DNA of 64,000 nucleotides from Chitinophagales bacterium 33-2 (GTDB lineage Bacteria; Bacteroidota; Bacteroidia; Chitinophagales; Chitinophagaceae): assembly GCA_002050435.1 (NCBI GenBank), contig MWYV01000042.1, positions 1 to 64,000 of the forward strand. The letters run 5' to 3'. A program made the position numbers and the translations under genes. A model generated the notes under the pieces. The model did not search any database. It saw nothing but the letters and a program-made list of their open reading frames with translations, and was not told where the DNA came from. This document shows positions 1-64,000 of the stretch, in pieces; the first letter of the stretch is position 1; each line of letters opens with the position of its first letter.

Positions 1-507
1 ATTCAGAGCCGCACCAGGGGTAATTTATTAATGGCACTGGCTAATAAATTCTCCTATATCCTGCTGAACACCTCTAATAAAAGCGAACTGGCTACCGGAT
101 ACGGAACTTTGTATGGTGATATGGCTGGGGGACTGAGTGTGCTCGGCGATCTTTACAAAACACAGGTGTATGCACTGGCCCGATATATCAACCGTGATAA
201 AGAAATTATACCGGCCAACATACTTGTAAAACCACCTTCCGCAGAACTAAGACCGGGGCAAAAAGACAGTGACAGTCTTCCAGAATATGATATACTCGAC
301 AAAGTCTTATTTGAATACATTGAATTGCGCAAAGGACCCAAAGAGATCATTGCGGAAGGATATGATGCAAAACTTGTGAACAGGATCCTCAAACTGGTTA
401 ATACGAATGAGTACAAACGCAACCAGTTCTGTCCCATCATTCGTGTAAGCAGCAAGGCTTTTGGTACAGGGAGAAGATTGCCTATTGTTGCAAAATATCT
501 TTCTTAA
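1..507 (+). CDS. nadE: NAD+ synthetase, C-terminal part (5' end outside window)
   Basis: The frame is open from base 1 and ends at TAA 505-507, so this is the last 168 codons of a longer gene. The fragment carries the synthetase-domain signature NTSNKSELATGYGTLYGD (ATP and deamido-NAD site) and the C-terminal block KAFGTGRRLPIVAKY that is typical of the glutamine-dependent enzymes, which join an N-terminal amidase to the synthetase. The enzyme makes NAD+ from deamido-NAD+, ATP and ammonia in the cytoplasm. The N-terminal amidase half cannot be checked here. Its stop codon overlaps the stop of the convergent lipoprotein gene in the shared bases TTAA (504-507). The ATG at base 31 is internal, because the conserved reading continues upstream of it. 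Confidence 0.93.
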   Translation: MQSRTRGNLLMALANKFSYILLNTSNKSELATGYGTLYGDMAGGLSVLGDLYKTQVYALARYINRDKEIIPANILVKPPSAELRPGQKDSDSLPEYDILDKVLFEYIELRKGPKEIIAEGYDAKLVNRILKLVNTNEYKRNQFCPIIRVSSKAFGTGRRLPIVAKYLS

Positions 508-1247
508 AGCTGGTAGCTGTGGAGTTTAAGTACGCGTGTAACTGCATTGGCTTCAGTAATATGCACTTCAATAATGCCTACGTCTTTAGCGAAATAATAA
601 TCGATCTCAAAATCAAGCGGAATATTGATCTGGGTTGAATTGATCTTCAAAACACTTTTTACATGAATGACATCATTATATGTTTTCTGATAAACAGTAC
701 GGGGAACATTTTTTTCTAAAAGCGTGTACTCCAGTCCCATGGAAAAACTAAAAAGAAAAGGAATATTCACCTGGTAAATTACATCGGTCCAGGTACTGTT
801 GGTAGGGAGATTGGCTTTTAAAACAGATGTTTCCACAGTAGATGGAACCGATATCAGTCCGGGTGGTATGGGTATGGGAACCTGTTGCAGCAGGTCATTA
901 ACAATTGAATCGAGGTTGAGACCTAATGCTGCCAGCGGAAATAACAACCTGTAATCCTGGTTGTCGCAATTTGCATAAAGGCCCGTATTAAAAGTAGCAA
1001 AGCCGGAAACCTTTTTAAAAAGCTTTCCGTTAATGGTACTGTCACCAAGGATGTACATGGTATTGTGGAGCGTATCCACACTTGTGGGTGTTGAGTCCAC
1101 ATAAACATATTGCGAACTGTCACATACGGGTAGATAGGTGCAGCTGATGCAATTTTTAAAATTGCCACCCTCAAAACTGTATTCCTTTTTACAGGAAAAA
1201 AAACTGGCGGTCAAAAGAATTGCCGCCATTGGAAAAATATGTTTCAT
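504..1247 (-). CDS. Hypothetical lipoprotein (247 aa)
   Basis: The N-terminus is a lipoprotein signal: charged MKH start, hydrophobic core, and Cys19 followed by Lys-Lys-Glu, the usual Bacteroidota pattern after cleavage by signal peptidase II. Three further cysteines lie just after (CISCTYLPVC). The rest looks like an extracytoplasmic beta-rich domain, and I recognise no family. Its ATG overlaps the stop of the upstream lipoprotein gene by one base (TAATG), so the two are translationally coupled and probably act together in the cell envelope. It ends convergently on nadE. Confidence 0.75.
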   Translation of the reverse strand: MKHIFPMAAILLTASFFSCKKEYSFEGGNFKNCISCTYLPVCDSSQYVYVDSTPTSVDTLHNTMYILGDSTINGKLFKKVSGFATFNTGLYANCDNQDYRLLFPLAALGLNLDSIVNDLLQQVPIPIPPGLISVPSTVETSVLKANLPTNSTWTDVIYQVNIPFLFSFSMGLEYTLLEKNVPRTVYQKTYNDVIHVKSVLKINSTQINIPLDFEIDYYFAKDVGIIEVHITEANAVTRVLKLHSYQL

Positions 1248-1714
1248 TAATGTTTAAGATGAACAACAAGTGAAATAGCTGCAGGAAATCCCGGAAGCGT
1301 AGTGTCTTTCGATAAACCCAGCCTGGTTTCTGTAAGGGTCGTGATCTTAAAATTATTTCCCAGTCCGAATAAATTTAATCCGGTAATATTCAATCTTGTT
1401 TCGTTATTGGTAAAAGCCCAGGTGAATGGTTCTGTCTGGGGTGCAGCAGGATCGCACTTGGTTGCGCCTTCATTGGCCACGCCGGTTCCATTTGCGGAAA
1501 AATCTGCAAAGTTGTCTGCAATGCAGGGTGCAAGAAGGCCTGCCCCCATTGTGAGGTCAATGCTTCCATTTCCATCTGTATCAATTCCGCCGGTTTCAAA
1601 TTTCCATGATCCAGAAGTGATCAGATCTGTATTGGTTACTACAGGATCTGGGTCAGACTTCTTACAGGCTGCAAAACCAAGAACAAAAATTATTGCGGGA
1701 AAAAGGAACTTCAT
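1247..1714 (-). CDS. Lipocalin-like lipoprotein (155 aa)
   Basis: A lipobox with Cys17 (GFAAC followed by Lys-Lys-Ser-Asp) predicts a lipid-anchored envelope protein. The mature part has the layout of small Bacteroidota lipocalin-like proteins: an early SWKFE block, a conserved cysteine pair (Cys83 and a Cys about 20 residues later), then alternating strands ending in NNETRLNITGLN. That family link is by pattern only and the ligand is unknown. It is the first gene of a two-gene operon with the lipoprotein at 504-1247 (one-base TAATG overlap). A weak -7 like element, TATCTTTA, reads on the minus strand at 1740-1733. Confidence 0.7.
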   Translation of the reverse strand: MKFLFPAIIFVLGFAACKKSDPDPVVTNTDLITSGSWKFETGGIDTDGNGSIDLTMGAGLLAPCIADNFADFSANGTGVANEGATKCDPAAPQTEPFTWAFTNNETRLNITGLNLFGLGNNFKITTLTETRLGLSKDTTLPGFPAAISLVVHLKH

Positions 1715-1863
1715 AAGTGTTTAATAAGGGTTTAAAGATAATAAGTAAACGTTTTGAATTATTCTTTATTATGTGTTATAAAAGCGGAGACAAAAGGTAA
1801 ATTGTATAATTTCCCCTTTTAGGCGTGTTATTTGCAAAGACCAAACCATCCTAAACCTTAACT

Positions 1864-2865
1864 ATGGTAAGAACTTCAGAAGATATCCGGATGCTGAATG
1901 AAAAGATCCAGTATTCCGGCCGTTTCATTGATACATTAAGACTGGAAGTTGGAAAAGTGATTATCGGGCAGTCTTTTATGCTGGACCGCCTGCTGATTGG
2001 CCTGCTCAGTAACGGGCACGTTTTACTTGAAGGTGTTCCGGGTCTTGCTAAAACACTTACGATCAAATCACTGGCTCAGGCCATCCATGCAAAATTCAGC
2101 CGTATCCAGTTTACGCCCGACCTTTTGCCTGCCGACGTGATAGGAACACTGATCTATAATCAGCAACGCAATGAATTCGTTGTAAGAAAAGGTCCCATCT
2201 TCGCCAATTTTATTCTGGCAGATGAGATCAACCGTGCACCGGCTAAAGTGCAAAGCGCATTGCTCGAAGCCATGCAGGAAAGACAAGTGACCATTGGCGA
2301 TTCCACTTATAAACTCGATGAACCCTTTTTAGTGCTGGCAACTCAAAACCCACTTGAACAGGAGGGCACTTATGCGTTGCCGGAAGCCCAGGTGGACCGC
2401 TTTATTATGAAAGTGGTGGTGGGTTATCCTTCAAGGGAAGAAGAGCAGTTGATCATACGCCAGAATGTACAGGGATTGTCTTATCCAACCGTTAACCAGG
2501 TGGTTTCAGTAAATGAGATCCTGAATGCACGCCAGATGGTTCGCGATATTTATATGGATGAAAAGGTGGAACAATACATTCTTGATATTGTTTTTGCTAC
2601 GCGTAACCCTGAGCTTTTCAATCTTGAAAAATTGAAACCCCTCATTTCGTATGGTTCCTCACCCAGAGGAAGTATCAACCTTGCACTGGCATCAAAGGCG
2701 CAGGCCTTTCTTCAAAAACGAGGCTACGTGATACCGGAAGATGTACGTTTCATCTGTAACGATGTTTTACGGCACAGGCTGGGACTTACCTACGAAGCGG
2801 AAGCGGAAAACATTTCTGCTGTAGACATCATTGAGCAGATTATTCAAAAGATCAACCTTCCATAA
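1864..2865 (+). CDS. moxR: MoxR-family AAA+ ATPase
   Basis: This 333-residue protein is a MoxR ATPase: Walker A GVPGLAKT at residues 57-64, Walker B LADEIN at about 118-123, sensor region LATQNPLEQEGTYALPEAQ, and the C-terminal lid domain. MoxR proteins act as chaperone-like ATPases that work with von Willebrand factor A proteins. Here it opens an operon with a DUF58 protein, a BatD-like protein and BatA, the standard partners in Bacteroidota, where the cluster has been linked to stress or oxygen tolerance. The start ATG at 1864 gives the usual family length. The next frame begins at or just before its stop. Confidence 0.93.
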   Translation: MVRTSEDIRMLNEKIQYSGRFIDTLRLEVGKVIIGQSFMLDRLLIGLLSNGHVLLEGVPGLAKTLTIKSLAQAIHAKFSRIQFTPDLLPADVIGTLIYNQQRNEFVVRKGPIFANFILADEINRAPAKVQSALLEAMQERQVTIGDSTYKLDEPFLVLATQNPLEQEGTYALPEAQVDRFIMKVVVGYPSREEEQLIIRQNVQGLSYPTVNQVVSVNEILNARQMVRDIYMDEKVEQYILDIVFATRNPELFNLEKLKPLISYGSSPRGSINLALASKAQAFLQKRGYVIPEDVRFICNDVLRHRLGLTYEAEAENISAVDIIEQIIQKINLP

Positions 2866-2866
2866 A

Positions 2867-3742
2867 TTGCTTACAACAGCTGAAATATTAAAAAAGGTGC
2901 GTCACCTGGAGATCAAAAGCAAAAAGCTTACAACGGATCTTTTCACAGGCGAATACCACAGTGCATTTAAAGGCAAAGGCATGTCTTTTAAAGAAGTACG
3001 TGAATACGCCGCGGGTGATGACATCAGGTTTATCGACTGGAATGTTTCGGCGCGGTTTGGTCATCCATACAGTAAAGTATTTGAAGAAGAAAGGGAGCTG
3101 ACCGTAATGATGCTGGTGGATGTTAGTGCCAGCTCGCTGTTTGGAACACTTCAATCAACAAAAAAAGAACTGGCAATTGAAATTGCAGCCGTCATTGCTT
3201 TTTCTGCAGTGAATAATGCTGATAAAGTTGGTGTGATCTTATACAGCGATAAAATAGAAAAATATATTCCTCCGCGGAAGGGGAAAAATCATGCATTATA
3301 TATTGTGCGCGCGCTTTTGTCTGTTGATAGTGAGCACAAAAGAACAGACCTGGGTATGGCGGTGAAGTATTTTAAAAACACCACCCGCCAAAGAAGCATT
3401 GCATTTATTCTGAGCGATTTTATAGATACCAATTACCACCATGCCTTGCGCGTTTCGGGCAATAAGCATGATATCATTGGTGTTAAGTTATATGATCGCA
3501 TGGACCGTTACCTTCCTGATGTGGGCATGCTGCGGATCGAAGATGCGGAAACAGGTGCGCAGCAATGGGTAGATACAGGAAGTGAACTGGTACGGTATGA
3601 ATATGAAAAGGAATTTTTCCGGCAAACAGATTATGCTAAAGAGGCATTTAAAAAAGCAGGTGCTGACCTGCTTCATGTGAAAACAGATGAAGACTATGTA
3701 AAAGTGCTGCGCCGGTTTTTTATCAGCAGAAATAAGAAATGA
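2867..3742 (+). CDS. DUF58 domain protein (MoxR partner)
   Basis: DUF58 proteins carry a VWA-like fold and sit next to MoxR ATPases. The conserved N-terminal block is clear: EYHSAFKGKGMSFKEVREYA, then DDIRFIDWNVSARF and KVFEEERELTVMMLVDVSAS, the last holding the degenerate metal-site motif DVSAS. No ATG fits the family's beginning. I chose TTG 2867, one base after the moxR stop, because it yields a start equivalent to the usual M-x-T-x-EILKKVR; an earlier TTG at 2831 would add 12 unconserved residues and overlap moxR by 35 bases. Its stop overlaps the next ATG (bases 3739-3742), so the operon is coupled. Confidence 0.88.
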   Translation: MLTTAEILKKVRHLEIKSKKLTTDLFTGEYHSAFKGKGMSFKEVREYAAGDDIRFIDWNVSARFGHPYSKVFEEERELTVMMLVDVSASSLFGTLQSTKKELAIEIAAVIAFSAVNNADKVGVILYSDKIEKYIPPRKGKNHALYIVRALLSVDSEHKRTDLGMAVKYFKNTTRQRSIAFILSDFIDTNYHHALRVSGNKHDIIGVKLYDRMDRYLPDVGMLRIEDAETGAQQWVDTGSELVRYEYEKEFFRQTDYAKEAFKKAGADLLHVKTDEDYVKVLRRFFISRNKK

Positions 3743-4596
3743 AGAAGAAGGCTATTCTATTGATCATTTTTCTTTCCAGCTATGGGTTGAGTTTTTCCCA
3801 GGTGATCTCCTTTTCTGCCCTGGTCAATAAAAACCGCATTGTAATTGGTGAACCGGTGCAAATGCGTCTGCAGGCAATTGTTCCCGCCTCTTCATCCATA
3901 GCATTTCCTGAAATTGATTCCCTTCCGCATTTTGAAGTGCTGAACCGTTCCGGAATTGACAGCGCTGTTTCCTTTAATGGACTTAGGCTGGAACAAATCA
4001 TTACAATCACCAGTTGGGATAGCGGCAGCTGGAATATTCCACAGCTTGTTTTTCAGAATGCACGCAGCAAGCCCATTGCCATGGAAGTTGGATATAGTTC
4101 AATGGATCCCGATCAACCATACCACGATATAAAAGATATCATGGATGTGCCCAAACCGGAACAACCTGCATGGATCTGGTATTTGCTTGCATTGGGGCTT
4201 TTACTGATCCTGTTCATTTTGTTTTTCCCTGGAACAAAACAAAAGGCCATGGAAAAGAAAACCCCGGCTGAAGATCCGTATAAACGGGCGATGAAAGACC
4301 TGGCCGGTCTCGATCCTTCTGCGGATTCAAAAATATTTTTCACTGAGTTGGTTGATGTTTTCAGGGAATACCTTGAAAACAGGAAGGGCATCAGGTCCTA
4401 TTCAAAAATCACAGATGATCTGGTCATTCAATTGAAGGCAATTCAATTTTCTCAGGATCAATATACAGAACTTGCACAGGTTTTGAGGATGAGTGACCTG
4501 GCGAAATACGCAAGGCTGGAAACAACCGAACAGGAAAAACTGCGTGCAACAAATAGTATGAAAGAAAATATTTCTGTTATAGAGAAAAATAGGTAA
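3739..4596 (+). CDS. BatD-like / DUF4381-type membrane protein
   Basis: Residues 1-20 form a cleavable signal peptide ending in SFS-Q. It is followed by a BatD-like extracytoplasmic beta domain (roughly residues 22-130), a single membrane helix (about 146-166, WIWYLLALGLLLILFILFF) and a cytoplasmic helical domain. The layout is that of the short protein found between DUF58 and BatA genes in Bacteroidota. The protein probably bridges the periplasm to the MoxR/VWA partners; the precise role is unknown. Both ends overlap the neighbours (ATGA at 3739-3742, TAATG at 4594-4598), so it is an internal operon gene. Confidence 0.8.
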   Translation: MKKKAILLIIFLSSYGLSFSQVISFSALVNKNRIVIGEPVQMRLQAIVPASSSIAFPEIDSLPHFEVLNRSGIDSAVSFNGLRLEQIITITSWDSGSWNIPQLVFQNARSKPIAMEVGYSSMDPDQPYHDIKDIMDVPKPEQPAWIWYLLALGLLLILFILFFPGTKQKAMEKKTPAEDPYKRAMKDLAGLDPSADSKIFFTELVDVFREYLENRKGIRSYSKITDDLVIQLKAIQFSQDQYTELAQVLRMSDLAKYARLETTEQEKLRATNSMKENISVIEKNR

Positions 4597-5591
4597 TGCT
4601 TTACGAATGGTTACAAAATATCGGGTTTAAGAATTATTGGGTACTGCCCTTCCTGCTGATGCTTCCTGTATTGGCATGGATGTATTTCAGATCCGGAAAG
4701 GTAAAGCCTGCCATGATGGTTTCCACGCTGAGCTGGTTCCGGGTGAAAACGGGCAAAAACTACTCACTCCATCTTCCTTTCTGGTTAAGATTAATTGCTA
4801 TTGGGTGTATCATTGTTGCACTCGCAAGACCACAGGTCAAACACACAACTTCAAAAAATAAAGGTGAAGGCATTGATATCATTTTATGTATGGATGTCAG
4901 CGGCAGCATGCTTTCCCAGGATTTTCAACCCAACAGGTTATCTGTCGCCAGGCAAATGGCAGCCGATTTTGTAAAAGGAAGACCCGTGGACCAGATCGGG
5001 CTTGTAATTTTTGCAGGTGAGAGTTTCACACAATTTCCATTGTCAACTGATCACGCAGCCCTGCTCGAAAATGTGCGTGCCATTACCCCTGGTTTGTTAC
5101 AGGATGGAACCGTGATCGGGGAAGGTTTGGCAACATCGGTTGACAGGTTAAGTTCAGGTAAATCAAGATCCAAAGTAATCATTTTACTGACGGATGGAAA
5201 TGAGCAGCCACCGGAAACGCGCATCATTGATCCGGTGACTGCGCTGGAAATCGCAAAGGCCAAAGAAGTGAAAGTGTATACCATTGGCATGGGGGCAAGG
5301 GCCGGAGAGATCGCCGAAAGAGGTGTGCCTCGCTCGCAAAGCAGTGCTTTTCTTGATGAAGTACTTCTAAAAAGGATCGCCACTCAAACCGGTGGTGCTT
5401 ATTTCCGGGCTACCAATGCACAGGGGTTACAGGACATTTACAACCAGATCGATAAACTGGAAAAATCTGAAGTGGAAGTGATCACCCGGGAAAGGTTTGA
5501 TGAATTGTTTGTTTATTTCATTGCGCTTGCGCTTTTATTCTTATTTATTGAACTGATACTGCGATACAGTTTATTACGTACATTTCCCTGA
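4596..5591 (+). CDS. batA: BatA-type VWA-domain membrane protein
   Basis: A 331-residue protein with two membrane helices near the N-terminus (about 16-30 and 63-77), a von Willebrand factor A domain with intact MIDAS motif DVSGS at 100-104, a later metal-site threonine (LLTDGNE), and a C-terminal helix. This is the BatA pattern. BatA acts with MoxR and DUF58 proteins at the inner membrane. In many relatives BatB, a TPR protein (BatC) and BatD follow; here rsgA follows after one base, so the second half of the cluster is absent at this locus. The C-terminus looks complete (ELILRYSLLRTFP). Confidence 0.88.
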   Translation: MLYEWLQNIGFKNYWVLPFLLMLPVLAWMYFRSGKVKPAMMVSTLSWFRVKTGKNYSLHLPFWLRLIAIGCIIVALARPQVKHTTSKNKGEGIDIILCMDVSGSMLSQDFQPNRLSVARQMAADFVKGRPVDQIGLVIFAGESFTQFPLSTDHAALLENVRAITPGLLQDGTVIGEGLATSVDRLSSGKSRSKVIILLTDGNEQPPETRIIDPVTALEIAKAKEVKVYTIGMGARAGEIAERGVPRSQSSAFLDEVLLKRIATQTGGAYFRATNAQGLQDIYNQIDKLEKSEVEVITRERFDELFVYFIALALLFLFIELILRYSLLRTFP

Positions 5592-5592
5592 T

Positions 5593-6519
5593 ATGCAGGC
5601 TATTGTTTATAAAAGTACCGGTAGCTGGTACCAGATCAAAGATGCAGCTGGAAAGACCTGGAACGCCAGGATGAAAGGTGTTTTCAAACTTGATGGCATT
5701 ACATCCACCAATCCGATAGCAGTTGGCGATGTGGTTGAATTTGATGTTGAGAATTCAAAAGAAAATTCTGTAATCATCACACAGATCAGGGATAGGAGAA
5801 ATTACATCAACCGCCAGTCGCCACGCATCAAAAGCCAGCAGCATATTGTTGCCTCCAATGTGGATCAATCCTTACTCATTGCTACGTTAAAAGAACCGCG
5901 CACTTCCCCCGGGTTTATCGACAGGTTCCTTGTTACATCAGAGATGTATCATGTGCATGCCATGGTGCTTTTCAACAAGCTTGACCTTTACAGGGAAAAG
6001 GAAATGGGAAAATTTGAAAAGCTGAGGGATGTGTATGAAAGCATTGGCTACAAAGTAATTGCCACGAGCTTCAGGGAACAGAAAGATTATAAAGAACTGA
6101 AAGAAATTTTACGAGACAAAGTGACTTTGGTAAGCGGGCACAGTGGAGTTGGTAAATCAACTTTCATAAATGGAATTCTGCCGGGTGTTCAGGCAAAAAC
6201 GAAGGACGTAAGCGGCTGGAGCGGGAAGGGGCAGCACACCACAACCTTTGCCGAGATGTATGACCTTCCGTTTGGCGGTAAAATCATTGATACACCAGGC
6301 ATGAAAGAATTTGGAATTGTGGGTGTTGAAAAACCGGAACTGTCTGGTTATTTTCCCGAGATGCGCACAAGGTTAAGAGACTGCCAGTTCAACAACTGTC
6401 TTCATATCAATGAACCCGGATGTGCAATTAAACAGGCGGTTATTGATGAAATGATTGATGAAGACCGCTATGTGAGTTATTACAATATCCTGGAGTCACT
6501 GGATGGAAAGAAATACTGA
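5593..6519 (+). CDS. rsgA: Ribosome small subunit-dependent GTPase A
   Basis: RsgA is a circularly permuted GTPase that helps the final maturation of the 30S subunit. The permuted motif order is visible: G4 NKLD first, then G1 GHSGVGKST, the G2 region with the Gly-Gln-His-Thr-Thr-Thr block, and G3 DTPG. An N-terminal OB-fold precedes the G domain, and the C-terminal zinc site reads C-x5-C-x-H-x5-C (CQFNNCLHINEPGC). Length 308 is normal. It begins one base after the batA stop and is probably cotranscribed with the moxR cluster. Confidence 0.95.
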   Translation: MQAIVYKSTGSWYQIKDAAGKTWNARMKGVFKLDGITSTNPIAVGDVVEFDVENSKENSVIITQIRDRRNYINRQSPRIKSQQHIVASNVDQSLLIATLKEPRTSPGFIDRFLVTSEMYHVHAMVLFNKLDLYREKEMGKFEKLRDVYESIGYKVIATSFREQKDYKELKEILRDKVTLVSGHSGVGKSTFINGILPGVQAKTKDVSGWSGKGQHTTTFAEMYDLPFGGKIIDTPGMKEFGIVGVEKPELSGYFPEMRTRLRDCQFNNCLHINEPGCAIKQAVIDEMIDEDRYVSYYNILESLDGKKY

Positions 6520-6529
6520 GGGATGCTGT

Positions 6530-6856
6530 TTAGGATTTTGGGTTTGATAAATTCAACATTTTTAATTTCAGCACACTGGCAAGTTCCACTACAGCTTTAT
6601 TGTCACGTTTATGGGCATCCTTTGTTTTTGTAGGAAACATGGATATGCCATTGTAAATACTGTACTGTAATGTGAGTGGGTGTCGGCCAAGAAGGAAATT
6701 CCAGTTGATCGCATCAAAATCATCTTCTTTCTCTGTAAAAATAATTTTGAGTTCATCGATAAGTATTCCCGCGATCTGGTAAAAGCGATTCAGTGTTCCA
6801 TCGCTATCGATAACGGCTTCTGTACAACCTAAAGTTGTTCTTAGGGTAAGGTTCAT
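6530..6856 (-). CDS. Hypothetical protein (108 aa)
   Basis: A small soluble protein with no signal peptide or membrane segment, starting at ATG 6856. I do not recognise the family. The composition is mixed, with a central acidic stretch (FTEKEDDFDAINW) and a basic C-terminus. Support for being real: it fills the gap between rsgA and the small lipoprotein, has an ATG start, and the opposite strand has no competing frame. It converges on rsgA with a 10-base gap. A small lipoprotein gene lies upstream on the same strand, 69 bases away, so the two may be cotranscribed. Confidence 0.55.
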   Translation of the reverse strand: MNLTLRTTLGCTEAVIDSDGTLNRFYQIAGILIDELKIIFTEKEDDFDAINWNFLLGRHPLTLQYSIYNGISMFPTKTKDAHKRDNKAVVELASVLKLKMLNLSNPKS

Positions 6857-6925
6857 AGCAAACTATTTTAAATTTAATGCCTGACGGATATAGGACAATT
6901 GAACCAGCCCGTTTGCTGCCTGATG

Positions 6926-7099
6926 CTAAGAATGCACTTTAAACTTTGGGGTCTTTTTGGGGGCGCCATCAAGAATTTTCTCGGCACCAACATTTTTTCC
7001 ATTATCACCGCAGCCGGATTTATTTTTATTGAATAAGCTGCAGGAAGCAAAACCAAGGGTAAAGCAAAAAAGTATCAGGGCAAATCGAAAAGTTTTCAT
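6926..7099 (-). CDS. Small lipoprotein (57 aa)
   Basis: Reading the minus strand from ATG 7099 gives 57 codons ending in TAG at 6926. The N-terminus MKTFRFALILFCFTLGFASC is a textbook lipoprotein signal with the lipidated Cys at position 20. The mature peptide is only 38 residues, with one further Cys at 30, a glycine/asparagine-rich patch (CGDNGKNVGAEKIL) and a basic tail (APKKTPKFKVHS). The function is unknown. A longer frame over the same bases (6874-7056) lacks any such organisation and is a shadow. The signal peptide is the main evidence. Confidence 0.7.
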   Translation of the reverse strand: MKTFRFALILFCFTLGFASCSLFNKNKSGCGDNGKNVGAEKILDGAPKKTPKFKVHS

Positions 7100-7137
7100 A
7101 ATCTGGTTTGTATAAAGATAACATGAAAATCACAGGT

Positions 7138-7677
7138 TCAAAACTGTTTACCCGCTTCATTGGAAGCATCGAACCAGCGGGCATACGTTAGATAGTTATT
7201 TGCAATCCTATCTATCTCACCCTCAATCTTTTCAGGTTCAATTTCCTTTACTTTTTTAGCCGGCACCCCTGCGTAAACCGATCCTGGTTCGCAGATGGTT
7301 CCTTCCAGCACCACCGCCCCTGCAGCAATAATGGTATTGCTGTGCACTACGGCATTGTCCATAACAATGGCGCCCATTCCAATTAAAACATGGTCGTGAA
7401 TGGTACAGCCATGCACTATGGCATTATGGCCAATGGAAACATGATCGCCAATAATGGCTTTGGTTTTTTGAAAAGTAGCATGAATGACCGCTCCATCCTG
7501 GATGTTTACCCTGTTGCCGATACGAATGCTGTTCACATCACCACGGAGCACTGTATTGAACCACACGCTGCATTCATTTCCCATGATCACATCACCAACG
7601 ATCGTGGCATTGGGTGCAATAAAACATTTTTCTCCCCAGGCAGGGTGATGTGCTTCAACAGGTAAAATAATAGCCAT
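7138..7677 (-). CDS. Gamma-carbonic anhydrase family hexapeptide protein
   Basis: This 179-residue protein folds as a left-handed parallel beta helix, shown by repeated hexapeptides of the I-x-I/V-G type from residue 25 onward. The metal-binding histidines of gamma-carbonic anhydrases are in place: one in AVIHATF and two in SIGHNAIVHGC. Homologues (YrdA, PaaY-like) bind zinc or iron as trimers; some hydrate CO2, others have unclear or thioesterase-related roles, so the substrate is not certain. It starts at ATG 7677, and the region upstream of it is a heptad-repeat array. Confidence 0.9.
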   Translation of the reverse strand: MAIILPVEAHHPAWGEKCFIAPNATIVGDVIMGNECSVWFNTVLRGDVNSIRIGNRVNIQDGAVIHATFQKTKAIIGDHVSIGHNAIVHGCTIHDHVLIGMGAIVMDNAVVHSNTIIAAGAVVLEGTICEPGSVYAGVPAKKVKEIEPEKIEGEIDRIANNYLTYARWFDASNEAGKQF

Positions 7678-7723
7678 AAAAAATAAGTTGGAGCGAAATT
7701 AGGAATAAGGGGCGAAGGGAGAG

Positions 7724-7793
7724 GAGCAAGGGGTAAGGGTAAGGGGTAAGGAGCAAGGTGAGAGGGGTGAAGTGAGAGGTTCAGGGTTAAGGA
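7724..7793. repeat. Degenerate 7-base tandem array (10 heptads)
   Basis: Ten consecutive heptads can be laid out without gaps: gagcaag, gggtaag, ggtaagg, ggtaagg, agcaagg, tgagagg, ggtgaag, tgagagg, ttcaggg, ttaagga. The last positions are nearly always A/G-G. The array lies between the divergently transcribed gamma-carbonic anhydrase and aminotransferase genes. Similar G-rich sequence continues to the left as far as about 7701. Confidence 0.75.
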
Positions 7794-7823
7794 TATTAAG
7801 CAACCAGCATTTACTTTCGCTGT

Positions 7824-8996
7824 ATGAATACCAGGCAAATGTTTCTTCAGCATCTTGCACAAACTTCCAATGCACCACTGGCGCTTGAAATTGTGCGCGC
7901 TGAAGGATGCTGGCTTTATGATGTAACCGGAAAAAAATACCTGGATCTTATCGGAGGAATCAGTGTGGCCAATACCGGTCATCGTCATCCGAAAGTTGTG
8001 GAAGCCGTAAAAGCGCAGGTTGACCAGTACATGCATGTTATGGTGTATGGTGAAATTATTCAGAGTCCGCAGGTGCAATATGCCCGCTTACTCACCAGTT
8101 ACCTGCCTGCATCCCTGGATACGGTTTATTTCACCAATTCAGGGGCTGAAGCAGTAGAAGGTGCCATGAAACTTGCCAAAAAAGTTACCGGCAGAACAGA
8201 GATTGTTGCATTTGAAGATTCTTATCATGGATCCACACAGGGAGCGCTCAGTATCATAGGGTCTGAATACTGGAGGAATGCATTCAGGCCTTTGTTACCC
8301 GGTATCCACCACTTGCGTTACAATAGCTTTGAAGACCTTAACAGGATTTCCGGAGCAACTGCCTGTGTGATTGCTGAAACCATCCAGGCTGAAGCCGGAA
8401 TACTGGAGCCTGACAGGAAATGGATACAGGCGCTGGAAAAAAAATGCCGAGATACTGGTGCCTTACTCATACTCGATGAAATCCAGGCAGGTTTTGGAAG
8501 AACTGGTAAACTGTGGGGTTTCGAAAAATTCGGTATACTTCCTGATATTTTGCTGCTTGGAAAAGCCCTTGGAGGTGGGATGCCCATGGGCGCTTTTATT
8601 TCCAGCAACCTGGTGATGCAGCAACTTTCTGATAACCCGGTGCTCGGTCATATTACCACATTTGGAGGGCATCCTGTATGTTGTGCTGCAGGCATGGCTG
8701 CATTCAACGTACTCCTTGATGAAAAAATGATGGAGGAGGTGGAAATGAAATCGGCACTCTTTAAACAATTGCTGGTGCATCCTGGTATCAAACAAATTAA
8801 ATCAGTTGGATTATGGATGGGGGTTGATTTTGGTGATGCAGGAACCTGTAAAACAATAATTGACCGCTGCATTGAAAAGGGATTGCTTACCGACTGGTTT
8901 TTATTTCAACCGGGTTTCCTGAGGATCTCGCCTCCGCTGACAATTACGGAAGAAGAGATCAGGCATGCTGCCGCCATCATTTTGTCGGCTATCTGA
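7824..8996 (+). CDS. Class III PLP-dependent aminotransferase
   Basis: A 390-residue fold-type I aminotransferase of class III (acetylornithine, ornithine or 4-aminobutyrate type). Visible motifs: TNSGAEAVEGAMKLA for phosphate binding, Asp218 in LILDEIQAGFGRTG contacting the pyridine nitrogen, and the Schiff-base Lys247 in LLLGKALGGGMPMG. The substrate cannot be fixed from motifs, and no arginine or lysine pathway genes lie nearby, so I leave it general. A -7 like element TACTTTCG sits at 7812-7819, so the transcript probably starts only a few bases before the ATG. Confidence 0.92.
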   Translation: MNTRQMFLQHLAQTSNAPLALEIVRAEGCWLYDVTGKKYLDLIGGISVANTGHRHPKVVEAVKAQVDQYMHVMVYGEIIQSPQVQYARLLTSYLPASLDTVYFTNSGAEAVEGAMKLAKKVTGRTEIVAFEDSYHGSTQGALSIIGSEYWRNAFRPLLPGIHHLRYNSFEDLNRISGATACVIAETIQAEAGILEPDRKWIQALEKKCRDTGALLILDEIQAGFGRTGKLWGFEKFGILPDILLLGKALGGGMPMGAFISSNLVMQQLSDNPVLGHITTFGGHPVCCAAGMAAFNVLLDEKMMEEVEMKSALFKQLLVHPGIKQIKSVGLWMGVDFGDAGTCKTIIDRCIEKGLLTDWFLFQPGFLRISPPLTITEEEIRHAAAIILSAI

Positions 8997-9028
8997 AAAA
9001 AATAAAAATTGTTGATATAAATTGATTT

Positions 9029-9050
9029 ACTTTGTAATTCAAAGTGCTTT
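9029..9050 (+). promoter_or_regulatory. Operator-like inverted repeat, site 1
   Basis: The bases ACTTTG-TAATT-CAAAGT (9029-9045) form a perfect 6-base inverted repeat with a 5-base spacer, followed by GC and CTTT. The whole pattern, CTTTG-N5-CAAAG-N2-CTTT, recurs at 10019-10040 in front of the third gene of the same cluster. It lies directly upstream of the membrane protein start at 9053 and overlaps the place where a TAnnTTTG-like -7 element would be. It is a likely binding site for the winged-helix protein encoded at 9697-10002. Confidence 0.6.
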
Positions 9051-9052
9051 TT

Positions 9053-9697
9053 ATGGATTCAGAAAACCAACATTTAGATGCGCTGCAGGACATCAGGAAA
9101 ATGATGCAAAGATCCTCGCGCTTTATATCCTTAAGCGGCTTAAGCGGCATAGCTGCCGGTTTCTGGGCACTAATCGGTGCTTATATCGCCTATACATGGA
9201 TCGAGGATTATTATGGCACATATAGCGGTATAGGATACACAAATCAGAATTTCAATGCGCTAAAAAACAAACTGTTTTTATTAGCCATTGCTGTATTGGG
9301 CATCACCATTCTTTCGGCTTATTATTTTACGTGGAGAAGAGCGGGTAGGGATAAAATGCCTTTGTGGAACCATTCCTCCAGGATGCTGGTGGTGAACATG
9401 ATGATCCCGCTGGTGACCGGTGGTGTTTTTATTCTTTCCATGCTGCAGTTTAATGAATGGCGTTTTGTGGCTCCGGCATGCCTGGTGTTTTACGGACTAG
9501 CACTGATCAACGCCAGCAAGTATACACTTGATGAGATCAGGTACCTTGGATTGTGCGAGGTATTACTCGGCCTGGTTTCCACACAGTTCATACACGCTGG
9601 TTTATATTTCTGGGCCATTGGTTTTGGTTTGTTACATATTATTTACGGATTTGCTATGTGGTGGAATTATGAACGCAATCCCAAAACTGAAAGTTAA
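9053..9697 (+). CDS. Multi-spanning membrane protein linked to winged-helix regulator
   Basis: About 214 residues with roughly six hydrophobic segments: SLSGIAAGFWALIGAYIAY, then LFLLAIAVLGITILSAYYF, then three or four more up to the C-terminus. The N-terminal cytoplasmic stretch LDALQDIRKMMQRSSRFISLSGLSG is typical of a Bacteroidota family always found before a small winged-helix gene. I start it at ATG 9053; a GTG at 9044 would overlap the operator. Its stop shares a base with the next ATG (TAATG), showing tight coupling. It may sense an envelope signal and control the regulator, but that is inference. Confidence 0.82.
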   Translation: MDSENQHLDALQDIRKMMQRSSRFISLSGLSGIAAGFWALIGAYIAYTWIEDYYGTYSGIGYTNQNFNALKNKLFLLAIAVLGITILSAYYFTWRRAGRDKMPLWNHSSRMLVVNMMIPLVTGGVFILSMLQFNEWRFVAPACLVFYGLALINASKYTLDEIRYLGLCEVLLGLVSTQFIHAGLYFWAIGFGLLHIIYGFAMWWNYERNPKTES

Positions 9698-10002
9698 TGG
9701 CAGCGAACAATCCCATAGCTGGACTCAATAAAATTTTCGATAACCGCATCAGGCTGGGTGTGATGAGTATATTAATGGTGAATGATGCCATCAGTTTTAA
9801 TGATCTGAAACAGATGCTGGAGGTAACCGATGGAAACCTGGCCACACACCTGCAAACACTGGAAGAAGAAAACTTTTTAAAAGTACACAAGGGATTTGTT
9901 GGAAGAAAAACGAACACTACTTATTCTGTTACGCGTGCAGGAGAAAAAGCATTTAACGAACATATTGCAGCACTTGAAAAAATAATCAAAGGAATTAAAT
10001 AA
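9697..10002 (+). CDS. Winged-helix DNA-binding regulator (PF13601-like)
   Basis: A 101-residue protein made almost entirely of one winged helix-turn-helix domain: helix FDNRIRLGVMSILM, recognition region FNDLKQMLEVTDGNLATHLQTLEEENFL, wing KVHKGFVGRKTNTTYSVT, and a C-terminal dimer helix. This matches the small regulators of the winged-helix DNA-binding family related to ArsR/MarR. It is coupled to the upstream membrane protein gene and followed by a second membrane protein and creD. Two matching inverted repeats flank it (9029 and 10019), which fits autoregulation of both transcription units. Confidence 0.9.
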   Translation: MAANNPIAGLNKIFDNRIRLGVMSILMVNDAISFNDLKQMLEVTDGNLATHLQTLEEENFLKVHKGFVGRKTNTTYSVTRAGEKAFNEHIAALEKIIKGIK

Positions 10003-10018
10003 ATTTTTTTGTCCTTAT

Positions 10019-10040
10019 ACTTTGAAATACAAAGCACTTT
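10019..10040 (+). promoter_or_regulatory. Operator-like inverted repeat, site 2
   Basis: CTTTG-AAATA-CAAAG (10020-10034) is a perfect 5-base inverted repeat with a 5-base spacer. It is followed by CA and CTTT, the same arrangement as site 1 at 9029. It lies 28 bases upstream of the start at 10068 and just after the winged-helix gene. The two sites share 17 of the 22 aligned positions. Confidence 0.6.
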
Positions 10041-10067
10041 CTATTAATTGATATTTAAATATTTAGA

Positions 10068-10550
10068 ATGAAAAAGAGCCGGCACCTCGAACGATACAGA
10101 TGGATCATGAGCTTTTTTATTTTGATGTTGTTCCTGAGTGGTGTAACCGCAATTCCGATTGATATGGAACTTACGCTGCTGCTCAGGTACATTCCAGAAA
10201 ACAGCAGCCTGTATCTCTGGATCGATAAGGTTTTAAAGGCCTACCTGGAAGTGAAAGCAAAATATCCCTTCCTGTTATATGGTTACGACTGGCTGGCATT
10301 TGCACATTTTATTCTCGCCATATTATTTATAGGCCCTTACCGTGAACCGGTGAAAAACATTTGGGTGGTTCAGGTGGGACTGATCGCCTGCCTGCTGGTT
10401 TTGCCCCTTGCATTTATTGCAGGCTATTTCCGCGGCATTCCTTTTGGCTGGCAGTTGATCGACTGCTCATTCGGTGTTCTTGGCGCGCTGCCACTTTATG
10501 CCTGCTATCGTCTCACAAAAAAAATGGAATCAGAAAATCAAATCAAATAA
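10068..10550 (+). CDS. Membrane protein preceding CreD
   Basis: A 160-residue protein with four predicted membrane helices: IMSFFILMLFLSGVTA, LAFAHFILAILFIG, VVQVGLIACLLVLPLAFIAG, and a final one around residues 130-150. The family is unknown to me by name; related proteins occur next to winged-helix/CreD clusters in Bacteroidota. It starts at ATG 10068 after operator site 2, and creD begins two bases after its stop, so the two are cotranscribed. A role in envelope homeostasis with CreD is inferred from position only. Confidence 0.78.
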   Translation: MKKSRHLERYRWIMSFFILMLFLSGVTAIPIDMELTLLLRYIPENSSLYLWIDKVLKAYLEVKAKYPFLLYGYDWLAFAHFILAILFIGPYREPVKNIWVVQVGLIACLLVLPLAFIAGYFRGIPFGWQLIDCSFGVLGALPLYACYRLTKKMESENQIK

Positions 10551-10552
10551 AA

Positions 10553-11884
10553 ATGGAAACAATTATTCAGAAAGCCTGGACAGGAAGCAAATGGCTCATC
10601 AAAGGAGGCATTATTGCACTCATTGCATTGTTACTAAAAATTCCTGCATATTATGTAGAAGATCTGATCAAAGAAAGAGAACAAAGACAGGAAGCAGCCA
10701 TTGCAGAAGTGAGTGATAAATGGGCTGGAAATCAATCAATTACCGGTCCCATTCTCGTATTACCTTACAGAAGTTTTACCGACAGCAGCCAGAAAAAATC
10801 ATCACGCCAGCTGGCTTATTTTCTTCCGGATGAACTGAAGATCCGCTCGGGCTTGGTGCCTGCGGAAAGACACCGGGGAATTTATAAAGTAATGCTGTAT
10901 TCCGCAGATATAAAACTCAACGGATCATTTAGTGAAGTTGATGTAACAAAAATTAACCTGGATCCAGGTCAGGTTATTTGGGAAGAAGCTTTTGTAAGAA
11001 TGAGTATTTCTGATACCCGCGGACTTAATGATGAATTAAAAATGGACTGGGCGGGGAAGGAACTTGTTTTTTCCAACCAGGTTTCCGATATGGGTGAAGA
11101 CATTCTTGTAGCGCAACTACCATTAACCGGTCCACAGGAAATTAAAAATTTGCAATTTGCTTCAGAATTTAATGTGAACGGATCTGGAAAATTATTATTT
11201 ACTCCCCTAGGAAAAGCTACATCTGTTGAACTAAATTCAAAATGGCCGCATCCAAGTTTTACAGGACAGTTACTACCACAAACTTCTGATGTAAGTGATT
11301 CCGGTTTTACCGCCACCTGGAAATCGCATAGTCATAAACGTAAGTTTCCTCAGCAATGGACGGGTGAATCTTCCATACTCAGGCAATTTCATCCTGCAGT
11401 TTCAGTTAGCGGTCCCAATGTGCATACTTCTTCTTTTGGCGCAGAACTTTTCATCCCGGTTAATGGTTACCAGAAATCCATGCGCTCTATCAAATACGCG
11501 ATCTTATGCATACTTCTCACATTTGCTGCTTTCTTTTTAATAGAGCTGAATCATAAGGCCTCCGTGCATCCTTTTCAATATGGATTGATCGGCATAGCGC
11601 TCATCCTGTTTTATACTTTATTGTTATCCTTTTCCGAATATACCGGGTTCAACATCGCCTATCTTATCGCTTCCTTTTTTACTATTGGTTTGATCGGATG
11701 GTTTGTAAAGGGACTGATGAAAAGTTCAAAAATTACAATGTTGATGTCCGGGATTTTAATGCTGCTGTATATATACATTTTCACCATTCTGCAGATGCAG
11801 GACTTTTCATTACTGCTGGGAAGCCTTGGTTTGTTTGCCGCACTTGCCGTGATCATGCATTTTTCCAAAAAAATTCAATGGTGA
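10553..11884 (+). CDS. creD: CreD family inner membrane protein
   Basis: A 443-residue CreD protein: an N-terminal membrane helix (GGIIALIALLLKIPAYYV), the conserved block REQRQEAAIAEVSDKWAGNQ-x-ITGPILVLPYR, a large periplasmic domain to about residue 300, and a C-terminal bundle of five to six helices. CreD in enterobacteria belongs to the CreBC regulon and affects envelope integrity and beta-lactam or colicin response. The start is ATG 10553; the frame runs open further upstream, but that part overlaps the previous gene and is not conserved. A strong hairpin follows at 11922. Confidence 0.92.
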   Translation: METIIQKAWTGSKWLIKGGIIALIALLLKIPAYYVEDLIKEREQRQEAAIAEVSDKWAGNQSITGPILVLPYRSFTDSSQKKSSRQLAYFLPDELKIRSGLVPAERHRGIYKVMLYSADIKLNGSFSEVDVTKINLDPGQVIWEEAFVRMSISDTRGLNDELKMDWAGKELVFSNQVSDMGEDILVAQLPLTGPQEIKNLQFASEFNVNGSGKLLFTPLGKATSVELNSKWPHPSFTGQLLPQTSDVSDSGFTATWKSHSHKRKFPQQWTGESSILRQFHPAVSVSGPNVHTSSFGAELFIPVNGYQKSMRSIKYAILCILLTFAAFFLIELNHKASVHPFQYGLIGIALILFYTLLLSFSEYTGFNIAYLIASFFTIGLIGWFVKGLMKSSKITMLMSGILMLLYIYIFTILQMQDFSLLLGSLGLFAALAVIMHFSKKIQW

Positions 11885-11921
11885 TCATCTGTTTTTTTAA
11901 ACATGAATTTCAAACCAAACC

Positions 11922-11953
11922 AAAAAAAACCCGGGACATGTCCGGGTTTTTTT
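11922..11953. terminator. Bidirectional terminator hairpin
   Basis: An A8 run, the stem CCCGG paired with CCGGG (with ACA/TGT pairing inside and a bulged G), then a T7 run. It lies between convergent creD and the large outer membrane protein gene, and the flanking A and T runs let it serve both strands. Confidence 0.8.
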
Positions 11954-11969
11954 ATTAAAAGCGTTTTTA

Positions 11970-14900
11970 TTAAAAGTCAAGCCCTAAAGCAATATAGGTC
12001 ATGGGTTTGCCTCTAAAGAAACCATTCATTTGCCAGGCCGCATCGAATTTTACAAAATATCCAAGCAGCGTGCTGCGTGCGCCAAAGCCATAGCCGCCTG
12101 CAAGCGGACCAATACCTCCCGCTTTTACTTTTACACTTATTGCAGGAACTGCAGGGTCCTGGAATCTTACAGAAGGTCTTTCAAAATTATCATAGGCGCC
12201 ATTCCATGCCGTTCCCAGGTCAATGAATTGAACCACCTGGAAATTGCGCAGGAAAGCATTATTGATCGGCCTTTTCAAAAGCGTTGAAAATACCGGCACC
12301 CTGATCTCACTGTTGATCACCACATTATTATTTCCGTTGGCTACATTCTGTTTGAAACCTCTTAAGTTAACCGCCAGTGCCTGGTAAGCATATTGTGCAT
12401 CGGGGTCAGGTGTATTGGACGGATCGAAATATCTGTAGGACAATTCATTTGTATTCTGATCCACCTTCACATTTTCCCTTATTTTGAGCCATCCGTCCAC
12501 ACCGCCCAGATAGTAGATCACTTTCTGGTTGCCCCATGAAAAATCACCAGCCGCACGTAATGCCCAGATGATATTCCGGTGTAGCGGCAGGTAATGTCTT
12601 GCATCAAAACCGGTATTAAATAAAAACTTTCCATCTGTGGATCTCACTTTATTTAACTGTGTGAACCAGTCGAAATAAGCTTTCCATCTTAAGCCCTGCC
12701 AGATGTTGAGTGCAGGATTCAACGTGTTATCATGCACGTACTCCATGGTCAATTGTCCATAGGTTTTGCGCAGGTCGGGTTGCTTCAGATCATTTACAGA
12801 AAATGCAGGAAAGATCATTTTATCAAAGCGCGGCCCGATGGTCATCCTAAGGCTTCTCACCCTGTCAAAGGGATAACTGATCCTGGCCAAATAATAATTG
12901 GAAAACTGTTTTACAAAAGGCCACATCGAAGGATCCCTGAAACGTCCGAAAGAAGTATCTACCTGGGCCTCATTACTACTGCGGTAAAAAGTAAAACCCC
13001 AGTCGATCCTTTTTTTCAAATTGGTATATTCAAAAAGAATATCATTATCTCTTAAGTTCGGAGCAACCCGGATGCCACCTGAAATTTTAATGTCTTCAAA
13101 AAGATCAATAGTCCCCATCCTGATCAATCCATTCAGATCATTACCATTGGATGGATCAATGGGTCCGGCACCGCCCTGGTAAGGCTGGTATTTATTGATT
13201 GCAAAAACATTATTATTTAATCCTGCTACGATATAATCATTAAAGAATTTTGGTGGCCGGTATTCATACAATTTCGCTTTTTGCAAAACAGGCACCGGTT
13301 CAATTTCGCGCGTTTCAAATATTTGTCCTACCCTAGAACTGGTATCTCGTTTTTCATCCTGGAATTCATTTTGGAAAAAATCACCTTCTTTTTGCGTGGT
13401 CGTGTCTGAAGTCATTCCTTCATCTTCATTCCTTCCACTGATGATCCTTTCCCTGTCCCGGAGCGACTTCATATATTCGGTAGGCTTGGCCGTTACATTC
13501 CTTCTGCGCAAAGTGTTTTCATCTACGCGCAAACGGTAAAGAAATTTATAATCGCCCTGTCGTGTAACCTCGCTCACAAGTGAGTTATCGCCTGCCGTGC
13601 GGGTTTCCAGTAAACCAGACTGGTAATTGGTTAATGGAAATACATAGGATGAATCATTCGTGAATGAAACAAATCCAACAGAATCTATATCTGTTTTGTT
13701 CCAGTTGAGGAGCACACTGTCCACTTCCTGTTGCGGTGGATTGCGCAACACTTCATCACCAATAAAAACAAGTGTGTCAAGGCCAGCTCTTTCAGAACGG
13801 AAAAAACCTGCATAGCGGTTGTTGATCCCATTTTCATCACTCACAAAAGTAAAGTGTGATGTATTGTATTGTGAAGGATAACGGGCATTGCCAAATTTTA
13901 CATTGGTCAGCTGGGAAATCTGTTTGAAATCTGACTGGTTCCAGTTATCGATAAGAAAAATATTGTAAGGATTGGCCGTGATGGCGGTATCAGCATTCAT
14001 CGCGTTTTCTGAAGGGCGGTTACTTGAAAAGATGATCCCTGTTTTACCAGGAAAAGCTACAAATGAGGGATCCAGGTCATCGTAAATATCATTAGTGATC
14101 TGGTCTGTGGTCTGCCTGTCAATTTTATAAACAAAAATATCTGTCTGCCCGCTTTTTACAGCGCTGAAGATAAGTGTGTTGGCATCCAACATATACTTCA
14201 CATCCTGCACCTGGCTGAACATCGGCAGTTCCTGGTTCACCACTTTGATGCGGTTCACTACATCATAAACAAAAAGACGGTTCTTACCTTTTTCATTATA
14301 CACTACCGCGAGCCTGGTGCCTTTTCCATCCCAGGCAAGAATAGGGTAGTTTGGATTGATCTCATCTTCGCGAGACCTGATGCCATATTGCAGAATTACT
14401 TTTCTGTCAACAAAATTTGGCCTGAATACCACACTGTATTTACCCTGTTTAAATTCCACTACTGCATAAGCAAGGCTTCTTGGGGTAGGATTGGCATTGA
14501 AACGGATAAAATCTTTTTTGCCTATTTCTTCTGTAACGGATAATTGTCCTTTGGGCATTAATCTTCTTCCGCGCACATCTTTAAAATACTGGTTTGACAT
14601 TTCTGTCATAAAGTCTCTCAGCACATCTTTAAATTTTTTCTGTGCGATCCTTTGTGTAGCACTATTCAGATTTCTGTAAATCCGTGAAAGATAGAGGAGG
14701 TAAGTGGTTTTAGACTTGCCATATTTATTGCCGATATAATACCAGAAAGCGTGGCCTGCAAGTTGCGGTTTTTCAAAAGCAAACTGGTAAAAGTTCCGGT
14801 AGCTTCCACCAAGCAGTGCATTTTTTAACTGGTCGTCCAAATCTGTGCTCCATTCTCTTGCTGCATACTGAATATATCCGTCGGTCAGCCATTTTGGAAG

Positions 14901-15407
14901 ATCAAGCAATGTTTGGTTGGCAGCAAATTCTCCAAGGTCATCTCCAAAAAGCACGTTGGCCAGCAGGATGCCTGCAATACTTTGCCTGATCTGGATGCGC
15001 AGGTTTTCGTGGTTGCCATCAAAGTAAAGCATGGATTTATTATTCACCAGCCGCGTAACACCTCCATTCCCCTGCCAGTCGATCCCTAACCCGATGTTGG
15101 ATTGCTGCATTTCGTCAAAACTGTTATACACCACAATATTTGCCCTTCTCTGCAAACCATATTCAATAAACTCTTCCAGCTGCGGCAATTCTTTTTCAGC
15201 CACCTGCGCTACCCATTTTCCAAGTTCAAGTCCGTCCTGGCTGAAATAAGTATTAAAGTTTTCTGTCTGGTAAAATTTCCATTGAAACTTCTGGTATTGA
15301 ACACGGTTCTTGCCGAACTCCACCGCATTCACCTGGGCCTGGGTCTGATTAAGGAAAGCAAAAAAGAAAAAACTCACCATGGCCAAACGGCCTGTCGACT
15401 TCGTCAT
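11970..15407 (-). CDS. Outer membrane protein: TolB-like propeller plus Omp85-type barrel
   Basis: An 1145-residue exported protein (signal peptide to about residue 25, cleavage near QAQ). Residues 30-270 resemble a gluzincin-like domain, but I find no HExxH metal motif. Residues about 300-620 carry TolB/PD40 type propeller strands (for example DVKYMLDANTLIFSA, IDRQTTDQITNDIYDDLDPSF, GIIFSSNRPS). After a linker, the last 400 residues look like an Omp85/surface-antigen barrel: the LRGF motif at 1015-1018, then strands to a terminal Phe (ALGLDF), the outer membrane insertion signal. No POTRA domains are evident. The function is unknown; it may be an assembly or transport factor. Confidence 0.85.
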   Translation of the reverse strand: MTKSTGRLAMVSFFFFAFLNQTQAQVNAVEFGKNRVQYQKFQWKFYQTENFNTYFSQDGLELGKWVAQVAEKELPQLEEFIEYGLQRRANIVVYNSFDEMQQSNIGLGIDWQGNGGVTRLVNNKSMLYFDGNHENLRIQIRQSIAGILLANVLFGDDLGEFAANQTLLDLPKWLTDGYIQYAAREWSTDLDDQLKNALLGGSYRNFYQFAFEKPQLAGHAFWYYIGNKYGKSKTTYLLYLSRIYRNLNSATQRIAQKKFKDVLRDFMTEMSNQYFKDVRGRRLMPKGQLSVTEEIGKKDFIRFNANPTPRSLAYAVVEFKQGKYSVVFRPNFVDRKVILQYGIRSREDEINPNYPILAWDGKGTRLAVVYNEKGKNRLFVYDVVNRIKVVNQELPMFSQVQDVKYMLDANTLIFSAVKSGQTDIFVYKIDRQTTDQITNDIYDDLDPSFVAFPGKTGIIFSSNRPSENAMNADTAITANPYNIFLIDNWNQSDFKQISQLTNVKFGNARYPSQYNTSHFTFVSDENGINNRYAGFFRSERAGLDTLVFIGDEVLRNPPQQEVDSVLLNWNKTDIDSVGFVSFTNDSSYVFPLTNYQSGLLETRTAGDNSLVSEVTRQGDYKFLYRLRVDENTLRRRNVTAKPTEYMKSLRDRERIISGRNEDEGMTSDTTTQKEGDFFQNEFQDEKRDTSSRVGQIFETREIEPVPVLQKAKLYEYRPPKFFNDYIVAGLNNNVFAINKYQPYQGGAGPIDPSNGNDLNGLIRMGTIDLFEDIKISGGIRVAPNLRDNDILFEYTNLKKRIDWGFTFYRSSNEAQVDTSFGRFRDPSMWPFVKQFSNYYLARISYPFDRVRSLRMTIGPRFDKMIFPAFSVNDLKQPDLRKTYGQLTMEYVHDNTLNPALNIWQGLRWKAYFDWFTQLNKVRSTDGKFLFNTGFDARHYLPLHRNIIWALRAAGDFSWGNQKVIYYLGGVDGWLKIRENVKVDQNTNELSYRYFDPSNTPDPDAQYAYQALAVNLRGFKQNVANGNNNVVINSEIRVPVFSTLLKRPINNAFLRNFQVVQFIDLGTAWNGAYDNFERPSVRFQDPAVPAISVKVKAGGIGPLAGGYGFGARSTLLGYFVKFDAAWQMNGFFRGKPMTYIALGLDF

Positions 15408-15484
15408 ATAGTTGTATAATTACAGAATGATTATTGCTCCGGGTTATTGATAGTAAATTGCATCTAAAAATACAAAAAACCTGC

Positions 15485-16126
15485 ATGTTAACTGTCCAGC
15501 GATTTACCTTCAATCCAGTCCAGGAGAATACCTATGTAGTCTACAACGAAAAAGGAGCGGCTTGTATTATAGACCCTGGTTGTTATTTTGCTCAGGAAGA
15601 GCAGGAATTAATCGGTTTTTTAAAAAACCAGGCGCTCGAGCCGGTTTTGTTGTTGAATACCCATTGCCACTTCGACCATATTTTCGGCAACCGGCTGATT
15701 AACAAGACGTTTGGACTTGAATTGCATCTTCATCCCCTGGAAGAAAAAATCCTTCAATTTGGCCCCGTATCCAGCAAAATGTGGCAGATGGAATTTGAAA
15801 ATTATGATGGTCCTCTTCATTTTTTGAATGAAGGCGCTACCGTGGCAATTGGTAATGATCAGCTGGAAGTATTATTTACTCCGGGGCATTCGCCTGGCAG
15901 TATCTGTTTTTACAGCAGTGCGGATGGGTTTATTATTGGAGGCGATGTGCTTTTTAAAGGAAGCATAGGCCGTACCGATCTGCCTGGAGGAAGTTTTGAA
16001 ACACTTGAACAATCCATCAAAGCAAAGCTTTACTCTTTACCACCGGAAGTAATTGTTTACCCGGGACATGGTGATGCAACTACCATTGGGGCGGAAATGC
16101 GCTCGAACCCTTTTGTAAAAGGCTGA
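15485..16126 (+). CDS. MBL-fold metallo-hydrolase (glyoxalase II-like)
   Basis: A 213-residue cytoplasmic hydrolase of the metallo-beta-lactamase fold. The metal motif is THCHFDH, with further metal ligands in TPGHSPGS, GGDVLF and YPGHGDATT, the arrangement of glyoxalase II-like proteins. The substrate is probably a thioester such as a glutathione-like conjugate, but this is not provable here. I start at ATG 15485, which begins MLTVQRFTFNPVQENTYVV, the family start; an upstream TTG at 15434 adds unconserved residues. Its stop abuts the stop of the convergent flippase gene with no gap. Confidence 0.92.
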   Translation: MLTVQRFTFNPVQENTYVVYNEKGAACIIDPGCYFAQEEQELIGFLKNQALEPVLLLNTHCHFDHIFGNRLINKTFGLELHLHPLEEKILQFGPVSSKMWQMEFENYDGPLHFLNEGATVAIGNDQLEVLFTPGHSPGSICFYSSADGFIIGGDVLFKGSIGRTDLPGGSFETLEQSIKAKLYSLPPEVIVYPGHGDATTIGAEMRSNPFVKG

Positions 16127-17695
16127 TCAGGCTTTCATATTATCAGAGGCCTGGTTGTGTACGGGAACTGGTTTTACTCCTGGTTTAAAAAATTTACCGA
16201 TAAATGGCAGGCGGCTGAATTCGCGGTGTTCCACTTTGGAAAGGAAGAAACAATAGGAAGCCGTAAGTAAAATGGCAAATGGAATCAAAACCCAATGATT
16301 CCTGGTAAGCGTTCCTGCAAAATAATAAACCATGAAAACGATGATGGCAATTACAATATAGGCGGTGAGTTTTTTCAATGCATAAGGTATGGGGTAATGT
16401 TTTTGTCCCTGCCAATAGCTGATCACCATCATAAAACCGTAGCAGGCGAGGGTAGCCCATGCGCTTCCCCAATAGCCGATCACCGGGATCAGGTAGTAAT
16501 TCAGCAGAATGGTTATGACCGCGCCGGTAAGTGTTATGTAAGCACCGTAAATTGTTTTGTCTGTTAACTTATACCATACCGTTAGGTTATAATAAATGCC
16601 CAGGAAAACATAAGAAAGTGCAATTACCGGAATTACACCCAGACCTTCTGCATATTCGGGATGATTTTTTGTTCCAACAAAGTAAATGCCCCAGATCGTA
16701 TCTCCAAATAAAGCCACCACAAGAAAAATAATGCAGCTGATCATCACAAAAAATTTCATCACCCGCGCATAGGTTTGTCTTGCATTGTCCTTTCCTGCTT
16801 CATTAAAGAAAAAAGGTTCGGCGCCCGTTCGGAAAACCTGTATAAAAATATTGACAAGAGCGGCCACTTTAAAATTAGCATTGAAGATCCCCACAGCTCT
16901 TTTATTCTCGCTAAATGAATAGGGCAACCTGTAATCAAGCAATATGCGGTTCAATACTTCGTTGATCATTCCACCAAGTCCAACGATCAGCAGGGGCCAG
17001 GAATACAACATCATTTCCTTCCATAACCGGTAATTAAATTTCAATTGCACACTCAATATTTCCCTGTACAATAATAGCAGGGTCACTGCACTGGCAACCA
17101 GGTTGGCGATAAAAGCATACCCGATCTGAATGCCGGGATCATACAATACCAATAAAAAACTATCGGGATGTTTGGCGAGAATGTCTGGTGCCAACGAGAT
17201 AAAAAAATACGTGATACCCACATAAATAAAAATGTTCAGCAGTTTGATGGCTGCATACTTTAATGATTTGCCCTGCTGCCGGAGCCTGGCAAATGGAATA
17301 GCAGCAAGTGTATCCATTCCGATGATCCAGGCAAACCAGGTAACATATTCCGAGTTTTCAGGAATTTTCCAGAGATCAGCGATCTGTGGCGTGTAATATA
17401 ACATCGCTCCTGTAAACACGATCGTGGTAAGAATTACAGAAAGCATTGAGGTATTGAAAACATCATCTTTATATTCAGGTCGCTGAATAAACCTGAAGTA
17501 AGCGGTTTCAAATCCATAGGTAAAGATCACGTTGAGAAAAGTTACATAGGCATAAGCAAGAGTAAAAACGCCAAAGATTTCCGCGCCATATATATGGGTG
17601 AGCCAGAAAGTGATAAAAACATTCAGGAAACGGCCCAATACCGTACTTAATCCATAGATCGCTGTTTGCCCTGCAAGTTTTTTAATTCCGCTCAA
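16127..17695 (-). CDS. Polysaccharide/lipid-linked oligosaccharide flippase (MATE-like)
   Basis: A 522-residue inner membrane protein with about 14 hydrophobic segments, beginning with the signature SGIKKLAGQTAIYGLS and RFLNVFITFWLTHIYG of polysaccharide export (Wzx/MurJ-like) transporters. These move undecaprenyl-linked glycans across the membrane. The start codon is TTG 17695: an in-frame TAA stands two codons upstream and no ATG is available before the conserved block. No glycan synthesis genes are adjacent, so the cargo is unknown. It ends directly against the MBL hydrolase gene. Confidence 0.88.
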   Translation of the reverse strand: MSGIKKLAGQTAIYGLSTVLGRFLNVFITFWLTHIYGAEIFGVFTLAYAYVTFLNVIFTYGFETAYFRFIQRPEYKDDVFNTSMLSVILTTIVFTGAMLYYTPQIADLWKIPENSEYVTWFAWIIGMDTLAAIPFARLRQQGKSLKYAAIKLLNIFIYVGITYFFISLAPDILAKHPDSFLLVLYDPGIQIGYAFIANLVASAVTLLLLYREILSVQLKFNYRLWKEMMLYSWPLLIVGLGGMINEVLNRILLDYRLPYSFSENKRAVGIFNANFKVAALVNIFIQVFRTGAEPFFFNEAGKDNARQTYARVMKFFVMISCIIFLVVALFGDTIWGIYFVGTKNHPEYAEGLGVIPVIALSYVFLGIYYNLTVWYKLTDKTIYGAYITLTGAVITILLNYYLIPVIGYWGSAWATLACYGFMMVISYWQGQKHYPIPYALKKLTAYIVIAIIVFMVYYFAGTLTRNHWVLIPFAILLTASYCFFLSKVEHREFSRLPFIGKFFKPGVKPVPVHNQASDNMKA

Positions 17696-17743
17696 CGATT
17701 AATTTTATTTTTCAAATGTAATGCTGCCAGGGGAAAATAGCGA

Positions 17744-18778
17744 TCATTCTGCAAACCTGGAATTGTTAATATAAGTCGGATCGGAAAGTGTGCGCAGGAA
17801 AACGACCAGGTCATTTTCTTCTGCCATGGTCATGGGAATGCCATTGATTAAAAGAGGATCAAGACTGGGACTTTGAATCACACCACTCCGGTAATGCTGG
17901 ATCATCATCCGAAAAACACTGAACCTTCCATCATGTGCATAATAGGAAGAATAATCCAGGTTGCGCAGGCTGGGCACACGAAATTTCAGTGAATCTGCCT
18001 TGTTCCCTGTAACGCGCATCCTCCCATAATCTTTTAACTGTGCATCTATTGGCAGCCCTGTATTGCGGTAACTGAAATCAGTAAAAAGCGGTTCGGTATG
18101 GCAGGATGCGCACTTCGACTGAAATAGGGCATACCCGTTCTGTTCCTGTGCAGTAAATGCAACGGTCCCTATTTTTACCTGGTCATATTTTGAATCGGTT
18201 GAAACCATGTGTACAAGAAACTGGGTAAGTGCATTAAGGATCTTATCTGGTGTGATGGATTCAGACCCGTAGGTTTCACGAAACATTTTTTTATAGGTTG
18301 CATCCTGTTTTAATTTTTGAACGATGGAAGGAATGGATTCCGCCATTTCATCTGATGCAAGTATATGTGCAAGCGCAACCGATTCCAGTGATGCAGCACT
18401 TCCGTCCTGCCGGAAGGCAGGATACCATGCCAGGTTGGAAAGTGCAGGGGCATTCCTTAATGTATGTGCATGATTGTACCCGTGGCTGCGGTCGTGATCA
18501 AAAGTTGTAAATGCGGCCACCTGCTGGTGACAGGATCCGCAGGCGAAATTCCCATCCTTTGAAAGACGGCCATCATAAAATAATTTTTTTCCCAGAAGAA
18601 ACCCTTCCTCTGTTGTGGGATTTTGCTGAAAATTATAAACCGGCTGGGGAAAACCTGCGGGCACATTGAAAGCCAGGGGTCTGCCTTTTTGAACATCTGT
18701 TTTACGGCATCCTTCAAGTAACATTGCACCCGAAAATACCAGAATGACAAGAGCAGTTATGACAAGCTTATATTTCAG
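17744..18778 (-). CDS. Di-heme cytochrome c peroxidase, lipoprotein, probable CTG start
   Basis: Two CxxCH heme motifs (CGSCH and CASCH) and the block around GRLSKDGNFACGSCHQ mark a MauG/CcpA type di-heme peroxidase, which reduces hydrogen peroxide in the periplasm with electrons from cytochromes. The first ATG (18724) would give a protein with no export signal, which heme attachment requires. Upstream in frame, back to TAG, there is no ATG, GTG or TTG, yet the codons encode KYKLVITALVILVFSG-AMLLEGC, a good lipoprotein signal. I therefore extend to CTG 18778; ATT or ATA are less likely alternatives. The arfB gene lies 44 bases upstream on the same strand. Confidence 0.8.
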   Translation of the reverse strand: MKYKLVITALVILVFSGAMLLEGCRKTDVQKGRPLAFNVPAGFPQPVYNFQQNPTTEEGFLLGKKLFYDGRLSKDGNFACGSCHQQVAAFTTFDHDRSHGYNHAHTLRNAPALSNLAWYPAFRQDGSAASLESVALAHILASDEMAESIPSIVQKLKQDATYKKMFRETYGSESITPDKILNALTQFLVHMVSTDSKYDQVKIGTVAFTAQEQNGYALFQSKCASCHTEPLFTDFSYRNTGLPIDAQLKDYGRMRVTGNKADSLKFRVPSLRNLDYSSYYAHDGRFSVFRMMIQHYRSGVIQSPSLDPLLINGIPMTMAEENDLVVFLRTLSDPTYINNSRFAE

Positions 18779-18822
18779 AAATAAATTTTTACTAAGCTAA
18801 AAATATTTGTACAGTGACCTTG

Positions 18823-19239
18823 TTAAAAAAGGTCTTTCGGACGTAATTTTTTTCTTTCCTGCTTTTTCTCTCCCGCATATTTTTTTTGTTCAAGCCTGAT
18901 TTCCTTAACCTTCCTGGATGGTTTGGAGGCAATGCGCAATTTTTTCTTATGAAGTGCAGCTTCAATCAACTGGTGAATCTTTTTAATCGCTTCTTCTTTG
19001 TTAGATAGCTGTGTGCGGTGCGTTTGGCTTTTCACTACCAACTGGCCTTCTTTATTTATCCGGTTGGCCAGCTTTTCCTCAAGCATTGATTTTTGTACCT
19101 CAGTTAATAATGCAGAATTCCTGATATTAAAAAAGGCAATAACAGCGGTTTCCACCTTGTTCACATTTTGTCCGCCTTTACCGCCACTTCGTGTGGTCTG
19201 GATTTGTATTTCAGCGGTTAAGGAAATCGACATCGACAT
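18823..19239 (-). CDS. arfB: Peptidyl-tRNA hydrolase ArfB (release-factor-like)
   Basis: This 138-residue protein has the catalytic GGQ loop (SGGKGGQNVNKVETAV) of class I release factors but lacks the codon-recognition domains. It ends in a basic tail (KKQERKKLRPKDLF) that in ArfB/YaeJ enters the mRNA channel. It therefore rescues stalled ribosomes by hydrolysing peptidyl-tRNA. The length is normal. ATG 19239 and ATG 19233 both fit the start. It is divergent from dtd, with 120 bases between. Confidence 0.93.
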   Translation of the reverse strand: MSMSISLTAEIQIQTTRSGGKGGQNVNKVETAVIAFFNIRNSALLTEVQKSMLEEKLANRINKEGQLVVKSQTHRTQLSNKEEAIKKIHQLIEAALHKKKLRIASKPSRKVKEIRLEQKKYAGEKKQERKKLRPKDLF

Positions 19240-19359
19240 CCTGCAAAGCTATCCAATTTTATATGAGGTTGATGTGCATTTGCTTTAAATGATATTGAAA
19301 CACGTCTTAGAATTATCAACTGCTTTGCTTCCTATCTTCGTTCCTTAACTTAGTTAGGT

Positions 19360-19812
19360 ATGCGTGCAGTTATTCAAAGAGTGGCACATGCCCGTGTAAC
19401 AATTGAAGGAAATGTGCATGGCGCTATTGACCGGGGGTTGCTTGTTTTGTTAGGAATTGAGGATGCAGACCATGATGAGGATATAGCATGGCTGGCTGGC
19501 AAGATCATGGGGCTGCGCATATTTAACGATGCGGCAGGGCAAATGAATCTTTCCATAAAAGAAATCCATGGAAGCATCCTGCTCATTAGCCAGTTTACTT
19601 TGTTTGCTGCTACCAAAAAAGGGAATCGTCCGGGTTTTACCCGTGCGGCTAAACCGGAAGTGGCCATTCCATTGTATGAAAAAATGATAAAAAAACTGGA
19701 AAGTCTGGCTTCACAAAAAATCGAAACGGGAATTTTTGGTGCGGATATGAAAGTGGAATTATTGAATGATGGGCCGGTTACAATTCTGATCGATTCGAAG
19801 GAGAGAGGTTAG
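19360..19812 (+). CDS. dtd: D-aminoacyl-tRNA deacylase
   Basis: A 150-residue DTD protein that removes D-amino acids mischarged on tRNA. Signature motifs are present: MRAVIQRVAHARVTIEG at the N-terminus, SQFTLFA, the RPGFTRAA block, and NDGPVTI near the end. It is followed by a short heptad repeat array and then a truncated hemoglobin gene on the same strand. Confidence 0.96.
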   Translation: MRAVIQRVAHARVTIEGNVHGAIDRGLLVLLGIEDADHDEDIAWLAGKIMGLRIFNDAAGQMNLSIKEIHGSILLISQFTLFAATKKGNRPGFTRAAKPEVAIPLYEKMIKKLESLASQKIETGIFGADMKVELLNDGPVTILIDSKERG

Positions 19813-19830
19813 GGAAGGACAAGGGTCAAG

Positions 19831-19858
19831 GTATGAGGTATGAGGTATGAGGTGCAAG
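19831..19858. repeat. 7-base tandem array (gtatgag x3 plus variant)
   Basis: Three perfect copies of gtatgag (19831-19851) followed by gtgcaag, preceded by related G-rich sequence (about 19807-19830). It lies between dtd and the truncated hemoglobin gene. An upstream in-frame extension of the hemoglobin would run through it, which argues for the later ATG. Confidence 0.8.
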
Positions 19859-19887
19859 AGAAGTGCGTTCTAAAATTTGGGTACTAC

Positions 19888-20253
19888 ATGCAGGATATTT
19901 TAAACAGGAATGATATTGAAGCACTGCTGTTTGCTTTTTATGATAAAGCAATAAAGGATCCTGTTATTGGACATTTTTTTACAGAGGTGATTCCCATCAA
20001 CCTCGAAACGCATATACCTGTGATTGCCGATTTCTGGGTATCGGTTGTATTGAATGCGCAGGTCTACAAAAAAAATGTGATGGAAATTCACCAGCACATC
20101 AGCAACAAATCAACGATCAAAAAAGAACACCTCGATCAGTGGATCCGATTATTTCATGCAACCATAAATGAAAAATATTCCGGACCCAACGCGGAGCTAA
20201 TGAAACAAAGAGCTGCCTCGATCGCAACACTCATGCAAATTAAACTGAATTGA
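19888..20253 (+). CDS. Group III truncated hemoglobin
   Basis: About 121 residues, the typical length for group III truncated hemoglobins. The helical pattern is DIEALLFAFYDKAIKDPVIGHFF, then a central block HIPVIADFWVSVVLN and HQHISNKSTIKKEHLDQW, the latter holding the expected proximal histidine region. These heme proteins bind oxygen or nitric oxide; the physiological role is mostly unknown. I start at ATG 19888 because the 16 codons before it lie in repeat sequence and are not conserved. The MazG-like gene begins one base after its stop. Confidence 0.9.
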   Translation: MQDILNRNDIEALLFAFYDKAIKDPVIGHFFTEVIPINLETHIPVIADFWVSVVLNAQVYKKNVMEIHQHISNKSTIKKEHLDQWIRLFHATINEKYSGPNAELMKQRAASIATLMQIKLN

Positions 20254-20254
20254 T

Positions 20255-20581
20255 ATGACCATTCAAGAAGCACAGCAAAAAGTGGATCAGTGGATACAGT
20301 CCACCGGGGTACGCTATTTTAATGAACTCACCAATATGGCCATACTTACAGAAGAAGTGGGTGAAGTGGCCAGGATCATGAGCAGGAAATATGGTGAACA
20401 ATCTTTTAAGGATGCAGAAAAAGAAAACGATCTGGGTGATGAACTGGCTGATGTACTATGGGTGCTGCTTTGCATAGCCAATCAAACAGGTGTGAACCTC
20501 GACCAGGCACTTGAAAAAAATTTTATCAAGAAAACCTCAAGAGATTCAGACAGGCACCAGCAGAATCAAAAGCTCAGCTAA
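20255..20581 (+). CDS. MazG-like nucleotide pyrophosphohydrolase
   Basis: A short (108-residue) all-alpha NTP pyrophosphatase. Metal-binding acidic motifs are visible: EEVGEVAR and, about 30 residues later, DLGDELADVLW, giving the E-x2-E ... E-x2-D pattern of the MazG/dUTPase-like superfamily. It probably hydrolyses nucleoside triphosphates to monophosphates as a housecleaning enzyme; the preferred base is unknown. It is coupled to the truncated hemoglobin gene (one-base gap). Confidence 0.9.
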   Translation: MTIQEAQQKVDQWIQSTGVRYFNELTNMAILTEEVGEVARIMSRKYGEQSFKDAEKENDLGDELADVLWVLLCIANQTGVNLDQALEKNFIKKTSRDSDRHQQNQKLS

Positions 20582-20704
20582 TCAGTCAGCTACTGCTACT
20601 CAATAGATTAATTTACTGCATTCTTCAGTCAGCATCTGCAGTCTAAAACAGCTTATTTATTTTTGCTCTGGCTACGTTTTTGTATTCCTGAAGAAAATTT
20701 GGAT

Positions 20705-21844
20705 ATGAAGAAATTTTCGTTGAAACTGGTATGGCAAGCTTTGAAAGATGCAATGAAAGGATTTTCTGAAAACAAAGTTCCAAAACTGAGTGCTTCTCTT
20801 GCTTATTATACTATTTTTTCCCTTGGCCCAATGTTGATCTGTATCATTTTCCTCAGCAGTTTGTTCCTGGGGCAACAGGCAGTGGAAGGTGAGATCTACG
20901 GTCAAATAAGAGGATTTATTGGTCATGATGCGGCCATGCAGGTTCAGGATATGATCAAAAATGCTTCACTGGCCGATAGCGGAACTTTTTCTGCCATCAT
21001 CGGCATTATTGCCTTGCTTGTTGGGGCTACCACCATGTTTGCAGAATTGCAGGATTCGGTTAATATGATCTGGGGACTGAAACCAAAACCCAATGTTGGT
21101 ATCATGAGGACCATTAAAAACCGGTTGCTTTCGTTTGGTCTTATTGGAAGCCTGGTATTTCTTCTATTGGTTTCACTTTCGGTTACGGCAGTTATCTCCG
21201 GGATCGGCGACAGGTTAAAAGTTTATTTCCCGGATATTACCGTTGTTGTTTTTACGGTGATCAACTGGATCCTCAGTTTATCTATTACAACTGTTCTCTT
21301 TGCAGTGGTCTTCCGTGTGTTGCCCGATGCACACATTCGCTGGAGAGATATCTTCCCGGGAGCACTGGCCACTTCTATTTTATTTTTACTGGGTAAGTTT
21401 TTAATATCTTTTTACATCAGTACAAGCGATATAGGAAGTACTTATGGTGCAGCGGGATCTTTTGTAGTGTTACTTGTCTGGATCTATTATTCTTCCATCA
21501 TCCTTTACTTTGGGGCTGAATTCACTAAAACCTATGCGCTTGATAAAGGAGTAAATATAACACCCAACCATTATGCACATTGGGATCATGATTCCATGGC
21601 CTATAAAAAAAGAAAAGAGAAGGCAAATGATGGTGTAATTGCTGATCCTGACAGAAAACCGCGCAACATTAAGCCTGTTCCTCCGCAGCAAAGTAGACGC
21701 GAAGCCATATTACATAGTGCGGCATCCGCACCTAGGCCCAAATCCCGGAAGGAAAAACAATCCGGCCCTGGAATAGGTACTGTTTTGTTGGGGCTGGCCA
21801 TTTATTTTTTTAAGAACGAGACAAAAAGAACAGGGCATTGGTAA
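20705..21844 (+). CDS. YihY/BrkB family inner membrane protein
   Basis: A 379-residue member of the YihY/BrkB family: six membrane helices, the early motif PKLSASLAYYTIFSLGPML, the helix GTFSAIIGIIALLVGATTMFAELQDSVNMIW, and the GSTYGAAGSFVVLLVWIYYSS block. The family has been called ribonuclease BN in error; the role is unclear, possibly transport. The last hundred residues form a long basic, proline-rich tail with a final hydrophobic segment. The ATG at 20705 is chosen over an upstream start. A -7 element TATTTTTG lies at 20658-20665. Confidence 0.9.
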   Translation: MKKFSLKLVWQALKDAMKGFSENKVPKLSASLAYYTIFSLGPMLICIIFLSSLFLGQQAVEGEIYGQIRGFIGHDAAMQVQDMIKNASLADSGTFSAIIGIIALLVGATTMFAELQDSVNMIWGLKPKPNVGIMRTIKNRLLSFGLIGSLVFLLLVSLSVTAVISGIGDRLKVYFPDITVVVFTVINWILSLSITTVLFAVVFRVLPDAHIRWRDIFPGALATSILFLLGKFLISFYISTSDIGSTYGAAGSFVVLLVWIYYSSIILYFGAEFTKTYALDKGVNITPNHYAHWDHDSMAYKKRKEKANDGVIADPDRKPRNIKPVPPQQSRREAILHSAASAPRPKSRKEKQSGPGIGTVLLGLAIYFFKNETKRTGHW

Positions 21845-21859
21845 GCCAAAAGGTTATGG

Positions 21860-21890
21860 TTGGGTAGAAATCACCCTGCACCTATCTTTG
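21860..21890 (+). promoter_or_regulatory. Promoter for glyS
   Basis: TTG (21860-21862), 20 bases, then TATCTTTG (21883-21890), a full match to the Bacteroidota TTG/TAnnTTTG promoter. The ATG at 21899 follows only nine bases later, so the leader must be very short or absent. Confidence 0.65.
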
Positions 21891-21898
21891 CGGCCATT

Positions 21899-23365
21899 AT
21901 GGCAACTGACAGTAACCGCTTCCAGGCAATTATTTCGCACTGCAAAGAATATGGATTCATTTTTCCTTCATCAGAAATCTATGATGGCCTGGGTGCCGTT
22001 TATGATTACGGTCAGTGGGGCAGCGAATTGAAAAAAAATATCAAGGATTACTGGTGGAAAAGCATGGTGCAGTTGCATGAAAATATTGTGGGCATTGATG
22101 CTGCGATTTTCATGCATCCTACTACCTGGAAGGCCAGCGGGCACGTTGACAATTTCAGTGATCCCATGATCGATAACAAGGATAGTAAAAAACGTTACAG
22201 GGTTGACCATCTCATTGAAGGGAAGGCAGAAGAACTGGAACAGCAGGGCCACCAGGACCAGTCAGAAATCATTTTAAAAGAAATGGACACCCTGCTTGCG
22301 GAAAATGATTTTGATGGAATAAAAAAATTAATTGAGAACAATAAGATCATCTGCTCGGTAAGTGGAACGGCCAACTGGACAGATGTAAGACAATTCAACC
22401 TGATGTTCTCAACCGAATTTGGAGCAGTTTCTTCCGATGAAGAAGACAATAAAATCTATTTAAGACCCGAAACCGCACAGGGCATTTTTGTAAATTTTCT
22501 GAATGTGCAGAAATCAGGCAGGATGAAAATTCCTTTTGGTATCGCACAAATTGGAAAAGCTTTCCGTAATGAAATTGTAGCAAGACAATTCATTTTCCGT
22601 ATGCGGGAATTTGAACAAATGGAAATGCAGTTTTTTGTAAGGCCCGGCACACAGATGCAATGGTATGAACACTGGAAGGCGCAAAGAATGCAATGGCATT
22701 TAAGTCTGGGTATTCCCGCATCAAAATACCGTTTTCATGATCATGTGAAGCTGGCACATTATGCAGATGCCGCCTGTGATATTGAATACGATTTCCCGAT
22801 TGGTTTTAAGGAAGTGGAAGGCATTCATTCACGCACGGATTTCGACCTGAAGAAACACCAGGAATTCAGCAGAAAAAAAATTCAGTATTTCGATAATGAC
22901 CTCGATGAATCCGGTAAACCATACGGAAATTATATTCCTTATGTTGTAGAAACTTCCATAGGTGTTGATCGTACAGTAATGATGGTGCTGAGTGAAGCTT
23001 ACGAAGAACAGGATCTGAGTACAGAAGAAAAAAAGGACAGCCGCGTGGTGTTGAAAATCCCTGTACACCTTGCACCCATCAAGCTGGCCATACTTCCCCT
23101 GGTGAAGAAAGATGGTCTTCCTGAAATTGCCAGATCGCTTATGAATGATTGTAAGCCTGTTTTCAATTGTTTTTATGAGGAAAAGGATACAATAGGAAAA
23201 AGATACCGCCGCATGGATGCTTTGGGAACTCCTTTCTGCGTTACCATAGATCACCAGACCAAAGAAGATAATATGGTTACCATCCGTTATCGCGATACGA
23301 TGCAACAACAAAGAATACCGTTGGACCAGGTGAAAAATATTGTTAAGGAAGCCATGGATGTGTGA
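21899..23365 (+). CDS. glyS: Glycyl-tRNA synthetase (dimeric class II type)
   Basis: A 488-residue class II synthetase of the dimeric alpha-2 type found in Bacteroidota. The N-terminus EYGFIFPSSEIYDGLGAVYDYG is diagnostic. Motif 2 lies in RPETAQGIFVNF and FRNEIVARQFIFRMREFEQMEM, and motif 3 in ETSIGVDRTVMMVL. The C-terminal anticodon-binding domain begins near VVLKIPVHLAPIKLAILPLVKK. It charges tRNA-Gly. I use ATG 21899; an upstream TTG at 21860 lies inside the promoter. Confidence 0.97.
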   Translation: MATDSNRFQAIISHCKEYGFIFPSSEIYDGLGAVYDYGQWGSELKKNIKDYWWKSMVQLHENIVGIDAAIFMHPTTWKASGHVDNFSDPMIDNKDSKKRYRVDHLIEGKAEELEQQGHQDQSEIILKEMDTLLAENDFDGIKKLIENNKIICSVSGTANWTDVRQFNLMFSTEFGAVSSDEEDNKIYLRPETAQGIFVNFLNVQKSGRMKIPFGIAQIGKAFRNEIVARQFIFRMREFEQMEMQFFVRPGTQMQWYEHWKAQRMQWHLSLGIPASKYRFHDHVKLAHYADAACDIEYDFPIGFKEVEGIHSRTDFDLKKHQEFSRKKIQYFDNDLDESGKPYGNYIPYVVETSIGVDRTVMMVLSEAYEEQDLSTEEKKDSRVVLKIPVHLAPIKLAILPLVKKDGLPEIARSLMNDCKPVFNCFYEEKDTIGKRYRRMDALGTPFCVTIDHQTKEDNMVTIRYRDTMQQQRIPLDQVKNIVKEAMDV

Positions 23366-23389
23366 TGCGTGAGCCTGGTGTTAAGGTAA

Positions 23390-23472
23390 GTGAATGGTCA
23401 ATGGTGAATGGTCAATGGTTGTACTTGCCTAAATAGCGTTGACCATTGACTTTTGAACATTCACCATTTCAC
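23390..23472. repeat. Inverted pair of 7-base arrays (long imperfect hairpin)
   Basis: The left arm reads gtgaatg, gtcaatg, gtgaatg, gtcaatg (23390-23417). The right arm, about 23439-23472, is the same type on the other strand: gttgac, cattgac, ttttgaa, cattcac, catttcac. The two arms can pair over much of their length around a 20-base centre. It lies between glyS and the beta-barrel gene. Confidence 0.75.
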
Positions 23473-23557
23473 AAATCGATACGTCCTTTTTTTCTTTACA
23501 TAGCACAAGTCTTATATTGTGCAGATTACTGACTGCATTCTTTTTTAAACGAATCTT

Positions 23558-24082
23558 ATGAGATACATTTTTGCATTTATAATGGGGATATTTATTTCCA
23601 CGGTTTCTTCCGCTCAATCCGATAATACTCCCGTGGTACAGGGCAAATCTTCTTTTTTTGCAGAAGGGGGCGGACCCGGAATTATGTTTTCCCTGAACAT
23701 TGACCGAAGATTCAGCAACAGCAGGTTTGGCTTTGGTGGCAGGGCAGGATTGGGATTCGTTACCGGATGGCAGGAAGAACAACAGATGAACTGGGAACTG
23801 ACTTCAGCCATCACAGTTCCGGTGCAGTTCAATTATGTTTTTGGAAAAGAAAATTCTTCTCATGCGCTTGAAGCAGGTGCGGGTTTTACTTATGTTTCCA
23901 AAAAAATGGACATCATGGAATTTTATGACCGCAAACAATCGCAGCTGTTTGGAACTGTTTCTTTCATGTACAGAAGGCAGCCAAAGGAAGGTGGATTTTC
24001 ATGGAGAGCCGGATTCAGTCCTTTAATTGGAAAAAACCTTATCCAGTTATTTGGTGGTGTGAGTCTTGGATATAATTTTTAA
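23558..24082 (+). CDS. Outer membrane beta-barrel protein (174 aa)
   Basis: A signal peptide (MRYIFAFIMGIFISTVSSAQ, cleavage after the Ala) is followed by about eight amphipathic strands with alternating aromatic residues, closing in GGVSLGYNF with a terminal Phe, the outer membrane insertion signal. No catalytic motif is visible, so the function is unknown. Its stop shares bases TTAA (24079-24082) with the convergent reductase stop, and no terminator follows. A frame on the opposite strand (23429-23782) is a shadow. Confidence 0.82.
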   Translation: MRYIFAFIMGIFISTVSSAQSDNTPVVQGKSSFFAEGGGPGIMFSLNIDRRFSNSRFGFGGRAGLGFVTGWQEEQQMNWELTSAITVPVQFNYVFGKENSSHALEAGAGFTYVSKKMDIMEFYDRKQSQLFGTVSFMYRRQPKEGGFSWRAGFSPLIGKNLIQLFGGVSLGYNF

Positions 24083-24819
24083 CCGTACAATTCCAGGTGT
24101 ATGGCTTTTTTATCATAGCCCAGTCCGGTAATTCTTTGCCTTGCTTCATCCACCATAACTTTCCAGCCACATAAATAAAAATGAGCAGGTGGCGGTGAAG
24201 ACGCTCCATTCATTTTCTGGTGCACCAGGTTTTCATATACGGCATGTACATAACCACAACATCCATCCCATTTTTCTCTTGATAAAGTAGGTACATAATG
24301 GAAATTGCTTATTTCAGTTTCCAGCCTTCTCATTTCTTCAAGGTAAAGCAGGTCTTTTGTTTCTCTGGTTCCATAAATAAGGTGAATGTCTTTATGTGGA
24401 ATGTTGTGTCGCTGTATATGATGCAACATACTTCTATAAGGTGCAATGCCCGTTCCTGTACAAATAAAATACAGATCGTTCTGAATAGGTTCGGGTAATA
24501 TAAACAAGCCGAGTGGTCCACGCAGTGTAAGTTGAGAACCTACATGTACTTCATTGAAAAGGTAGGTGGTGCCGGCACCTGTTTCGAGGAAAACAATCAA
24601 CAATTCAATTACATTGGTTCCATCCGGCCAGGAAGCAATTGAATAACTCCGCCATCTTTTATTTGGTTTTTCATGAATGGGAAGGTCCAATGTAACAAAC
24701 TGACCTGGTGTAAAATCAAAGGATTCCAGTTCAGGTATTTGTATCCAGAAGCGTTTTGTGTTATAGGTTTCGTTTTCTATGCGTGTAACGATTCCTGTGC
24801 TCCAGGGTAGCAATGCCAT
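24079..24819 (-). CDS. FNR-type flavin reductase / ferredoxin-NADP reductase-like
   Basis: A 246-residue oxidoreductase of the ferredoxin-NADP reductase fold. FAD binding is shown by RWRSYSIAS; the NAD(P)H site by ICTGTGIAPYRSML and the C-terminal YLCGWKVMVDEAR. No iron-sulfur motif is present, so it is a simple two-domain flavoprotein that passes electrons from NAD(P)H to an unknown acceptor. It starts at ATG 24819, with a promoter just upstream at 24857-24885. It converges on the beta-barrel gene. Confidence 0.9.
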   Translation of the reverse strand: MALLPWSTGIVTRIENETYNTKRFWIQIPELESFDFTPGQFVTLDLPIHEKPNKRWRSYSIASWPDGTNVIELLIVFLETGAGTTYLFNEVHVGSQLTLRGPLGLFILPEPIQNDLYFICTGTGIAPYRSMLHHIQRHNIPHKDIHLIYGTRETKDLLYLEEMRRLETEISNFHYVPTLSREKWDGCCGYVHAVYENLVHQKMNGASSPPPAHFYLCGWKVMVDEARQRITGLGYDKKAIHLELYG

Positions 24820-24856
24820 AGCAGTTATTTAACAGATTATGAAATACGATCCGTAT

Positions 24857-24885
24857 CTAAATATACGTTTTTAAGTTATCCACAA
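24857..24885 (-). promoter_or_regulatory. Promoter for flavin reductase gene
   Basis: On the minus strand, TTG at 24885-24883, 17 bases, then TATATTTAG at 24865-24857, close to TAnnTTTG. The gene starts at 24819, giving a leader of about 30 bases. Confidence 0.5.
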
Positions 24886-24975
24886 TTTTTGGCTATTGGC
24901 ACAGTAGTTGGAAATAATATCCTAATTAAAAAACAAGGTAAAAACCTCATATATTTTAGTCGGACGGTTTAGGTT

Positions 24976-25008
24976 GGAAGCCAGTATTCTTACTGGCCTC
25001 CTTTTTTT
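24976..25008 (+). terminator. Plus-strand terminator with no obvious plus-strand gene
   Basis: An 11-base stem (GGAAGCCAGTA with TACTGGCCTCC, one A-C mismatch), a TTCT loop and then T7. The T-run follows on the plus strand only; on the minus strand the hairpin is followed by CCAACC. The flanking genes are both on the minus strand, so the transcript it ends is unknown. Confidence 0.75.
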
Positions 25009-25513
25009 ACTGCATGGCCGCTGCTTCGAGTTCTTTCATGTTTTTTACACTGTTGTAAAAAAATTTTCCATTCTGTTTGTAAACGATCACCAGCTCATTA
25101 TTCGCAGCAATGCGACTGATATCTCCAAAATATTTTGTTTGAGTATAAGGGGCCGGTGTAAGCTTTAATACCTTTAGCGCTGTTTTAGGCACCAGTTGCT
25201 TTTTCTCCTGGTTGAAACTAAGGTCCATCTCCACTGGTGTATTGTTGATGATCTCCATCCTTACAGAATAAGCAACGCCGTTGATCCACATTTCTGCAGG
25301 GTAAATTCTTGAAGAGGATGCTATATAAATAAAATAATTCTTTCCTGAAGATCCCTGCGCCTGCACTTCACTTCCTCCTTCGGTAATTACACCTCGATTG
25401 GCTCCAGGCAAAACATCCTGTTTATAAGCATAGATGGTTGATTTGCCTTGTGTTTGTGCAGATGCATATAAACAAAGGAATAAGAACGCCAGAAGCAGGA
25501 AATATTTATTCAT
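25007..25513 (-). CDS. Hypothetical exported protein (168 aa)
   Basis: The signal peptide MNKYFLLLAFLFLCLYASAQ predicts periplasmic or secreted location. The mature domain is beta-rich, with blocks GKNYFIYIASSSRIYPAEMWINGVAY and NNTPVEMDLSF. I recognise no family; it has no lipobox and no T9SS domain. It lies downstream of the large BNR-repeat gene on the same minus strand, 35 bases away, so it is probably cotranscribed. Confidence 0.72.
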   Translation of the reverse strand: MNKYFLLLAFLFLCLYASAQTQGKSTIYAYKQDVLPGANRGVITEGGSEVQAQGSSGKNYFIYIASSSRIYPAEMWINGVAYSVRMEIINNTPVEMDLSFNQEKKQLVPKTALKVLKLTPAPYTQTKYFGDISRIAANNELVIVYKQNGKFFYNSVKNMKELEAAAMQ

Positions 25514-25548
25514 AATTAAAGATTGAAAGGATTGACACAGATATAAAG

Positions 25549-28542
25549 CTATTGTTTAAAAAGTTTTTGAACATGCCGGAATCTTCCATCATGACTATAC
25601 AAGGTTAAAATATAAGGTCCTGATGCAAATCCGGACAGATCAATATTCCCATTTGAATAAGGGGTTTCCCTTCTGTGGATGATCTTTCCATTCATATCCG
25701 TGACCTCGATGAATAGTTTTTTTACAGCCAACATGTTTCCAGTCTGGAAATAAACCTGGTTGCGGGAAACTGTTGGAAATACATTTTTAATAAAATTCCT
25801 GTCATTGGTAACCGGTTGTACGCTATTGAATTGTGTAGGCACCCAGTTGGGTGTTCCCAGGTAAGTAAAATACATCCCGTTACCATGCGTTCCTACTACC
25901 AGCACATTATCCGCCGGACGGTAAACCATGGAAGCGATCACTGCAAGATTTAAAGTGCCGGCACCTTCCCTTACCCAGGTCGGCGATGCGCCCGAAGTCA
26001 ATGTTTGTCCAAGGTTAACCGTGCTGAACAAACCGGCGCCTGTACCCACGTAATATTCTGTTACAGGGTTGTTGGAAGCATCCAGCTTGGTAGCGATAAT
26101 GCAACTCCTTCCTGAAATAAATCCTGAAGTCAGTGTTCCACCCAAATTCCCTTCGGCCTGTCTCCATGTTGGAGCAGCGCTTTTGGCATTGTTCGTCCAC
26201 CAGATATTTACAATATTCTGCAATGAACTTCCCAGTGAGATCCCATAGTTTGAAACAACGGCAATGACCTCATCATCGTTGTTTGGATTCACTGCAATGT
26301 CCTGCACATTTCCGATCAGCTGGGGAGGAGTAATATCTGCCGGTGCAGCTGCCGCAGCTGCATTCCTTGAATCATCAATCCTTAAAATCTTTCCATTAGT
26401 GGTGCCGATATAAAGCGCATGTTGCGAATGGTAAGGCCCCCTTGTAAAGGCAATGGCGCGGATGGAATTGGGATTTGTGGGAATTCCAAGTCCTATTGCA
26501 TTCGATACACCGGTAAGTTCTTCCCATCCTCCGGCTGTAACACTGGAGGCTGTAATGGTTCGGAACAGCCGGTTGAAGTTGACATAAAAAAGATCTTCAG
26601 TGTTATCATGGTTCAGCCTGAAATTGGTCACAAACTCTCCAAAGCCCGTACTGTAAAAAGGATTGGTTGTAAGGTTATTGGGCCTTATGTTGGTAAGATT
26701 TGTGGAAGGCAACATCCTGTACCTGAAAATATTTCCTAACTGGTAACCCCCATAAAGGAATTGCTGCTGGGTGGTCATGTCGTACCGCGAAAAACCTACT
26801 GATGTTCCATCTGCACTAAAAATTAGTCTATGGTTATTGCTGTCGGCAGGTGGTGTGCCCAAAATTCCCAACCTGTCTCTCAGCCGCACCCCATTATCCT
26901 GCGACCCGCCTGCAAAATTGTTTCTGCCTGCACCAGGATCCATGGCTACAAAATAGTATTGAAGTGTCTGGTATTTGGCCATGATCCAGCTAACCGGTGT
27001 AGCGTTTACATTCAATGTTTTCTGAACGCCTCCGTCATTGGCACAGATCATTTCATTGGGGTCTGCAGGGTTGAAGGCTACTTCATGAATGTCCGGATGA
27101 CTTTCAGGATACAATCCATAAGTAAAATTGGTTGCATAACCTCCGATCCAGGCAGTATTGCTGCTGGTGGTAAAGCCATCTGTTGACCGGTATAAATTTG
27201 TGCCGCCTATGAAAACCGTGTTTGGATCATTGGGCTTCACCCTCACCATCATATCATAACCTCCCTGTACTGTAAGTGGGTCAGAACCTGAAAGATTTCC
27301 ACCCGGAAAATCAGGCATGTTCTGGGATCTGTTGCTCCAGTTGATACTGCTACCTGAGATCTCGAAGCGAAAGAGATCTGCCTCTGGCTGGAGAATAGGT
27401 GGATCACTGCTTAGCCCATTTTCATAAAAAACATAGCCGATATCATTATTGGAAGGTGCAAGTGTAACAAGAATCCTTCTACCCCTTCCATTGGTTGAAT
27501 TGCCTCTCCATCCTGTGACGGAATCGACTCCTGGATTTTGTCCGCCTGCAATGCGTACATACGATCCCTGGTCGCCTGTGCTCGAGATCCATAATCCCCT
27601 GGTCGCTGCTTCGGGATATCCGCCGTTCACGGAAAGAAATACGCGGCCGGCATTACTGATATAAATGTCCATCTGGCCGGTTTCACTGTTGGCCGCCGCT
27701 GAACCCGCAAACACTACCTGAAAACTGGTTCCTGCATTGGTAGATCGTACCAGCCTGCGGTGACCGGCAACATAAAGATGACCATTGACCGGGTTCACCA
27801 CGATCCTGTGCACGATATCAAAAGGATGGTCAAAAATTTCCAGTTGGCCTGCACCAAGCACGGCGCCATTCAGATCTGTGACATTTAGGGTAAGCTTGTT
27901 CCAGGTAATTCCATTATCTGTCGATTTCCAAATGCCATATCCGAGATAGGGTGCACCTATCTGTGAGGCGGTATTTCCCTGAAATTCGCCGCCACCTGCA
28001 TACCAGATATCCTGAAAACCCGGCCGGGGATCCTGAGCTAGCGCGGTAAGGTTATGAATATCATTTTGTGGGCTCACCAGGGTCCAGTTGATGCCGCCAT
28101 CCGTGGAGCGCATCAGTCCACCGCTCACACATCCAGCGATTACCACCCTGTTGGAACCACCATTGTAACGCACATCATAGGCAACGGCCCGCGTTCTGCC
28201 CCCAATATTAAATGGCCCGGCAGGAATATAACCGTTGTTCACATTTGTCTGTTCCACTCCGGTGCCTCCCTGGTTTCCGCCGGCGGATTTAACCGGAAGC
28301 GTGCGCGCAAATTGTGCTTCCAGCTCAAATATGCCTCTTGGGATCTTTCCGGTAGCAGGATCTTTCAGTGTTTCAAGATCATATAAAGCACGGGCTTCAA
28401 AATAGCCTGCAGGAGCGCCGCTCTTTCTTTTTTTCTCCTTTTTTACAACCGGCGTTAGGGGTTCTTGCTTATCAATGGAAAATGTAATAACAAGTGTAGC
28501 CACTAAAGCAGCAGCACCTGCCACAATTAATTTATTTTTCAT
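25549..28542 (-). CDS. BNR/sortilin-repeat protein with T9SS sorting domain (997 aa)
   Basis: Residues 1-22 form a membrane-type signal, followed by a basic stretch. The body consists of sialidase-type BNR or VPS10-like propeller repeats, recognised by recurring S-T-D-G-G-x-x-W blocks such as MRSTDGGINWTLVS, WKSTDNGITWNKL and VRSTNAGTSFQVV. The last 80 residues form a type IX secretion C-terminal domain (ending in SGPYILTLYSHDGRFRHVQKLFKQ). It is therefore a secreted or surface protein exported by T9SS. No sialidase catalytic set is visible, so I call it a propeller protein of unknown target. Confidence 0.85.
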   Translation of the reverse strand: MKNKLIVAGAAALVATLVITFSIDKQEPLTPVVKKEKKRKSGAPAGYFEARALYDLETLKDPATGKIPRGIFELEAQFARTLPVKSAGGNQGGTGVEQTNVNNGYIPAGPFNIGGRTRAVAYDVRYNGGSNRVVIAGCVSGGLMRSTDGGINWTLVSPQNDIHNLTALAQDPRPGFQDIWYAGGGEFQGNTASQIGAPYLGYGIWKSTDNGITWNKLTLNVTDLNGAVLGAGQLEIFDHPFDIVHRIVVNPVNGHLYVAGHRRLVRSTNAGTSFQVVFAGSAAANSETGQMDIYISNAGRVFLSVNGGYPEAATRGLWISSTGDQGSYVRIAGGQNPGVDSVTGWRGNSTNGRGRRILVTLAPSNNDIGYVFYENGLSSDPPILQPEADLFRFEISGSSINWSNRSQNMPDFPGGNLSGSDPLTVQGGYDMMVRVKPNDPNTVFIGGTNLYRSTDGFTTSSNTAWIGGYATNFTYGLYPESHPDIHEVAFNPADPNEMICANDGGVQKTLNVNATPVSWIMAKYQTLQYYFVAMDPGAGRNNFAGGSQDNGVRLRDRLGILGTPPADSNNHRLIFSADGTSVGFSRYDMTTQQQFLYGGYQLGNIFRYRMLPSTNLTNIRPNNLTTNPFYSTGFGEFVTNFRLNHDNTEDLFYVNFNRLFRTITASSVTAGGWEELTGVSNAIGLGIPTNPNSIRAIAFTRGPYHSQHALYIGTTNGKILRIDDSRNAAAAAAPADITPPQLIGNVQDIAVNPNNDDEVIAVVSNYGISLGSSLQNIVNIWWTNNAKSAAPTWRQAEGNLGGTLTSGFISGRSCIIATKLDASNNPVTEYYVGTGAGLFSTVNLGQTLTSGASPTWVREGAGTLNLAVIASMVYRPADNVLVVGTHGNGMYFTYLGTPNWVPTQFNSVQPVTNDRNFIKNVFPTVSRNQVYFQTGNMLAVKKLFIEVTDMNGKIIHRRETPYSNGNIDLSGFASGPYILTLYSHDGRFRHVQKLFKQ

Positions 28543-28630
28543 CTGATGGGTTTCAGTTTATTGAAGGTGTTTGGGAAAGCCATAAGAATACCTAAAAACA
28601 CATGCCAGCAAAATGAACAGGAGAACGCAT

Positions 28631-28664
28631 AAAAAAAGGCCGTCCTTGGAAGAACGGCCTTTTA
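28631..28664 (-). terminator. Terminator of subtilase gene
   Basis: A stem of AAAAGGCCGT paired with ACGGCCTTTT around a 10-base loop; on the minus strand it is followed by T7. It lies 16 bases beyond the stop of the minus-strand subtilase gene. Confidence 0.85.
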
Positions 28665-28679
28665 AATATGATGCCTGAA

Positions 28680-31600
28680 TTACTCGACTACAATTTTTGA
28701 ATGATAAACCTTGTTGCCATGACGTACGCTGATCACATACAGCCCTGCAGCTATATTCCTGATGTTCATTTGCTCTGTAAATAAGCCCTGGAACCTGGAA
28801 TATGATTTACTCATTACATTCTGCCCCTGTATGTTGAACATCTCGATCTTAAGATCGTCTCTTTTTTCAACATTAAACCTCAGTACAAAGCTTCCTTTGT
28901 TTGGATTAGGTGAAACGGTCAGCCCAATTTCCGATGAAGGAAGATTTACCACGGAAGTTCCAATGAAGTTGAAGACGGTAGATGTCATTTCGCAACCATA
29001 ACTATCGGAAACCCTTACCGTGTAATTTCCAGAGGCAAGCGGTTTGTATTTTTGCCCGTTTGCACCATTCAGCGATATATTATTTAAATACCACTGATTG
29101 CCAACTGCAATGCTGCTCATTAATGAATCGCCTGCCTGAGTAATAGTAGGAACAGGGGCAACTGACGTAACTACAGTTGTTTTAGGACTGATACACCCTG
29201 TTGTCCTGATCTTCATATTATAGAGGTAGAAGTAGAAATTCTGAAAATTAGTGCCCGCACTGTTGCCGGTGAAAGAAATGATACCCGGAATAGAATAAGG
29301 GTAAGGATTTCCGGTAAGGTTATCATTTCTGAAAATATTCGCATCACCAAGTGTTTGTACCAGGATCACATGGTCTCCTGCTGGTAAACTCAGGTTCAGC
29401 AGGTATTCTGCGCCAACATCGTTCGGATCATTGGGCTGGTTGCCTCCTGAAGGATTTGAACTGGTTGGATAAACATCAATAGTGGTTGTTGAAATGACAT
29501 TTACCGTAGTGCCGGAAAGCGTACCTACAATAAAATTGATCTTGCCGCCCTGTTTGATATACAATTTTGCAGTTTCCAGTACAAGAGGAACCGCACTGGT
29601 ATAACGCATGTAATTGCTGGTGGTCAGATCGGTGGTGCTTACATAACTGCCACCTCCCGCAAAAGCAGATTTAGATGACAGTCCAACTGTACCTCTTGCA
29701 CCACTTCCTACAAAAAAAGTATTATTTGCGGGAATGCTGGTAGTAGTTGCAGACACGCCTGTTGCAAATGGCGTATTTGAAGCAGCATCCGCATACCAGA
29801 AATAGTGGGCACCACCTACAGGGTTGGTTACTTTCATCATGGCAGTTGATCCGCAAATCACGCCTCCTGCAGCAGGAGCCGGAGGATTCTGTGCAATGGA
29901 AACATTGGTCTCAAATACATCATTTGAAGTCACCTGGTCAGCTGGGTCTGAAACAGTTGCTTTAAAAGTATAGGTATTGCCTGCCTGGTTGTTATAAGGT
30001 GTCTGGAAAGTATAATTTACCGTGGCTCCTGCCGCAATGGTTCCTGTAAACATGCCAGTGATCGTACTCACTACAGTAGTACCATTTTTGATCTCAAGCG
30101 CTACAGGTATGTTTGTTTTAGCGGTAGTTCCATTATTCTTGATCTTCACCGTTACAAACTGGGAAGGGTTTTCACATGCATTGTTTTTTGGTCCTTCAAC
30201 AGCGGTGATGATCATATCATTTGCAGGTGCAGTAAATGATATCGTATAATCCTGGGTTTCGCCATTTGCATATACACCGCATGAGGTAACCGTGCTTGCA
30301 TCAGAAGTTTCTACCATTACAATGCGCATGGTTGTTGAATTGCCCACGCTGATGTTACCAGGAGCTGTTACGTTTGCAGTGAAACTTCCGTTTCCTGCGA
30401 TCACATTGCTTGTGGCCACCAGTTCACCTGCATCATCAAAGCTTCCATTGGCATTCCAGTCAATAAATACTTTCGCTATTTTATTGGCAGTACCAGCATC
30501 ACAACTGTTCAATGCTACAAAAATGGGCAGGACCTGAGCAGGCTGCACCGAACCGGTAACTGATGTATGGTTGGTATAAGTTGTACAACCAGCTGGATTC
30601 TGTTTGGCAATTCCTCCGAAAGAAACGCTGTCGATTCTTGCACCCGTTGAGGATGTTGCACCGGAAGCACAATAAACAGGTCCGCCTACACCGCTAATGA
30701 TCAGCGAATAAGCCTGGCTTCCTCTTTGTAAATTGCCTTTATGATTGATGGTGATGGTATAGGTTTCACCCGCAACAGCGCCGTTGATATTGATCTTTTC
30801 CACGTTGTCGCGGAAGTTATCACCCGTTGTTGCCTGCGATGAAGGATTGGCCGGGTCAAGGATCCATGGACTGAAAGTAGTGGTTGCTTTTGTTACCCTC
30901 ATGTCCAGGTCATGAACAAGCTTCAGTTCCGGGTTATTCAAAATGTTTGAAGTTATCACCGTTCCTTTGGGATCGGTCCACACCAGTGTGAAAGTCAGTG
31001 GGCCATCAGCAACAATGTTTGTGGTAAAAGTCTGGCCGTTGTTCAACACATTTTCCATGATCCTGTGTGAGCCAAGGTTCTTTGATTTAATTACGTTGGC
31101 TGCTTTATTCGCATTCACCAATCCCCATCCGAAAGTATAATCCGGTCCTGCAAAAAATCCTGCTTCATCCGCTGTATGAATCGCAACTGCTTTTAGTGTG
31201 GATGCACGCATAAAAGCACCCTGGTTCAGCTGGGAATAATATTCCTGCAACAGGAGCATGGCGCCGGTAACATTGGGTGCCGACATTGAGGTTCCGCTGA
31301 TGGTAGCATAAGCAGAATCATGGGTAGCAAAAGTAGAATTGAGGCTCACGCCCATGGAAACCAGGTCGGGTTTAATACGGCCGTCATCTGTTGGCCCCCA
31401 GCTGCTGAATGAACTGGTTGAAACTCCAAACGCACCCTGGTAGCCGTTAACAAGTCCGTTTACAGCACCGATGGTAAGCATATTTTTAGCGGTTCCATAA
31501 GTGGAAATGATTCCATAGCTGTCGTTACTGCTGATGCCTTCAGGCCTTGGAGCAGATACCCATGTATTGGAAGCATCTCTTCTCCAGAAAGTTGCACCAA

Positions 31601-32411
31601 CCGCAGGACCATTATCATTCCTGTTGTTCCCTGCAGATTTTACAATAAGATAATAAGGAGCGTTATAAGCAATAGAATCCCATAACTGGGCTTCTGAATT
31701 ATAATAACCAAAATTGCGGTCTTCGTTTTCGCCTACAGCTCCATGAAATTCCCACCTGGTAAGGGAAGAATTATAGCTCCAGCCGGTAATGGATCCATAA
31801 GAGTGATTTGAAACAAGCAGGGAAGCTGCCTTTCCAAACATCTCACTTACATGATTATTGAAATCATAAGCCACAATGCCCTGGATTCCATGCGCCATTC
31901 CTTTTGAGTTAGGATTAATTCCAGTAGCCATCATGGTTCCGGCAACGTGCGTGGCATGGTCACTGTTACTTGCTGCACCATCCAGCTGCACTACGCGGTT
32001 GATCAGCTCTTTGTGAGTAGCTCTCACTCTACCGCCGTCCCAAATTGCCATCTTGTCCTTTACATTGGCAGAAGAACCCGAAAGATTCAAACCACTGCTT
32101 CCACCAGCCCAAAGGTGATTCACACCTATGGTATTGGCTGCGGTTACATTTGATTCAGTAGCCAGGTAAATTGGCGACCCGTCGGGACGGACTCCTACAA
32201 GAAAAGCAATATTGCCGTTGCCGGTAGTAAAGCTGGGTGCCCAGCCTTTTTCTTCAGCCAATTGAAGGGCAAGTTTAAAGTTGGCGATTTCTTTTTGAGA
32301 ATGGGCCTGTGCGGTATTTTGTAAAACAAGTTCTTTTGTTCTTGTCTGAGCAAATACGGCAATTGAAAATACCTGGAATGCGAGCGCAGTCAGGACAATT
32401 TTTTTAATCAT
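28680..32411 (-). CDS. Subtilisin-like serine protease (S8) with T9SS sorting domain (1243 aa)
   Basis: A signal peptide (cleavage near VFAQ) and then an S8 peptidase domain with an intact triad: Asp125 in AIWDGG, His155 in DHATHVAGT, oxyanion Asn262 in SAGNN, and Ser375 in SGTSMSAPN. It is followed by a jelly-roll domain, a GEVED-type domain (around FIDWNANGSFDDAGE, ending GETQDYTISF), a CARDB-like domain (VKIKNNGTTAKTNIPVALEI), a further beta region, and a T9SS type A C-terminal domain (SPNPNKGSFVLRF and on). It is a secreted multi-domain protease. It is preceded by divergent genes and followed by its own terminator. Confidence 0.94.
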   Translation of the reverse strand: MIKKIVLTALAFQVFSIAVFAQTRTKELVLQNTAQAHSQKEIANFKLALQLAEEKGWAPSFTTGNGNIAFLVGVRPDGSPIYLATESNVTAANTIGVNHLWAGGSSGLNLSGSSANVKDKMAIWDGGRVRATHKELINRVVQLDGAASNSDHATHVAGTMMATGINPNSKGMAHGIQGIVAYDFNNHVSEMFGKAASLLVSNHSYGSITGWSYNSSLTRWEFHGAVGENEDRNFGYYNSEAQLWDSIAYNAPYYLIVKSAGNNRNDNGPAVGATFWRRDASNTWVSAPRPEGISSNDSYGIISTYGTAKNMLTIGAVNGLVNGYQGAFGVSTSSFSSWGPTDDGRIKPDLVSMGVSLNSTFATHDSAYATISGTSMSAPNVTGAMLLLQEYYSQLNQGAFMRASTLKAVAIHTADEAGFFAGPDYTFGWGLVNANKAANVIKSKNLGSHRIMENVLNNGQTFTTNIVADGPLTFTLVWTDPKGTVITSNILNNPELKLVHDLDMRVTKATTTFSPWILDPANPSSQATTGDNFRDNVEKININGAVAGETYTITINHKGNLQRGSQAYSLIISGVGGPVYCASGATSSTGARIDSVSFGGIAKQNPAGCTTYTNHTSVTGSVQPAQVLPIFVALNSCDAGTANKIAKVFIDWNANGSFDDAGELVATSNVIAGNGSFTANVTAPGNISVGNSTTMRIVMVETSDASTVTSCGVYANGETQDYTISFTAPANDMIITAVEGPKNNACENPSQFVTVKIKNNGTTAKTNIPVALEIKNGTTVVSTITGMFTGTIAAGATVNYTFQTPYNNQAGNTYTFKATVSDPADQVTSNDVFETNVSIAQNPPAPAAGGVICGSTAMMKVTNPVGGAHYFWYADAASNTPFATGVSATTTSIPANNTFFVGSGARGTVGLSSKSAFAGGGSYVSTTDLTTSNYMRYTSAVPLVLETAKLYIKQGGKINFIVGTLSGTTVNVISTTTIDVYPTSSNPSGGNQPNDPNDVGAEYLLNLSLPAGDHVILVQTLGDANIFRNDNLTGNPYPYSIPGIISFTGNSAGTNFQNFYFYLYNMKIRTTGCISPKTTVVTSVAPVPTITQAGDSLMSSIAVGNQWYLNNISLNGANGQKYKPLASGNYTVRVSDSYGCEMTSTVFNFIGTSVVNLPSSEIGLTVSPNPNKGSFVLRFNVEKRDDLKIEMFNIQGQNVMSKSYSRFQGLFTEQMNIRNIAAGLYVISVRHGNKVYHSKIVVE

Positions 32412-32493
32412 AAAGGTTAATAAGTTGATGGCAGACGATTAAATCCCTCTTAGGGTTCACTAAAATAGATACTTTCGTTATTAAATTACTATT

Positions 32494-32958
32494 ATGAAGG
32501 CAATTTTTGGGTTATTTTACATTTACCTGATGATTACAGGCTGCTGTTCAAGTAATAACATTCAATCACTTAACAACATGCAACAGGGAATCAAAGGGCA
32601 GGTAGCTGAACTCACTGGAAATCAAATGCCTTCTCCCGAAAGGGAACCCGCACCCCCAAAAGGGATAAAGACCCGCATTTATATCTATGAAGCAACCAGC
32701 CTCAACCAGGTAGATGCTACGGGCAGTGAACCATTTTACCGTGCCATCCGGTCGAATTTTATAAAATCGATTGTTTCCGACAAAAATGGGTTTTTTGCTA
32801 CGGACCTTCCTCCGGGAAAATATTCCCTTTTTACAAAAGTAGATGACCTTTATTATGCCAATAGTTTTGATGGAAACAACATCATTGCACCGGTGCAGGT
32901 ATCAGCCAATACCATTTCTGAAGTTAACATAATCATAAGCGCCAAAGCCGCATTTTAA
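32494..32958 (+). CDS. Lipoprotein with carboxypeptidase-regulatory-like domain (154 aa)
   Basis: The N-terminus is a lipoprotein signal with the lipidated Cys around 17-18 (ITGCC). After a linker, residues 35-150 resemble the carboxypeptidase regulatory-like beta sandwich: IKGQVAEL, IYIYEATS, then VSDKNGFFATDLPPGKYSLFTKV, the conserved turn of this fold. It probably binds or displays at the cell surface; the role is unknown. A -7 like TACTTTCG is at 32470-32477. It is divergent from the subtilase and sits just upstream of mfd, with which it may be cotranscribed. Confidence 0.78.
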   Translation: MKAIFGLFYIYLMITGCCSSNNIQSLNNMQQGIKGQVAELTGNQMPSPEREPAPPKGIKTRIYIYEATSLNQVDATGSEPFYRAIRSNFIKSIVSDKNGFFATDLPPGKYSLFTKVDDLYYANSFDGNNIIAPVQVSANTISEVNIIISAKAAF

Positions 32959-32970
32959 TAAGCGGAAAGT

Positions 32971-32978
32971 TATCTTTG
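32971..32978 (+). promoter_or_regulatory. -7 element for mfd
   Basis: TATCTTTG, a perfect TAnnTTTG match, 26 bases before the mfd start at 33004. I do not see a clear TTG at the -33 distance. Confidence 0.4.
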
Positions 32979-33003
32979 CCGCCCTTAATACGGGAGACGG
33001 TTA

Positions 33004-36000
33004 ATGAGTTGCAGCGCCTTACTGGAAAAGTATTTTGAATCCCCCCTGGTACATCAGCTCCGGGACAGGCTTTCTTTACCCCAACCGCAACAGGGCTATC
33101 TTAAAAACCTTCAGGGCAGTTCATCTCAATTTCTGGCTTCGGCAGTTTTTCTGCATGCTTCATGTGATCATCTGAACCATGTTATTATTTGTAATGATGA
33201 AGAGGACGCCGCTTATTTTCATAATTCGGTTGAAAACCTAACGCAGGCACTGAATGTATTTTATTTTCCCTCTTCCTATAAAAACAGGAAAAATTTTCGC
33301 CTCCTCAACTCTTCCCATATCATGCTGCGCACGGAAGCGCTCACGAAATTTTCAACACCAACCGGAAAAAGATCCGGGGCAATTATTACTTATCCGGAAG
33401 CACTGTTTGAAAAAGTGGTGGTTTCAAATGCTATTTCTTCAAACATCATTTCAATAAAAACCGCAGACGAAATCAATCCCGATGCTCTTTTCAAGAAGCT
33501 GGTGGATTATGGTTTTGAAAGAACGGATTTTGTTTATGAACCCGGTCAGTTCGCCGTACGAGGTGGCATCATTGATATTTATTCTTTTGGAAATGAAAAG
33601 CCTTACCGAATTGAACTTTTTGGCAATGATGTGGATTCTATCCGGATCATTGACCCCGAAACCCAATTGAGTGAAAGGCGCCTGCTTCACGTGAACATCA
33701 TTCCGAATGTAGATACACAGTTTGATGATGCAGACAAGGTTTCCATCCTGGAATTCCTTTCTCCCAACACGGTTTTCTGGGTGCAGGACGCAGTTTTTTT
33801 AAAAGAGCGATTGTTAACGGCAGCCGAGGACCTTCAGCATTTTTTACGATTGATGGACGACAAGTCTAAAGGTCGAGAAGAAGAGCAGGAAGACAAAATG
33901 ATCAAAAAAGGGCTGAACCCTGAAGAATTTGTTGATCCGGAAATATTTTTTGAACAACTCTCTCATAAGCACCTGCTGCATTTTGGAAATAAACCTGAAA
34001 ACGCAGGATATGAAATTGAATTTCATACAAGGGAACAACCCGCATTCAACCGGCAATTCGATCTACTGATCAATGACCTGAAATCCTGGGAAGCCAAAGG
34101 TTTCCAGTTGCATCTTTTTGCAGAAAATCCAAAGCAGCACGAAAGGCTGTATACCATTTTCCAGGACCTGAAAGAAGCCATTACTTTCACACCTATTGCT
34201 ACTTCTATTCATGAAGGGTTTATTGATGAAGACCTGAAAATGGTTTGTTATACCGACCACCAGATCTTCCAGCGTTACCATAAATACAAGGTGAAGCAGG
34301 CCTATAATAAAAACAAGGCTTTAACCCTCAGAGCCCTGCGCGAATTGCAGCCGGGCGACTTTGTAACCCACATAGACCACGGTGTTGGTGTGTACAGCGG
34401 GCTTCAGAAAATTGAAGCCAATGGAAAATTGCAGGAAGCGGTAAGGATCATTTACAAAGACAGCGACATTCTTTATGTCAACATCAATTCACTGCATAAG
34501 ATCGCGAAATATACAGGCAAGGAAGGCACAGTTCCTAAAGTAAATAAACTTGGAAGCGATGTCTGGAACAAACTGAAAGAAAAAACCAAGACAAGAGTAA
34601 AGGAAATTGCAATTGACCTGATCAGACTTTACGCGCAAAGAAAGACGCAAACAGGCTTTCAGCATACACCGGATAATTACATGCAGACGGAACTGGAGGC
34701 CTCTTTTATTTACGAGGATACGCCCGACCAGAGCAAGGCCACTGCAGACGTGAAAAAGGATATGGAGTCCGCATCACCGATGGACCGACTGGTTTGTGGT
34801 GACGTTGGATTTGGTAAAACAGAGATTGCCGTGCGTGCTGCTTTTAAAACTGTAGTTGATGGAAAACAGGCTGCCATTCTGGTGCCAACTACCATTCTTG
34901 CCTTTCAGCACTATAAAACTTTTACTGAACGTTTGAAGGATTTTCCGGTAACAGTAGACTATGTGAACCGGTTTAAATCATCAAAAGAAAAAAAACTCAC
35001 TTTACAAAAACTCGAAGAAGGAAAGATCGATATCATCGTGGGCACACATGCCATTCTTGGTAAAGATGTAAAGTTCAAAGACCTGGGCTTGCTGATCATT
35101 GATGAAGAGCAAAAGTTTGGAGTAGCACATAAGGAAAAAATCAAATCACTTCGAACAAACGTTGATGCACTTACATTAACTGCAACACCCATTCCGCGCA
35201 CTTTACAATTCAGCCTAATGGGGGCACGCGATCTTTCCATCATCAATACGCCACCGCCCAACCGCCAGCCTATTCAAACTGAAGTGCGGGTTTTCCAGGA
35301 AGATTTTATTCGTGATGCCATATATTTTGAAACAGAAAGAGGAGGACAGGTATTCTTTATTCATAACCGCGTACAGGGCCTCCCGGAAATGTCGGCGTTG
35401 ATACAGGGACTTTGTCCGGACCTGAGTATTGGTTATGCGCACGGCCAGATGGAGGGACATGAACTGGAAGAAAGGATCATGGACTTTATTGAAAAGAAGT
35501 ATGACGTACTGGTTTGTACCAATATAGTTGAAAGCGGGGTGGATATCCCGAACGTAAATACCATCCTTGTAAATAGTGCCCACCAGTTTGGACTGAGTGA
35601 TCTTCACCAGTTAAGAGGAAGAGTGGGAAGAAGCAATAAACGTGCGTTCTGCTATTTGCTTGCGCCTCCAATGAGCACACTTCCCAATGATTCACGCAAA
35701 AGATTACAAACACTGGAGCAGCATAGTGAACTCGGAAGTGGATTCCAGATCGCCATGCGCGACCTTGATATCCGCGGTGCAGGAAACTTGCTGGGTGGGG
35801 AACAAAGTGGGTTCATGGCTGAAATAGGATTTGAAATGTACCAGAAGATCCTTGAAGAAGCCGTTCGGGAATTGAAACGATCGCAATTTAAATACCTCTT
35901 TAAAGAGGAGATATCCAGGCAGGATGATTTTGTACAGGATTGTACCATTGATACCGATCTTGAGATCCTGATCCCGGATTTTTATGTTGAAAATATTACG

Positions 36001-36420
36001 GAGAGGCTATCACTGTATTCAAGACTGGACAACTGTTCATCGGAAGAAGAATTGCAGGCCATGGAAAAGGAGATCACAGACCGCTTTGGAGCCTTGCCTG
36101 CGCAGGTCAGGGAACTTTTTATTACAGTAAGATGCCGTAAACTGGCAGTGGAAATGGGTTTTGAAAGACTGATCCTGAAAAACGAATTGCTGAAATGTTA
36201 TTTCATCAACAGGCATGATTCGCCCTATTTTGAATCGGAAACCTTTAAAAGGATCCTGGATTATTTGCAGACAGGTACCAACAAGGCAAAACTCAAACAG
36301 GCAGGTAAATATTTTTATATTGTTGTGGATCCGGCAAAGGATATGCAGGATGCCTTTAGTTTTTTACAAAGAATGCACAAAGATGTGGCTGAAAGGCCTA
36401 AAGCAGGAGCTGTAATGTAG
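33004..36420 (+). CDS. mfd: Transcription-repair coupling factor
   Basis: An 1138-residue Mfd. Domains in order: a UvrB-like N-terminal module, the RNA polymerase-interacting CarD-like domain ([20 protein letters not shown]), a RecG-like helicase with Walker [14 protein letters not shown] motif ([12 protein letters not shown]), [25 protein letters not shown], and a C-terminal TRCF domain. Mfd removes RNA polymerase stalled at lesions and recruits UvrA. The length is normal for Bacteroidota. Confidence 0.97.
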
Positions 36421-36477
36421 GCGCCACCTACCATTTACCCATTATTTTTTATACTTTTAAGTTTCCAATAAATATCC

Positions 36478-39400
36478 ATGAAACTGAACCTGAAGCTTTT
36501 GCTGGCCGTTCTGGCCCTGAGTTTTTCTACTGCTTTTGCGCAACAGGATTATTCCATCCATTTCAGGCACGGTGCCGTACTGCCCGAATCCAACATCAGG
36601 CCCTCATTTATTGACAGTTTCAACCAGCAGGTATTCGGACTTCACCAAAAGGGTTTTGCCGTACTGCAATTTTATAACACACCTGCTGAAACAGATAAAA
36701 AAAAGCTTTCAGCCTATGGAGTGGACCTGCTTCATTTTATTTCCAACAGCGCTTATACTGTTAGCATATCAAAGGCATTATCCATTGAAGTATTATCAAC
36801 AACTGGTGTACGTGCTGTTTTTGTTCTTTCACCAAAATATAAGATGGATGCATTTCTGGCAAATGAAAAAATTCCCCTCTGGGCCATCAAAAAGAACGGT
36901 TCTGTTGATGCACTATTGAGTTTTCCGAAAACATTTTCTGTTGCAGAAGTGCTTTCAGAACTGCGGAAAATAAATGTTGAAGTATTATCCATCGATCAAC
37001 AGGCTTATCGAATTATTGCGATTCGAGTTCAGGTTCCTAAACTGGAAGAACTGGCAGCGCTCCCCTTTGTTGAATATGTGCAGGTGGCACCTCCTGCCGA
37101 CCAGATTCTGAACGGGAACAGTATGGCAGGCAGCAGGGCCAATGTGCTCAACCTGCCGCTGGCAGAAGGTGGTAGAGGCCTGAATGGCGAAGGCGTGGTG
37201 GCAGGAGTAGGAGATAACGCTGATGTTCAAACGCATTTTGATTTTGCAGGCCGGTACATCAACCGTTCACCCACCGGGGCAGCTAATCATGGTCACCATG
37301 TTTCTGGAACTTTAGGTGGAGCGGGAAACATATATGAACAGTACAAGGGGTATGCACCAAAAGCCACCATCCTCACACAGGCTTTCTCTGGCATACTTAG
37401 AAATGCTGCAAGTTATGTGCAGGATTATGGAATGGTGATCACCAACAATTCTTATGGAAATATTATTGACTGCTCGTACCATGGTTTTTACGACCTGCTT
37501 TCCAGGGCTCTTGACCAGATGGCTTTTGATCATCCATATCTCACCAATGTGTTTGCTGCAGGAAACAGCGGACATATTACCTGTTCTCCTTTTATGCCAG
37601 GTTTTAGAACTGTGTTAGGAAGTTATCAGTCCGCAAAAAATACCATCGGCGTCGGCGCAACCAACGATACGGGTGAAGTGGCTTTTTTCAGTAGCCGCGG
37701 ACCAGTGATGGATGGAAGGCTTAAGCCGGATATTACTGCAATGGGGCAGGGCGTTGTTTCTACCTGGTCGAATAATAATTACTCAAATAATAATGGAACC
37801 AGCATGGCAGCACCCGGTGTTTCGGGGGGACTTGCACTGTTATACCAGCGTTACAGGCAGCTTCATGGCGGTGCCAATCCGAAAAATGGTTTGGTGAAGG
37901 CCCTTCTTTTAAATGGAGCCACCGATAAAGGCAATGAAGGTCCGGATTATAAAAATGGTTTCGGGTGGATGAATCTGTTGAGAACCGTGGAAATGATGGA
38001 AAAGAACTGGTTCTTTACCAGCAGTGTTGCACATGCGGCACAGGTAAATCATACCATTACTGTTCCACCCAATACAGTTCAACTGAAAGTAATGCTGTAC
38101 TGGAACGATCCTGCGGGATCGATGTTAAGCAGCAAAGCACTTGTAAATGATCTTGACCTGCAGGTGCTCACCCCTTCATCCCAGACCGTGTTACCACGCA
38201 TCCTGGATTCTTCCATGCTGAATGTAAATAATATAGCAATTACTGGTGTTGATGTGTTGAATAATAACGAACAGGTTACTATCAATCAGCCTGTTGCGGG
38301 TACCTACACCATCCGGATCAATGGAACCGCGATTAATGAAAATCCTTCGCAGGAATATTTTATTGCTTATGACCTGGTGCCAGTGCAACTTGCACTGACC
38401 AATCCCACACAGGGTAGCAAACTGTTACCATCAGGTGTTACAAAGATCAATTGGGAAGCCAATGGTTTGAATGCTGGTTTGGCTGATATTGAATTATCTA
38501 CTGATGATGGCGCAACATGGTCACCCATTGTAGCCGGCATTGATGTGAACCGTGGTTTTTATTCATGGACAACACCTGCAATCACTTCTGATAAAGCAAG
38601 GGTCAGGATTACAAAACAGGGAACCGGAGAAACCTCTGTTTCTGGTCCTTTCATTATTATTGGCATGCCTGCCTTGACTTTGGATGCTGTTCAATGCGAA
38701 GGCTATATTAAATTGAACTGGACAGCCGTTGCAGGGGCCACCGATTATGAAGTGATGCAACTGGTGGGTGATGATATGAAAACAATTTTCACTACAGCTT
38801 TGAACAGTTATACTTTCAGTGGCTTATCAAAAGACAGCAATTATTTGGTAACGGTACGACCAAGGATCAATGGTAAACCAGGATTAAGGGGTCCCGCCAT
38901 CATTCGTAAACCAGATAATGGAAGTTGTGCAGGCAATATTTCTGATAATGATCTTAAGATCGATGCAGTTGTGGCACCTTATTCAGGAAGGTTGCAAACT
39001 TCCACGGCTCCCGGTGGGGCTTCGGTGGTTTCGGTGAGAATAAAAAATTTGGATGATGTAGCCGTAAATAATTTTTCTGTCAGTTACTCCATCAATGGCG
39101 GTATATGGCAAACAGAAAACAATACAGCTGTATTGGCAGGGAGCGCCCTTTATCTCCATGATTTTTCAACCACAGCAGATCTTTCCGCGCCAGGTAATTA
39201 CCTCTTACGAGTTGCTGTCAACAACCAGGCAGGCGATCCAGTTTCAAAAAATGATACATTAAGTGTTCTGGTAAGAACGCTGGCCAATGACCCAATTAAC
39301 CTGTCAACGCCTTTTACGGATGATATGGAAACCGCCAACAGTTTGGTGTATATGAAAGACACGGTTGGTTTATTTGGATTGGAGCGCTATGATTATACCA

Positions 39401-41835
39401 AAAGCGCTGCCATTGGAAGGTTAAGGACTTTTGTAAATACAGGCATTGCACATTCGGGTTCAAAAGCATTGACACTGGACAGTGAGAGAAACCTTTCGTC
39501 GGGTAATACAAATTACCTTACTGGTACTTTTCACCTGGGGAATTACCAGGTGGGCACCCATGATCTCCGGCTTGATTTCAGGTTCCTGAATCATGGACAA
39601 AAAGATCATGCACAAAACAGGGTTTGGATAAGAGGAAGTGATATGGATCCATGGATCGAAGTGCTTGACCTGTTTGCGCAACAGAACAGCCCCGGAACGT
39701 ATAAAAAATCTGAGAGCATCGAGCTTTCCAATATACTTGCAGCTGCTTCACAACAGTTCAGCAGCAGTTTCCAGGTGCGTTGGGGACAACACGGCACTAC
39801 ATCTGCCAGTGATCGCTGGACGGGTGCGGGTTATAGTTTTGATGATGTAAGAATTTATCAGGTGACCGACGATATGCAGCTGCGTTCCATAGATGCTCCC
39901 ACGCAAACGGATTGTGGAATGGGAAGTGGCAGTGTGGTAAGTGTAACGGTAAGGAATACATCCAATGTTAGTTTATTTAATATTCCTGTTCGGTATAAGA
40001 TCAATAACGGAAACTGGATCAGTGAAACAATTGGTTCTGTTCCCGCACAAACCAATCTTCAATATCATTTTACTGCAACTGCCGATCTTTCTGCTTTCGG
40101 TGTTTATACCATTGTTGCCCTTGTAGATCTTGCATCAGATAATTTCAGCGATAATGATACCCTTTCCGTGCAGGTAAGAAATCTTTCCATGATCACCAGT
40201 TATCCATACCTGCAAAATTTTGAAAACGGTGACGGGCAATGGTATACAGGTGGAACAAGATCCAGCTGGCAATATGGAACAATTGCATCTTATAAAATGA
40301 AATCTGCTGCAAGTGGAAGTAAAGCGTGGAAGACTTCTTTGAATACGGTGCATAATGCGAGTGAACAATCCTTTCTCTACTCTCCGTGTTTTAATACAAC
40401 AGGGATGGCTGCTCCCACATTGAGCTTCAGTGTTTCACTTGATATTGAAGATTGCGGCAACACGATTTGCGATGCGGCATGGGTGGAATATTCTGCAGAT
40501 GGTATTACCTGGAATAAACTGGGTGCCAGTGGCAGCGGAACCAACTGGTACAACAAGGCTACTGCGCAGGTGTGGAGCCAGGAAAATTTTGTGCGCTGGC
40601 ATGTGGCTACTATTCCACTACCTGTAGGGCTGACAAAAATGCGCCTGCGGATTGTGTTTAAATCAGATGAAGGACTGGATCGCGAAGGCATTGCCATTGA
40701 CGACATTCATATTTACGATAATGTTCATGGTATTTATGATGGGTTGACCATGACCACTCCCATATCTTCCAATGTATCAGGCAATAACTGGGTTGATTTT
40801 ACTGAAGGTGGAAAACTGGTTGCATCCATTCATCCAAAAAATCAAAACCTGGGTACGACTTCAGTAAGCGCTTTTATATTCCAGGGAGCAGTAAGGTATA
40901 CCAGCGATCAGTATTATCACCACAGGAACCTGACCATTCAACCTGCACAAAAAAATCCGGCAGATTCAGTTAAGATCCGGTTTTATTTTCTGGATGCTGA
41001 AACCGACACTTTGGTTAAAGCTACGGGGTGTAATGGTTGTTTAAAAACGGAAAGTGCCTATAAACTTGGTGTTTCTAAATATTCCGACCAGGATCTTACT
41101 TTCGAAAACGGAACGATCAGCGACAATCAACAGGGTTTATGGGCTTTTATCCAAAATAAAGACCTGGTCATCGTTCCTTTTGATAAAGGCTATTATGCTG
41201 AATTTTCAGTGAACAGTTTTTCCGAATTCTGGTTAAGCAACGGAGGCTTCAGCACCATGAGCACCCTTCCTGTAAAATTAATGACCTTCACGGCTACTAA
41301 AAACGGGGCTGATGTTTTATTGCAATGGAAAGTGGTTGCTGAGGATAATGTAAGCAGGTATGAACTGGAACTAGCCAGGGGTAACGACAATATGCTTTCA
41401 GGCAATTTTACAAAGATCGGCACTGTTAACAGCACCGGGAACTCCATTTCAGAAAAGCAATATACATTTCTGGATCAGCAGCCAGATAAACAGGGCGACC
41501 TATTTTACAGGATGCGGATCGTGAATGAAGATGGAAGCTTTAGCTTTTCTCCTGTAAGAAAAATCAGTTTTGATGAGGCGCGGCTTTGGCAGGTCTATCC
41601 AAATCCTTCTGCAGGCTTGTTTAATTTATATTACCAGGCCAATGTCGGAGCGCAAGTAATGGTAAGCCTTTATGACGTAAAGGGAAGGCTGGTGAAGCAG
41701 GAGGTAAAATCGGGTAATGGCTTACCTCAAAAAATAGAGATCGATCTTTCTTCTGCTGCTTTTGCGAACGGTATTTACCTGCTGCAGGTAACAACCGGAG
41801 GTAAAACGAATTCCTTTAAGTTGTATAAACAATAA
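36478..41835 (+). CDS. Giant subtilisin-like protease with T9SS sorting domain (1785 aa)
   Basis: A signal peptide (cleavage after TAFA), then an inhibitor-like pro-region (residues about 25-205). The S8 domain has Asp246, His274 in NHGHHVSGT, Asn363 in AAGNSGH and Ser442 in GTSMAAPG. The Asp motif is unusual (VGDNADV rather than D-S-G). Beyond it are a jelly-roll domain to about 635, a fibronectin type III-like segment (LKLNWTAVAGATDYEVM type, here IKLNWTAVAG), two CARDB/MAM-like regions, and a T9SS C-terminal domain (YPNPSAGLFNLYY onward). It is secreted or surface-anchored. A strong terminator follows. Confidence 0.93.
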   Translation: MKLNLKLLLAVLALSFSTAFAQQDYSIHFRHGAVLPESNIRPSFIDSFNQQVFGLHQKGFAVLQFYNTPAETDKKKLSAYGVDLLHFISNSAYTVSISKALSIEVLSTTGVRAVFVLSPKYKMDAFLANEKIPLWAIKKNGSVDALLSFPKTFSVAEVLSELRKINVEVLSIDQQAYRIIAIRVQVPKLEELAALPFVEYVQVAPPADQILNGNSMAGSRANVLNLPLAEGGRGLNGEGVVAGVGDNADVQTHFDFAGRYINRSPTGAANHGHHVSGTLGGAGNIYEQYKGYAPKATILTQAFSGILRNAASYVQDYGMVITNNSYGNIIDCSYHGFYDLLSRALDQMAFDHPYLTNVFAAGNSGHITCSPFMPGFRTVLGSYQSAKNTIGVGATNDTGEVAFFSSRGPVMDGRLKPDITAMGQGVVSTWSNNNYSNNNGTSMAAPGVSGGLALLYQRYRQLHGGANPKNGLVKALLLNGATDKGNEGPDYKNGFGWMNLLRTVEMMEKNWFFTSSVAHAAQVNHTITVPPNTVQLKVMLYWNDPAGSMLSSKALVNDLDLQVLTPSSQTVLPRILDSSMLNVNNIAITGVDVLNNNEQVTINQPVAGTYTIRINGTAINENPSQEYFIAYDLVPVQLALTNPTQGSKLLPSGVTKINWEANGLNAGLADIELSTDDGATWSPIVAGIDVNRGFYSWTTPAITSDKARVRITKQGTGETSVSGPFIIIGMPALTLDAVQCEGYIKLNWTAVAGATDYEVMQLVGDDMKTIFTTALNSYTFSGLSKDSNYLVTVRPRINGKPGLRGPAIIRKPDNGSCAGNISDNDLKIDAVVAPYSGRLQTSTAPGGASVVSVRIKNLDDVAVNNFSVSYSINGGIWQTENNTAVLAGSALYLHDFSTTADLSAPGNYLLRVAVNNQAGDPVSKNDTLSVLVRTLANDPINLSTPFTDDMETANSLVYMKDTVGLFGLERYDYTKSAAIGRLRTFVNTGIAHSGSKALTLDSERNLSSGNTNYLTGTFHLGNYQVGTHDLRLDFRFLNHGQKDHAQNRVWIRGSDMDPWIEVLDLFAQQNSPGTYKKSESIELSNILAAASQQFSSSFQVRWGQHGTTSASDRWTGAGYSFDDVRIYQVTDDMQLRSIDAPTQTDCGMGSGSVVSVTVRNTSNVSLFNIPVRYKINNGNWISETIGSVPAQTNLQYHFTATADLSAFGVYTIVALVDLASDNFSDNDTLSVQVRNLSMITSYPYLQNFENGDGQWYTGGTRSSWQYGTIASYKMKSAASGSKAWKTSLNTVHNASEQSFLYSPCFNTTGMAAPTLSFSVSLDIEDCGNTICDAAWVEYSADGITWNKLGASGSGTNWYNKATAQVWSQENFVRWHVATIPLPVGLTKMRLRIVFKSDEGLDREGIAIDDIHIYDNVHGIYDGLTMTTPISSNVSGNNWVDFTEGGKLVASIHPKNQNLGTTSVSAFIFQGAVRYTSDQYYHHRNLTIQPAQKNPADSVKIRFYFLDAETDTLVKATGCNGCLKTESAYKLGVSKYSDQDLTFENGTISDNQQGLWAFIQNKDLVIVPFDKGYYAEFSVNSFSEFWLSNGGFSTMSTLPVKLMTFTATKNGADVLLQWKVVAEDNVSRYELELARGNDNMLSGNFTKIGTVNSTGNSISEKQYTFLDQQPDKQGDLFYRMRIVNEDGSFSFSPVRKISFDEARLWQVYPNPSAGLFNLYYQANVGAQVMVSLYDVKGRLVKQEVKSGNGLPQKIEIDLSSAAFANGIYLLQVTTGGKTNSFKLYKQ

Positions 41836-41863
41836 AAGCTGTTAACCTGGGTTAACAGCTTTT
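41834..41863. terminator. Perfect 14-bp terminator hairpin
   Basis: AAAAGCTGTTAACC paired with GGTTAACAGCTTTT around a two-base loop, starting inside the stop codon of the protease gene. The A and T ends suit both strands, and the next gene (41885-42091) converges on it. Confidence 0.85.
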
Positions 41864-41884
41864 ATTTAATGTATTGAAGGATGA

Positions 41885-42091
41885 TTATTCCCAGCCTTTT
41901 TTTGCTGTACCGGCTTCAATCGCTGCCATAGCTTTTGCCTCATTGCATAAAGTGGTAAGTTTATTACCCTTGCCATCGTGGCCCTGGGCCATATAAGCAC
42001 CTTTTGCAGTTTTCGTAATAACGGCATCCATGATCGGAACGCCTTTCTCTTTAGTTTTTACATTGTAAGCGGTAAGTTGCACGTCTGACAT
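41885..42091 (-). CDS. Small conserved-type protein (68 aa)
   Basis: A compact soluble protein with no signal peptide. The sequence is patterned (LTAYNVKTKEKGVPIMDAVI, then KTAKGAYMAQGHDGKGNKL, TTLCNEAKAMAAIEAG), with a short basic end. I do not recognise a named family. It is a well-formed small ORF between a terminator and the PagL-like gene, with an ATG start at 42091. The 91 bases upstream of it on the minus strand hold only a weak TAGATTTA -7 like element. Confidence 0.65.
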   Translation of the reverse strand: MSDVQLTAYNVKTKEKGVPIMDAVITKTAKGAYMAQGHDGKGNKLTTLCNEAKAMAAIEAGTAKKGWE

Positions 42092-42182
42092 ATCATTAAT
42101 TTTTAAGGTTAGTAATCTTTAAATCTACGTTTTTTCGGCAAATCAAAGGCCAAAACTTCATTTAACTAATTGACCAGTCTGC

Positions 42183-42749
42183 TTATAATCGCATCTTTGA
42201 TAAGCCAAGGATCAGGTTGATGTTATCAATTCCGGAATTGGGCTTTTTAAAGCTGGCATTTGAAATATGACGGTAACGTAGCTGGAGATTCAGCAAAATT
42301 GAATTTTTGCTTTTGATCTTTTTAAAGATCCCAAGGCCAAAATTGTCGGAAAATATAAAACCTGTGGCCTGTCTCTCCAGTTCAGCGGTGATAAAATGAG
42401 GGCCGGACCCGATCATAGGGTAAAACCAGCTGTTTTTACCTATCCTGATAAAATATCGGAGGCCTATATTGGTTCCAAACTCTATGTCGGTACGTCCGGT
42501 ACTTACAAGATTCAGCTGTGGTTCGAGATACCAGGACAAAAAGTTTTTTTTCTTTTTATTTCCAAACGGAAAAGAGAAATCTCCCGCGAAATAAGTTACC
42601 CTGTAACGGATGCCCGGGTTCAGTTCATAACCATAACCTGTAAAACCACCTGATGTTTTAAAGCTGAGCAAAGTATCCTGTGCAGACGCAGAGCATACGG
42701 TCAATAAGCTGATTAAAAAAATAAAGCATCGGATATGAAACGGGCGCAT
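42183..42749 (-). CDS. pagL: PagL-like lipid A 3-O-deacylase (acyloxyacyl hydrolase family)
   Basis: A signal peptide (ending SASA-Q) and an eight-strand barrel. The PagL active-site block is clear: RYRHISNASFKKPNSGID, with His161 and Ser163 at the catalytic positions and the SNA and PN-x-GI signatures. In Pseudomonas PagL the third member is Glu, twelve residues after the Ser; here that place is Asp175. The family removes the 3-O acyl chain of lipid A in the outer membrane, tuning surface charge and immune recognition. Two lpxD genes for lipid A acylation lie a few kilobases away. Confidence 0.85.
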   Translation of the reverse strand: MRPFHIRCFIFLISLLTVCSASAQDTLLSFKTSGGFTGYGYELNPGIRYRVTYFAGDFSFPFGNKKKKNFLSWYLEPQLNLVSTGRTDIEFGTNIGLRYFIRIGKNSWFYPMIGSGPHFITAELERQATGFIFSDNFGLGIFKKIKSKNSILLNLQLRYRHISNASFKKPNSGIDNINLILGLSKMRL

Positions 42750-42795
42750 GGATCAACTTTAAGCCCGCAAAGAAAGCAGATTCAGTTGAAATTAA

Positions 42796-43992
42796 TTAAT
42801 TCCTTTGGGGTGGCTGATAATCAAAAGGCAGCATGGCAGCAATTTTTTCAGACCAGGCCCAATAGCCAAGAATCAGCAGGTCCGTGGAATTAAAATACAT
42901 ACCATTGGATTTGAGCTCAATGTGGGTGGGTCCTGTAATGGTCAATTCAGAAACGATTTGGCTGGCTGCCCTGGGAAACAGTTTGAAATAAGCGCTCTGT
43001 GGTTTTTTATTTTTGTAATAAATGTGGAGAAAATGGTCGAATTCAAAACCTACCGTTTGCCTGTCAACCATAAAAGCGATGCTGTCTCCCCATATCATCT
43101 CTTTCCCCAAATGTTCCCGGATACGCGGTTGTTCCATCACTTTTTCAAAATAAGCGGCTGTGTCTTTCGGGAGATAACGCATAAATAAACGGTCTTTTGC
43201 AAACCCGGATACCATTACTTTGTTTACGCGCTGAAATTCTTCATTCACTTCCTTTACCAGCCTGCGTACAATAAAGCCTTCTTTTTCTAATTGATTCCGA
43301 AACAGTGCACGCATAAAATGCAGCAGGGAACCTTCAAAAACATCCTCACGTTTATTCTTCCATTTTTTTTCCTGGCTTTCTGATCCTTCCATTTTTATGA
43401 AAAAGGGAAAACCTGTGAATACCAGGTAGCGTGCGTGGTATTTATATTCGAATTGCACCAGGTCATAAATTAAGGTATATCCCAGCGCCCGGTTTTCTAT
43501 TTGTAGTGGTTGAAGTGCAGAAACAAACAGTGTATTTGCCTTTTTATCATACCTGAAACGCAATACTTCTTTGTTCAGGATCTTGCACTGTCCTGCCTCG
43601 GAACACATTCCAATAAACTGGTCTGTAAAAAATTGCCCGTACTTTTCCCAGCCGTCTTTTTCATAACTGGTGATCACCACTGTTTCCATTTCCGGAGCTT
43701 TAACGGTAAGCTTTATTTCAAGAAATGAAGGGATATCCATGCTTTCAATGACCAGGTTCCTGGTTTCAAAACCTATAGAAGAAATGACCAGGTCGTATTT
43801 GCCGGCAGGTATATTCAGTTCAAATAAACCGGCTTCATTTGAAGTTGTGCCAATGGAAGTATTATTTAAAAAAATGCTGGCGCCAGCAAGGGGTCTTGAG
43901 TTTTCTTTATCAACCACTTTTCCTCTTAATTTTCCCTGCGCCGCCACCATCTGGGAAAATATTAAGAACAGCAGTAGCAGCAGTTGATTCAT
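42796..43992 (-). CDS. Carboxypeptidase-like regulatory domain protein (398 aa)
   Basis: I start at ATG 43992, giving a signal peptide MNQLLLLLFLIFSQMVAAQ; an upstream start at 44064 adds 24 unconserved residues. Residues 22-110 are a CarboxypepD_reg-like domain (GKLRGKVVDKENSRPLAGAS ... GIFELNIPAGKYDLVISSIGF type) as found at the N-terminus of many Bacteroidota outer membrane proteins. The remaining 290 residues are beta-rich with no TonB-dependent barrel. I infer an exported envelope protein of unknown role. Confidence 0.75.
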   Translation of the reverse strand: MNQLLLLLFLIFSQMVAAQGKLRGKVVDKENSRPLAGASIFLNNTSIGTTSNEAGLFELNIPAGKYDLVISSIGFETRNLVIESMDIPSFLEIKLTVKAPEMETVVITSYEKDGWEKYGQFFTDQFIGMCSEAGQCKILNKEVLRFRYDKKANTLFVSALQPLQIENRALGYTLIYDLVQFEYKYHARYLVFTGFPFFIKMEGSESQEKKWKNKREDVFEGSLLHFMRALFRNQLEKEGFIVRRLVKEVNEEFQRVNKVMVSGFAKDRLFMRYLPKDTAAYFEKVMEQPRIREHLGKEMIWGDSIAFMVDRQTVGFEFDHFLHIYYKNKKPQSAYFKLFPRAASQIVSELTITGPTHIELKSNGMYFNSTDLLILGYWAWSEKIAAMLPFDYQPPQRN

Positions 43993-44073
43993 AAGTAGAA
44001 AGAAAGATAGGCAGCAATGATTTACCGGGCAAATTTTCAATGATGATGCAAGTTTGCCGATCACTCATTGCAT

Positions 44074-44104
44074 AAAAAAAACCCGGAGTTACCCAGGTTT
44101 TTTA
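44074..44104 (-). terminator. Terminator of gyrB
   Basis: An A-rich left arm with ACCCGG, loop AGTTAC, then CCAGGTTTTTT; one C-A mismatch in the stem. On the minus strand it is followed by T8. It lies just beyond the gyrB stop. Confidence 0.7.
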
Positions 44105-44120
44105 TTCAAAAATATTTTCA

Positions 44121-46133
<2,013 letters not shown>

Positions 46134-46144
46134 TTATGTGCATG

Positions 46145-46152
46145 CAAACATA
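46145..46152 (-). promoter_or_regulatory. -7 element for gyrB
   Basis: On the minus strand, TATGTTTG (46152-46145), a perfect TAnnTTTG match, 33 bases before the gyrB start. A 7-base stem GCGGTTT/AAACCGC (46163-46197) lies just upstream and may end lpxD transcription. Confidence 0.5.
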
Positions 46153-46256
46153 CCGAAAATATGCGGTTTGCTGAGCCTTAAATGGTTAAAAAACCGCTGT
46201 AAAAGGGATTGTTGAAAATGAATTTGAAACGCGTGTTCTTTTACCCGTTTTTTCCT

Positions 46257-47321
46257 CTATTTCCCGGCAGTTCCTGCATCTGTTTTTGATTTTAGTTCGA
46301 GGTCTTTTACCCTTTTTTCCAATTCAGGAAGGTTGCGGTAAACTGCCTGGCTTTTTAAGGAGCGTGCATAATCAAAAGCCGGGTCGCCGTTAATATTTGA
46401 ATTTTTTTCCCTGAAGTTTTTGGTCACTTTGGATTTCGCCCCGATTTTAGAACCGTCGGCAATTTCAACGTGTTCCACAATCGCTACCTGTCCTCCCACC
46501 ATCACGCCATTTCCTAACCTGGTGCTGCCTCCTATGCCTGTTTGTCCGGCAATCACCGAACTATAACCAATCACCACATTGTGGGCTATCTGGATCAGGT
46601 TATCCAGTTTCACGCCTTTCCTGATTAGTGTTGAACCCATAGTAGCCCGGTCGATAGCTGTATTGGCGCCTATTTCCACATGATCTTCTATCACCACATT
46701 TCCAAGCTGCGGTACTTTTCTGAGGCTTCCATCCGGGTTGGGTGTATAACCAAATCCATCTGCGCCAATTACGGTACCGGCATGAATGACCACGTGGTTA
46801 TTAATGATACAGTCATGGTAGATCTTCACGCCCGGGTGCAAAACGCAATAATCGCCTACCTGCACATTGGGACCTAAATAGCAATTCGGATAAACCATGG
46901 AATGGTTGCCCAGTTTTACATGTTCACTTATATAACTGAAGGCGCCTATATAAACTTCTGCACCAATAGCAGCAGAAGGTGCAATAAAACTGGGTTGTTC
47001 AATGCCGGAAGGACGAATAGTTTGTAGTGATTGGTATTTTTCCAATACCGTTACAAAAGCAGTATAGGGATCTGCCACCCTGATCAAAACTGCTGAAACT
47101 GGATTTTTTGGCTGGAACTGCTCGGGGATAATGATTACAGCAGCAGTGGAATTGTAAAAGAACGTTTCATATTTGGCCTGCGCCATGAAAGTGATGCTTC
47201 CTTTCCCTGCTTCTTCAATTTTTGCGAAGGTTTCAATTATGGTTGATGCATCGCCTTCCAGCTTTCCATTGATCATTTCGGCCACCTGGCCTGCAGTAAA
47301 TTGTTTGATATCCCTTTTCAT
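46257..47321 (-). CDS. lpxD: LpxD UDP-3-O-acyl-glucosamine N-acyltransferase, copy 1
   Basis: A 354-residue LpxD: an N-terminal uridine-binding domain (residues about 10-100), a left-handed beta helix of hexapeptides, the catalytic His247 in [14 protein letters not shown], and a C-terminal helix. LpxD adds the N-linked 3-hydroxyacyl chain in lipid A synthesis. It directly follows a second lpxD on the same strand (33 bases apart). The N-terminal domain diverges more from the usual Bacteroidota form than copy 2 (for example [15 protein letters not shown]), which suggests altered acyl preference. Confidence 0.92.
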
Positions 47322-47354
47322 ACAGGGTAAAGGTAAGCAGGGAATTGATGCAGC

Positions 47355-48425
47355 TTATTTAAACCCGTTTTGGGAAAATGCTGCTTTTTCAACCAGCAGC
47401 TGTTTCACCAGGTCTTCAAGGAATTTAAGACGCTTTTCCATTTCAGGAAGGTTCTTAAAAATGGCCTGGCTGCGTAAGGCAGTGGCTGAATCCTGTGCCG
47501 GTGAGCCGGTAACATAACCAAATGGATTTTTAATCGATTTGCTTACGCCACTTTGTGCATTGATGCGGGTTCCATCGGCAATTTGTATATGTCCAACCAG
47601 TCCTGCCTGTCCCCCGATCTTTACATTATTTCCGATTTTTGTACTTCCCGATATGCCGGCTTGTGCAGCAATCACCGTACTATTGCCTACTTCAACATTA
47701 TGGGCTATCTGGATCAGGTTATCGAGTTTGGCGCCCGACTTAATAACGGTAGAACCCATCGTAGCGCGGTCGATGGTGGCATTAGAGCCAATCTCCACAT
47801 TGTTTTCAATTACTACGTTTCCTATCTGGGGAATTTTATTAAAAGTGCCATCAGCTTGCGGTGCAAAACCAAAACCATCACTTCCGATCACCGTACCGGG
47901 ATGAATATTTACATTATTTCCCAGTTTGCAATCATGCATGATCTTAACACCAGGCTGAATATGACAGTTTTCGCCCAACACCACATTATCGCCTATGAAA
48001 CAATTTGGAAATATCCTGCAATGATCTCCAATCACCACGTGTTCACCGATATAGGTGAAGGCGCCTACATACACATTTTTTCCAATGACGGCAGTATCGG
48101 CAATAAAACTCGGTTGCTGGATGCCTGTAAGCGTTCCCTTGGCCATTTCCTGGAATTTATGCATCAGCAGCGCAAAAGCAGAATAGGCATCATCCACCCG
48201 GATAAGGGTTGGTGTTACAGGTTCCCTTAGTTCATAGCGTGTATTGATAATGGCAATGGAGGCTTTAGTGGAGTATAAATATTCCTCGTATTTTGGATTG
48301 GCTAAAAAGGTTAACTGCCCTTCAAATGCATCTTCGATCTTTCCAAAAGAAGATACGGTTTTCCCGGCGTCCCCCTCAATTTTTCCGTTCACTAACAGTG
48401 AGATCTGGGCGGCTGTAAAAAGCAT
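47355..48425 (-). CDS. lpxD: LpxD UDP-3-O-acyl-glucosamine N-acyltransferase, copy 2
   Basis: A 356-residue LpxD. The N-terminal domain has the usual form (GQLTFLANPKYEEYLYSTKAS, LIRVDDAYSAF), the beta helix is intact, and catalytic His242 is in [14 protein letters not shown]. By motif conservation it is the more canonical of the tandem pair. In many Bacteroidota lpxD is followed by a fused lpxC/fabZ and lpxA; here the second lpxD takes that place and gyrB follows. The HD phosphohydrolase gene upstream is the usual neighbour. Confidence 0.93.
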   Translation of the reverse strand: MLFTAAQISLLVNGKIEGDAGKTVSSFGKIEDAFEGQLTFLANPKYEEYLYSTKASIAIINTRYELREPVTPTLIRVDDAYSAFALLMHKFQEMAKGTLTGIQQPSFIADTAVIGKNVYVGAFTYIGEHVVIGDHCRIFPNCFIGDNVVLGENCHIQPGVKIMHDCKLGNNVNIHPGTVIGSDGFGFAPQADGTFNKIPQIGNVVIENNVEIGSNATIDRATMGSTVIKSGAKLDNLIQIAHNVEVGNSTVIAAQAGISGSTKIGNNVKIGGQAGLVGHIQIADGTRINAQSGVSKSIKNPFGYVTGSPAQDSATALRSQAIFKNLPEMEKRLKFLEDLVKQLLVEKAAFSQNGFK

Positions 48426-48548
48426 ATAAAATTATCAATAGGTCAAATTAATCTAAAAGGACCATAAATAGCATCCTATTCGATAAAGGGTGGTAACGGA
48501 ATAAAGGTGGTCATTATTTTACCATGCTCAGTTTAAACTGAAAACACC

Positions 48549-49763
48549 TTAGTTCAGGCGGCAAAGGTAATATTTTTTAACAGGGGCGATCACCTGCTGA
48601 TGGATCAGGGCATTATCCACGCGGGCAATATCCGATACGGTACCATCTTTAAAAAGGATCTGGATATGTTCATCCAGCGGGTTATAAGTTGTATTGACTG
48701 CCTCACCGGTAAACACAAACCAGGACGTTTCTTCTATCGAAAGTCCATGATCATTTGCTGTTTTTTCCCTCACCTCCCGGATATAGGTTTCCTCAAAGGG
48801 TTCCGACTGGAACTTCACTTTCAGCAGGCGCCGGTCCACCAGCCCTTTGCACAGCATGCTCAAAACTTTATCCTCGTGGCTGCACCAGTTCTTGATCGTG
48901 CACATAACATCGGTATCATCCAGCCGCGCGAATTTTTCAATGTGTTTGATAAAATCATCCTCAGGATTGTGTTCTTTTAAAAAAAAATCGAGGTTGGGTG
49001 AAGCGGATCTCAGAGCAGTTCCACCTGCAATGAGTTCGTTGGCTCTTTCAATGATATGCACCAGCATCTTCTCAGCCGCCATCACTGTTTTATGCAGGTA
49101 CACCTGCCAGTACATCAACCGCCTGCTGACAAGGAATTTCTCCACTGTATATATCGCCTTTTCTTCGATCATCAGTTCGCCTTCATAAACGGTCAGCATT
49201 TTTAATATCCGGTCATATCCAACCGCACCTTCAATGACACCTGTAAAAAAAGAATCCCTGGTGAGGTAATCCATCCGGTCCACATCCAATTGTCCTGAAA
49301 CCAGCTGATGAAGAAATTTTTTTGGATAGGCATCATTAAAAATATCCATGGCCAGTTGCAGTTGCCCTCCAAAATGTTCATTCAACAATTGGAAAATGAT
49401 CCGGCTGATATCTTCATGATGCACTCCTTTGATCAGCTTTTTCTCCAATGCATGTGAGTAAGGTCCGTGTCCAATATCGTGCAGGAGGATAGCGATCTTT
49501 GCACCCTGTTCTTCTTCTTTTGTAATGGGCACTCCCTTATTTTTCAGCTCCTGCAGGGCAAGTCCAATCAAATGGTAGGCACCTAAAGAATGGTGCAGCC
49601 TTGTATGAACCGCACCCGGGTACACCAGGGAAGCTAAAGCCATCTGGTGGATGCGTCGCAACCGCTGGTAATAAGGATGAGAAATGATGTCAAAAATGAG
49701 TTGATCATCAATTGTAATAAATCCATATACTGGGTCATTGATGATCTTGCGGACATAAGTCAT
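48549..49763 (-). CDS. HD-domain phosphohydrolase (dNTPase-like)
   Basis: A 404-residue HD superfamily protein. The metal site is HTRLHHSLGAYHL and ILLHDIGHGPYSHALE, with a second His/Asp set (SGQLDVDRMDYLTRDSFFTG), the pattern of dGTPase/SAMHD1-type enzymes. Proteins of this type sit before lpxD in many Bacteroidota. The likely activity is hydrolysis of deoxynucleotides or related phosphates; the substrate is unproven. It starts at ATG 49763, and a palindrome at 48528 follows its stop. Confidence 0.88.
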   Translation of the reverse strand: MTYVRKIINDPVYGFITIDDQLIFDIISHPYYQRLRRIHQMALASLVYPGAVHTRLHHSLGAYHLIGLALQELKNKGVPITKEEEQGAKIAILLHDIGHGPYSHALEKKLIKGVHHEDISRIIFQLLNEHFGGQLQLAMDIFNDAYPKKFLHQLVSGQLDVDRMDYLTRDSFFTGVIEGAVGYDRILKMLTVYEGELMIEEKAIYTVEKFLVSRRLMYWQVYLHKTVMAAEKMLVHIIERANELIAGGTALRSASPNLDFFLKEHNPEDDFIKHIEKFARLDDTDVMCTIKNWCSHEDKVLSMLCKGLVDRRLLKVKFQSEPFEETYIREVREKTANDHGLSIEETSWFVFTGEAVNTTYNPLDEHIQILFKDGTVSDIARVDNALIHQQVIAPVKKYYLCRLN

Positions 49764-49813
49764 GGAGGGAAGTTAATTCTTGAGAATCAAAATTAAGGGA
49801 AGGAGGGAATGTT

Positions 49814-49821
49814 TACTTTTG
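49814..49821 (+). promoter_or_regulatory. -7 element for porX
   Basis: TACTTTTG, a TAnnTTTG match, on the plus strand about 54 bases before the porX ATG. No TTG lies at the usual -33 distance. Confidence 0.4.
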
Positions 49822-49874
49822 AATTTGTAATTGATTATAGGTAAGCAGCCTGGGTAAAAGACTAAATTTAGAAT

Positions 49875-51440
49875 ATGTCATTAGCAAAGATCTTATGGGT
49901 GGACGATGAAATTGAAAGCCTTCAGTCTCAAAAAATATTTCTTGAAAACAAAGGATACGACGTACATACTTTAACCAATGGTTTTGATGCCATTGATTAT
50001 ATCAAGGAAAATATTGTTGATGTTGTTTTGATTGATGAATCCATGCCCGGCATCACCGGACTGGAAACGCTTGCCAAGATCAAAGAGGTGAACGCACAGA
50101 TTCCTGTGGTGCTGATCACCAAAAACGAAACCGAGAACCTGATGAACGAGGCCATTGGCAGCCAGATCTCGGATTACCTGATCAAACCTGTAAATCCGAA
50201 CCAGGTCTGGTTATCCCTTAAAAAGATCATTGACAACCGGAGGCTGGTAGCTGAAAAAACCACAACTGCTTACCAGCAGCAATTCCGTAATCTTTTTATG
50301 GCTTTGAACAGCAGCCCGGATTATAATGAATGGATGGGCATTTACAAGGAGCTGGTGCACTGGGAACTGAGTCTTCAATTGAGCGACAGCCCGGAGATGC
50401 AGGAAGTATTTCAAACACAGAAGAGTGAAGCCAACACAGAATTTTTTAAATTCATTTCCAGGAATTATACCTCATGGCTAAAAGAAAAGGAAAAAAATAA
50501 ACCTGTTATGTCGCACACGCTGATGCAGGAAAAAGTTTTCCCGGTACTGGAAAAGGGGGTTCCAACATTTTTTATTCTAATCGACAACCTGCGTTTCGAC
50601 CAATGGCGTACCATCATGCCCATCTTCCTGGAAAGTTTCAGGCTGGTGGAGGAAGACAGTTTTTACAGTATTCTTCCAACAGCGACACAGTATGCACGTA
50701 ATGCGATCTTTTCCGGTTTGCTGCCAATAGAAATAGAAAAGCGGTTCCCGCAACAATGGAAAAATGATGATGAAGAAGGCGGAAAGAATCTGAATGAAGA
50801 TGATTTTTTTAAAACGCAACTGAAAGCGATCGGAAAATCAGACCTGAAAACATCGTACACAAAAGTATTGAACAACCAGGCAGGTCTCGACCTGGTGAAC
50901 AATGTGCACAATCTTTTACATAACGACCTGAATGTAATTGTTTACAATTTTGTTGATATGCTTTCTCATGCACGCACAGAAATGGAAGTGCTTAAAGAAC
51001 TGGCAGGAGATGAAACCAGTTACAGGAGTATTACGGCTTCCTGGTTTGAACATTCACCCCTGCACACTGCACTTAAAAAAATTGCAGACAAGAATGTAAA
51101 GATTGTTTTGGCCACAGATCATGGCAGTGTACGCGTAAAGAATCCCGTGAAAGTGATTGGGGATAAACAAACCACTACAAATTTAAGATATAAGCATGGC
51201 CGTAACCTGAATTATGATCCAAAAGAGGTGCTGGCATTCAGGGAACCCAAAGAAGCCGGACTGCCTTCACCCTCTATTAATTCCTCTTATATTTTTGCCG
51301 GAGAGGATGTGTTTCTTTGTTATCCCAACAATTACAATCATTATGTAAATTATTATAAGAATACTTTTCAGCACGGAGGTGTGAGTCTTGAAGAAATGAT
51401 TATTCCTGTGATACAACTGGTGAGCAAAGGGAATGGATGA
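49875..51440 (+). CDS. porX: PorX, T9SS response regulator with alkaline-phosphatase-fold effector
   Basis: A 521-residue protein: a receiver domain with acidic pocket Asp10/Asp11, phosphoacceptor Asp54 in VVLIDESMPG, and Lys104 in DYLIKPVN. The rest is a PglZ/alkaline phosphatase-superfamily domain (FFILIDNLRFDQW, PTATQYARNAIFSGL, VLATDHGSVRV). This is the PorX arrangement, which with PorY and SigP controls type IX secretion in Porphyromonas. The window also holds three T9SS cargo genes, so the system is clearly used here. The next small gene is likely cotranscribed. Confidence 0.95.
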   Translation: MSLAKILWVDDEIESLQSQKIFLENKGYDVHTLTNGFDAIDYIKENIVDVVLIDESMPGITGLETLAKIKEVNAQIPVVLITKNETENLMNEAIGSQISDYLIKPVNPNQVWLSLKKIIDNRRLVAEKTTTAYQQQFRNLFMALNSSPDYNEWMGIYKELVHWELSLQLSDSPEMQEVFQTQKSEANTEFFKFISRNYTSWLKEKEKNKPVMSHTLMQEKVFPVLEKGVPTFFILIDNLRFDQWRTIMPIFLESFRLVEEDSFYSILPTATQYARNAIFSGLLPIEIEKRFPQQWKNDDEEGGKNLNEDDFFKTQLKAIGKSDLKTSYTKVLNNQAGLDLVNNVHNLLHNDLNVIVYNFVDMLSHARTEMEVLKELAGDETSYRSITASWFEHSPLHTALKKIADKNVKIVLATDHGSVRVKNPVKVIGDKQTTTNLRYKHGRNLNYDPKEVLAFREPKEAGLPSPSINSSYIFAGEDVFLCYPNNYNHYVNYYKNTFQHGGVSLEEMIIPVIQLVSKGNG

Positions 51441-51479
51441 TCTGCTTAATTTTTGAATTCTTATTTTTGCTTTTCTTAC

Positions 51480-51785
51480 ATGAAATACACACAAACAACT
51501 TTAGATAAAACGGAAAAAATAGTTGAGGAAGTGGGATACATCATCCGGTACGAGCGTGGTACGTTTCAAAGCGGTTTCTGTATTCTTGAAGACAGAAAAG
51601 TTGTTGTATTAAATAAATTTCTTCCGCTTGAAGGACGCATCAATACACTGATGGATCTTATTCCTCATTTAAAGATCGATGCCGAAGCGCTGTCGCCAGA
51701 AAGCAGCAAGATCTTTAATGACATTATGGGAAAATATTTGGCGCGTCACCAGAACGAAGACCATAACAACGAATCGGCTGCTTAA
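51480..51785 (+). CDS. Hypothetical protein downstream of porX (101 aa)
   Basis: A small soluble protein starting at ATG 51480 (MKYTQTTLDKTEKIVEEVGY); an upstream extension to 51453 is not needed. It has a predicted alpha/beta core (IIRYERGTFQSGFCILEDRKVVVLNKFLPLEGR) and a helical end. I recognise no named family; similar short genes follow porX in Bacteroidota. It shares stop bases TTAA with the convergent hydrolase gene (51782-51785). The spacing to porX (39 bases) fits an operon. Confidence 0.72.
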   Translation: MKYTQTTLDKTEKIVEEVGYIIRYERGTFQSGFCILEDRKVVVLNKFLPLEGRINTLMDLIPHLKIDAEALSPESSKIFNDIMGKYLARHQNEDHNNESAA

Positions 51786-52561
51786 CTGCTTTCAATCGTC
51801 AATCCGTCATATCCCAGGTGAATGCCCGGAGGAAGCTCTTTTTCAACCAACTGGTGAAGTCCAAGCTGGTGTGAAATATGCGTAAAATAAGCTTCCGGTA
51901 TGTTGAGTGATTGAACCATTTCCACCGCTTCCTCCAGTGTATAGTGAGAAATGTGTTTTTCTTTCCGGAGCGCATTCAGCACCAGGTGTTTCGAACCCCG
52001 AATCTTTTCCAGTTCTGCTTCATCGATCCTGTTGGCATCTGTGATGTAGGTAAAGTTGCCGAACCGGAATCCATACACCGGCATTTTATGGTGCCATACC
52101 ATAATAGGAATGACCGGAATGTCACCAATCATAAAAGGATGGAGGTCGATCGAATTCAACTCCAGGTTGGGAACGCCAGGATATTTTTTGTCTGCAAATG
52201 CATAAGCAAATTCCCGCATGATGCCTTCAATCGTCATCTGGTTGGCATAAATCTGCATTGGCTGATCGTTAAAGAAATTAAAGGCACGCACATCATCCAA
52301 ACCTGCAATATGATCTTTGTGTGGATGTGTAAAAAGAACAGCATCCAGTTTCTTTACTTTTTCTCTCAGCATCTGGTAGCGAAAATCCGGGGTGGTATCT
52401 ACCACAAAACTGGTGCGTGCGGATTGAACCAGTATGCTGCTGCGTAATCTTTTGTCTTTTTTGTCCTCTGAATTACAAACGATGCATGAGCATGCGATCA
52501 TGGGTACGCCACTGCTGGTGCCAGTACCTAAAAAAGTTATTTTAAGTGGTGGTGCTGTCAA
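51782..52561 (-). CDS. PhnP-like MBL-fold phosphodiesterase
   Basis: A 259-residue metallo-beta-lactamase-fold hydrolase: LGTGTSSGVPMIACSC at the N-terminus, metal motif THPHKDHIAGLDDVRAF, later ligands in VWHHKMPVYGFR, ITDANRI and THISHQLGLH. The C-x-C pair near residues 24-29 resembles the structural zinc site of PhnP. It probably cleaves a phosphodiester; the substrate is unknown. Start codon TTG 52561: an in-frame TAA lies eight codons upstream, and the first ATG falls inside the conserved N-terminus. Confidence 0.88.
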   Translation of the reverse strand: MTAPPLKITFLGTGTSSGVPMIACSCIVCNSEDKKDKRLRSSILVQSARTSFVVDTTPDFRYQMLREKVKKLDAVLFTHPHKDHIAGLDDVRAFNFFNDQPMQIYANQMTIEGIMREFAYAFADKKYPGVPNLELNSIDLHPFMIGDIPVIPIMVWHHKMPVYGFRFGNFTYITDANRIDEAELEKIRGSKHLVLNALRKEKHISHYTLEEAVEMVQSLNIPEAYFTHISHQLGLHQLVEKELPPGIHLGYDGLTIESS

Positions 52562-52730
52562 GGGTGCAAGAATACGAAATTTAGGTTATCAGCATCGCGC
52601 TGTGCATGAAACAAAATCGCTGATCACTAAAGGTTATTGCGGATGGTTGAAATGAATATAGAGCACAAGGCAGGGCCGGCCCACTACTAAAAACCATTTC
52701 TCCTATCTTCGCAGCGCTTAAACGATTGCC

Positions 52731-53870
52731 ATGAATTTCGAAACCTCTGAAATAACGCTGCAGGTAGCGCAAACCGCACGCGACTTTGCTATACAAAACA
52801 TCAGGCCCCATGTAATGGAATGGGATGAAAGCCAGGAATTCCCGGTCGATGTATTTAAAAAACTGGGCGCGCTTGGAATGATGGGTGTGCTGGTTCCGGA
52901 AAAATATGGCGGAGCCGGACTTTCATATTTTGAATATAAAGCCATCATCGAAGAAATATCCAAGGTCTGCGGATCCATTGGGCTGAGTGTTGCGGCGCAT
53001 AATTCTTTGTGCACCGGGCACATTTTAAGTTTTGGAAACGAAGAACAAAAGCAGCAATATCTTCCAAAGCTGGCCACTGCAGAATGGATCGGTGCATGGG
53101 GACTTACAGAACCCAATACCGGCAGTGATGCGGGGAATATGAAATGCACAGCGATTAAGGATGGCGATAACTGGGTGCTTAACGGAACTAAAAACTGGAT
53201 CACTCATGGCCGCAGTGGTGATGTGGCAGTTGTGATCTGCCGGACCGGTGAACCACGCACCAAAAACAATGCAACAGCTTTTGTTGTAACAAGAGGAACA
53301 AAGGGTTTCAGTGGTGGCAAAAAAGAGAATAAACTGGGCATGCGGGCTTCGGAAACTGCTGAAATGATCTTTGAAAATTGTGTGATCCCAGATGCCAACC
53401 GTTTGGGTGAAGTAGGTGATGGATTTAAGCAGGCCATGAAAATATTAGATGGAGGAAGAATTTCCATTGCATCTCTCTCACTTGGAATTGCAAAAGGCGC
53501 GTATGAAGCTGCCCTGCAATATGCACAGGAAAGACACCAGTTTGACAAACCGATTGCATCTTTCCAGGGAATTGCATTCAAGCTGGCCGATATGGCAACT
53601 GAAATTGAAGCTGCCGACCTGCTCACACTCCAGGCATGCGATCTTAAAGAAAAAAAATTACCCATGACCAAAGTGGCTGCCATGGCAAAATATTATGCCA
53701 GTGAAGTTGCTGTAAAAGTTGCCAATGATGCGGTGCAGGTATTTGGTGGTTATGGCTATACTAAAGATTTTCCCGTAGAAAAATTTTACCGCGATTCCAA
53801 ACTGTGCACTATTGGTGAAGGCACCAGCGAGATACAGAAACTGGTGATCAGCAGGGAAGTGCTGAAGTAA
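52731..53870 (+). CDS. Acyl-CoA dehydrogenase
   Basis: A 379-residue flavoenzyme. Motifs: [15 protein letters not shown] for FAD binding, [17 protein letters not shown], and the C-terminal [17 protein letters not shown], whose Glu is the catalytic base position of short-chain type enzymes. It oxidises acyl-CoA to enoyl-CoA, feeding electrons to ETF. Chain-length preference is unclear. A -7 like TATCTTCG stands at 52704-52711. It is monocistronic as far as visible: a heptad array follows, then a minus-strand remnant. Confidence 0.94.
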
Positions 53871-53898
53871 GGTAAGTACAAGGTTCAAGGGAGAAGTT
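53871..53898. repeat. 7-base array (4 heptads)
   Basis: Heptads ggtaagt, acaaggt, tcaaggg, agaagtt follow the acyl-CoA dehydrogenase stop directly. The phase is clear but copies are degenerate. Confidence 0.6.
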
Positions 53899-53906
53899 GC
53901 GCGGTC

Positions 53907-54974
53907 TTAGGTGCCGGCATTTTCTTCATTTTTCTTATAAAAATTCAGGAGAAAGTGAAAGAGATTGACCTCTTTTGAGATCTCCAGCTTTTTTCTTAAG
54001 CGGTATCTGCTGATCTCCACCCCGCGAACAGAAATATTCATTAGCTGCGCGATCTCTTTGCTTGATAGGTTCATTCTTAAATAAGCACAAAGCTTTAATT
54101 CATTGGCACTGAGTATGGGATACTTTTGCTTCAGTGCGATCAGGAAATCACTGTGTACCTTGTCAAAATGTATTGCAAAGTGCTCCCAGTCATCATCCAT
54201 TTTTTCTTCTTCATTTAAGATCTTAATGATCTTTTTAAAATCTTCGGCAGGCTTTCCATTTTCGGCGAGCTTCTTAAATTTTACAAGTTCTTCCTTGATC
54301 TTTGTCAGCAGCTCGCCTTTTTGAACAAGGTGCATGGCATTAGAAGCGAGTTCATTGTTTTTATGTTGAATTTCTGCTTCAAGCTTTTCGTTCTTTAACT
54401 GCACGATCTGTTTTTCATTTTTATCCAGTTCCAGCTGATGCAGGTATAATAATCTTTTTTGTTCCTCTTCGTGTTTTGCACGCTGCTGAAAAAATCTTTT
54501 TCTCTGGTGAAGATAAAACAGGTAAAAAACTGCAAGAATCAAAATAGAATAAACGATATAGGCCCATGTTGTCTGGAACCATGGAGGCAGTACGGTAAAT
54601 GAGTAAGCAGATAGGGTGGATTCATTACCAAGATTGTTTCTTGCTTTTACCTGGAAAACATAATTACCTGCAGGAAGATTGGTATACTCCTTACTTGTTT
54701 TTTTATTCCATTCGCTCCATTCCCTGTCAAACCCTTTTAGAAAAATACTGTATTCAATATTGGTTTGTTGGCCATAAAGTGTTGATGAAAATTCAAAATG
54801 AAAATTGTTCCATGCGTAGGAGATCTGGGGAACTTTATTCTGAATATCCAGATTATTGACCCGGTTGAAATAGCCACCAAAAAGCAGGCTGTCGGTTTTA
54901 TTGATGGCAGTTACCAGCCGGATGCCTGCCTGAATAGATGGCCGGTTCTTCCGGTATTTTAAAAGAATGTTCAA
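53907..54974 (-). pseudogene. C-terminal remnant of propeller regulator (Y_Y_Y, TM, HTH)
   Basis: The 355-residue frame holds a Y_Y_Y domain (residues about 70-128, EYTNLPAGNYVFQVKARNN), one membrane helix (136-155), a long coiled coil (160-240) and a C-terminal LuxR-type helix-turn-helix (LSANELKLCAYLRMNLSSKEIAQLMNISVRGVEISRYRLRKK). This is the tail of the large Bacteroidota sensor-regulators whose N-terminal half is a seven-bladed propeller pair of 500-600 residues. That half, and any signal peptide, is missing; the only start is TTG 54974. Immediately upstream lies the truncated GH16 gene on the other strand. The DNA-binding part could still be made, but sensing could not. Confidence 0.75.
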
Positions 54975-55446
54975 ATTCGGGAGAGTGGATATCAGAGCAA
55001 TCCTTCCAAAAGGAAAGGGTATATGGCCTGCTTTCTGGATGTTACCCCAGTATAATGTTTTTGGTGGCTGGCCCAGGAGCGGCGAAATTGATATTATGGA
55101 AATGGTCGGACATGAACCTAATAAAGTTCATGGTACGCTACATTATGGCCCTGGGCCTGGTAGCATTTTCCAGGGTATGAGTTATACTTTGCCACAGGGG
55201 GATTTCAGCAATGCCTTTCATGTTTTTTCACTTGAGTGGAAAGAAGATCTGTTAAAATGGTACGTAGATGGAAACCTGTTCCAGACCATCAATAAATCTG
55301 CCTTGGGTTCAAATAATTATCCTTTCAATGAAATGTTTTATTTCATTTTTAATCTGGCTATAGGTGGCAACTGGCCAGGGAATCCTGATGCTACCACCAA
55401 TTTTCCTCAATGGCTGATCGTGGATTATATCAGGGTGTACCAGTAA
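54967..55446 (+). pseudogene. C-terminal remnant of GH16 beta-glucanase
   Basis: From about 54970 the sequence reads as the middle and end of a glycoside hydrolase family 16 enzyme: KFGRVDIRAILPKGKGIWPAF, the catalytic block GEIDIMEMVG with both glutamates, HVFSLEWKEDLLKWYVDG and FPQWLIVDYIRVYQ. Family members need about 100 more residues before this block plus a signal peptide; these are absent, and upstream in frame there is a TGA after twelve unrelated codons. GH16 enzymes cut laminarin-like glucans. It is head to head with the truncated regulator, its probable former partner. Confidence 0.8.
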
Positions 55447-55473
55447 GATTTATTTGCTGGTTTGCAACGCGTA

Positions 55474-57300
55474 TTACTTTATTTCCTGCATTTGCACCAG
55501 CCGGTAATAATAGCCTTTCTTTTCAAGGAGGGCTTCATGATTTCCTCTTTCTGCAATCAACCCTTTTTGAAGTACAATAATTTCATCTGCATTGCGGATG
55601 GTAGATAAACGGTGTGCGATCACGATGGATGTTCTGTTTTTCATCATCCTGTCAATAGCATCCTGCACCAGCCTTTCGCTTTCGGTATCCAGTGCGGATG
55701 TTGCTTCATCCATTATAAGGATCGGAGCATTTTTATAAATCGCGCGTGCAATGGTCAGTCTTTGTCTTTGTCCGCCACTTAAACGCATGCCCCTGTCGCC
55801 AATACCTGTTTCATATCCATCTTCAAGGTCAGATATAAAATTATGTGCATTGGCTGCTTTTGCCGCTGCAATTGCTTTTTCCTTATCCGCCACATCACTT
55901 CCAAAAGTGATGTTATTCAAAACACTATCATTAAATAATATAGCTTCCTGGGAAACAATAGAAATGAGCGAACGGAGATCATGCACTTTTAATTTCCTGG
56001 TATCTATTCCATCCAACAGAATGGATCCTTCTGTAATATCATAAAACCGCGGAATGAGATCGGCCAGAGTGGATTTGCCGGCACCACTTTCACCCACCAG
56101 TGCGATCATGCGTCCTTTTGGTATAGTAAAATTGATGTTATCAAGTACTTTCTCTGATTTATAGGAAAATCCAACATCTTTTAATTCAATAGCGGAATTA
56201 AAATCACGCACAGGTAATGCATTTGGATCTTCTTTTATTTTATGCTCTTCATCCAGTATTCTTAAAACCCTGCCGCCGGAAACAAGTCCGCGTTGCAGGT
56301 TGGTTATTGCAACCGAAATATTTTTTACAGGGTTGATGATCTGGTAATAAAAACCGATGTAGGCAATGAATTCAGAAGCCGTCATGGTGCTGCGCCCTTC
56401 CAGGATCAGGTAACCTCCATAAACAATGATCACCACAATAACTGTTACACCCAGAAATTCCGACAGCGGTGATGATAACTCTCTCTGATTGGTAATCGAT
56501 TTAATGATCCTTGCCAGTTTATTGTTCTCAATATTGAACTTGCGGTTAATAAAGTTTTCTGCATTGAATGCTTTAATGATTCGGGTACCCGAGATGGTTT
56601 CTTCTGTAAGATTGAGAATGGTGCCGGCAAGCGACTGACTTTCATTTGCTTTCTTTCTCAGTTTTTTTGAGATGGTGGAAATGATGAACCCTGAGATCGG
56701 AAAGAATACAAGGGTGAAAAAAGTCAGTTGCGGGGAGAGGTAAAAAAGAAAAGCAAATGTGGCGATCACCACCAGCGGATCACGGAACAGCGTTTGAATG
56801 GAACTTACAACAGAGGCTTCCACTTCGCCGAGGTCATTGCTGATAATGGATAGCAGGTTGCCTTTTTTTTCTGCATGAAAAAATTGCAGGGACTGGCTGC
56901 TGTATTGCCGGAACAGTTCTTCCCTGATCTTTCTTACCAGCGAAACCCGCATGCGTGTCAGCACACGCTGGCTGAGATAACCAAACATGTTTTTAAGAAA
57001 TACAAACAGCAGCAGAACAGCACATACATAAACCAGCACATTCACTTTGCTTGTTGTTTGTATATAATAATTCAGTCTTGAATAAAAAGCCGCCTTAAAA
57101 TAATCAACTGAAAAGCTGAAGGGTGGCATGGCCGTAATGGCTTCACTTTCTCCAGTTTCAAATAAAACATCCAGCAAAGGAATGATGAGTGCAAAATTGA
57201 GCAGCCCGAATAGGACGAAGAAAAAAATGTAGATGATGTATTCAGGTATATAATGTCTGTACGGTTTGGAAAATTGAAGAAGCCTGAGGAAGGTTTTCAT
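55474..57300 (-). CDS. ABC exporter, MsbA-like (membrane and ATPase fused)
   Basis: A 608-residue half-transporter with six membrane helices and a C-terminal ATPase: Walker A GESGAGKST, signature LSGGQRQR, Walker B ILIMDEAT, and H-loop IAHRLST. The family includes lipid A flippase MsbA and drug exporters; the cargo is not determined. The start is ATG 57300 (MKTFLRLLQFSKPYRHYIPEY); the longer frame to 57414 runs across the divergent promoter. It is divergent from the glycosyltransferase gene. Confidence 0.93.
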   Translation of the reverse strand: MKTFLRLLQFSKPYRHYIPEYIIYIFFFVLFGLLNFALIIPLLDVLFETGESEAITAMPPFSFSVDYFKAAFYSRLNYYIQTTSKVNVLVYVCAVLLLFVFLKNMFGYLSQRVLTRMRVSLVRKIREELFRQYSSQSLQFFHAEKKGNLLSIISNDLGEVEASVVSSIQTLFRDPLVVIATFAFLFYLSPQLTFFTLVFFPISGFIISTISKKLRKKANESQSLAGTILNLTEETISGTRIIKAFNAENFINRKFNIENNKLARIIKSITNQRELSSPLSEFLGVTVIVVIIVYGGYLILEGRSTMTASEFIAYIGFYYQIINPVKNISVAITNLQRGLVSGGRVLRILDEEHKIKEDPNALPVRDFNSAIELKDVGFSYKSEKVLDNINFTIPKGRMIALVGESGAGKSTLADLIPRFYDITEGSILLDGIDTRKLKVHDLRSLISIVSQEAILFNDSVLNNITFGSDVADKEKAIAAAKAANAHNFISDLEDGYETGIGDRGMRLSGGQRQRLTIARAIYKNAPILIMDEATSALDTESERLVQDAIDRMMKNRTSIVIAHRLSTIRNADEIIVLQKGLIAERGNHEALLEKKGYYYRLVQMQEIK

Positions 57301-57385
57301 GAAACTCTTGGAGTTATTAAAGTTATTTTTGCAAAATACGTGAAAAACCTGCTGTGCGGGGCCAAAGAATAATATATAATGCGAC

Positions 57386-58228
57386 ATGCCTTTAATTAGT
57401 GTCATTACAGCCATCCATAACGGGTTAGCATTTAATGAATTGTTTTATGAATCGCTTGCCCGTTACACGGTGAACCCTTTTGAACTGATCATCATTGATA
57501 ATGATTCGGAAGATGGTTCGGCAGCGTACTTTGAATCAAAGGGTGCTGTGGTGATCAGGAACAAACAGAATTATTCCTATCCTTATTGTCAGAACCAGGG
57601 TATTAAAAAAGCAACAGGACAATTTCTTGCATTCCTGAACAATGACATCATTCTTGCTCCGCACTGGGACGAGATCCTGATCGGGGCAGCAGCGCTTCAT
57701 AGTGCCGATATCATCTCAGCATCCGGAATTGAAAACCTGGGAAACAAAAAACAAACACAGGCCATAGACCGGAAATGGAAGCGGACCAAAAATCCTTTAA
57801 TGATCTTTGGCTTTGGAAGAAAAAACCTGTTGCTGATGCACCGGCTGATGTATGGAAACTGGGAAAGGTTCTGTGCACGTAAATTCAGCAATCACCAGTA
57901 TGCTGTTGTGGAAGGTATTGTTGGTAATAATGTAATGATGACGCGGCGTGGCCTGAACATTGTAGGTTTGTGGGACGAAAGAATGCAGGTGGCAGATTTC
58001 GATCTTTTCATGCGCACAAAAAAAAGAGCTAAGGAAACAGGTGATATTAAGCCCTGCCAGATTGCTTTGGGGGCTTTTATCCATCATTTTGGAAAAATGA
58101 CTTTAAAATATGCAGTGAAACGAAAGCCCTTTGCCGACCAGGAACACATGATTGGCCTGCGTGATAAATGGACGGAACTGGAAGTGGACGAATTGCACCC
58201 CGATAACAAAACAATAAGAAACAGGTAA
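57386..58228 (+). CDS. Glycosyltransferase family 2
   Basis: A 280-residue GT-A fold glycosyltransferase: ISVITAIHNG at the N-terminus, the nucleotide-binding IIIDNDSEDGS and FLNNDIILAPHWDEIL, the metal-site block. It uses a nucleotide-sugar donor in the cytoplasm; the acceptor is unknown. The rbfA gene begins one base after its stop, so they are cotranscribed. A -7 element TATTTTTG lies at 57324-57331. Confidence 0.88.
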   Translation: MPLISVITAIHNGLAFNELFYESLARYTVNPFELIIIDNDSEDGSAAYFESKGAVVIRNKQNYSYPYCQNQGIKKATGQFLAFLNNDIILAPHWDEILIGAAALHSADIISASGIENLGNKKQTQAIDRKWKRTKNPLMIFGFGRKNLLLMHRLMYGNWERFCARKFSNHQYAVVEGIVGNNVMMTRRGLNIVGLWDERMQVADFDLFMRTKKRAKETGDIKPCQIALGAFIHHFGKMTLKYAVKRKPFADQEHMIGLRDKWTELEVDELHPDNKTIRNR

Positions 58229-58229
58229 T

Positions 58230-58607
58230 ATGCAGGAAAATAAAAGACAAAAACAGATCGCAGGTTTATTGAGCCAGGAACTGGCCGGAATTCTTCAATA
58301 CCTGGGATTAAATATTGTTGAAGGTGGTATGGTTTCGATCTCAAGTGTGAAAATCACCCCAGATCTGCTGGAAGCCAGGATCTACCTGAGTATTTACAAT
58401 GCCGCCGACAGGAACGTAGCACTTAAAAAAATTGAAGAACGTTCCTGGGAAATAAAAAAGGAACTGGCCGCACGGGTAAAGCACCAGCTCCGACGTATTC
58501 CCGAACTAAAAATCTTCCTGGATGATACACTTGACCAGGTATTTAAAATGGAAGAACTGTTTAAACAGATCAAAAAGGATGAGGAAGGAGAGGGGGAGAA
58601 GGGATAA
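58230..58607 (+). CDS. rbfA: Ribosome-binding factor A
   Basis: A 125-residue RbfA with the KH-like fold: RQKQIAGLLSQELAGILQ, then VSISSVKITPDLLEARIYLSIY and RIPELKIFLDDTLDQ. It matures the 30S subunit and helps in cold adaptation. The last residues EEGEGEKG are acidic and low-complexity because they are encoded by a heptad-repeat array that also contains the stop codon (58605-58607). It is coupled to the upstream glycosyltransferase gene. Confidence 0.93.
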   Translation: MQENKRQKQIAGLLSQELAGILQYLGLNIVEGGMVSISSVKITPDLLEARIYLSIYNAADRNVALKKIEERSWEIKKELAARVKHQLRRIPELKIFLDDTLDQVFKMEELFKQIKKDEEGEGEKG

Positions 58608-58640
58608 GGAGAGAAGGGATAAGGAGTAAGGATTCAGGTG
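58596..58640. repeat. 7-base array across the rbfA stop (15-bp perfect duplication)
   Basis: The unit gagaagggataagga occurs twice in direct succession (58596-58610 and 58611-58625), itself two heptads (agaaggg, ataagga) plus one G. It is followed by gtaagga, ttcaggt. The first copy holds the rbfA stop codon. Confidence 0.8.
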
Positions 58641-58681
58641 CAGGTCAGTTGGTTGGATCATTAATCATTAATAATTGATAA

Positions 58682-59905
58682 TTGAATTTTCTTTTTGCCT
58701 GGCGCTATTTTAAAGCTAGAAAAACAACCAATGCGATCAATGTGATCTCCTGGATCAGCATTGTGGCGATGATGATCGGCACTGCATCACTAATACTTGT
58801 GCTAAGTGTATTCAATGGCTTTGAAGGACTGGTGAAATCATTGTATTCTTCTTTTTATCCTGAAATAAAAATTTCTCCTGTTTCCGGAAAACAGATCAAC
58901 CTCACAGCAGAACAGCTTGCGCAATTAAGATCTGTAAAAGGCATAGCCCACCTTTCTTTATATGTTGAAGAAAAAGCCCTGCTGCGTCATGGCGAATCGC
59001 AATCGATCGTAAATCTCAAGGGTGTTGATGATCAATACACATCCGTCAACAGTATTGAACAGCATATTGTGAAAGGCAACTTCAATACAGGAAGCGAAGA
59101 ACAGGCGCTGCTCATTCTGGGAGCCGGGATTGAAAGCGCTGTAGGGGTTCAAACAGACAGGAATATTATTCCGTTGGAAGTTTACCTGCCGCGGAAGGGC
59201 GAAGTAAGTCTGACAGATCCACTGAATGCATTGAGTCATGATACCCTGAATACCTCGGGAACTTTTATGATCCAGCAGGAATTCGACAACCGCTATGCCC
59301 TTACCAATATGCAGTTTGTAAAGAACATGCTGTCTATGGATCCCGATGTGTATGGAGGAGTGGAAATCGCCCTAAGGCCCGGGCTCGATCCCGCGCCTGT
59401 GCAACTGCAGATCAGGAAAATTTTAGGTGATGGTTACCTGGTACGCAACAGGTTTGAGCAGAATGCCAGTCTTTATTCCGTTATGCAGATTGAAAAATGG
59501 ATGATCTATGCCATACTTTCCCTGATCCTGGTAGTGGCCGCTTTTAATATGATCGGTTCCCTCACGATGCTGGTACTGGAAAAGAAAAAAGACATTACGG
59601 TACTACATGCACTGGGCGCAGACCGGTCATTTATTCAGCGCATATTTCTGAGCAGTGGTATTTTACTTGCGTTATTGGGGGGAGGTATAGGAATGTTGCT
59701 GGCTTACCTGATCGGGCTTGCGCAAATGAAGTTTCACCTGATTCCTCTGCAGGGAAATACTTTCATGCTGGATTATTTCCCGGTAAAAATGATGATCAAA
59801 GATTTTCTGCTGGTGAGCGGAACTGTTTTCATCATCGCCCTCCTGGCTTCTTTTATACCGGCAAGAAAGGCTGCCCGGCAGCAGTTTTTATTAAGAGAAG
59901 AATAA
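58682..59905 (+). CDS. LolC/E-type ABC permease (FtsX family)
   Basis: A 407-residue membrane protein: N-terminal helix with ARKTTNAINVISWISIVAMMIGTASL, a large periplasmic domain, and three C-terminal helices in an FtsX-like fold (VVAAFNMIGSLTMLVLEKKKDI, then ALGADRSFIQRIFLSSG). This is the LolC/LolE type that releases lipoproteins from the inner membrane, or a MacB-like relative. The start is TTG 58682: an in-frame TAA is directly before it. The ATPase partner is not in the window. Confidence 0.88.
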   Translation: MNFLFAWRYFKARKTTNAINVISWISIVAMMIGTASLILVLSVFNGFEGLVKSLYSSFYPEIKISPVSGKQINLTAEQLAQLRSVKGIAHLSLYVEEKALLRHGESQSIVNLKGVDDQYTSVNSIEQHIVKGNFNTGSEEQALLILGAGIESAVGVQTDRNIIPLEVYLPRKGEVSLTDPLNALSHDTLNTSGTFMIQQEFDNRYALTNMQFVKNMLSMDPDVYGGVEIALRPGLDPAPVQLQIRKILGDGYLVRNRFEQNASLYSVMQIEKWMIYAILSLILVVAAFNMIGSLTMLVLEKKKDITVLHALGADRSFIQRIFLSSGILLALLGGGIGMLLAYLIGLAQMKFHLIPLQGNTFMLDYFPVKMMIKDFLLVSGTVFIIALLASFIPARKAARQQFLLREE

Positions 59906-59919
59906 GCACACAACAAGGA

Positions 59920-60756
59920 TCAGTAATCTCCCAGTGTTTCTTCAAGTTGCTCCAGAGCCTTTTTTAATTGTTCATCACTTGGGGCCACACCATGCCAGTT
60001 ATGGTCGTTTTCCATAAAGTCGACGCCTTTCCCCATGATGGTCTGCATGATGATGGCAATGGGTTTTCCTTTGCCAGTAAGAGATTTCGCTTCTTCCAGT
60101 GTATGCACCACTTCATCCATGTCGTTGCCATTCATTTGCAGCGTCATCCAGCCAAAAGCTTCAAACTTGTGTTTGATATCACCAAGATCATTTACTTTAT
60201 AGGTAGGTCCGTCGATCTGTTGCCCGTTCCAGTCAATGGTAGCAATCAGGTTATCGACATTATTGTTTGGTGCAAACATGATGGCTTCCCAATTCTGGCC
60301 TTCCTGCAATTCGCCATCCCCATGTAGAGAATAAACCACGGATTGATCATTGTTCAGCTTTTTTGCAAGTGCGGCACCAATGGCAACACTCATACCCTGC
60401 CCAAGCGAACCCGAGGCAATGCGAACACCCGGTAAACCTTCATGTGTTGTAGGGTGGCCCTGCAACCTGGAATTGATCTTACGGAAAGTGGACAATTCAC
60501 TCACATCAAAATAACCGGAGCGAGCCAGTACAGAGTAGAACACTGGCGAGATGTGGCCATTTGACAATATAAAAATGTCCTCTTCCTTTGCATCCATATT
60601 GAATGGTTGCGGACTGTGTTTCATCACTTTAAAATAAAGGGCAGTAAGCAATTCTGTACACCCCATTGACCCACCAGGATGCCCGCTGTTCACACCATGA
60701 ACCATTCTTAAAATATCTCTTCTTACCTGGGTTGCAATATCATGAAGGGCTGGCAT
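59920..60756 (-). CDS. Transketolase, N-terminal subunit
   Basis: A 278-residue thiamine diphosphate-binding half of transketolase: GVNSGHPGGSMGCTELLTALYF and the cofactor site GDGELQEGQNWEAIMFA, with the metal-binding Asn-x-x in DNLIATIDWN. The enzyme moves two-carbon units in the pentose phosphate pathway. It is a split enzyme; the C-terminal (pyrimidine-binding) subunit normally sits next to it but is not adjacent here. It is divergent from the WecA-like gene. Confidence 0.93.
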   Translation of the reverse strand: MPALHDIATQVRRDILRMVHGVNSGHPGGSMGCTELLTALYFKVMKHSPQPFNMDAKEEDIFILSNGHISPVFYSVLARSGYFDVSELSTFRKINSRLQGHPTTHEGLPGVRIASGSLGQGMSVAIGAALAKKLNNDQSVVYSLHGDGELQEGQNWEAIMFAPNNNVDNLIATIDWNGQQIDGPTYKVNDLGDIKHKFEAFGWMTLQMNGNDMDEVVHTLEEAKSLTGKGKPIAIIMQTIMGKGVDFMENDHNWHGVAPSDEQLKKALEQLEETLGDY

Positions 60757-60887
60757 AAGTTTTTAGCAATTTTTGACCTGGTTAATTGAATTTTCGGAAT
60801 AGTTGCAAATGTGCAACCTTTTCATTAAAAACGGTAGGTGAATCTTCTTACCTTTGCCGAACCTTTAAGCAGATACATTAAATAAAA

Positions 60888-60918
60888 TTGTGAAGCTTAA
60901 CCATGAAACCTATTTTTG
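60888..60918 (+). promoter_or_regulatory. Promoter for WecA-like gene
   Basis: TTG (60888-60890), 20 bases, then TATTTTTG (60911-60918), a full match to the TTG/TAnnTTTG consensus. The gene starts at 60938. A 13-codon frame at 60903-60944 overlaps the promoter and is not credible as a leader peptide. Confidence 0.6.
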
Positions 60919-60937
60919 CACCCCAAACCCCTGCTGA

Positions 60938-62077
60938 ATGCTAAACGTTTTTCTTACAGCTTCAGCCGCATTCATTATTACTTTTTTTGCCATTCCGGCG
61001 ATTATGAGAGTGGCTGTGGAAAAAAAACTGTTCGACCTCCCGGATGCCAGGAAGCTCCATACAAAACCAATTGCTTCCCTTGGTGGCATCGCCATATTTG
61101 TGGGTCTCTTCATTGCGACACTGATCTCCATTTCAGGTAAAGACGTTCCTGAGTTTCAATATTTCATGGCATCATCCCTGTTGATCTTTTTTTTGGGACT
61201 AAAAGATGATATCCTCATCCTTTCTCCAACAAAAAAATTCCTGGGTCAGCTGGCTGCGGCCGCGATCCTGATTCACCTGGGTGGGATTCGTATCGACGGA
61301 TTGTATGGTTTTATGGGTATTGAGCAAATTCCTGCAATGATTGGAATTGTTCTTTCTTATGCTACTATCATCGTAGTGATCAATGCATTTAACCTGATCG
61401 ATGGGGTGGACGGCCTGGCCGGAATTCTTGGCGTACTCACCACGGCAGTCTTCGGATCTTATTTCCTTGCAGCCGGACTGACTGCTTATGCACTCCTGTC
61501 TTTTTCTATGACTGCCTGTCTGGTTGCCTTCCTATATTATAATTATCACCCGGCCAAGATCTTTATGGGTGATTCTGGTTCGCTATTACTTGGATTGATC
61601 AATGCCGTGCTTGTGATCAAGTTTATAAATGTTGCCGGAAGTTCAGCTGGCGTATTCCCGGTTCAATCGGCTGCTGCCATCGGGTTTGCAGTACTTGCCA
61701 TTCCATTACTGGACACACTCAGAGTTTTCGGTATCAGGATCTCCAGGAAAAGATCTCCTTTTGCTCCCGACAGGTTGCATATACATCATTTGTTACTCGA
61801 CAGGGGTTTGAATCACAGTCAGGTGACCCTGAGCTGCCTTGGTTTAAATCTTTCTTTTATCGCCATGGCTTATTTTGGAAGAACTATGGGAACCACCATG
61901 CTGATCAGTCTGATGATCTTTACCATGTACACGCTTGTGGGTGCCCTTGTTTATTTCAAAAAGCCTGTCCGCAAAATGATGGTCGCAAAATCTTTTTATA
62001 CTGCAAAGGAAACCATGGTGCCTTCAACCACTAAAGTGGTTTCTATAAAACCCGAAGCCGCTGCCGTTGAGCAGTAA
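60938..62077 (+). CDS. WecA/MraY-family phospho-GlcNAc-type transferase
   Basis: A 379-residue inner membrane enzyme with about eleven helices that transfers a sugar-1-phosphate from a UDP-sugar to undecaprenyl phosphate. Motifs: LHTKPIASLGGIAIFVG, the cytoplasmic Asp-Asp in LKDDILILSP, NAFNLIDGVDGLAG, FMGDSGSLLLG, and the HIH-H block DRLHIHHLLLD. It starts O-antigen-like glycan or teichoic polymer synthesis; GlcNAc or a related sugar is the likely donor. It is transcribed from its own promoter. Confidence 0.92.
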   Translation: MLNVFLTASAAFIITFFAIPAIMRVAVEKKLFDLPDARKLHTKPIASLGGIAIFVGLFIATLISISGKDVPEFQYFMASSLLIFFLGLKDDILILSPTKKFLGQLAAAAILIHLGGIRIDGLYGFMGIEQIPAMIGIVLSYATIIVVINAFNLIDGVDGLAGILGVLTTAVFGSYFLAAGLTAYALLSFSMTACLVAFLYYNYHPAKIFMGDSGSLLLGLINAVLVIKFINVAGSSAGVFPVQSAAAIGFAVLAIPLLDTLRVFGIRISRKRSPFAPDRLHIHHLLLDRGLNHSQVTLSCLGLNLSFIAMAYFGRTMGTTMLISLMIFTMYTLVGALVYFKKPVRKMMVAKSFYTAKETMVPSTTKVVSIKPEAAAVEQ

Positions 62078-62222
62078 ACAACAAATAAGGTTGGGAAAGA
62101 GGGAGCAGTTGAAACCGCCAATAATCAGGCGCATGCTGCTATGACTTAAAGTTTAATGCGCATCGAATTATTTTCGCTTTTAATTGATTTTCATTTAGGT
62201 TAGATTCAATTCCCAAATTGAA

Positions 62223-62230
62223 TAAATTTG
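62223..62230 (+). promoter_or_regulatory. -7 element for frr
   Basis: TAAATTTG, a perfect TAnnTTTG match, 20 bases before the frr ATG. No TTG is visible at the -33 distance. Confidence 0.45.
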
Positions 62231-62249
62231 CGCTACAAAAATCCTTGTT

Positions 62250-62816
62250 ATGTCAGCTGAAGACGTTTCACTTGCCCTTGATATTGCTGAAGATTCTATG
62301 CAGAAAGCGATCACACACCTTGAGGTGGAACTCGCTAAGATCCGCGCAGGCAAGGCCAATCCTCAAATGCTGGATGGTATTATAGTGGACTATTATGGTT
62401 CACCAACACCTATCAACCAGGTGGCCAACATCAGTGCAGTTGATGCCCGTACACTTACCGTGCAGCCATGGGAAAAAAATATGCTGAGCCCTATTGAACG
62501 CGCCATCATTGCTTCTAACATCGGGATCAATCCCCAGAACGATGGTGTGCTGATCCGTCTTTTCCTTCCGCCACTAACAGAGGAACGCCGGCGCGAATTA
62601 GTGAAACGTTGTATGGGTGAAGGCGAACATTCCAAAGTAGCAATCCGCAACCTCCGCCGCGATGCGATTGAGAGTATAAAAAAAGCGCAGAAGAATGGAC
62701 TCAGCGAAGACGCGGCCAAGGATGCCGAAGCCGGTGTGCAGGTAATTACGGATAAGCATATTGCTTTGGTAGATAAACACCTGGCGCAGAAGGAGAAGGA
62801 AATTATGGTGGTATAG
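62250..62816 (+). CDS. frr: Ribosome recycling factor
   Basis: A 188-residue RRF: HLEVELAKIRAGKANPQMLDGIIVDYYG, IERAIIASNIGINPQNDG, and LPPLTEERRRELVKRCMGEGEHSKVAIRNLRRDA. With EF-G it splits the post-termination ribosome. The length and motifs are normal. A heptad array starts directly after the stop. Confidence 0.97.
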   Translation: MSAEDVSLALDIAEDSMQKAITHLEVELAKIRAGKANPQMLDGIIVDYYGSPTPINQVANISAVDARTLTVQPWEKNMLSPIERAIIASNIGINPQNDGVLIRLFLPPLTEERRRELVKRCMGEGEHSKVAIRNLRRDAIESIKKAQKNGLSEDAAKDAEAGVQVITDKHIALVDKHLAQKEKEIMVV

Positions 62817-62851
62817 GTTAGCGATTAGCGAATAGAGGTTAGCGGTTGGTG
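62817..62851. repeat. 7-base array after frr (5 heptads)
   Basis: ggttagc, gattagc, gaataga, ggttagc, ggttggt, directly after the frr stop, in phase without gaps. Confidence 0.75.
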
Positions 62852-62884
62852 AAAAATACCCTCCCATTGGTTTCATGTAATCAA

Positions 62885-62955
62885 AACCTAGAACCTTGAA
62901 CCTTTTCCCTTTCCCTCATCCCTTGAACCTTGAACCTCATTCCTCATTCCTCACC
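62885..62955. repeat. 7-base array before transporter gene (10 heptads, opposite orientation)
   Basis: Pyrimidine-strand heptads in unbroken phase: aacctag, aaccttg, aaccttt, tcccttt, ccctcat, cccttga, accttga, acctcat, tcctcat, tcctcac, ending one base before the ATG at 62956. They match the other arrays on the complementary strand. Confidence 0.8.
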
Positions 62956-63825
62956 ATGACAAATTACAAGTTGGTCAACTGGCTGATCTTCATCCTTCTT
63001 TCAGTGATCTGGGGCAGTTCTTTTATCCTGATGAAAAAAAGTGCAGAACATTTATCCGGTATACAGATTGGTGCCATCCGCATTCTGGCTGCGGGTGTTG
63101 TGTTGCTCCCTTTTGGTATTTATAGTCTTGGAAAAATTCCAAAGGACAAGCTATTGATTGTTTTGCTCACAGGAATTCTTGGTACTTTTTTCCCAGCATT
63201 TATGTTTGCCATTGCCATAGAAAAGGATGTGGATTCTTCTCTTGCCGGCATACTGAATTCACTTACACCGCTTTTTGTTGTGCTCATCGGTTTTCTTTTT
63301 TTTCGTTCACAGGTAAGCAGGCGTAAACTGGTGGGTGTGTTGATCGGTTTTATTGGATTGGTATTATTGAGTTTTTCCAGAGGCAGTATCAGTATGAGTG
63401 ATTTCGGGTATTCAATGCTCATTCTGCTGGCCACCCTGCTCTATGGCTTTAATGTAAACCTGGTGAGTCATAAACTGAAAGAAGTACCACCTATGCAAAT
63501 GGCTTCCGTTTCACTTGGTTTTATTGGTATCTGGGCTTTTTTTATCTGCTGGCAGCAGCATGTTTTTTCTATCTGGCAGTATGATGAGGAAGCACGCTGG
63601 CCCATCCTGGCTTCAGCTTTACTGGGTATTGTGGCTACCGCAATAGCTACCGCCGTTTTTTATGTTTTGATAAAAAGAGCAGGTGGATTATTTGCTTCAC
63701 TGGTAACCTATGGCATTCCTGTTATTTCAATCCTCTGGGGCCTTTGGGACCATGAACAGGTTACGCTTTTACAATTAGGATGTCTCGGTATGATTCTGGG
63801 CGGTGTATATGTTGCGAATAAATGA
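62956..63825 (+). CDS. EamA/DMT family transporter
   Basis: A 289-residue inner membrane protein with ten helices in two EamA repeats, beginning LVNWLIFILLSVIWGSSFILMKKS and ending GLWDHEQVTLLQLGCLGMILGGVYVANK. The substrate is unknown; members export amino acids or metabolites. The ATG at 62956 is chosen; a longer frame back to 62896 is encoded by the heptad array and is not conserved. The mscL gene starts 127 bases downstream. Confidence 0.9.
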   Translation: MTNYKLVNWLIFILLSVIWGSSFILMKKSAEHLSGIQIGAIRILAAGVVLLPFGIYSLGKIPKDKLLIVLLTGILGTFFPAFMFAIAIEKDVDSSLAGILNSLTPLFVVLIGFLFFRSQVSRRKLVGVLIGFIGLVLLSFSRGSISMSDFGYSMLILLATLLYGFNVNLVSHKLKEVPPMQMASVSLGFIGIWAFFICWQQHVFSIWQYDEEARWPILASALLGIVATAIATAVFYVLIKRAGGLFASLVTYGIPVISILWGLWDHEQVTLLQLGCLGMILGGVYVANK

Positions 63826-63952
63826 TTTTTTTCATCATCCACAGGTGCAGGCCTGCAGGTTATTCAGATAATCAGACCAGATATCCACTAACCTTTTCGA
63901 GGCGTGCAAACCATAGGCATTATCATTACCTTGGGAGCTTTAAACAACTACC

Positions 63953-64000
63953 ATGGGTTTTGCCACAGAGTTCCGCGAATTTGCTTTAAAGGGTAATGTA
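63953..64000 (+). CDS. mscL: Large-conductance mechanosensitive channel, N-terminus (3' end outside window)
   Basis: The last 48 bases encode MGFATEFREFALKGNV, the amphipathic N-terminal helix of MscL (compare the general form M-x-F-x-x-EFKEFA-x-KGNV). The frame is open to the window end. MscL is an inner membrane valve that opens during osmotic downshock. The identification rests on 16 residues, but this is the most conserved start of the family. Confidence 0.8.
   Translation, partial: MGFATEFREFALKGNV

Follow-up and report, generated by a model that had tools for sequence, protein, structure and literature searches.

Heptad repeat arrays in a Chitinophagales genome as putative arms of small dispersed PF05635 elements

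Heptamer repeats in bacteria have been noticed for years while their agent has been missing. A stretch of 64,000 nt from Chitinophagales bacterium 33-2 (contig MWYV01000042.1, positions 1 to 64,000; hereafter the window) carries several such runs of degenerate 7-base units between its genes, of a kind comparable to the heptanucleotide STRR of cyanobacteria. Here we ask whether these arrays are real, what they belong to, and which gene, if any, goes with them.

Heptad arrays in the window and in related genomes

We scored as an array any window stretch with at least 15 of 21 matches at lag 7. Seven stretches passed (7721-7767, 19815-19861, 23385-23423, 58607-58639, 58652-58691, 62810-62849 and 62882-62955), against a single lag-5 place when the same criterion was applied at lags 5, 6 and 8. 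An initial annotation had named six dispersed sites with a strict 7-base spacing. Five of them were recovered at lag 7, while the sixth, at 53,871, is a short run which does not reach the threshold. The spacing itself is looser than described, as units of 6 and 8 bases occur (7,722; 58,594) and the C-rich run at 62,885-62,955 by eye slips by one. The same annotation saw runs facing each other at 62,817-62,955; both exist, but their words differ (GGTTAGC versus CCTTGAA/CCTCATT) and they form no clean inverted pair. The clean inverted pair of the window lies at 23,390-23,464 and had gone unmentioned.

Table 1. Heptad features of the window, with the score of each against the library of PF05635 cassette arms described below
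Feature	Position	Strand	Context	Library score (reversed control)
G-rich unpaired array, AGGAGCA/AGGGGTA units, NNYAAGG word family	7722..7765	+		10.5 (14.0), not above control
G-rich array, GGTCAAGGTATGAGGTATGAGG	19817..19852	+	4 nt past D-Tyr-tRNA deacylase stop	12.5 (13.0), not above control
Clean hairpin: GGTGAAT/GGTCAAT arm, loop, complementary arm	23390..23464	+	downstream of class-II tRNA synthetase gene	26 (15), best match cassette L258
Short weak run, GTACAAGGTTCAAGGGAGAAG	53871..53900	+	at stop of upstream gene; under lag-7 threshold	
G-rich array, GAGAAGGGATAAGGA units, NNYAAGG family	58585..58638	+	rbfA 3' end (RBFA by Pfam)	12.0 (8.5), not clearly above control
AT-rich heptad array, ATCATTA/ATAATTG	58653..58690	+	absent from the list of the initial annotation	10.5 (12.5), not above control
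G-rich array, GGTTAGC/GATTAGC	62817..62847	+	immediately after frr stop codon	11.5 (9.0), not decisive
Array, G-rich on minus strand: TTCAAGG/ATGAGG units (plus: CCTTGAA/CCTCATT)	62882..62955	-	ends at ATG of EamA gene, 62956 (EamA by Pfam)	

The neighbours of the window copies are protein genes; the first array, for instance, has a hexapeptide-transferase ORF (-) on one side and a class-III aminotransferase ORF (+) on the other, both assigned by Pfam. No Rfam family matched the window at gathering scores. The hairpin at 23,390 has an inverted partner score of 16, and the predicted RNA fold of 23380-23500 is -32.9 kcal/mol. Its GGT[GC]AAT family has 58 matches in the genome, counting the hairpin itself and several matches within one array; some span the loop, and others lie in the array of a PF05635 cassette on contig C14.

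Three of the window arrays contain a match to the pattern AAGGNNNAAGGNNNAAGG (7741-7758, 58614-58631 and, on the minus strand, 62894-62911). In the genome as a whole the pattern occurs 11 times versus 2 for its reversal, where 3 of the 11 overlap in one array and at least 2 apparently lie in coding DNA. There is no general excess over the reversed pattern in congeners (0 vs 63 in G011, 35 vs 9 in G017, 30 vs 20 in G015). The window copies besides the 23,390 hairpin fall into this looser NNYAAGG family. By eye, NNYAAGG-type words are found at two PF05635 loci, one in the same genome (L176) and one in a congener (G017:C98), and the 19,817 array has ACAAGGGTCAAGG in common with an arm of L176. 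It should be noted that the right arm of L176, ACAAGGGTCAAGGAGCAAG, is weakly paired and that this locus fails the arm test used below.

The scan was extended to 864 kb of the 3.01 Mb genome, window included (76 contigs, 90% complete), with intergenic segments delimited by simple ORF calls. Lag-7 arrays were found in 23 of 368 segments, compared with a mean of 0.20 and a maximum of 2 in 20 dinucleotide shuffles; other lags from 4 to 23 gave 0 to 11 segments each, lags 14 and 22 being highest. Two congeners have the same excess, with lag-7 arrays in 11 of 104 (G015) and 3 of 70 (G002) intergenic segments, as do 80 loci from named relatives, with 33 of 712 segments versus a shuffle mean of 1.35. 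Named relatives found via frr include Paraflavisolibacter, Flavisolibacter, Flavihumibacter and Chitinophaga. An excess over shuffled intergenic sequence and a recurrence in relatives were both anticipated by the initial annotation, and both were found. The heptad arrays are real. Each genome holds several words, as opposed to the one conserved word type per genome of published heptamer examples. Separately, the intergenic DNA of this genome and of G015 has an excess at lags 11 and 22 besides 7, 14 and 21, for which 7-base units with phase slips alone are an insufficient explanation.

Inverted arms around PF05635 genes

From all sets we extracted 97 distinct arrays, identical arrays being counted once. 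A reverse-complement partner within 160 bp (score at least 12) was present for 28 of them, where both arms of a pair can count, compared with 3.4-4.0% after swapping of flanks; direct copies were seen in the flanks of 3. Clear inverted partners were distributed as 23/50 in the named relatives, 3/27 in the genome of the window, 2/15 in G015 and 0/5 in G002. Within one record (L103) the words differ between loci, yet both arms of each locus agree. Two hairpins of this record (7647-7757 and 12076-12167) have a common loop sequence and differ in arm length and units, and are copies of one element.

In Flavihumibacter (L057) such a pair flanks a small ORF of the family PF05635. The family has 5 matches in the genome of the window and matches in at least 17 of the 18 genomes of the genus. 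We collected 71 loci with full flanks from 16 of these genomes, using high-scoring matches among those listed (31 given as loci and 40 taken from the top of the list), a choice which may bias the set towards intact genes; five loci at contig edges were dropped (L174, L220, L224, L298, L305). At 64 of the 71 loci the gene lies between inverted arms whose units have 7 or 8 bases (score at least 12, versus 5.7% with swapped flanks); at a score of at least 16 this holds for 48 of 71 versus 1.9%. Seven loci lack arms by this test. The best period among the 64 is 7 in 47, 8 in 13 and another value in 4. The 5' arm is the G-rich one in 61 of the 64. Since a palindrome gives the same reading from either strand, this polarity belongs to the element and does not derive from the sense of the gene. 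Arms hold a median of 4.0 units, and the period-7 units agree weakly in a profile which, read along the G strand, is A-R-T-T-G-K-N (45 arms; 0/100 under a column-permuted null). We also considered whether 7-base units serve to place stop codons in all frames, and rejected this, as three frames are closed in 19 of 62 arms versus 26 of 62 reversed arms.

The arrangement extends beyond the genus. PF05635 was found in 45 of 61 Bacteroidota genomes, and from the best loci only (28 new, 26 with full flanks) arms were detected at 19 of 26 versus 4.5% of swaps. In plasmid records of three other phyla arms scoring at least 14 were present in 15 of the 16 that the search found, versus 8.7% of swaps, although these records are not independent (L376 equals L377 in its arms, and L311, L379 and L380 are alike) and the gene ends of two unannotated ones (L313 and L381) were guessed from the match. 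Fourteen of the 16 are cyanobacterial, several with nearly perfect heptads. Where plasmid cassettes are annotated, their neighbours encode proteins; the other loci were judged by open frames only.

Some of the plasmid genes lie inside known operons (L306, L314, L375, L309): between cas6 and cas4 in Anabaena 90 and Pseudanabaena galeata, between cas10 and cmr3 in Picosynechococcus 7003, and between two ribonucleotide reductase subunit genes in Nostoc edaphicum. Two further loci were noted at contig ends. At L174, by eye, period-8 arms are present and the contig end mirrors its own flank; at L374 (G000:C36:25800-27038), with period-8 TTTAGTTG arms, the contig end is the reverse complement of the sequence preceding the PF05635 cassette, which is either an assembly palindrome or a real inverted duplication.

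The cassette arms were used as a library against which the arrays were compared. In the genome of the window 17 of 27 arrays match it versus 3 of 27 when reversed, while the other sets stay close to their reversed controls (8 v 8 in G015, 2 v 1 in G002, 12 v 8 in the named relatives). One PF05635 gene of this genome (L175) lies beside about 22 copies of GGTCAAT. The window copies have no PF05635 gene, the linked genes lying outside the window, and the 23,390 hairpin is the only one of them clearly carrying a cassette word. The library test is not clearly above control for the remaining window sites, which are putative members of the same family.

Arm words, gene ends and alternative explanations

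The arm words follow the protein. Among 62 cassettes (two of the 64 with short domains being excluded) arm similarity correlates with protein identity (Mantel r 0.623; reached in 0 of 5000 permutations, the best being 0.105), and sharing a genome gives no gain in arm likeness (r -0.043). Word sharing between genomes rises with amino acid identity, from 6/1354 pairs below 0.35 through 8/250 at 0.35-0.5 and 21/95 at 0.5-0.6 to 48/60 above. At an identity of at least 0.55 there are 98 between-genome pairs, of which 80 have no detectable flank homology over 600 bp on each side; words are shared by 49 of these 80 and by 13 of the 18 with flank homology. In comparisons of matched length, 38 of 43 close pairs show greater similarity in their arms than in the spacer between arm and gene, and 3 show the reverse. 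As words are common to pairs in unrelated flanks and arms exceed spacers, the arms stay with the protein at different locations. Every cassette carries a word of its own, and the words track protein relatedness, not the host genome.

It is less clear that agreement between the two arms of one copy is maintained. When the arms were chosen according to how they pair, the own partner scored 20.0 versus 14.9 for that of a homologue, but such a choice favours own arms; over whole flanks the own right arm beats that of the homologue in 83 of 120 comparisons (32 reverse), with means of 20.0 vs 19.5.

The arrays are also placed non-randomly with respect to genes. Leaving out 7 of the 97 arrays which lie at locus ends, arrays whose nearest boundary is a 3' end have a G-rich sense strand in 38 of 45 cases (one more tied), and those nearest to a 5' end a C-rich one in 30 of 42 (two tied), while array-free sequence after stops has no skew (423 vs 453). 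Arrays are depleted in divergent gaps (12/90 vs 348/1354, p 0.008). For the cassettes, neighbouring 3' ends lie within 10 nt of an arm in 46 of 64 cases and 5' ends in 18 of 54, distances that depend on simple gene calls and on arms which themselves contain stops. In convergent gene pairs both arms can abut stop codons.

This placement is what would be expected if the arrays were long 3'-end hairpins, selected as REP-like terminators or RNA stabilisers and grown locally, with PF05635 genes merely using the sites. A hairpin in Chitinophaga niastensis (L086:18513-18580) fits that description, as heptads by eye stand where a congener has a GC-rich terminator and the T-tract is kept. Other gaps behave differently: where one species has a single arm or a pair of arms, some orthologous gaps of congeners have only 18-31 bp between protein matches, as with the C. 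niastensis site at L086:17232-17332 and its 18 bp counterpart in C. eiseniae, whereas others are equally long without arrays. Several sites thus have short hairpin-free gaps in congeners, and the tracking between words and protein is left unexplained, hence we regard selection for such hairpins as an unlikely origin.

A further possibility is that polymerase slippage in steps of 7 nt produced simple-sequence repeats which point mutations then obscured, the PF05635 gene being incidental. In many genomes long repeats are most often heptamers, and a polymerase contact of 7 nt has been suggested (PMC4679880, PMC4692102, as far as the parts of these papers drawn on here go); the nearly perfect, about 22-fold GGTCAAT array resembles such a product, and most arrays of the genome of the window have no inverted partner. 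Slippage predicts neither inverted arms around one gene family, nor words that track the protein between genomes, nor a G-rich 5' arm, and as sole cause it is disfavoured; we give it a small chance only. The view of the initial annotation, that this is a dispersed family of degenerate units beyond simple slippage of one motif, is borne out by the inverted arms and by the words tracking the PF05635 protein.

That the arrays act as G-quadruplexes or in regulation, an idea raised for the GGGNATC repeats of Xanthomonas and Nostoc, would agree with G-rich units present about four to an arm, as in the sections of PMC4692102 used here. Several words lack G-tracts (AATTACG, ATTGAAT, GTTCACAA), therefore quadruplexes cannot be the common denominator and we consider this reading very improbable. 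Rho loading can hardly be the explanation: the C-rich strand offers YC every 7 nt, a spacing which would suit the Rho ring, and faces antisense transcription, but one arm can pair with the other, and by eye YC is missing from some words.

Possible cassette exchange, a proposed element and known systems

One chromosomal site is occupied differently in four congeners. G005 has a cassette with CAAT-type arms, G014 and G008 have another with GTTTGGG-type arms and a protein only 24% identical to the first, and G002 has a gene-less hairpin of a third word with no room for a gene. Left and right flanks are common to G005, G014 and G008, and the right edge also to G002. The word of the second cassette recurs as short, scattered arm-only copies, many of them plus/minus pairs, in G012, G008 and G005. 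By eye no target duplication was seen at this site or in the orthologous gaps. The space between the arms accommodates the PF05635 gene only, and we know of no transposase activity of this gene; a transposase or integrase gene adjoins the arms on the outside in 4 of the 16 plasmid records. Retro-movement via a host reverse transcriptase was considered and set aside, as PF00078 does not co-occur with PF05635 (21/45 vs 5/16 genomes, p 0.38) and has 0 matches in the genome of the window (90% complete).

A repeat family of about 500 bp without a clear ORF has 52 matches in the same genome (for example L021:4255-4882 and L023:6200-7500). Some copies are nested between GGTCAAT arms, the ends of one reading GTTGTCCGGGGAAA / TTTCCCCGGACAAC by eye, and the repeat in L023 adjoins a DUF4372/DDE transposase ORF. 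We rejected it as a dead PF05635 cassette: tblastn of 71 proteins against five stretches gave a best E of 0.003, outside the repeat. It is probably a separate element, namely an insertion sequence's MITE located within hairpin loops.

The explanation we favour, and hold to be rather likely, is that the heptad arrays are arms of small dispersed, probably mobile PF05635 elements whose protein reads its own units, the window copies being non-autonomous or decayed. In its full form the element carries one PF05635 gene, with a G-rich tandem array (units of 7 or 8 bases) on one side and the reverse-complement array on the other; it is situated between genes, and often an arm coincides with or adjoins a neighbour's stop codon. 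Hairpins lacking the gene and solitary arms, as in the window, would be its non-autonomous or decayed members. The solved structure nearest to the PF05635 protein is 2gsc (XCC0516, five chains), and XCC0516 is described as a homopentamer of four-helix bundles in the part of PMC4990558 cited here. We propose that a ring of this kind recognises its own arms by their tandem units, of which each arm has about four, perhaps with one unit per subunit, and brings both arms together as RNA or single-stranded DNA; such pairing would help the element, and gene-less copies of the same word, to be copied or moved. As the words correlate with the protein, a recognition code is predicted. The idea of selfish or protein-binding elements, raised by the initial annotation, is supported as a possibility; we infer binding of arm units by the protein, and likewise present-day movement and its chemistry.

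More tentatively, and with some doubt, we suggest a new class of mobile element, combining a PF05635 ring as sole protein, a protein-specific arm code, insertion at stop codons, exchange of cassettes at fixed sites and a larger number of gene-less hairpins mobilised in trans. If this holds, STRR, GGGNATC and TAACTGA heptamers and the rRNA intervening sequences would be parts of one system. To our knowledge PF05635 proteins ('four helix bundle protein', 'S23 ribosomal protein', '23S rRNA IVP', 'S23p') have no known function, and the link offers a testable explanation in which the repeats are the ends, and the PF05635 protein the gene, of the same element.

REP/BIME and MITEs are dispersed palindromes near gene ends and gene-less copies of a gene-bearing element, and in both respects resemble the elements described here; the differences are that, judged by length, no transposase lies between our arms, and that arms of tandem units vary between cassettes. 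The initial annotation knew of no described counterpart in this family, but heptameric arrays are in print. Rehm et al. (2015) described G-rich heptameric GGGNATC repeats in Xanthomonas and Nostoc (PMC4692102). As far as the sections of that paper used here go, these resemble ours in having 7-base units, preferably four, on the sense strand near stop codons, in being rare between divergent genes, and in being arranged as inverted pairs, 70 and 75 times in two Xanthomonas and seldom in Nostoc. They differ in having one word type per organism studied, as against many words tied to PF05635 protein lineages, and in general no link to mobile elements was reported for them; the main text contains none of the terms S23, four helix and XCC0516. 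TAACTGA repeats were reported by MacGregor (2015) from Beggiatoaceae, Cyanobacteria and five Bacteroidetes (PMC4679880). In the portions of that paper considered they too are intergenic heptamers of patchy distribution, with shorter repeat-free gaps in some relatives, but are mainly read as translational sites of one word, with no cassette gene proposed.

The 23S rRNA intervening sequences with an S23p/IVP ORF, treated by Warrier et al. (2016; PMC4990558, cited in part), place a PF05635-type gene between stem-forming terminal inverted repeats and have been proposed as selfish or once mobile. They sit in rRNA helices and are excised by RNase III, whereas the elements here lie between protein genes, have tandem 7/8-mer arms and occur as gene-less copies. 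The Avd protein of diversity-generating retroelements is described as homologous to PF05635 and is likewise an accessory protein of a mobile process (PMC10053308, cited in part), though the genome of the window has no PF00078 reverse transcriptase match. In the open-access literature we found no paper joining heptameric repeats with PF05635 or the rRNA intervening sequences. Heptameric repeats and rRNA intervening sequences have been known separately, and their linkage is apparently new.
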